A stretch of DNA of 22,880 nt, from positions 1 to 22,880 of the IMG/VR virus record IMGVR_UViG_3300035162_000478; one strand, written 5' to 3'. This stretch comes from a virus. The position numbers and the translations under genes were made by a program. The first letter of the stretch is position 1; each line of letters begins with the position of its first letter. The notes beneath the pieces were generated by a model. That model saw only the letters and a list, made by a program, of their open reading frames with translations. It had not been told where the DNA came from and searched no databases. This document shows positions 1 through 22,880 of this stretch, one piece after another.

Positions 1-50
1 CCCTCGTTGATACATTGCCCATACAGAAAGGTAAAAAGGAGATGACACTT

Positions 51-407
51 ATGATAGAAGATAGAATATTTTTAGACTTCAATCCAAATGATTACATCAT
101 TAGGTTGACACCTTTCTTAGATAAAAGGGGCGAATGGACAGGCGAGTTACTGGTGGGTACTGTTACTACAGATGAAAATGATATGTCAGATGAAGATCAC
201 TTCAACCTTATGGGAATAACTAAGATGGTATGTGCGTCACTACCAGCTATGGAAGAAGATGACTATGTTCGTGACAAACTTACTGCTATAATAGAAAGAG
301 TTGAAGACGAGCAAGAAGAAGAAGACGGTATACCAGACGCTACAGTAAACAGTGTAGAAGAGAATGTAATCAACGTAAACTTCAAACAACGAAGGGGTAA
401 GACATGA
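51..407 (+). CDS. Conserved acidic phage protein, unknown function
   Basis: This encodes 118 residues of unknown function. The frame stays open upstream to a TTG at 15, but I chose ATG 51 because AAGGAG lies at 36-41 with a 9-base spacing; ATG 42 is too close to that site. The protein has a conserved-looking core (residues about 1-60, with a GEWTGEL stretch), then a very acidic segment rich in E and D at about 83-90, and a basic tail ending near NFKQRRGKT. No signal peptide or membrane segment is visible. From memory, proteins of this layout (EWTGE core, acidic middle, short 'NVINVNF' tail) occur beside nucleotide-metabolism genes in marine phages, where they are also uncharacterised. Its stop overlaps the next start (ATGA), so the two are probably translationally coupled. 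Confidence 0.75.
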   Translation: MIEDRIFLDFNPNDYIIRLTPFLDKRGEWTGELLVGTVTTDENDMSDEDHFNLMGITKMVCASLPAMEEDDYVRDKLTAIIERVEDEQEEEDGIPDATVNSVEENVINVNFKQRRGKT

Positions 408-637
408 AAGCACTAGAGGATGATGACATGGTAAATTCACCAGCGCATTATAACTTTGCGGGTGTAGAATGTATTGATGCAATTCGTGCAGCTACAGGTG
501 AGGAAGGTTTCTCCTTCTATCTACAGGGTAACATTATGAAATATCTATGGCGGTTCAAGTATAAGAATGGCGTAGAAGATTTGAAGAAAGCACAGTGGTA
601 TCTCAACGTACTGATTGAGGATCAAGATGATAGTTAA
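404..637 (+). CDS. DUF3310 family protein (SaV-like)
   Basis: This 77-residue protein matches the small phage family DUF3310. The family pattern is clear: NSPAHYNFAGVECID near residues 11-25, then GNIMKYLWRFKYKNGVEDL around 42-60, and KAQWYLNVL near the end. Some members are labelled nucleotide kinases in databases, but the protein is too short for a kinase and has no P-loop, so I do not assign an enzyme. The start at 404 is preceded by GAAGGGG and overlaps the upstream stop by four bases. An internal ATG at 428, with AGAGGA upstream, is a possible alternative that would begin MVNSPAHY, which is also typical of the family. The gene sits in the same operon as nrdJ and mazG, so a role in nucleotide or DNA metabolism is plausible but inferred. 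Confidence 0.82.
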   Translation: MKALEDDDMVNSPAHYNFAGVECIDAIRAATGEEGFSFYLQGNIMKYLWRFKYKNGVEDLKKAQWYLNVLIEDQDDS

Positions 638-785
638 AGTATTCTTAACCCTTGACATAGACGAGAAGGAGTATCAAATGCCAGCAGACTATCTTATAAA
701 CGATGAGATAAGAGAAGCCCTACAAGAGTTTATATACGATGTAGATGGTATGACGATCCAATCAATTAAAACAATAGCGGAGTAG
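627..785 (+). CDS. Small conserved phage protein (52 aa)
   Basis: A short open frame fills the apparent gap between the DUF3310 gene and nrdJ. It starts at ATG 627, overlapping the upstream gene by 11 bases, and stops at TAG 783-785, six bases before the nrdJ start. The upstream GAGG gives a usable ribosome site. The product begins MIVKVFLTLDIDEKEY and ends in a DGMTIQSIKTIAE stretch, with an acidic middle (NDEIREALQEFIYD). The pattern of a beta strand, an acidic helix and a final beta strand looks like a real small alpha/beta fold, and the frame exactly fills the intergenic space. I recall similar 50-55-residue proteins in marine phages, none with a known role. The alternative, an empty leader, is less likely given the codon use and exact fit. 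Confidence 0.68.
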   Translation: MIVKVFLTLDIDEKEYQMPADYLINDEIREALQEFIYDVDGMTIQSIKTIAE

Positions 786-791
786 ACACAT

Positions 792-2696
792 ATGAATAAC
801 TTTTTACCAACAGATTACCAAGCCTTCATACATACTTCACGGTATGCACGTTGGTTAGACAACGAGGGACGCAGGGAGTCATGGACAGAGACAGTAGGGC
901 GATACATAGATAACGTAGTACGTAAGGTAGCATCTGTATCTACTGTGCAAGTAAGTAAGATTGAGGAAGCTATCCTTAGCTTAGACGTTATGCCATCTAT
1001 GAGGGCAATGATGTCGGCTGGCCCTGCATTAGATCGTGACAACACCGCAGGGTTCAACTGTAGTTACTTACCAGTAGATGATCCTAAGTCATTCGATGAG
1101 GCTATGTACATCCTTCTGTGTGGCACTGGGGTAGGCTTCAGTGTTGAGCGTCAGTTCATTAGTAAGCTACCAGAAGTACCTGAGTTGTACATTAGTGAGA
1201 CAACTGTAGTAGTTAAGGATAGCAAAGAAGGTTGGGCTAAGGCACTACGTCAGGTACTAGCGTTACTGTGGGCAGGTGAGATACCTAAGTGGGATGTAAG
1301 TCAAGTACGCCCAGCGGGTGCAAGGCTCAAGACATTCGGAGGTAGAGCTAGTGGCCCTGCACCTTTGGTTGAGTTGTTTCACTTTGCTGTGTCAACATTC
1401 AGGGCAGCACAAGGACGTTCACTGTCAAGTATGGAGTGTCACGATCTTATGTGCTTCATTGGTCAGATCGTAGTTGTCGGTGGGGTACGCCGTAGTGCTA
1501 TGATTTCATTGAGTAATCTTAGTGATGATCGTATGCGTCACGCTAAGTCAGGTCAGTGGTGGGAAGCTGCAGGACACCGTGCGTTAGCTAACAACTCAGT
1601 ATGTTACACAGAGAAGCCAGACATGGAAACATTCATGCGTGAGTGGATTTCTTTAGTGGAAAGTAAGTCAGGTGAGCGTGGCATCTTCAATCGTCAGGCA
1701 TCTAAGAAGCAGGCAGCTAAGAATGGTAGGCGTGATCCTAACTATGAGTTCGGGACTAACCCTTGCAGTGAGATAATTTTACGCCCGTATCAGTTTTGTA
1801 ACTTAACAGAGGTAGTTGTACGAGCAACAGATGATATTGATTCTTTAGCAGAGAAGGTACGTATGGCTACCATCCTTGGTACTATACAGTCTAGCTTTAC
1901 AAAGTTTCCATACCTACGTAAGATATGGGCTAAGAATACAGATGAAGAACGTCTGTTGGGTGTGTCACTTACAGGCTTGATGGACAATCCATTGATGACA
2001 TTGAAGAACAAAGGACTAGGAGAAACACTTGAACATCTTAAAAGCATTGCTGTTGATACTAATCGTGAGTACGCTGGGCTACTTAATATACCTGTATCTA
2101 CAGCTATTACTTGCGTTAAGCCTTCCGGAACGGTTTCACAACTCGTTGACAGTGCCTCTGGGATACACGCCAGACACAGTAACCACTACATCAGAACCGT
2201 TAGAGGAGACAACAAAGACGGACTAACACAGTTTATGAAAGACCAAGGCGTCCCACATGAGCAATGTGTTATGAAGCCTGACACCACTACAGTGTTTAGC
2301 TTTCCTATCAAGTCACCTAAGAACTCAGTGACACGTAATGACATGACTGCAGTTGAACAACTTGAGACATGGTTAGTGTACCAACGTCACTGGTGTGAGC
2401 ATAAGCCAAGTATCACATGTACTGTGCGTGATGAGGAGTGGATGGAAGTAGGAGCATTTGTTTACAAACACTTTGATGAGATGTCAGGTGTGTCTTTTCT
2501 ACCACACTCTGACCATAGTTATCAGCAAGCACCCTACCAAGAGGTAGACAAGGATGCATACAATGTGTTATTAAAGACTATGCCTAAGACAATTGATTGG
2601 GCTGGGCTGTCTGAGCACGAGAAAGACGATAACACCAATGCAATGCAGACATTAGCATGTAGTGGTGACTCATGTGAGATTGTAGACATCTCATAA
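792..2696 (+). CDS. nrdJ: Adenosylcobalamin-dependent (class II) ribonucleotide reductase, monomeric type
   Basis: This 634-residue enzyme would reduce ribonucleoside triphosphates to deoxy forms for phage DNA synthesis, using adenosylcobalamin to make a thiyl radical. It resembles the monomeric Lactobacillus leichmannii enzyme. Visible catalytic elements are C90 (FNCSY) and C336 (QFCNLTE) as the reducing pair, the NPCSE motif with N323, radical C325 and E327, and a C-terminal CSGDSC with C623 and C628 as the redox shuttle. The 11-residue step C325-C336 equals C408-C419 of the L. leichmannii protein, and the CxxxxC tail matches C731/C736. Other landmarks are GTGVGFSV (111-118), GGVRRSAM (230-237) and a KPSGTVSQL segment. 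It is about 100 residues shorter than the bacterial enzyme (739), as phage forms often are. No intein is seen. GGAG at 779-782 precedes the start by nine bases. The host must supply or import B12. Confidence 0.95.
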   Translation: MNNFLPTDYQAFIHTSRYARWLDNEGRRESWTETVGRYIDNVVRKVASVSTVQVSKIEEAILSLDVMPSMRAMMSAGPALDRDNTAGFNCSYLPVDDPKSFDEAMYILLCGTGVGFSVERQFISKLPEVPELYISETTVVVKDSKEGWAKALRQVLALLWAGEIPKWDVSQVRPAGARLKTFGGRASGPAPLVELFHFAVSTFRAAQGRSLSSMECHDLMCFIGQIVVVGGVRRSAMISLSNLSDDRMRHAKSGQWWEAAGHRALANNSVCYTEKPDMETFMREWISLVESKSGERGIFNRQASKKQAAKNGRRDPNYEFGTNPCSEIILRPYQFCNLTEVVVRATDDIDSLAEKVRMATILGTIQSSFTKFPYLRKIWAKNTDEERLLGVSLTGLMDNPLMTLKNKGLGETLEHLKSIAVDTNREYAGLLNIPVSTAITCVKPSGTVSQLVDSASGIHARHSNHYIRTVRGDNKDGLTQFMKDQGVPHEQCVMKPDTTTVFSFPIKSPKNSVTRNDMTAVEQLETWLVYQRHWCEHKPSITCTVRDEEWMEVGAFVYKHFDEMSGVSFLPHSDHSYQQAPYQEVDKDAYNVLLKTMPKTIDWAGLSEHEKDDNTNAMQTLACSGDSCEIVDIS

Positions 2697-2731
2697 TACA
2701 TATGTCGCAGTAAACAAGGGAGAATACAAAC

Positions 2732-2932
2732 ATGACTAAAGTAACACTAGACGAAACTGAGTACGATACAGACGACTTTACTGATCTGCAAAAGAATATG
2801 TTGTCAGAAATTAACTACAATAATAATTTGCAGACTCAACTAAGTTATACATTACAAAGTGTACGAACATCAGCAGACATCTTACTAACAAAACTCAAGG
2901 ATAACTTAACACCTAAAACAGAATCGGAGTAG
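2732..2932 (+). CDS. Small phage protein, DUF6447-like
   Basis: This encodes 66 residues. It begins MTKVTLDETEYDTDDFTD, followed by a long helix-forming stretch (about residues 17-58) rich in Q, N, L and K. The layout 'VT(I/L)D..EY...D(L/F)' followed by one helix is what I remember for DUF6447, a small phage family of unknown function. The match is by eye, and the middle differs from the usual form. GGGAG lies about ten bases before the ATG. It sits between nrdJ and a nuclease-like gene, with only six bases before the next start, so it belongs to the same operon. No cysteine, membrane segment or catalytic motif is visible. Confidence 0.6.
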   Translation: MTKVTLDETEYDTDDFTDLQKNMLSEINYNNNLQTQLSYTLQSVRTSADILLTKLKDNLTPKTESE

Positions 2933-2938
2933 TACAAC

Positions 2939-3379
2939 ATGGCAGCATACAGAAAACCATTCTCAAGTAATCTTTATAGCAAGTACGATGACGTAGCTAA
3001 GAAAGCACTCATCAGTCACTTAGTCAAAGAGGGACACGAACTATTAGATAGCACTGAGTCGTATGACGCAGACCTTATAACACAAAAGGACAGTGTTACT
3101 TACTACAGTGAAGCGGAAGTAAAAACAGCATGGAGTGGTGATTGGCCTTCTCACTGGGCAGAGATACGAATACCAGAACGTAAGAAGCGTCTACTAGGTA
3201 AGCATCACAGTAACCTAAAGTTTTACATCTTTAGTGGTGATCTATCTAAGGCGTGGTGTATTGACAGTTCTCTATTAACAGAAGATAAACTAAAGGAAGC
3301 AACGGGGCGAAACATAACTAACGGGGAACAGTTCTATCATGTACCCTACAAAGAAGCGCAACTTATTAACGTAGCATAA
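2939..3379 (+). CDS. Putative PD-(D/E)XK-like nuclease-fold protein
   Basis: This 146-residue protein has no family I can name with certainty. It starts with a helical region (16-34), followed by a strand-rich part containing D45 (YDADLI), then a SEAEVK motif with E60 and K62. The D-x14-E-x-K arrangement, flanked by hydrophobic strands and followed by IRIPERKKRLL and a LKFYIFSGD strand, is the classical PD-(D/E)XK nuclease signature. This suggests a small phage endonuclease or resolvase-like protein that acts on host or phage DNA. GGAG about ten bases before the ATG supports the start. It lies in the nucleotide-metabolism operon, where host-DNA degradation for nucleotide scavenging would fit beside nrdJ and mazG. 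The functional call rests only on the motif and the predicted strand order. A non-catalytic protein of the same fold is possible. Confidence 0.5.
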   Translation: MAAYRKPFSSNLYSKYDDVAKKALISHLVKEGHELLDSTESYDADLITQKDSVTYYSEAEVKTAWSGDWPSHWAEIRIPERKKRLLGKHHSNLKFYIFSGDLSKAWCIDSSLLTEDKLKEATGRNITNGEQFYHVPYKEAQLINVA

Positions 3380-3391
3380 GGAGATCATCTT

Positions 3392-3643
3392 ATGATAAAG
3401 AAGACTAGAGAGTCACGTGGTTTGGGTAAGTACGATGCACCCTTAAAGGTTCAGTACAACATGGGCTATGATGGCTTTAGATACAATCGTACTGTCAATC
3501 CATTCCATGCAGATACGATGCAGTATCGTGAGTGGAGTAGGGGATTTGATAAAGCCTATTTCGATAACTTGAAACGGGTAAAAGATAATGAAGCTAGAGC
3601 AAGAAGTAGAGCAGTTCCTCAAGGAGAAGTACAACATGTCTGA
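3392..3643 (+). CDS. RMF/CrpP-like small protein (possible ribosome modulation factor homologue)
   Basis: This encodes 83 residues, with AAGGAG ten bases upstream of the ATG. The central part (about 24-58) reads MGYDGFRYN, then NPFHADTM, then REWSRGFDKAY. This follows the outline of E. coli ribosome modulation factor, which has RGYQAG, CPY and QWLGGWREA at similar spacing: G25-Y26, N36-P37-F38, W48 and G51 align with conserved RMF positions. RMF binds 30S ribosomes and promotes 100S dimers in resting cells. Short RMF-like or CrpP-like proteins are known in phages and plasmids, but their roles are mostly untested. The N-terminal 20 and C-terminal 23 residues are basic extensions, suitable for RNA or nucleic-acid binding. 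It overlaps the mazG start by eight bases. The family call is by eye and moderate; ribosome binding is inference. Confidence 0.5.
   Translation: MIKKTRESRGLGKYDAPLKVQYNMGYDGFRYNRTVNPFHADTMQYREWSRGFDKAYFDNLKRVKDNEARARSRAVPQGEVQHV
3621..3626 (+). promoter_or_regulatory. Ribosome binding site deciding the mazG start
   Basis: AAGGAG lies nine bases before ATG 3636. It supports this start over the longer frame that opens at ATG 3588, which would overlap the RMF-like gene by 56 bases and has no comparable site. Confidence 0.75.
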
Positions 3644-3965
3644 TTTTAATGCGTATCAACGAATGGCAGCAAAGACTGCTATCTATCCTGACGAACACCG
3701 CATCATGTATCCCGCACTGGGACTAGCAGGTGAGGCAGGTGAGGTAGCAAACAAGGTTAAGAAACTCATACGTGATGGGCCTGAAGGTAGACCAGATGAT
3801 TGGCGAGAACAAATTTCTAGTGAGATAGGAGATGTGTTGTGGTACTGTGCTGCACTAGCAACTGATCTCAACTTGACACTAGGTATGATAGCTGCAATGA
3901 ATGAGAAGAAGTTATCTGCACGAAAAGAAGCAGGAACAATAGGCGGTAGTGGAGACACACGTTAG
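3636..3965 (+). CDS. mazG: MazG-like nucleotide pyrophosphohydrolase
   Basis: This 109-residue protein carries the MazG fold signature. An EAGEV motif (E-x-x-E, about residues 33-36) in a helix after GLAG is followed by a loop and EIGDVLWY (E-x-x-D, about 65-68). These acidic residues bind Mg2+ and the triphosphate. The family hydrolyses nucleoside triphosphates to monophosphate and pyrophosphate. In marine phages MazG has been proposed to adjust nucleotide pools or the stringent response, and the substrate cannot be read from sequence. The single-domain length is normal for the phage form. The start at 3636 is set by the AAGGAG at 3621; the upstream ATG 3588 would add 16 charged residues with no family match. 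It is the last gene of the rightward operon and ends 30 bases before a strong terminator. Confidence 0.88.
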   Translation: MSDFNAYQRMAAKTAIYPDEHRIMYPALGLAGEAGEVANKVKKLIRDGPEGRPDDWREQISSEIGDVLWYCAALATDLNLTLGMIAAMNEKKLSARKEAGTIGGSGDTR

Positions 3966-3990
3966 TCAAACGAAGTTAACGATAGACAAA

Positions 3991-4020
3991 AAAAGAGGGG
4001 GCTGTTAAGGCCCCCTTTTC
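3991..4020. terminator. Bidirectional rho-independent terminator between convergent operons
   Basis: AGGGGGC at 3996-4002 pairs with GCCCCCT at 4010-4016 around the loop TGTTAAG. An A-run (3988-3994) lies on the left and TTTTCTT on the right, so both RNAs end in a GC stem followed by a U-tract. The site sits between the stops of mazG (3965) and the 1265-residue virion gene (4021), which converge here. Confidence 0.92.
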
Positions 4021-7000
4021 TTATCTCTTTAATGGTGCTGCTGTATTCTGACCGTAGTAAACTAAATCATCTACGTCATCTATACTGCTCATACGTGGTG
4101 GCCTATCATTATTCCTTATAAATTCAACACGTGCTGCCCTTGAGCTAGTATCTGTTAGTGCTTTGTACTTCCTAAGAATTAAAGCAAGTTCAGTAAGTTC
4201 TCCATCAGCTTCTTTACTTATATTAGACTTAAATGTTTTGAACTCATCAACAATATACTGCCTTGCTATAGTCTGATATACAGCCTTTTCTGAAGTATAC
4301 TCCTTTTGTAATGCGGGGCTAGTCCTCCAATCCTTTGCAACCTCGTTGGCCTCTTCTTTAGCACTCAATACTATTTCAGATAACGCTTCTCCCAATTCTT
4401 TATTTACATAATTTCTAGCTGGCTTCTCTACTTTTTTGCTGCCTAAAGAATATGTAGGATCAGTCCATCCTATTTCTTTTAAGAACTCAATATCTTCTGA
4501 GTCACTTTCATAATAGTTTAAACCAAAGAATAACTTCATCCCTTGATTTACTCTTTTTGGATTTACCTTTGCTATTGTTTCTCTTTCCTCTAGTGCATTT
4601 GTTACAGATGGGGCTAGAAATAATTCATTTTGATTAAATGACCGTACAAACGCTGGCTCCATTTGATTAGTTAAATCAGAAGTGTCATACAAACTTGCGT
4701 GATCCTTCATTTCTGCATCACGTATTCCCATAGCACGTTGAGCAGTTATAATCTGTGTCATTGGTACAAGGAATGATGCAGCGTATTGACCCATAAATCT
4801 ACCAAATATTTTTTCAAAACTTGCGGTATTTTCTATATCTTGCTCTCGCATACCATTTAGGAAGTTAGCTATTTCATCAATAAATATATTTGTGGAACCT
4901 GCACGTGATTGCATACCAACAAAAGTTTCTAATACTTCTCCCGATTCCATACCTTGCCAAGAGCCAATAGTACCTGTGTTCCCTGTACCATCTCCAGCTA
5001 TATATTCAGTTAATTTTGGTAGGCCAAGTAAGGCGTCTGGGTCTGCGTTACGTAGGTACTCTGCTATCCAGTTTATCTGGCGCATTGGGTACTGAGCAGT
5101 TACATCCAAATCTTGTGTGGTTACTTCTCCCCCTTCTCCTTCTGAGGTAAGGGTCATTCTCTTGTGATCTGACGACATGTTTTCAGTGTTACGTAAATTG
5201 TATACGGCTGCTATACTAGCCCAGCCTACAAGGTTCTTTGTAATCTGATCTCTGTCCCTAACATTAAGAGAACCAGCTTCTTTACGTACTTGATCTTTAG
5301 TTTTTTTATATTTTTTACTAAACTGTACGGGAGTTAATTTACTAAAATCACTTCTCATTTTTTCTGGTATGTTATTACCACCACTCTTTAATAAAATTTT
5401 TCTTAATGGTACTTGAAATGCACCTGTAGTATGGTCACCCATCCACTCAAGGCTAGTAGACACAAATCTAGGGAAGGGTATAAACATTGTACCCACACCA
5501 GACTTAACGATAAGGTTACTTGCACCCTCTAGCAATTTATTATTTGGTGTGCCAGCAAAGGTCAAGTCCATTGCTTTCTTTGTGGAGTCCTCTACTAAAG
5601 TTAAAAATGAGGGCGCACCATCAGGTCTAATAGAAGATGTATCATTAATTATTTCTTGTATTCTGCCATCTTTTATAAGCTGCTGTAAATCTTGTCCATA
5701 TTCTAACTGAACTCTTCGTTCTAGTTCAGCTACAAAAGTTCCCCTACGCATAACATGATCTTGCCACCTGTTAGGTACGTTTAAAAATTGTACACCGTCC
5801 TCTAGCTTACTCATAGCACCATCAAGAATTTTGCCCGGTCTAGTAAGTGCCTGACCCCTACCAAGATTTTGTTGTATCTCACCAATGCCATCAAACATTT
5901 TTTTGTATTGACCAGATAACTCAGGGTATTTTAAGATGTAGTCTGTCATTGCTTTAGAATACTCTTGATCTTTAAATATATATACTAAATTACTGAAAGA
6001 CCCTTTCCATGTAGCTTTCTTTCCCAAGGCAGCAACACCGGAATACACAGCACCAGCAGCATTGTCGCTACTTCTTCCCGCTATTAACATGGCATCTGCA
6101 AGATTAGCAAGAGATGCCATAGGCTGTATTATACCCGCCGTAGTTATGTTTCTTGCAGTAGTGGCCCAAGAGGATACAAGTATACCCCGCCTAAGACCTT
6201 CTACTCGTACAACTGTAGTATTCCAAAGGCTTCGTATGCTTTGTTCGGTAGCCAATTTTTGGTTTTCTCTCATATCAGTTAATGACTTTGGTCTTACACG
6301 GCCTATCTGACCTAGTTTTCCAAGAAGTCTACCTGCTTCTGATCCAGAACCTACTACACCCAGTATGTACTCTTCGTATGACATGCCGTGTTTATTTAAC
6401 AGATCAAGAAGCTCATCACTTGCTAGTAAATCTTGGTCAACGGTTAACTCAAAAAGATTATCTATTAATGTTGTACCTTTTTTTCTTTTAAAAGAATCCG
6501 GTTTTGCTTTTTTTAATGAAGCCGCAATTGCTATGAGGGCATCTAATTTTTCTGGCTTTAGAATAGGTATAGCTATATTGTCTACGCCCATTGACAAGTC
6601 TTCTAAATATAGCTCGTCTACATTTTGACCTGTCCTATTTGTTATTTCTTCTGTCCTATAGGCATCCGTTATAACCATAGAACCTTGATCTCTGGTTTTC
6701 TCAGGATCAATTGTAAATAGGCCAGTTTTTTCATCTTGTTTAGATATAGAAATAGATGGCTTGCCTGCAGACTTTCTTATCTCATTTATTCTAGCTTCAT
6801 ATTCTATAATATAATCAGAACGTAGTTTTGCATTAGCATCTGCGGTTACTTTATTAGCAGCATTAATTTTATCGTATATCTCTGCTTCATTTCTCATTGC
6901 TAACTGTACAGTATCATAACCTTTTTGTTTACCTCTACCTGCATATTTCCATGCATTTGTTACGCCTTTAGCCACTGGTTTTAACACTGCTCTTGCTGCT

Positions 7001-7818
7001 GTAATTTCAACAGCAATCATGGCTAGATTTCCAGATGCAGCCCAGTACCTACCTTCATTTAATGCCTCTTGAAAATTAGCGTAGTGTATAGGTACTTCAA
7101 GAAAGGAAGTTGCAGGATTTATCATTTCGTCTGCCAGAACTAATGCATTTATTTCGGATAGTGTGAATGGCCCGTCTAGTAACTGATCTGTAATACCGCT
7201 AGTAATCATGTTCTTTGTATTTAATCTGGCAATCACACGATCTCTTGCTGTCTCAGCCCACTCCTGAGTTTCCTCTAACCTTTCCTGACCAATCTGTTTT
7301 GGTTCAGCAAAGTTAGATTCAAATGTTGCTAAGGCATCTGCTCCTCTTTCAGCAGCCATTTCTCTAGCTTGCTGTACAGTTAAACCACGGCGGCCTAACT
7401 CTTCTATTCTAAATTTTAGGTCTTCTGCATGAGACTCTGCTACAAGATTAGCGTACTCAGATTCTTGTACATTAGCAGCTATTAAATCTCTTTGTTCTTC
7501 AAACTTTCTCTGTATCCTAGCGTCTATTTCTTCACTAAGGTTAGGATTTTGAACAGGTATATTAAGTAGAATTGCTGCAGCGGTCTGCTGGTTAACATCT
7601 AATTTATTAGGTACAAATTCTTCTGTTACATCTAGCTTGTCTGTTTCCCAAGCGGGAGCGTCATCAGTATCATCTACTTCAAAAGAAGGTACAGAATCTG
7701 TACTAACTAACCCTACATTGGGAGTTGTACTAGCGGCAGGCACAGTACTTATTGTTGTTGTAGTTTCTTCATCATCGTCTATTTCAAAAGAAGGTACTGC
7801 AAAACTTTGCTCCGCCAT
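4021..7818 (-). CDS. Very large internal virion (DNA ejection) protein
   Basis: This 1265-residue protein is the largest and last gene of the leftward block. By position (end of the late operon, after two other helical virion proteins) and by composition it resembles the large internal/ejection proteins of podoviruses, which leave the capsid with the DNA and cross the cell envelope. The N-terminus (1-75) is acidic and probably unstructured, with VPSFE(I/V)DD at 8-15 and 43-50. Residues about 95-200 are charged helix. A more hydrophobic helical stretch follows (about 256-290), with others around the ILVSSWATTARNITTAG and FIPFPRFVSTSLEW segments. I see no lysozyme, transglycosylase or peptidase motif. 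T7 gp16, a functional counterpart, carries a transglycosylase domain, so its absence here is notable. The start overlaps the upstream stop as TAATG. The role is inferred from context. Confidence 0.75.
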   Translation of the reverse strand: MAEQSFAVPSFEIDDDEETTTTISTVPAASTTPNVGLVSTDSVPSFEVDDTDDAPAWETDKLDVTEEFVPNKLDVNQQTAAAILLNIPVQNPNLSEEIDARIQRKFEEQRDLIAANVQESEYANLVAESHAEDLKFRIEELGRRGLTVQQAREMAAERGADALATFESNFAEPKQIGQERLEETQEWAETARDRVIARLNTKNMITSGITDQLLDGPFTLSEINALVLADEMINPATSFLEVPIHYANFQEALNEGRYWAASGNLAMIAVEITAARAVLKPVAKGVTNAWKYAGRGKQKGYDTVQLAMRNEAEIYDKINAANKVTADANAKLRSDYIIEYEARINEIRKSAGKPSISISKQDEKTGLFTIDPEKTRDQGSMVITDAYRTEEITNRTGQNVDELYLEDLSMGVDNIAIPILKPEKLDALIAIAASLKKAKPDSFKRKKGTTLIDNLFELTVDQDLLASDELLDLLNKHGMSYEEYILGVVGSGSEAGRLLGKLGQIGRVRPKSLTDMRENQKLATEQSIRSLWNTTVVRVEGLRRGILVSSWATTARNITTAGIIQPMASLANLADAMLIAGRSSDNAAGAVYSGVAALGKKATWKGSFSNLVYIFKDQEYSKAMTDYILKYPELSGQYKKMFDGIGEIQQNLGRGQALTRPGKILDGAMSKLEDGVQFLNVPNRWQDHVMRRGTFVAELERRVQLEYGQDLQQLIKDGRIQEIINDTSSIRPDGAPSFLTLVEDSTKKAMDLTFAGTPNNKLLEGASNLIVKSGVGTMFIPFPRFVSTSLEWMGDHTTGAFQVPLRKILLKSGGNNIPEKMRSDFSKLTPVQFSKKYKKTKDQVRKEAGSLNVRDRDQITKNLVGWASIAAVYNLRNTENMSSDHKRMTLTSEGEGGEVTTQDLDVTAQYPMRQINWIAEYLRNADPDALLGLPKLTEYIAGDGTGNTGTIGSWQGMESGEVLETFVGMQSRAGSTNIFIDEIANFLNGMREQDIENTASFEKIFGRFMGQYAASFLVPMTQIITAQRAMGIRDAEMKDHASLYDTSDLTNQMEPAFVRSFNQNELFLAPSVTNALEERETIAKVNPKRVNQGMKLFFGLNYYESDSEDIEFLKEIGWTDPTYSLGSKKVEKPARNYVNKELGEALSEIVLSAKEEANEVAKDWRTSPALQKEYTSEKAVYQTIARQYIVDEFKTFKSNISKEADGELTELALILRKYKALTDTSSRAARVEFIRNNDRPPRMSSIDDVDDLVYYGQNTAAPLKR

Positions 7819-9062
7819 TACTCTGTAACCTTCCGCACAATCCTATTTTCTGAGAAATTATAATCTGATCTTTTAACTTTTGCACCATCTGCGTTTGTTG
7901 TAAATAAACCAACATTGCCTGTATATACACCAATTATAAGTTTGTTGTCACTATTTATAAATTTATATGTATCTCCAAAGCGTAGCTTTCCTGTTTGATA
8001 TAACTTCGCAACCTCATTTGTAGAAAGGTATTCTGTATTCGGAGTTCCGTCTGGCATTGCTGTAATTTCGGAACTGGTTTCTCCAATTATTGCTAGTGCT
8101 TTTTCTTGATTTATGTATTGACTTTTAACATTTGTATTATCGACAAACTGACCAGTTATGTGAAGCCTTGCGTGAGCCTTTATACCAGCAAACGCATTTT
8201 CTCTTTCTATTTTTATCATCCCTTGCCAATTAAGGTCTGCAACTGTAGTGCCATCTTCTAGTAAGTTAGCAGCATCATTTAAAAGTAATCCACGTAATAT
8301 TCCAATATTATATCTACCACCATCACCATATTTTTTTATGATCCTTTCTTCGGTTCTATTTACTTCTACGCCCACGTCTTCCATGCCGTTAAACCTATTC
8401 ATTTTTCGTATAGTTTCAATGTTACGTTTTGCGAAAAGAGAACCAGTTTCTTCACCTTCATCTGCAAGCTCAGACTTTTTCCTTTTTAAAGAAGCTAGTG
8501 CATCATCTGCTTGTTGTTGATAGGCAATTTTTTTAGCGCCAGTTGCATTGTTTGCTTTGTTCTGATAAAAATCAAAAGCCTTATTTAACTCCTTAAATAT
8601 TGGATCAGGTTCTTCACCCATAGACATCCACGCAGCTTTGGTGCTAGTAATATTACTAGGATCAGCTACATCATTAGTAGCTTCATTTATAACACTAGTA
8701 TTAGTAGTTTCTTTATTTCCAACAAGTAAATTAATGTCCCATTCTTTTCCAGTTTTTTTGTGTTTAATACCAATGTCTGTCCATGTAGCAACATTAGCTG
8801 CACCGCCAGCGGCTATAGATGATGCGCTATCCGTGTCCCAACCTAGGCTTGTTAGAGTAGCTATGTATTCATTAGTACTATTTCTTTTATTATCTCTTAT
8901 TAATTTTCTAGCTGCAGCGTCCCTACGAGCGTCAGTAGCTATCTGCCACTGACGTTCTTCTTTAGTTAACTCTGCTGCAGCAGCCGCTTCATTTTTTGTA
9001 TCAATGTATTCGCTTCCTGCCCCAGCAGCACCACCTAAAAAAGACATAAAATTAAAAGCCAT
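7818..9062 (-). CDS. Internal virion protein (414 aa)
   Basis: The protein opens with a small hydrophobic Gly/Ala segment (FMSFLGGAAGAG, about 5-16) and then a long charged helix (about 17-60, with a run of alanines). The middle is mixed, with a helical KAFDFYQNKANN to KRKKSELADEG region around 160-205. The last 80 residues look strand-rich (KLRFGDTYKFI, KLIIGVYTG). No enzyme motif is recognised. Its place between the 172-residue protein and the 1265-residue ejection protein, with one-base TAATG junctions at both ends and GGAG near its start, suggests co-translation and a part in the same internal virion complex. This is a positional inference; a non-virion accessory role cannot be excluded. 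Confidence 0.62.
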   Translation of the reverse strand: MAFNFMSFLGGAAGAGSEYIDTKNEAAAAAELTKEERQWQIATDARRDAAARKLIRDNKRNSTNEYIATLTSLGWDTDSASSIAAGGAANVATWTDIGIKHKKTGKEWDINLLVGNKETTNTSVINEATNDVADPSNITSTKAAWMSMGEEPDPIFKELNKAFDFYQNKANNATGAKKIAYQQQADDALASLKRKKSELADEGEETGSLFAKRNIETIRKMNRFNGMEDVGVEVNRTEERIIKKYGDGGRYNIGILRGLLLNDAANLLEDGTTVADLNWQGMIKIERENAFAGIKAHARLHITGQFVDNTNVKSQYINQEKALAIIGETSSEITAMPDGTPNTEYLSTNEVAKLYQTGKLRFGDTYKFINSDNKLIIGVYTGNVGLFTTNADGAKVKRSDYNFSENRIVRKVTE

Positions 9063-9580
9063 TACATTCTCCTCGCCATAAGACCACTTGACTGTGGGTT
9101 TTCTTCTAGTACAGCTTCTGGTTCAACCATAGGCTCTTCTTCTTCTACTACGTTTTCTTCTTGCGGCATTTTCTTTTTCATCTTGGATACCACTAAAGCA
9201 ATTTTACTTTCTGAAATTTTATCTTGGTCTATAGTTACATTTGTACCCATGTTGTACTCAATGCCTGCTTCATCAGCAACGTATGCAATGAGTTCCATTA
9301 TAACAGGTAGTATAAGTATAGACACATCAATACTATGCTTACCTTCCATTGCGCCACTTTGTACAAGTATCTCTGCAACTGGCGCTACGGGAGTACCCAT
9401 CTCAAGGGTATCTAGTAATGAATCATTAATTGCGGGGTCAGTAAGTTTTGTTGCGTAGTACTCAAATGCTTCCTCAACAGTACTATACTGTGGAGCTTGC
9501 TGCCAAGGACGTGCGCCTAACTCTGCAGTAAGAGACTGTCCAGCAATGGGTGCATCAAAAAGATTATTGTCTTCAGCCAT
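9062..9580 (-). CDS. Conserved marine-phage protein, virion-associated by context
   Basis: This encodes 172 residues. The start has the form MAEDNNLFDAPIAGQSLTAE, followed by a PWQQAPQYSTVEEAFEYY stretch, a mostly helical and rather hydrophobic middle (about 60-105, HSIDVSILILPVIMELIAYVAD in two parts), and a highly acidic tail (EEEEPMVEPEA, about 145-160) ending in basic MARRM. I recall proteins with the same opening ('FDAPIPGQSLT... PWE.PP.Y') in marine podoviruses and cyanophages. They sit beside internal virion or neck genes and are uncharacterised. The hydrophobic stretch contains charged residues, so I read it as a buried helix and not as a membrane segment. It overlaps the 70-residue gene by eight bases and the next gene by one. 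The function is unknown. Confidence 0.65.
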   Translation of the reverse strand: MAEDNNLFDAPIAGQSLTAELGARPWQQAPQYSTVEEAFEYYATKLTDPAINDSLLDTLEMGTPVAPVAEILVQSGAMEGKHSIDVSILILPVIMELIAYVADEAGIEYNMGTNVTIDQDKISESKIALVVSKMKKKMPQEENVVEEEEPMVEPEAVLEENPQSSGLMARRM

Positions 9581-9785
9581 TGTTTAAACCTGCCCTTAAT
9601 TTTTTTATTTGCATAAACTGTTCTAACAAATAGTCTGAGGGGTCTGCTTTTTTATCTGTTTCTGATACTGGTTTATTTCTATTCATTAAACCGCCCGACT
9701 CAACACTCTCTACTTTAGAAGGTTTTTTCATTGACCTGTTCATGTATTCTTTGTAGGCTGTAAGCCCCTGCCCTTGTAACGACAT
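9573..9785 (-). CDS. Small basic phage protein, unknown function
   Basis: This encodes 70 residues, with AGGAGA about six bases before the start codon, a good ribosome site. The protein is basic at the N-terminus (KEYMNRSMKKPSK), has a loop rich in G, N and K in the middle, and ends with a probable helix (SDYLLEQFMQIKKLRAGL). No family is recognised. It lies between the 637-residue helical protein and the 172-residue protein, overlapping the latter by eight bases. It is therefore co-expressed with the internal virion genes and may be a minor virion or assembly component; this is inferred from position only. Confidence 0.6.
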   Translation of the reverse strand: MSLQGQGLTAYKEYMNRSMKKPSKVESVESGGLMNRNKPVSETDKKADPSDYLLEQFMQIKKLRAGLNNG

Positions 9786-9803
9786 GTTATTCTCCTACTC
9801 TAC

Positions 9804-11717
9804 TTACCAATTAAATATCTTACCTACACCACCAAGTATAAGTTTACCTACAAAGTCACCCATTGCGTTAGATGCAGCTAAGTCAGCAGCACTTTCTGCT
9901 TGTGTTCTTGCTTTGCCTGCAGCTAAGTGACTAAGTGTTATTGCATTTTGTCTATCTCGCTCTCCTTCAGAAGAAGTCCACGCCCACTCCATAAGATCAC
10001 CATGCTCTTGCCACAAGTTAGCGTGAGCCTGATTAGATATACCAAGTACATTCTGTGCGTTAATTTCATTAGCTCTGTTAACTGCTGCAGTTCCTGCTGT
10101 TGCTACTTCCCTACGCCAGTTTGCATTTGACTGAGCTATAACTAAACTGTTAGTTGCATTAAACTGATCACGTTGATTTTCTATTTCAGCATTAAACTTA
10201 CTCATAGAATTTGCTTCACCAGAATTAAACTGGGCCATAGCATTTTTTTGGCTGGCATTAAACTGTGATGTCTGTGTCTTTAGGTTAGCAAAGAATTGAT
10301 CTGCTTGGTTCTCACTAGTTGCGTTAAATTGTTTGGAAGCATTTTCTGCAGCTTGATCTGTAAACAAAGACTGAGTACGTGCCTGACCTTTAAACATTTC
10401 AACTTGTTGTTTATTGTTTAAGTTAGCCATATCGGTAGCTAAAAATGCTTGTGCATTTAACACAGCAGACTGTTGCCTATTACTTAGGTTAGCCATATCT
10501 AAGTTTGCAAGTGCCGCTACTTCACCCATTAGAAGAGCTTGTGTGTTACTCATGTTAGCAAGATTAACTGTGTTAGCTGCACGACTATTCTCTAGTGCTA
10601 CTTGTTGATCTGCATTAAAGTTCATGTCTGCTATGTCACTAACCTTAGTTGCGTTTATAACTCTAGCTTGAAACTTTTGGTCAAACTCCTGACCAATAAA
10701 TGCAGCACGTTGTTCTGCTGCAAGCATAGCACGTTGCTGTCGGTTTGACAAGTTTTGTGATTCAAACTTTGCAAATGTCCCTGCATCAGCAGCAGCTATT
10801 GGTAGCGCAGACTCCATAGCAGCCTGTATGAGTGCCTGTCCTGCCATGCTACTAGAGCTTAACCCACGTGCAGCCATAGCTGCTGTAGCGGCCCTCATGC
10901 TTCCTGCTGCCCACGGAGGTGTTTCACCACCTTCAAAGTCAGTCATTAACTCAGCAAGCTGTCCTTTTACAGTAGCTTTTTCTGTAGGTGTAGCAGTTAC
11001 AGCTTCTATCTCTTCTGTAAATGCCGCTGCACTTGCCGCATCAGCTACTGGATCAACTCTTTCACCAATCTCCATCTTACGGTCTGCAACTTCTTTTACA
11101 TCAATAGACGTACCTTCTGTTGTTGTAAGGTCAGACACAGAACTTTTAGTTGTTTGTGCAGCATCTACTTTTGCATCGTCAGATAAAGTACCTTCTACTG
11201 CTGTAGTTTTATCTAGCACTCCTTCAACAGCATCACCTGTTAAGGTAGGATCAACTGTAGCTGAATCAAGAGGGTCTACATAGTCAGAAGACATGAGCAT
11301 ACCACCCGTATCTTTTCTTCTTGGGTCACTAACATTAGCAGTTGATGTATACGTAGTAGGTGTAGTTTTGGCTCTGGGGTCTTGACCAACCGTACCTGTG
11401 CCAGAATCAATAAGTTGATTATCTTGAACTACAGTACCTGTAGCAGTGACATTAGCACCAGTAGGTAACGCAGGATTTTTCATACGATCAATAGTATCTT
11501 TTTTAATCTGAGGAGTAGTACCACCTTCAGCATAGTTTTTACGTACCATACCACCGTTCATCATGTTTACAGCTTGTTGATTATACGTGTCCATCTTTTG
11601 TTTAGCTTCAGGATTTTGCTCTAAGAAACTATCAAACTTAGACATGTCACCATTGTAGCCTAGCGTACCTGCAATACGCTTTTGTGCTTCTGGTTTAAAT
11701 CCTTGAAACTGAATCAT
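9804..11717 (-). CDS. Helical internal virion protein with 11-residue repeats
   Basis: This encodes 637 residues from ATG 11717. The frame stays open to a TTG at 11750, but that codon lies upstream of the expected transcription start, while ATG 11717 follows AAAAAGAAAGATA. The N-terminus contains GGMVRKNYAEGG, a motif I recall from marine phage virion proteins. Residues about 80-250 are low-complexity, rich in T, A, D and V. From about 320 on the protein is one long helix with NLSNRQQ or NLNNKQQ motifs at 322, 410 and 432. Residues 462-538 form seven 11-residue units, most beginning x-Q-F-N, a hendecad coiled-coil period. It ends with a Gly-rich hydrophobic segment (FVGKLILGGVGKIF). Size, repeats and position before the 414- and 1265-residue proteins suggest an ejection protein. 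It is the first gene after the promoter at 11751-11778. Confidence 0.75.
   Translation of the reverse strand: MIQFQGFKPEAQKRIAGTLGYNGDMSKFDSFLEQNPEAKQKMDTYNQQAVNMMNGGMVRKNYAEGGTTPQIKKDTIDRMKNPALPTGANVTATGTVVQDNQLIDSGTGTVGQDPRAKTTPTTYTSTANVSDPRRKDTGGMLMSSDYVDPLDSATVDPTLTGDAVEGVLDKTTAVEGTLSDDAKVDAAQTTKSSVSDLTTTEGTSIDVKEVADRKMEIGERVDPVADAASAAAFTEEIEAVTATPTEKATVKGQLAELMTDFEGGETPPWAAGSMRAATAAMAARGLSSSSMAGQALIQAAMESALPIAAADAGTFAKFESQNLSNRQQRAMLAAEQRAAFIGQEFDQKFQARVINATKVSDIADMNFNADQQVALENSRAANTVNLANMSNTQALLMGEVAALANLDMANLSNRQQSAVLNAQAFLATDMANLNNKQQVEMFKGQARTQSLFTDQAAENASKQFNATSENQADQFFANLKTQTSQFNASQKNAMAQFNSGEANSMSKFNAEIENQRDQFNATNSLVIAQSNANWRREVATAGTAAVNRANEINAQNVLGISNQAHANLWQEHGDLMEWAWTSSEGERDRQNAITLSHLAAGKARTQAESAADLAASNAMGDFVGKLILGGVGKIFNW
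10104..10334 (-). repeat. Seven tandem 11-residue (33-base) repeats in the helical virion protein
   Basis: The coding stretch for residues 462-538 falls into seven in-frame units of 11 residues. Their starts are KQFNATSENQA, DQFFANLKTQT, SQFNASQKNAM, AQFNSGEANSM, SKFNAEIENQR, DQFNATNSLVI and AQSNANWRREV. The x-Q/K-F/S-N positions are fixed while the rest varies. An 11-residue period makes a right-handed coiled coil. Two 22-residue units (DMANLSNRQQ... and DMANLNNKQQ...) stand just upstream in the protein and fit the same period. Confidence 0.85.
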
Positions 11718-11736
11718 TATATTATCTTTCTTTTTA

Positions 11737-11750
11737 TTGTCATACGACAA
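11737..11750 (-). promoter_or_regulatory. Small dyad at the expected transcription start
   Basis: TTGTC and GACAA flank GTAT on the - strand, directly after the -10 box. The dyad straddles the likely start point, so it is more probably a protein-binding site than an RNA hairpin. TGACAATAAAAA, which contains one half-site, occurs here (11731-11742) and again over the -35 box (11766-11777), 35 bases apart. Confidence 0.5.
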
Positions 11751-11778
11751 AGTATACTACGTATGTTTTTATTGTCAA
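11751..11778 (-). promoter_or_regulatory. Sigma70-type promoter for the internal virion sub-operon
   Basis: On the - strand TTGACA (11778-11773) and TATACT (11756-11751) are separated by 16 bases. This is a near-consensus host sigma70 promoter, lying 34 bases before ATG 11717. It would drive the five genes from 11717 down to 4021, independently of the upstream capsid and fibre genes. Confidence 0.8.
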
Positions 11779-11802
11779 GTAACTTATTGTTACAATAGTT
11801 AC
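11779..11802 (-). promoter_or_regulatory. 24-base inverted repeat next to the promoter
   Basis: The two arms, GTAACTATTG and CAATAAGTTAC on the - strand, pair over ten bases around TAA with one bulged A. The repeat covers the stop codon of the 149-residue gene and ends one base before the -35 box. No U-tract follows it, so it is either a hairpin ending or processing the upstream transcript or an operator for the promoter. Confidence 0.55.
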
Positions 11803-12248
11803 CACTTAGTTAGCCAACCTAGATACCATAGATACATACCACCGCTACCTAGTACTAAGGATATAAAGATAAAGATACCTATCCCGCTAAGTATCATTTG
11901 CTTTCTTTCTTCTGCCTTAACTTCTGCTAACCTAGCCTCGTTCTTACGCTCAACCCGTATATCCCGCCTCAAGTTCTGCAGGTTTCGCCACTGTGATATA
12001 CCACGAGTTGCAGTAATCATTTCTCTAAGTTCTTCTTCACAGTCAATGGCTTGCTGCTGCTTCATAAAGGTGTCCATAGCTTCTTCATTAGCACTGGCAA
12101 AAATTGAAGCCTTCTTTTTATTGTGTTGGGCTTTGGCTCCATCTACTGCATCAAAAAATCCAGCAATCTCTTTTCCCAAACTGGCAATTTGTTTACCTGC
12201 AGATAAGCCAGACTTTAATAAAGCAAATGCACTAACGGGGTCAATCAT
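11799..12248 (-). CDS. Tail-anchored membrane protein, possible lysis gene
   Basis: This encodes 149 residues. The N-terminus begins MIDPVSAFALLKSGLSAGK, followed by helices. A long charged segment (about 85-116, rich in R, E and K) then leads to one hydrophobic segment at about 118-142 (ILSGIGIFIFISLVLGSGG), ending with aromatic WYLGWLTKW. This is a C-terminally anchored membrane protein with a large cytoplasmic helical part. I recall phage proteins with the same MIDP(V/I)..F start in marine podoviruses, without a known role. It overlaps the upstream membrane protein gene by four bases (ATGA), and such pairs often encode holin and spanin-like functions. No peptidoglycan hydrolase motif is visible. 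Its stop lies inside the inverted repeat by the next promoter. The lysis role is inferred. Confidence 0.6.
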   Translation of the reverse strand: MIDPVSAFALLKSGLSAGKQIASLGKEIAGFFDAVDGAKAQHNKKKASIFASANEEAMDTFMKQQQAIDCEEELREMITATRGISQWRNLQNLRRDIRVERKNEARLAEVKAEERKQMILSGIGIFIFISLVLGSGGMYLWYLGWLTKW

Positions 12249-12523
12249 CTTATCTGTGCTGCTGCTTGTTTCTGCATGTAGTCAACTGCGTCCCTAATTG
12301 CCTTTATGTTTTCATCTATGCGGCCTAACATTATAGCCTGTAGTTGTGCTGTCTTTTCTACTTCATTGATACGTATCTCATGACGTGCAATCTCACGGGC
12401 ATTAGTAGTTACGGTAGCGTCAAGCGTTGACATATACCAGACCAGCCCTACTGTTTGTACAGCTATTGCTAGTACGAATGTTGCTGGGACAGATTTGGAT
12501 AAGTGCCAGCTATCCTGCGCCAT
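12245..12523 (-). CDS. Single-pass membrane protein, holin-like
   Basis: This encodes 92 residues. One membrane segment at about 13-31 (PATFVLAIAVQTVGLVWY) follows the short N-terminus MAQDSWHLSKS; a long coiled-coil-like helix (about 36-82) comes next and the tail is short. The layout 'WHL.K.VP' then membrane segment, then coiled coil is one I remember for small phage membrane proteins near lysis genes, sometimes called holin. A single membrane pass with a coiled-coil tail would also fit a spanin component. Its ATG overlaps the upstream stop as TGATG, and the next gene overlaps it by four bases. The membrane segment is seen directly; holin activity is inferred. Confidence 0.6.
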   Translation of the reverse strand: MAQDSWHLSKSVPATFVLAIAVQTVGLVWYMSTLDATVTTNAREIARHEIRINEVEKTAQLQAIMLGRIDENIKAIRDAVDYMQKQAAAQIR

Positions 12524-12720
12524 CAGTCAGCAGCCGCAATGGTTAGTGTGCCAGCTTCTACTTGGCGTTGTATCTCTGCGTAGTGGCGATTGGCTGGGTC
12601 TAGCGGGACTGATAGCTCTTGTCCGTCTATTGTTGCTATTATTGCAAAAGCAATAGGTACGTCTACGCCTTCAACTTCTGCTTGATATTGTGCTGATGTA
12701 ATGTTCATATTATTTTCCAT
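12523..12720 (-). CDS. Small phage protein, unknown function
   Basis: This encodes 65 residues, with GGAG eight bases before ATG 12720. The ATG nine bases further in (MNITSAQY) is an alternative start. The protein contains a DGQELSVPLDPANRHYAEI stretch (about 33-52) and ends in GTLTIAAAD. I recall this same DG..(S/V)VP.DP.N.HY.EI pattern in small marine-phage genes next to fibre genes. No catalytic motif or membrane segment is visible. Position after the 346-residue fibre protein and before the membrane proteins suggests either a small chaperone or fibre-associated protein, but this is a guess. It is co-translated with the holin-like gene by a TGATG overlap. Confidence 0.6.
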   Translation of the reverse strand: MENNMNITSAQYQAEVEGVDVPIAFAIIATIDGQELSVPLDPANRHYAEIQRQVEAGTLTIAAAD

Positions 12721-12722
12721 GA

Positions 12723-13763
12723 TTATAACTCCGCATCCGCTGTATATGTAAATATATACTTACAGTTAGCGCCATCGTGGATTGCATCATGGGCAAAACC
12801 ATTTACTACATTTAAGGCATATTGTTGACCAACGCTCCCTAAATAAATAGTGTCATTTTCAAGCTCTCTATAGCTTTGACCAGATTGTGCTAAGGTTGCT
12901 GCTGCTCTTTTATCTACCTTATAATGTACCACGCCACCAAAAAATCCAGTATCTGCGGTTGGATGATTACCAGTAGCTCCCGCTTTTCCAGTTTCAAAAT
13001 ACCTTTGGCACTTCTGAAGAGTAGTACTTATATCTTCTTGCTCAAATTCTGTAGCCACTGGGCCAACTTCCATCTGTACGCCTGTGATGAAGAAGTTGTT
13101 GTCAGTGCTGCTGAAGAAGCTGTCTATGCCAACAGCACGATTAGCATCTACTCTGTTGTACCATGATGTTCCTAGTGTACCACTTGTATAGGTTGATCCA
13201 GCATGAAGCCAAATATTTAATCGTAAACTTTCAGCATTATCATCATCAAAAGGACTAGAGCCATCATCTACATCCGCTGGAATTGTAATTACTTTCCTCA
13301 CCCAATCCGTTGTAGTGTCAAAAAGTATAGTTATGTTTCTGTTATTATCTTTGTCTTCTAGTTCACACCCAAAAGTAAATGCAGCATTAGCTTTAACATA
13401 AAAACTTATAGTAATTTGTTGTGCGCCAGCTACACCCTTGCCTATACGTTGCAAATTCTGGCCTTCAAAAGGCTGGCGAAAAAGAAAATATTCTCCAGCG
13501 GCAATAGAAGTATCAGCAGTAGTGCAATCAAATTTTGTACAATTAGCAGAAATTCCATTTGGCCCGTCTGCTGTTTGAGTCATTGTCAAACGTCCTGATG
13601 TGCTTACTGATATAGGAAAACGGTCTACCGTATGGTATTTGCTAAGTGTAGCACCCAAGCCTGTCACTGACGTAGCTCTCTGTGCCACATTCATTGCACC
13701 ATTGATTACCATGTTACGACCTACGGCTGGTGATGCGCTGGCGTTTGTTCTAGCTTTGGTCAT
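12723..13763 (-). CDS. Tail fibre/receptor-binding protein with lectin-like middle
   Basis: This encodes 346 residues. The N-terminal part has GRNMVINGAMNVAQRATS, then YHTVDRF (about 15-49), a known opening of many phage fibre-tip proteins ('NLIINGAM.VAQRGT...VDRW'). The middle (about 55-230) is strand-rich, like a carbohydrate-binding jelly roll. TGVQMEVGPVATEFEQED followed by LQKCQRYFETG is the other classic landmark, at the end of that domain. The last 80 residues form a separate C-terminal region. Such proteins sit at the end of fibre clusters and probably bind the cell surface. AGGA lies 9 bases upstream of ATG 13763. The receptor cannot be predicted. The gene is close behind the 92-residue gene and is co-transcribed. 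Confidence 0.78.
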   Translation of the reverse strand: MTKARTNASASPAVGRNMVINGAMNVAQRATSVTGLGATLSKYHTVDRFPISVSTSGRLTMTQTADGPNGISANCTKFDCTTADTSIAAGEYFLFRQPFEGQNLQRIGKGVAGAQQITISFYVKANAAFTFGCELEDKDNNRNITILFDTTTDWVRKVITIPADVDDGSSPFDDDNAESLRLNIWLHAGSTYTSGTLGTSWYNRVDANRAVGIDSFFSSTDNNFFITGVQMEVGPVATEFEQEDISTTLQKCQRYFETGKAGATGNHPTADTGFFGGVVHYKVDKRAAATLAQSGQSYRELENDTIYLGSVGQQYALNVVNGFAHDAIHDGANCKYIFTYTADAEL

Positions 13764-13769
13764 GTTTGT

Positions 13770-14048
13770 TTATCCTATTGCTGAAGCTGCATCACGTTCA
13801 GTACGTGTCTTGTAGTCTGATCGTGCAGTAACCAATGCTACAAAGTCTGCTTGATTGGAAGGTATGCTATCAGTAAAGTCTGAGTCATTCATTAGCTTAG
13901 TAGTCCACTCCTGTTGCATCCGTTTCCAACAGTTGTTCTTTTTACCCAGCATTGCAGCTTGTAGCCAATCGTCTATGCTCAACAGATCGTTAAGCAAGAT
14001 AGCTTGCTCTGTGTCTGTGCATGTTACTGTTAATGTTATTGTTGCCAT
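13770..14048 (-). CDS. Small fibre-cluster protein, unknown function
   Basis: This encodes 92 residues, with AAGGAGA before ATG 14048. It starts with a strand (MATITLTVTCTDTEQA), then looks fully helical, with KNNCWKRMQQEWTTKLMND in the middle and FVALVTARSDYKTRTERDA near the end. No family is recognised, although the placement of a small protein between fibre genes is common in marine podoviruses, where such genes can encode assembly chaperones. Three aromatic or cysteine-rich positions (W, C, W) stand close together. It is six bases from the next fibre gene. Confidence 0.6.
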   Translation of the reverse strand: MATITLTVTCTDTEQAILLNDLLSIDDWLQAAMLGKKNNCWKRMQQEWTTKLMNDSDFTDSIPSNQADFVALVTARSDYKTRTERDAASAIG

Positions 14049-14089
14049 TGTTATGTCTCCTTTAAGACAGGGTTATTTCGCCCAGTTAA

Positions 14090-15085
14090 TTATGCTACGA
14101 GGATGCCTGAGAAATAAGATTCTGTGTCAATGTCACTTTGTGCAGTGCCAGTGCCTTGGACAAATTGAAGTTTAGCAGTATCACCTGCATCCATATCTGC
14201 TAATATACTGCTTCCGGGGTTATAGTACGTTGCCGCACCAAAGGCAAATATATTTGTATACGTTCTATTACTTGTAACAATTTTAAACTGATAATAATTA
14301 GCGTTTGAATCTATAGCATCTACACGCAATTGAAAGCTCAATTGATACCTTCCAGTAACAGGTGCTGTAAAGACTGAGGATGCAAAGTCAGCATTATTGT
14401 CAAAAACTTCCGTTCCAAATGCTATATCTACAGCACTACCTACAGCTAAATTAGCTTGCTGACTTGCAGGTGTAGCCAAAAACGCTGGCTGGGCTGGCTT
14501 GGTACATATGCCATTTTCATCCCACGCCATAGCTTGTGTACCACCCGCTATACCAAATGAAACAGTATCATTTGAGCCTGCGGCTGAAGCACCTTTAAAT
14601 GCCCACACTTCTTGACCACTAACAGTAAATCTAAGCAAATCAGCATTGTCGGCAGCCTGAATATGTAACGGAGCAGTAGGTGCGGCTATGTTTATGCCTA
14701 CAAATCCATCAGAACCTTGCACAAACACAGCATGTGTCTGGTTGTCTGACTCAACACGGAAATCTACATCAGCGGATGACTCGTTTATAACAACAGCGCC
14801 ATCTAAGGTAGTAGTACCAGTAAACGTCTGGTTAGCCACCTCAAATGGTGTATAACTAATAATGTCACAAACGTCATCAGCACTGGCAGCTACACCTAAT
14901 ACAACATCACTACCATTAGTAGCTGTGAAGTCAGCAGGGCTAAGGTGTGAGCCATTTAGGTACACGTCTACGAACTGTGCAGTGTAACCTGCAGTGTTAA
15001 ACGTAGTCTGCCCTTCAGTACAGGTAAAACTTTCCCTGTGTTGCGTAGCCTGTGGGACAGGTGTACTGCCTATATATCCTGACAT
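14090..15085 (-). CDS. Tail fibre with C1q-like C-terminal domain
   Basis: This encodes 331 residues. The N-terminus MSGYIGSTPVPQATQHRESF, followed by FVDVYLNGSHLSPADFTATNG (about 1-60), is a known virion-attachment module of marine phage fibres. Residues about 85-190 are strand-rich fibre shaft with VGINIAAPTAPLHIQA. The C-terminal 135 residues (about 198-331) look like a C1q/TNF-like trimeric head. They contain AFLATP, then VFDNNADFASSVFTAPVTGRY and a final ESYFSGILV, the usual ends of this fold. The domain would form the trimeric tip and bind a surface ligand. The start overlaps nothing; the 103-residue gene ends seven bases upstream. The C1q call is by pattern only. Confidence 0.78.
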   Translation of the reverse strand: MSGYIGSTPVPQATQHRESFTCTEGQTTFNTAGYTAQFVDVYLNGSHLSPADFTATNGSDVVLGVAASADDVCDIISYTPFEVANQTFTGTTTLDGAVVINESSADVDFRVESDNQTHAVFVQGSDGFVGINIAAPTAPLHIQAADNADLLRFTVSGQEVWAFKGASAAGSNDTVSFGIAGGTQAMAWDENGICTKPAQPAFLATPASQQANLAVGSAVDIAFGTEVFDNNADFASSVFTAPVTGRYQLSFQLRVDAIDSNANYYQFKIVTSNRTYTNIFAFGAATYYNPGSSILADMDAGDTAKLQFVQGTGTAQSDIDTESYFSGILVA

Positions 15086-15091
15086 GTGTGT

Positions 15092-15403
15092 TTATCCTTG
15101 TGCTTCACGCATAGTTTTGTATGCAGCCTTAACATCGTCCGTCCAAACAGCATTAGCTACGGCTTGTACGGATGCAGCTTCACCGCTTATGTCTCTGGCG
15201 GTGTGTGTCCAACTGCCATCGTCAGCTTTTAATGAAAAGAATGGTGAAATAGCGTGGCGATTAAAGTTACGACTAAGCTCAGTTAGTGAACCGTCTGCCT
15301 GTTCTTCCATGATCTTTATAACTTTGCGAACTTGTATATACCAAGTATCTACGACCTCTATTTTGTCGTACTCTTGTACTTTAGTGATGTCACCGTTAGC
15401 CAT
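15092..15403 (-). CDS. Small conserved protein of the fibre cluster
   Basis: This encodes 103 residues with AAGGAG before ATG 15403. It begins MANGDITKVQEYDKIEVVDTW, continues with strands (YIQVRKVIKIMEE) and ends with a helical stretch (AVWTDDVKAAYKTMREAQ). I recall small proteins with the opening 'MA.GDI.KV...DK' between fibre genes in marine phages; their function is unknown. It contains no signal peptide and no membrane segment. It is preceded by the 64-base gap that holds a short hairpin, and is followed closely by the C1q-like fibre gene. A fibre chaperone or minor tail component is possible, but not shown. Confidence 0.6.
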   Translation of the reverse strand: MANGDITKVQEYDKIEVVDTWYIQVRKVIKIMEEQADGSLTELSRNFNRHAISPFFSLKADDGSWTHTARDISGEAASVQAVANAVWTDDVKAAYKTMREAQG

Positions 15404-15430
15404 ATTTTATCTCCTTGTATGGACTGTCCG

Positions 15431-15450
15431 TTTGTAGCATCCACTACAAA
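15431..15450. other. Short perfect hairpin between fibre genes
   Basis: TTTGTAG (15431-15437) and CTACAAA (15444-15450) form a perfect 7-pair stem around CATCCA, inside the only larger gap of the fibre cluster. On the + strand TAATTTTT follows, which would look like a weak terminator. On the - strand, the coding side, the stem precedes the ribosome site of the 103-residue gene. Confidence 0.5.
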
Positions 15451-15467
15451 TAATTTTTAAGGTAGGG

Positions 15468-16418
15468 TTATGAGTTAGTTTCATAAGTAACGTCAATGTT
15501 AATAGCGCCAGCGGCATCTACATGATGGCTTACTGTTGTGGAATTAGCCTCACTTATATTTTCAAAAATATAACTATCAGCACCAGAAACTACGATGAAT
15601 GGGGAATTAGTAAAAGTCATTATGTCATTAACCTCACCAATACTGCCAATGCCATAAGCTCCAGCACTTGCAAAAGGAAAGCCTGTAAGGGCTATTGGCC
15701 CAGCCGCCCCAGTGTTATTAAAGTTTAAATTTTGCGCCCGAACACTTACTAATCTGCCAATCTTTACATAAGTTCCCGTAATAGCTACTGCTGTGTTTGG
15801 GTTACCATTACCACCTACCAAAGCTAAACTTACAGTGCCTGTCTCGTAGTCGTCCAGCAGGTTGCTATTAACACCAGTACCAGCACTGTAAGCAGAAAAA
15901 TTAATGCCCTTACCTGCTGTGCCGATTTTTAGGTTTCCAGAAGTTAATTCTAAATCTTTAGCAGAACCCTTAAATGCTGCAAATGTAGTACCGCCGCTTT
16001 GTACATAAAAATCATTGTTACCTGTTTGAATGTTTATAAAAAAATTGTCAGATGATTCTATTAATTGGGTATCTACAATTTTTAAAGTACTTCCAGCTAT
16101 AGTTAAATTACCCGCCATTGTAACATTTACTGTGCCAGTAGGTATCTCAACAACATCCGCATCAGCATCATTCTTAATGGTCACATCATTTGTAGAACCC
16201 TGACCTGTTAAGATTAAACCTTCTGCAGCGGTATATCCCATAGCTGCATTATCACCAGCGGCTGTGTCACCTGTAGCTTCTACTGTAGAGCCTGTAATAA
16301 CGCCAGTAACTGTAGCATCACCTGCAATAGTTGCATCATCACCTACTGTGAGATCATCAGAGATGGTAGCTGAAGTAGTGTTTACACTTACAGCTTTAGA
16401 GCCAATATACCCTGCCAT
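15468..16418 (-). CDS. Tail fibre protein (316 aa)
   Basis: This encodes 316 residues. It begins MAGYIGSKAVSVNTTSATI, so the first seven residues (M-x-GYIGS) match the C1q-type fibre. Then come short strand repeats (DDLTVGDDATIAGDATVTG), a typical fibre shaft. Around 140-200 it has the motif series FAAFKGSAKDLEL, IGTAGKGINFSAYS and LLDDYETGT, which I know from many marine phage fibres. The last 110 residues look like a strand-rich tip. It starts with a TAATG overlap on the 114-residue gene and a GGAG nearby. A receptor-binding or shaft function in the tail is likely; the ligand is unknown. Confidence 0.75.
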   Translation of the reverse strand: MAGYIGSKAVSVNTTSATISDDLTVGDDATIAGDATVTGVITGSTVEATGDTAAGDNAAMGYTAAEGLILTGQGSTNDVTIKNDADADVVEIPTGTVNVTMAGNLTIAGSTLKIVDTQLIESSDNFFINIQTGNNDFYVQSGGTTFAAFKGSAKDLELTSGNLKIGTAGKGINFSAYSAGTGVNSNLLDDYETGTVSLALVGGNGNPNTAVAITGTYVKIGRLVSVRAQNLNFNNTGAAGPIALTGFPFASAGAYGIGSIGEVNDIMTFTNSPFIVVSGADSYIFENISEANSTTVSHHVDAAGAINIDVTYETNS

Positions 16419-16762
16419 TAGGTGATCTCCATTACCGAAAGTATTACGTCCGTAGCTCCACTGCCTATAACTATAATTTCATCAGTAGTAGCTAACACTA
16501 TCTTACCATCAAGCACAGAAAGAGATGAACCTGCAGGTATAGCAGCACCAGTAATTAGTTCAACAGCTTGGTTAGCTTCATTGTTTGCACCAGACATATT
16601 TGCTGTATCTGTATTTATTGTTACTGTAGCTGTTGTTTGTGCGCTTGTTGTGTTACCAAGTGTCAACCCCAATATAACTGCAGTTGTTGAACTCGCTACT
16701 GTGTAAATTACATCGGAAGATGTTACACCTGCTTTAGTTATTAATTTAAATGTATTAGCCAT
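16418..16762 (-). CDS. Small virion structural protein next to fibres
   Basis: This encodes 114 residues, nearly all strand-forming with many T, V and A. It begins MANTFKLITKAGV, continues with VIYTVASSTTAVILGLTLGN, and ends GATDVILSVMEIT. I recall similar small proteins in marine T4-like and T7-like phages, where they are virion structural proteins (often unassigned), with the same 'MANTFK' opening and 'VSVLEI' ending. The fold looks like a single beta sandwich. AGGAAA before ATG 16762 is the likely ribosome site. It is placed between the 773- and 316-residue fibres and overlaps the latter by one base. Confidence 0.68.
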   Translation of the reverse strand: MANTFKLITKAGVTSSDVIYTVASSTTAVILGLTLGNTTSAQTTATVTINTDTANMSGANNEANQAVELITGAAIPAGSSLSVLDGKIVLATTDEIIVIGSGATDVILSVMEIT

Positions 16763-16776
16763 TTGTTTTTCCTATG

Positions 16777-19098
16777 TTATCCTAATGCAATCGCCAAAGC
16801 CGTAATGTCACCTGTTGTAGCAATAGTACCTGCTGCTGCAGGTAAAGTCAAGGTCACATCTGCTGTAGATGCAGGCCCGATTAGTGTTACTTTATTACTT
16901 CCGTTATCACTATCTTCAAAAAACTCAATGAAGCCTGCACCTGTAGCTCCATTCTTTACTGAGACACCTGCATTAGCTATTGGCTTAGCAGTGAATGTAC
17001 CTACACCTGTAACAAGGAGTGTACTTGCTATGTCAACTGCACCGTCTATGTCTACAGCACCACTAATATCTAGTGTAGCTGCATCTAACTCACCAGTTAT
17101 GGTAAAGTTACGAATACCTGTGTAGTCTTTATTTGAGTCTAGTATAACAGCTTTAGAAGCTACAGCAGTACCAACAGCAGTGCTGCCAATGTCTAGTGCG
17201 TTTAACTCACCTACGACTGCAGTAATACCGTCTAATGCGTTTAGTTCTGCTGCAGTAGATGTCACTCCATCTAAAATGTTTAACTCTGCAGCGGTAGATG
17301 TAACACCATCAAGAATATTAAGTTCAGCAGCAGTAGAGGTTACACCATCAAGTATGTTAAGTTCAGCGGCTGTAGATGTAACACCGTCAAGAATGTTTAA
17401 TTCAGCAGCAGTACTGGTAACACCATCTAAGATGTTTAACTCTGCAGTAGTGCTAGTAACACCATCAAGTAAATTTAATTCTGTAGCTGTTGAAGTTACC
17501 GCTACATTCTCATTAATTTTAGGTGACGTTAAAGTTTTGTTCGTAAGTGTTGCAGTAGAAACTGTTGACACTATTGTACCGTTACCACCATCAGGTAGTA
17601 AAAGAGTGTTCGTTGCACCTTGAGAGTGTGGCGCACCTTGTAGTGTTTGGGCATGAGCATTTGAACTTTCACAGTAGAATAAAATCTGTGAAGCTGTACC
17701 GCCATTCTTTAGGTCAATTTTACCAGTATCAATACCAACATTACCATCAATCATAACAACGCCAGAGCCATTGGGTGTTATAGCAATATTACCATTAGAT
17801 GTAGATGTTGTAATACCACGGGCTTGAACATCTAAGTCACCCCCTAGTTGTGGGGTAGTGTCTTCAACAACGTTAGAGATAGCAGCAGAAGTAGCAAGAC
17901 CAGATACAACGGCACTTCTTGCAACTTTTTTAAGGCCACCGCCTGATGTATCAATAGCTAAGAATACGTCATCATTTGCAATGGTACTTATCTCTGATAG
18001 ATCACCAACAGCAGTAGGATTAAAGTTTGTACCATCAGCAATAAGAAGCATACCAGAAGTGTTAGTTCCCATAACTAGATCATCACCAGTTATAGTAAGG
18101 TCACCACCAACTACTAAGTTACCTGACACATCTACTGCACCGTTTATGTCAATAGAGGTAGCAGTTAAGTCAATTTCATCAGTAGCTGCAATAGATAATA
18201 CTGTTGCACTAGACCCTTGAATAAATTGACTTGCATCGTTAAATAATATTTTGTTTGTAGAAGCTATAGTTGTTGTAGCTGCAATGTTTACTGCACCATC
18301 AATGTCTACAATGTCTAAGTTTGTAGTACCATCAATGTCTACGTCACCTGATATATCTAAAGACGTACCTGTCAGTACTCCTGTAACACCTAGCGTACCT
18401 GTAATTGTAGCGTTCTCATCTATATCAAGAGTATCAATGTGCGCTGTGCCATCTACAAAAAGATTACGCCACTCTTGAGTAGCCGAACCTAGATCGTATG
18501 TATCGTCATCATCAGGTATAATGCTTGAGTCAACATCTGCACCAAATACAACATTGTCAGTTGCAGCATCACCAAGAGTAATTGTACCACCATTAAACGT
18601 TGTAGTACCTGTTACTGTAGCATTACCTGCAACTGTAAGGTTACCACCTACAAGTAAATTACCTGATACATCTAGTATACCATTAAGGTCAACAGTAGTA
18701 GCAGCAATCTGTATTTCTGTATCAGCTACGAGATCAAGTTGACCATCAGCAGATGAGTGAATGTAAATAGCAGTATCACGAAACTGTAGCTTTTCTGATG
18801 TAGCCATAAGGATATCATCTGAGAACGTAAAGTAATCCTCATCTTCACTCCAGATAAGCGCACCATTATTAGAACCACCGTCCCAAGTAAGCGTAATGTC
18901 ACCTGCACCAGTACCTATAGTAACATTGTCAGATGCCACTAAAGATATGGGGCCACCTTCTCCAGCAGTACCATCGTGAGTGTGACCTGTGCTAACAGCA
19001 AAGGCAGCTAGGAGTTGGTCAAATTCATTATTAAACAGATCAGCGGTAATAACATCGCCATCAGTAAAGGTTGATTGTCTTGTGTATGTAGCGCCCAT
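16777..19098 (-). CDS. Main tail fibre with 13-residue tandem repeats
   Basis: This encodes 773 residues. The N-terminus (about 1-50) has DGDVITADLFNNEF, then GHTHDG and GEGGPI, a known podovirus fibre attachment pattern. A long strand-rich shaft follows, with repeating phrases such as DVSGNLLVGGNLTVAG, DISGDVDIDG and SLDISGD, which suggest a beta-helix-like or triple-stranded shaft. Residues 534-624 hold seven copies of VTSTAAELNILDG (13 residues each) and one degenerate copy after them. The C-terminus ends AAGTIATTGDITALAIALG, like many fibres that stop at a 'GTIATTGD' module. ATG 19098 comes directly after the stop of the 583-residue neck gene with no gap. It is probably the main host-binding or connecting fibre. 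Confidence 0.82.
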   Translation of the reverse strand: MGATYTRQSTFTDGDVITADLFNNEFDQLLAAFAVSTGHTHDGTAGEGGPISLVASDNVTIGTGAGDITLTWDGGSNNGALIWSEDEDYFTFSDDILMATSEKLQFRDTAIYIHSSADGQLDLVADTEIQIAATTVDLNGILDVSGNLLVGGNLTVAGNATVTGTTTFNGGTITLGDAATDNVVFGADVDSSIIPDDDDTYDLGSATQEWRNLFVDGTAHIDTLDIDENATITGTLGVTGVLTGTSLDISGDVDIDGTTNLDIVDIDGAVNIAATTTIASTNKILFNDASQFIQGSSATVLSIAATDEIDLTATSIDINGAVDVSGNLVVGGDLTITGDDLVMGTNTSGMLLIADGTNFNPTAVGDLSEISTIANDDVFLAIDTSGGGLKKVARSAVVSGLATSAAISNVVEDTTPQLGGDLDVQARGITTSTSNGNIAITPNGSGVVMIDGNVGIDTGKIDLKNGGTASQILFYCESSNAHAQTLQGAPHSQGATNTLLLPDGGNGTIVSTVSTATLTNKTLTSPKINENVAVTSTATELNLLDGVTSTTAELNILDGVTSTAAELNILDGVTSTAAELNILDGVTSTAAELNILDGVTSTAAELNILDGVTSTAAELNALDGITAVVGELNALDIGSTAVGTAVASKAVILDSNKDYTGIRNFTITGELDAATLDISGAVDIDGAVDIASTLLVTGVGTFTAKPIANAGVSVKNGATGAGFIEFFEDSDNGSNKVTLIGPASTADVTLTLPAAAGTIATTGDITALAIALG
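17227..17499 (-). repeat. Seven tandem 39-base repeats in the fibre gene
   Basis: The units are exactly in frame, 39 bases each, at 17461-17499, 17422-17460, 17383-17421, 17344-17382, 17305-17343, 17266-17304 and 17227-17265 in reading order. Four central units (17266-17421) encode the identical VTSTAAELNILDG. The outer ones differ by one or two residues. A degenerate eighth unit (ITAVVGELNALD) follows at 17188-17226. The identical protein units differ at many third codon positions. Confidence 0.92.
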
Positions 19099-20850
19099 TT
19101 AACGTCTTGCTCCTAATGTATATTCTAACTGAAAACCTTTAAGTGAGTAAGGTGCAGACTCACCCCCATCATTTATTCTAAGTACAACAGAAAACCCTGA
19201 ACCTTCTACTGATTGTCTTACCAAAGGTTGCGAAGGCCCCCCAAAAACAAACCTAACAGAACCACCTACAGTACTAAAGGTAGCTAATCCAAACTGTGCA
19301 GCTACATCAGAAGAAGATAAAGTATACGCTGCAGGTCTAGTTGAGCCTGAATCTTCATTGTCGTACCGCATTACTAATTCTGCATTAAGCGCAGACTCAG
19401 GTTTATAGTTAATAATAACCCTTTGCATATGCTTTCGTATGCCAGTATCTCCAAACGCCATGTCAGAGCTTCTGTATTTTCCTAGTACGGGTGTGCCATC
19501 AAAGGTATTACCTTTGTCTTGCCTATGTATATGACCAGCAAAGTCACCATGAAGAACTATAACATCACCTGCCTTAACAAAAGTATCTGTACAAGAAGGT
19601 TTTATCCCACGCATTTCAGAAAATTCAAAACCTTGTTCTCTTGCAACGCAAGTAACACCTCTTGTAATACCGTCAGACTCATCATTTTTAGTAAAGAATA
19701 TTCTGTACTGTGTCTTGTCGGGTATAACAACACTTTCAAATAACAAAGAGTCTTTAATGTTTTTATCAAATATAGACTGTACGTTTTTACTTATTGTACC
19801 TAGTTCAGTGTCACCAATCTTTGCAGTAGCAGCAACTGTCCGTAAACCGTCTGGCCCAAGAAATACTAAGTCACCACCAAATTCTTGTATAGTATCCCCG
19901 TTAATGCAACCAATGTTTCTAGTAACAGGTACTATAGAAAAATCACTAGATGTATTTCCTGTTAGTTTAAATATTCTATTTTCACAAAATATAAACAACG
20001 CATCCCGAAATACTTTTAATCCCGTAATAGTGTCGTCTACTCTAATAGTACCTGCACCATCACTGCTAGTAAAATCGTCTTCATTAGATGGCACACTAAA
20101 ATTAAGTAGTTCTGGTGTAGTTGATTTACCTGCGTAAAACATATGAGACTTAAAAGATGCTACAAAACTAGAACCTACAATAGCTGTTGTACTAACGTCT
20201 GTTGCACTAAGAGCTAAATTAAAAACTACAGGAGCGTTAATACCATCTACACATACAAGTTTAGGGTTGCCATCATAGTTAAATCTTTCAAACCTATACT
20301 TACTAGCATTAGTTCTACCTGTATCTATTTCCGTCCAAGGTGAGGAAACAACTACCCTAGAAAAATGTGCTGCAGCCGTAGTGCTTTCAGTAGCACGTGT
20401 TACTCCCGTAAACTCATTAGGAGTTGACGCAGCATCTACGCCTGTGTAGGTAAAAAGTTCTAAGTCTAATTGCAAAGTACCGCTAGTTGCAAATCCTGCA
20501 ACAGAGTCTACAGTAATTGTACCAGAACCAGACATAGTTGTATTAGCAGCTATACTAGATGATAGCTCTGTAGATGCAGCAGAGAATATTTTCTCACCTC
20601 TGCAAGCCACAACCTTGTCACCAAATTTAGCTACCCCAATTACCTTTTCATTAATACTAGTAGTATGAGGTACTACATGATTGACATACCTACGGTATCC
20701 ATTCATTCTCCTATAGCCACCCTCAACGTCAGGTTCAAAGTTTTCTAATACTAAAGCCTCTCCCGGTTTCATAAGAAAGGAAGAACGATTTAATACTAAA
20801 CCACCCTCACAGTTAAATGCCGCTGGTTGTACTTTAGAACTATCAACCAT
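19099..20850 (-). CDS. Neck/tail stem protein, tail tubular protein B-like
   Basis: This encodes 583 residues, nearly all strand-rich. It begins MVDSSKVQPAAFNCEGGLVL, then MKPGEALVLENFEPDVEGGYRRMNGYRRY (two parts, 27-55), the usual start of the beta-propeller-like stem protein found after the adaptor in marine podoviruses. The repeated 'F.....V..G..I' strands to about 320 also fit this. A beta-rich module (about 102-168: GTITVDSVAGFATSG, LFTYTGV, FTGVTRATESTTAAAH) interrupts the chain and is shared with the previous protein. The C-terminal part (about 420-583) has YSLKGFQLEYTLGARR at its end. The start overlaps the adaptor stop as TAATG. It would sit in the short tail or neck. Confidence 0.72.
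   Translation of the reverse strand: MVDSSKVQPAAFNCEGGLVLNRSSFLMKPGEALVLENFEPDVEGGYRRMNGYRRYVNHVVPHTTSINEKVIGVAKFGDKVVACRGEKIFSAASTELSSSIAANTTMSGSGTITVDSVAGFATSGTLQLDLELFTYTGVDAASTPNEFTGVTRATESTTAAAHFSRVVVSSPWTEIDTGRTNASKYRFERFNYDGNPKLVCVDGINAPVVFNLALSATDVSTTAIVGSSFVASFKSHMFYAGKSTTPELLNFSVPSNEDDFTSSDGAGTIRVDDTITGLKVFRDALFIFCENRIFKLTGNTSSDFSIVPVTRNIGCINGDTIQEFGGDLVFLGPDGLRTVAATAKIGDTELGTISKNVQSIFDKNIKDSLLFESVVIPDKTQYRIFFTKNDESDGITRGVTCVAREQGFEFSEMRGIKPSCTDTFVKAGDVIVLHGDFAGHIHRQDKGNTFDGTPVLGKYRSSDMAFGDTGIRKHMQRVIINYKPESALNAELVMRYDNEDSGSTRPAAYTLSSSDVAAQFGLATFSTVGGSVRFVFGGPSQPLVRQSVEGSGFSVVLRINDGGESAPYSLKGFQLEYTLGARR
20347..20547 (-). other. Inserted beta module, copy 2, in the stem protein
   Basis: The module spans residues about 102-168 of the 583-residue protein. 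The key pattern is TITV.S..GF..SG, then a YTG segment, FTGVTRATESTTAAAH, and VVVS. It matches the copy in the adaptor gene (21207-21410). Confidence 0.7.
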
Positions 20851-21779
20851 TAAAAGGAGATTCCAATATTATAGTTACTAGGTCTGTATATAACAGTTGA
20901 CCTAACGTATTCGTATTTATTTACAAGAAGACTTTGTACATTCTTTATGCCTTGTTCAAAACGTACAAAGTTTGTATTGTACTGATCTAGTTCACCACGG
21001 TACTGATACACAAATGCTGTAGCTCCATCCACAATAATTGGTGAAAACCTATCAGGTATGCTAGTAATATCTCCGTGTGCAGCTAAGTCACTTGGAAATG
21101 TATAGTAGTCAAATACTAATGAGTACTGTTTATCAGGTAAAGGATATAGTAAATAATTATTATCTGGAGTACGTACAATAAATTGAGGTACTCCACCATT
21201 TGTAAAGAGAGCTACCTGTGTAGCCGTAACGTGGGATGCAGCAGTAGTGCTGTTAGCACCTCTAGTACACCCAGTAAAAGTAGTAGATGTAATACCTGTA
21301 TAAGATATTTGCTCACCTAGTATAAAGATAACTCCAGTAGAAGTAAAGCCTGTGGTACTTGCTACGGTAACTGTAGTAGCACTATCTGTTAATGCACCAT
21401 CTAATGTTGTAGTTTCTACTTCATCTTCTTGAGTAGCAAAGCCCCTACTAATATATTCATTATAATCTAGCTTTGTAAGATTACCACCTGAAGTATTAAG
21501 GTCAGTATCTTTTTTTATTCTAGCTGTATTATAATCAATATGTTTAGTACTAGTAGGTACAGTATACCTAACAGTACCGGGAACTAACGTAGAAGTATTT
21601 GTTACATGATTAAAAGGGTAGCCAAATTCTTTTTGATTAATATATCGTATAGATTCATTAACAGCATTTTGACATTGTATTTGCACACCTCTTGCATCTG
21701 CAAAGGTAGCAGCAGTAAGAGCAACTTCATTCATACGAGTTATAACATCGTTAGTTAATGAAAGATATGTCAGGGCCAT
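20850..21779 (-). CDS. Head-tail adaptor, tail tubular protein A-like
   Basis: This encodes 309 residues. It starts MALTYLSLTNDVITRMNEV, with a four-helix-like N-terminal part (about 8-50) holding AVNESIRYINQKEFGYPF, then VPGTVRYTVP (66-75) and IDYNTARIKKD. The second half contains PLPDKQYSLVFDYYTFPSDL, then IPDRFSPIIVDGATAFVYQYRGE and LLVNKYEYVRST. This is the pattern of the adaptor (gp11-like) protein of marine podoviruses that joins the portal to the tail stem. Residues about 124-191 are an inserted beta module not expected in that family, also found in the next gene. AAGGAA is upstream of ATG 21779. It ends as TAATG with the stem gene. Confidence 0.78.
   Translation of the reverse strand: MALTYLSLTNDVITRMNEVALTAATFADARGVQIQCQNAVNESIRYINQKEFGYPFNHVTNTSTLVPGTVRYTVPTSTKHIDYNTARIKKDTDLNTSGGNLTKLDYNEYISRGFATQEDEVETTTLDGALTDSATTVTVASTTGFTSTGVIFILGEQISYTGITSTTFTGCTRGANSTTAASHVTATQVALFTNGGVPQFIVRTPDNNYLLYPLPDKQYSLVFDYYTFPSDLAAHGDITSIPDRFSPIIVDGATAFVYQYRGELDQYNTNFVRFEQGIKNVQSLLVNKYEYVRSTVIYRPSNYNIGISF
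21207..21410 (-). other. Inserted beta module, copy 1, in the adaptor protein
   Basis: The module covers residues about 124-191 (TTLDGALTDSATTVTVASTT, then GFTSTG, ISYTGI, FTGCTRGANSTTAASH). It stands between two halves that match the adaptor family. The same module occurs in the next gene. Confidence 0.72.
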
Positions 21780-21802
21780 TATGTTTCCTTAAAATGCAGC
21801 AA

Positions 21803-21827
21803 TGGGGCCAGCATAAAGCCAGCCCCA
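21803..21827 (-). other. Strong hairpin between decoration and adaptor genes
   Basis: In the - strand RNA UGGGGCUGGC pairs fully with GCUGGCCCCA over ten pairs (two of them G-U) around the loop UUUAU. The + strand cannot form the middle pairs, so the structure belongs to the leftward transcript. No U-tract follows, so it is more likely a processing or attenuation site that limits read-through from capsid to tail genes than a plain terminator. Confidence 0.7.
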
Positions 21828-21842
21828 AAGTTTAGTGTAGTG

Positions 21843-22376
21843 TTACAGCAAGTCACGCTGGGCTGCAGCAGCCTCAGTATGAGCAGCCGAAACATCAGCA
21901 ATTACTGCATAGACACGTAAGCGTCCAGTTGCAGCAGCAGCACCAGCGACAACTACGTCAATGGTATCTGCAGCACCAACACATGCAAGAGCAGCAGCAG
22001 CAAAAGTAGATGCAGCACCTGTGTTTACAATATTAGCTTCGCCGTTACTACCTTTTACAAGGTATGTACCAGCAGCAGCATCAAGTGCAGCACCGTCAAT
22101 GATGTCATCTCCACCAGCAAAGTCAATATTACAAGTACAAGAACCTGTAAAGGACTTCATGATTTCTGCACCAGCAGCAACCACTACTGATTCAGCAGGT
22201 ATTTCTAACAGTTGGAAAATGTCTCCATCTGCAATAGTAGCACCTGCAGCAATCATAGCATCAATATCTAAGATTGCTTCAACGGTTCGTACAGTGTTAC
22301 CAACTACTGTTGGAACAGCAAGAACGTTTGCTCCAACACCAGCAGTATCAACGGAAGTCATATCAAAAGTAGCCAT
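21843..22376 (-). CDS. Probable capsid decoration protein, alanine-rich
   Basis: This encodes 177 residues with very high alanine and valine content. It begins MATFDMTSVDTAGVGANVLAV, with GNTVRTVEAILDIDAMIAAGATIADGDIFQLLEIPA (30-65) as the first strand-rich part, then FTGSCTCNIDFAGGDD, and a C-terminal region RLRVYAVIADVSAAH. I recall proteins with the same 'DIDAMIAAGATI.AGDIFQ..EIPA' design directly after the major capsid gene in marine podoviruses, where they are virion proteins. The role as decoration protein is inferred from position and composition. A run of seven Gs overlapping the capsid stop codon forms its ribosome site. A strong hairpin follows the stop. Confidence 0.7.
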   Translation of the reverse strand: MATFDMTSVDTAGVGANVLAVPTVVGNTVRTVEAILDIDAMIAAGATIADGDIFQLLEIPAESVVVAAGAEIMKSFTGSCTCNIDFAGGDDIIDGAALDAAAGTYLVKGSNGEANIVNTGAASTFAAAALACVGAADTIDVVVAGAAAATGRLRVYAVIADVSAAHTEAAAAQRDLL

Positions 22377-22385
22377 AGTTTATAT

Positions 22386-22394
22386 CCCCCCCTA
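22386..22394 (-). promoter_or_regulatory. G-run ribosome binding site of the decoration gene
   Basis: On the - strand TAGGGGGGG includes the stop codon of the capsid gene and a run of seven Gs nine bases before ATG 22376. No other Shine-Dalgarno sequence is nearby, so the G-run probably serves as one. Confidence 0.55.
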
Positions 22395-22880
22395 CGCTGC
22401 GTTATAACGGGCAGTAACGATTGCTTCTGGACGAAGAATCTTCCTACCGTATAGATGCATACCACGAACAATGTCAGCAAAGCTGTCAGGGTCACGATAT
22501 GATTCTGTCTTATTGATTTGCTCTGCAGTAGCTACAGCGGAATCGTGTCCAGCCATAATTACTCCAAGGTTAGTCAGTTGGTTGGCAGTACCTGCAGTAC
22601 CCGGCCCAGTGCCTAGTGCTGGCAAGTTGGACGAGGAGTATACACGAAAGCCGTGAAAGTTGCTTACGGTCAAACCATTACGCAATCCACCAGAGTCACC
22701 GAAGTCTGCGTTCATGAAGCGAGAATCTTCATCAGCAAGAATTTCCATGAATACTGGATCGACTACTAGCCAGCGACCTTGTGAGTCAACCTGCTGTTGG
22801 TCAAGCAAACGCTTCATACGTGCAACAATCATTGCAGGAGAAACGGTAGCAGTTGGCAACGAAGTAGCACCGGGCATACG
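22392..22880 (-). CDS. Major capsid protein, C-terminal part (cut by window edge)
   Basis: About 162 C-terminal residues are visible and the frame continues beyond the window edge, so the start is missing; the M near the edge is internal. Recognisable parts are KRLLDQQQVDSQGRWLVVDP, then LADEDSRFMNADFGDSGGL, FHGFRVYSSSNLP and RGMHLYGRKILRPEAIVTA. The layout (variable loop, 'GF.VY.SNNLP', a tail with 'LYGRK.LRPEA') is that of HK97-fold major capsid proteins of marine podoviruses. Its position before the decoration and neck genes supports this. It makes the icosahedral shell. Portal, scaffold and terminase genes are expected upstream, outside the window. Confidence 0.8.
   Translation of the reverse strand, partial: RMPGATSLPTATVSPAMIVARMKRLLDQQQVDSQGRWLVVDPVFMEILADEDSRFMNADFGDSGGLRNGLTVSNFHGFRVYSSSNLPALGTGPGTAGTANQLTNLGVIMAGHDSAVATAEQINKTESYRDPDSFADIVRGMHLYGRKILRPEAIVTARYNAA

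Follow-up and report, generated by a model that had tools for sequence, protein, structure and literature searches.

Two adjacent neck proteins of a marine phage, the adaptor and the stem protein (nozzle), carry stretches that look like the same small beta module, which raises the question of how one domain came to lie in two different ring proteins and what it may do there. The locus lies in a stretch of 22,880 nt, here called the window, from a virus record. Of the named phages, Puniceispirillum phage HMO-2011 is the nearest relative, and further matches were obtained with Roseobacter CRP phages and Pelagibacter phages; therefore, the window was assigned to an HMO-2011-type phage. A search for a virion structure of any HMO-2011-type phage found none, and to our knowledge neither a ligand nor a receptor nor a virion structure has been described for any of these phages. 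HMO-2011-type phages are counted among the dominant marine phages (PMC9038755).

The neck region is encoded on the minus strand: besides the terminal part of the major capsid gene and one small gene, it holds the adaptor gene, the stem gene and fibre-like genes (Table 1). The fibre-like protein adjoining the stem contains about seven tandem TAELNILDGVTS-type repeats in its C-terminal half. Elsewhere in the window, a structural protein (14090-15085) has a C1q-like domain at its C-terminus (Pfam C1q, 6.2e-6), possibly the head of a trimeric fibre. The gene at 792-2696 encodes a ribonucleotide reductase with a match to the insertion domain found in class II (B12-dependent) enzymes; a 65-aa ORF (2029-2226) overlaps this gene in another frame.

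Table 1. Location of the neck proteins, their domains and the two module copies in the window
Feature	Position	Strand	Remark
Source virus record (G000)	22.9 kb
Fibre-like protein adjoining the stem	16777..19098	minus
Stem/nozzle with predicted beta-propeller (P22 gp10 / SU10 gp17-type), 583 aa	19099..20850	minus
Beta module, stem copy, residues about 99-171	20338..20556	minus	HMO-2011 has a short turn KVYKAATGSGAWTQID there
Adaptor (SU10 gp11 / T7 gp11-type ring protein), 309 aa	20850..21779	minus	Profile and fold matches
Predicted beta-rich domain of the adaptor, residues about 58-230, holding the module	21090..21608	minus	Predicted secondary structure
Beta module, adaptor copy, residues about 121-193	21201..21419	minus	Replaces a turn of about 5 residues in HMO-2011

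The identity of the two carrier proteins was assessed by profile searches and by AlphaFold2 models with a mean pLDDT of 82 for the adaptor and 86 for the stem (about 88 and about 94, respectively, in the module part). The adaptor matched Pfam SU10_adaptor (9.5e-13, 49.5 bits versus a cut-off of 27), with residues 4-276 aligned to positions 2-176 of the model, i.e. on both sides of the module, as well as the tail protein family phrog_10775 (8.8e-36). Its model resembled the adaptors of A4 (Z 15.7) and SU10 (Z 13.3), with GP4 also within Z 13-16. The predicted elements follow in the order helical (5-49), beta (58-227) and C-terminal helical (243-293), and by this order the beta domain would be the counterpart of the fibre-dock domain of T7 and SU10. 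The stem matched phrog_5107 (1.4e-72), a family labelled 'amidase' (lysis), and related records are labelled 'dimodular nonribosomal peptide synthetase'. Over most of its length, however, the stem model resembled the nozzles of Pa223 (Z 27.2), SU10 (gp17, Z 24.6) and P22 (gp10, Z 23.6), and it shows the predicted beta-propeller and platform of a P22 gp10 / SU10 gp17-type nozzle. Both labels therefore look like misannotations.

In the earlier note, residues 124-191 of the adaptor (21207-21410, minus strand) and residues 102-168 of the stem (20347-20547, minus strand) had been described as copies of one beta module, and both the identity of the module and these coordinates were borne out exactly. 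The local BLOSUM62 alignment of the two segments scored 107, compared to a shuffle mean of 38.7 (SD 6.5, z = 10.5), and this score was reached by 0 of 5000 shuffles. Sequence comparison thus confirms two homologous copies of a module of about 70 residues. Searched with a module profile whose rows include both window copies themselves, the window yielded these two copies (4e-31 and 6e-26, without stops) and no third one; in particular, the profile search detected no module in the adjoining fibre-like protein. The matching DNA that had also been reported amounts to a single piece of 45 bases (E = 0.002), which is weak to negligible, so the likeness reflects homology of proteins rather than a recent duplication of DNA.

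For the adaptor module the model predicts a small barrel, six-stranded according to its structural matches. Residues 121-192 superposed on the VP1 capsid protein with Z 10.8 (rmsd 1.6, 71 aligned residues); a literature search for a paper on the VP1 phage found none. The next matches were a JBD30 baseplate chain (8rk3_b, residues 415-558; Z 10.2, rmsd 1.9 over 74 residues, 24% identity), the Mystique tail tube (Z 9.2) and the Chi distal tail protein (8vjh_B, residues 234-310; Z 8.2). The N-terminal barrels of F1-ATPase (Z about 7), the match that bears on a RIFT-type topology, were below the trusted range, and the I-domain of P22 gp5 (residues 226-343; Z 7.0, rmsd 2.7) had a Z within the range of chance arrangements. 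Chain 8rk3_b is probably the JBD30 hub, since its 727 modelled residues fit the 735-residue hub, and residues 415-558 would then be hub domain VI. At the sequence level, JBD25 proteins were used in place of those of JBD30, whose chains they match end to end with near-identical hubs, and the best match of the module profile in the JBD25 hub (535-553) lies inside the structural range and is statistically insignificant. No credible chain was found when the profile was searched against the sequences of solved structures in the PDB. The expectation of a shared fold holds in so far as the stem copy has the same predicted strand order as the adaptor copy (at a pLDDT of about 94); the match to barrels of virion proteins covers the whole adaptor module, and the stem module is linked to it by strand order. 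Additionally, a fold search of the BFVD matched part of the adaptor, likely the module, to a membrane-associated protein of Bodo saltans virus (A0A2H4UVI4, 30% identity).

That the module is an insertion, as had been suggested from the continuation of the adaptor family on either side, was confirmed by comparison with HMO-2011, whose adaptor aligns to residues 1-112 and 195-308 with about 10 residues between. Both HMO-2011 proteins are without the module (adaptor 238 aa, stem 502 aa). Among the closest IMG/VR relatives, 80 of 80 adaptors carry it, and so do their stems wherever the locus extends far enough. Presence of the module by descent in all related adaptors, which would have spoken against an insertion, is hence true only inside this nearest clade, and wider relatives vary. 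In the wider IMG/VR collection, the module was found in neither protein at 97 loci, in both at 68, in the adaptor only at 28 and in the stem only at 21, with a second stem copy at 8 loci; in these counts a few of the cases without it may be truncated proteins and one contig may count twice. On a core tree built without the insert columns, presence changed at least 4 times in the adaptor and at least 8 times at the first stem site.

Close pairs of loci (denoted by L numbers) differ mainly in the module, by a clean insertion or deletion, at each of the sites: the stem module in L107/L109 (88% DNA identity outside the gap), the adaptor module in L169/L105 (74% DNA identity) and the second stem copy in L043/L034 (90% DNA identity). 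Close relatives without one or both modules have otherwise almost unchanged proteins; the core ring proteins do not need either module. All four combinations of presence and absence occur among loci holding both proteins. For INDEPENDENCE of the two copies, 7 independent contrasts with a change at the stem were available, in which the state of the adaptor mostly stayed constant, so the adaptor and stem modules need not match. The suggestion that the two surface domains match each other across neighbouring rings is thereby not supported. In the raw counts, genomes with both copies were in excess (Fisher p 3e-4), but the excess vanished once kinship was respected.

The module is not confined to this pair of proteins. 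Its matches in PHROG are to families of the baseplate wedge, the tail fibre and virion structural proteins, and IMG/VR loci were found with the module in proteins of these kinds. Two further carriers are an SU10-type adaptor of another sort (L278, Pfam 4.5e-35) and another nozzle-like family (L261, L276), whose proteins each contain two or three copies. The second stem copy of L043 lies, by predicted strands, in the connector of blades 2 and 3, the site of the SU10 nozzle-domain insertion. One further stem (L302, 1099-3573, plus strand) carries the module four times, including a tandem pair close to where the propeller ends, and its third copy resembles the generic rather than the stem type. 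The positions G, E, Y-T-G and T-G-x-T-R hardly vary in any of the carriers, and the module sequence diverges faster than the carrier proteins. With homologues in baseplate, fibre and other neck proteins, the module is best described as a widely circulating insertion domain at permissive loops. Five copies searched against Pfam matched no family and no carbohydrate-binding (CBM) family. Single modules searched against phages by tblastn gave nothing for the adaptor copy or the L143 copy, and weak matches to Synechococcus myoviruses only for the stem copy; the poor yield is probably due to the short threonine-rich queries, which are hard for BLAST.

Regarding the origin of the two copies, it had been proposed that one arose from the other or that both came from a fibre. 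In the module tree, all adaptor copies formed one group (99/88) and the main-lineage stem copies another (100/99); the tree is based on 76 columns, too few to settle the relation between the groups. The AU test rejected neither a joint clade of these two groups (AU p 0.79) nor the union of all first-site stem copies in one clade (AU 0.42), and therefore neither an order of events nor separate acquisitions are claimed. The idea that one gene had recently received its copy from the other by duplication was discarded in view of the negligible DNA match and the separate supported groups. The derivation from a fibre was right in spirit, as the pool of modules includes fibre and baseplate proteins.

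The explanation preferred here, tentatively and with somewhat less than an even chance, is that of a circulating, dispensable barrel inserted at permissive loops, the copies of which are accessory surface patches in contact with the cell envelope. In this view a small beta-barrel circulates among the virion proteins of tailed phages and enters permissive, probably outward-facing loops. One copy would lie in the beta domain of the adaptor, at the position of the T7 and SU10 fibre dock, and the other in an outer hairpin of the nozzle, by the predicted strands the C-D hairpin of its first complete propeller blade. When the adaptor and stem alignments were compared as profiles with SU10 gp11 and gp17, the similarity was too weak for residues to be mapped, and the placement relative to the fibre docks therefore follows the predicted order of elements. 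From the ring sizes of T7 and SU10, the virion would display 12 adaptor copies and 6 nozzle copies, which may act as accessory patches touching the host envelope. Among the functional readings, contact with the host surface is the most likely role, put forward as a candidate; the near-invariant residues, being common to unrelated carriers, fit maintenance of the fold as well as a shared ligand.

The main rival, on balance unlikely but to be taken seriously, is that the barrels are structural cement, packing on a neighbouring subunit or on the next ring and thereby stabilising the neck. The best structural matches of the module are barrels of virion proteins, and in SU10 and T7 the adaptor ring is in contact with the stem ring. 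Furthermore, domain VI of the JBD30 hub, a small six-stranded barrel, has been described to contact domain VII and to lend stability to the baseplate (PMC11445458), in favour of a structural role. Cement of this kind is, however, difficult to reconcile with close relatives that lack the module although the remainder of their stem gene is 88-90% identical in DNA, with independent changes at the two sites, and with a module that diverges faster than the core, not slower.

It is improbable, though consistent with part of the data, that the module rides along as a passenger, neutral or under weak selection: a common, well-folding domain dropped by recombination into tolerant loops and kept or lost by drift. 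The repeated changes of presence (at least 4 and at least 8), the several different loops and carriers affected and the spread over unrelated virion proteins would all be accounted for, but not the retention of the module in both proteins throughout the nearest clade, including all 80 closest adaptor loci. Together with the near-invariant residues, this retention points to purifying selection on the module fold in that clade.

A very improbable alternative is that the modules are docking sites for a fibre or decorating protein. In T7, adaptor and nozzle each bear a fibre dock with the fibre between them (PMC6702177), and in the window the adaptor copy would lie in the domain equivalent to that dock. 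However, gains at the adaptor and stem sites are uncoupled, and over its first 100 residues the adjacent fibre is 100% identical between L169, with the module, and L105, without it, and 93% and 94% identical in L107/L109 and L043/L034, respectively. The identity of the fibre N-terminus thus tracks that of the cores, which it equals or exceeds in the three pairs, so a dock required by the adjacent fibre, as the earlier note had also considered, is unlikely; docking of some other protein is conceivable.

Of the readings considered, a dispensable surface domain facing outward, probably at permissive loops by the predicted models, is the best, and the module looks like an interchangeable decoration of the surface rather than an essential part. 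Other insertions occur at the same rings. Several related adaptors, including that of HTVC033P and those of a sister group of the window clade, are without the module and have a longer insert at an earlier loop. Such inserts were seen in L002, L193, L224, L229, L231 and L241, that of L229 resembling CBM_4_9 (7.6e-5, just below the Pfam cut-off), and none of the adaptors seen has both the module and an insert at the earlier loop. At the first stem site or close to it, the stems of HTVC115P, HTVC104P and CRP-345 have beta inserts of other kinds. A broader proposal, which we hold to be doubtful, is that the adaptor and nozzle rings of HMO-2011-type phages are platforms with several insertion hot spots at which unrelated beta domains, among them the present barrel, a CBM_4_9-like domain and further beta inserts, are exchanged, giving a neck-borne secondary receptor-binding set that evolves independently of the fibres.

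The exchange of domains, best known from fibres and tailspikes, extends to the adaptor and nozzle rings, and closely similar necks with and without the module offer natural paired comparisons for the role of a barrel insert, be it in adhesion, in stability or in nothing. RIFT-related barrels are common to many structural proteins of phages and mosaicism reaches the neck proteins (Smug et al. 2023, PMC10684548). In the parts of that study consulted, a general pattern is described and no single phage with the same module in adaptor and nozzle was found; to this pattern the window adds one clear case from the neck.

Among known systems, the JBD30 hub is alike in that a small barrel, probably the structural match to the adaptor module, is added to a larger virion protein. 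It differs as a hub at the tail tip of a siphophage versus the neck of a podophage, with insignificant sequence similarity, and, unlike for the neck module, presence and absence between relatives have not been reported for its barrel. In the Chi distal tail protein a small barrel is likewise inserted in a ring-forming tail protein, but the carrier and the ring are others, and the binding role is a domain label given by the authors. The I-domain of the P22 coat protein is a six-stranded barrel inserted in a virion protein as well, although of the capsid and not of the neck. The fibre docks of T7 and SU10 are likewise beta domains, exposed on the outside of these two rings. Those docks belong to the ring protein itself, whereas the neck module is an extra insertion that many relatives lack, and the neighbouring fibre here has an N-terminus that does not depend on it.
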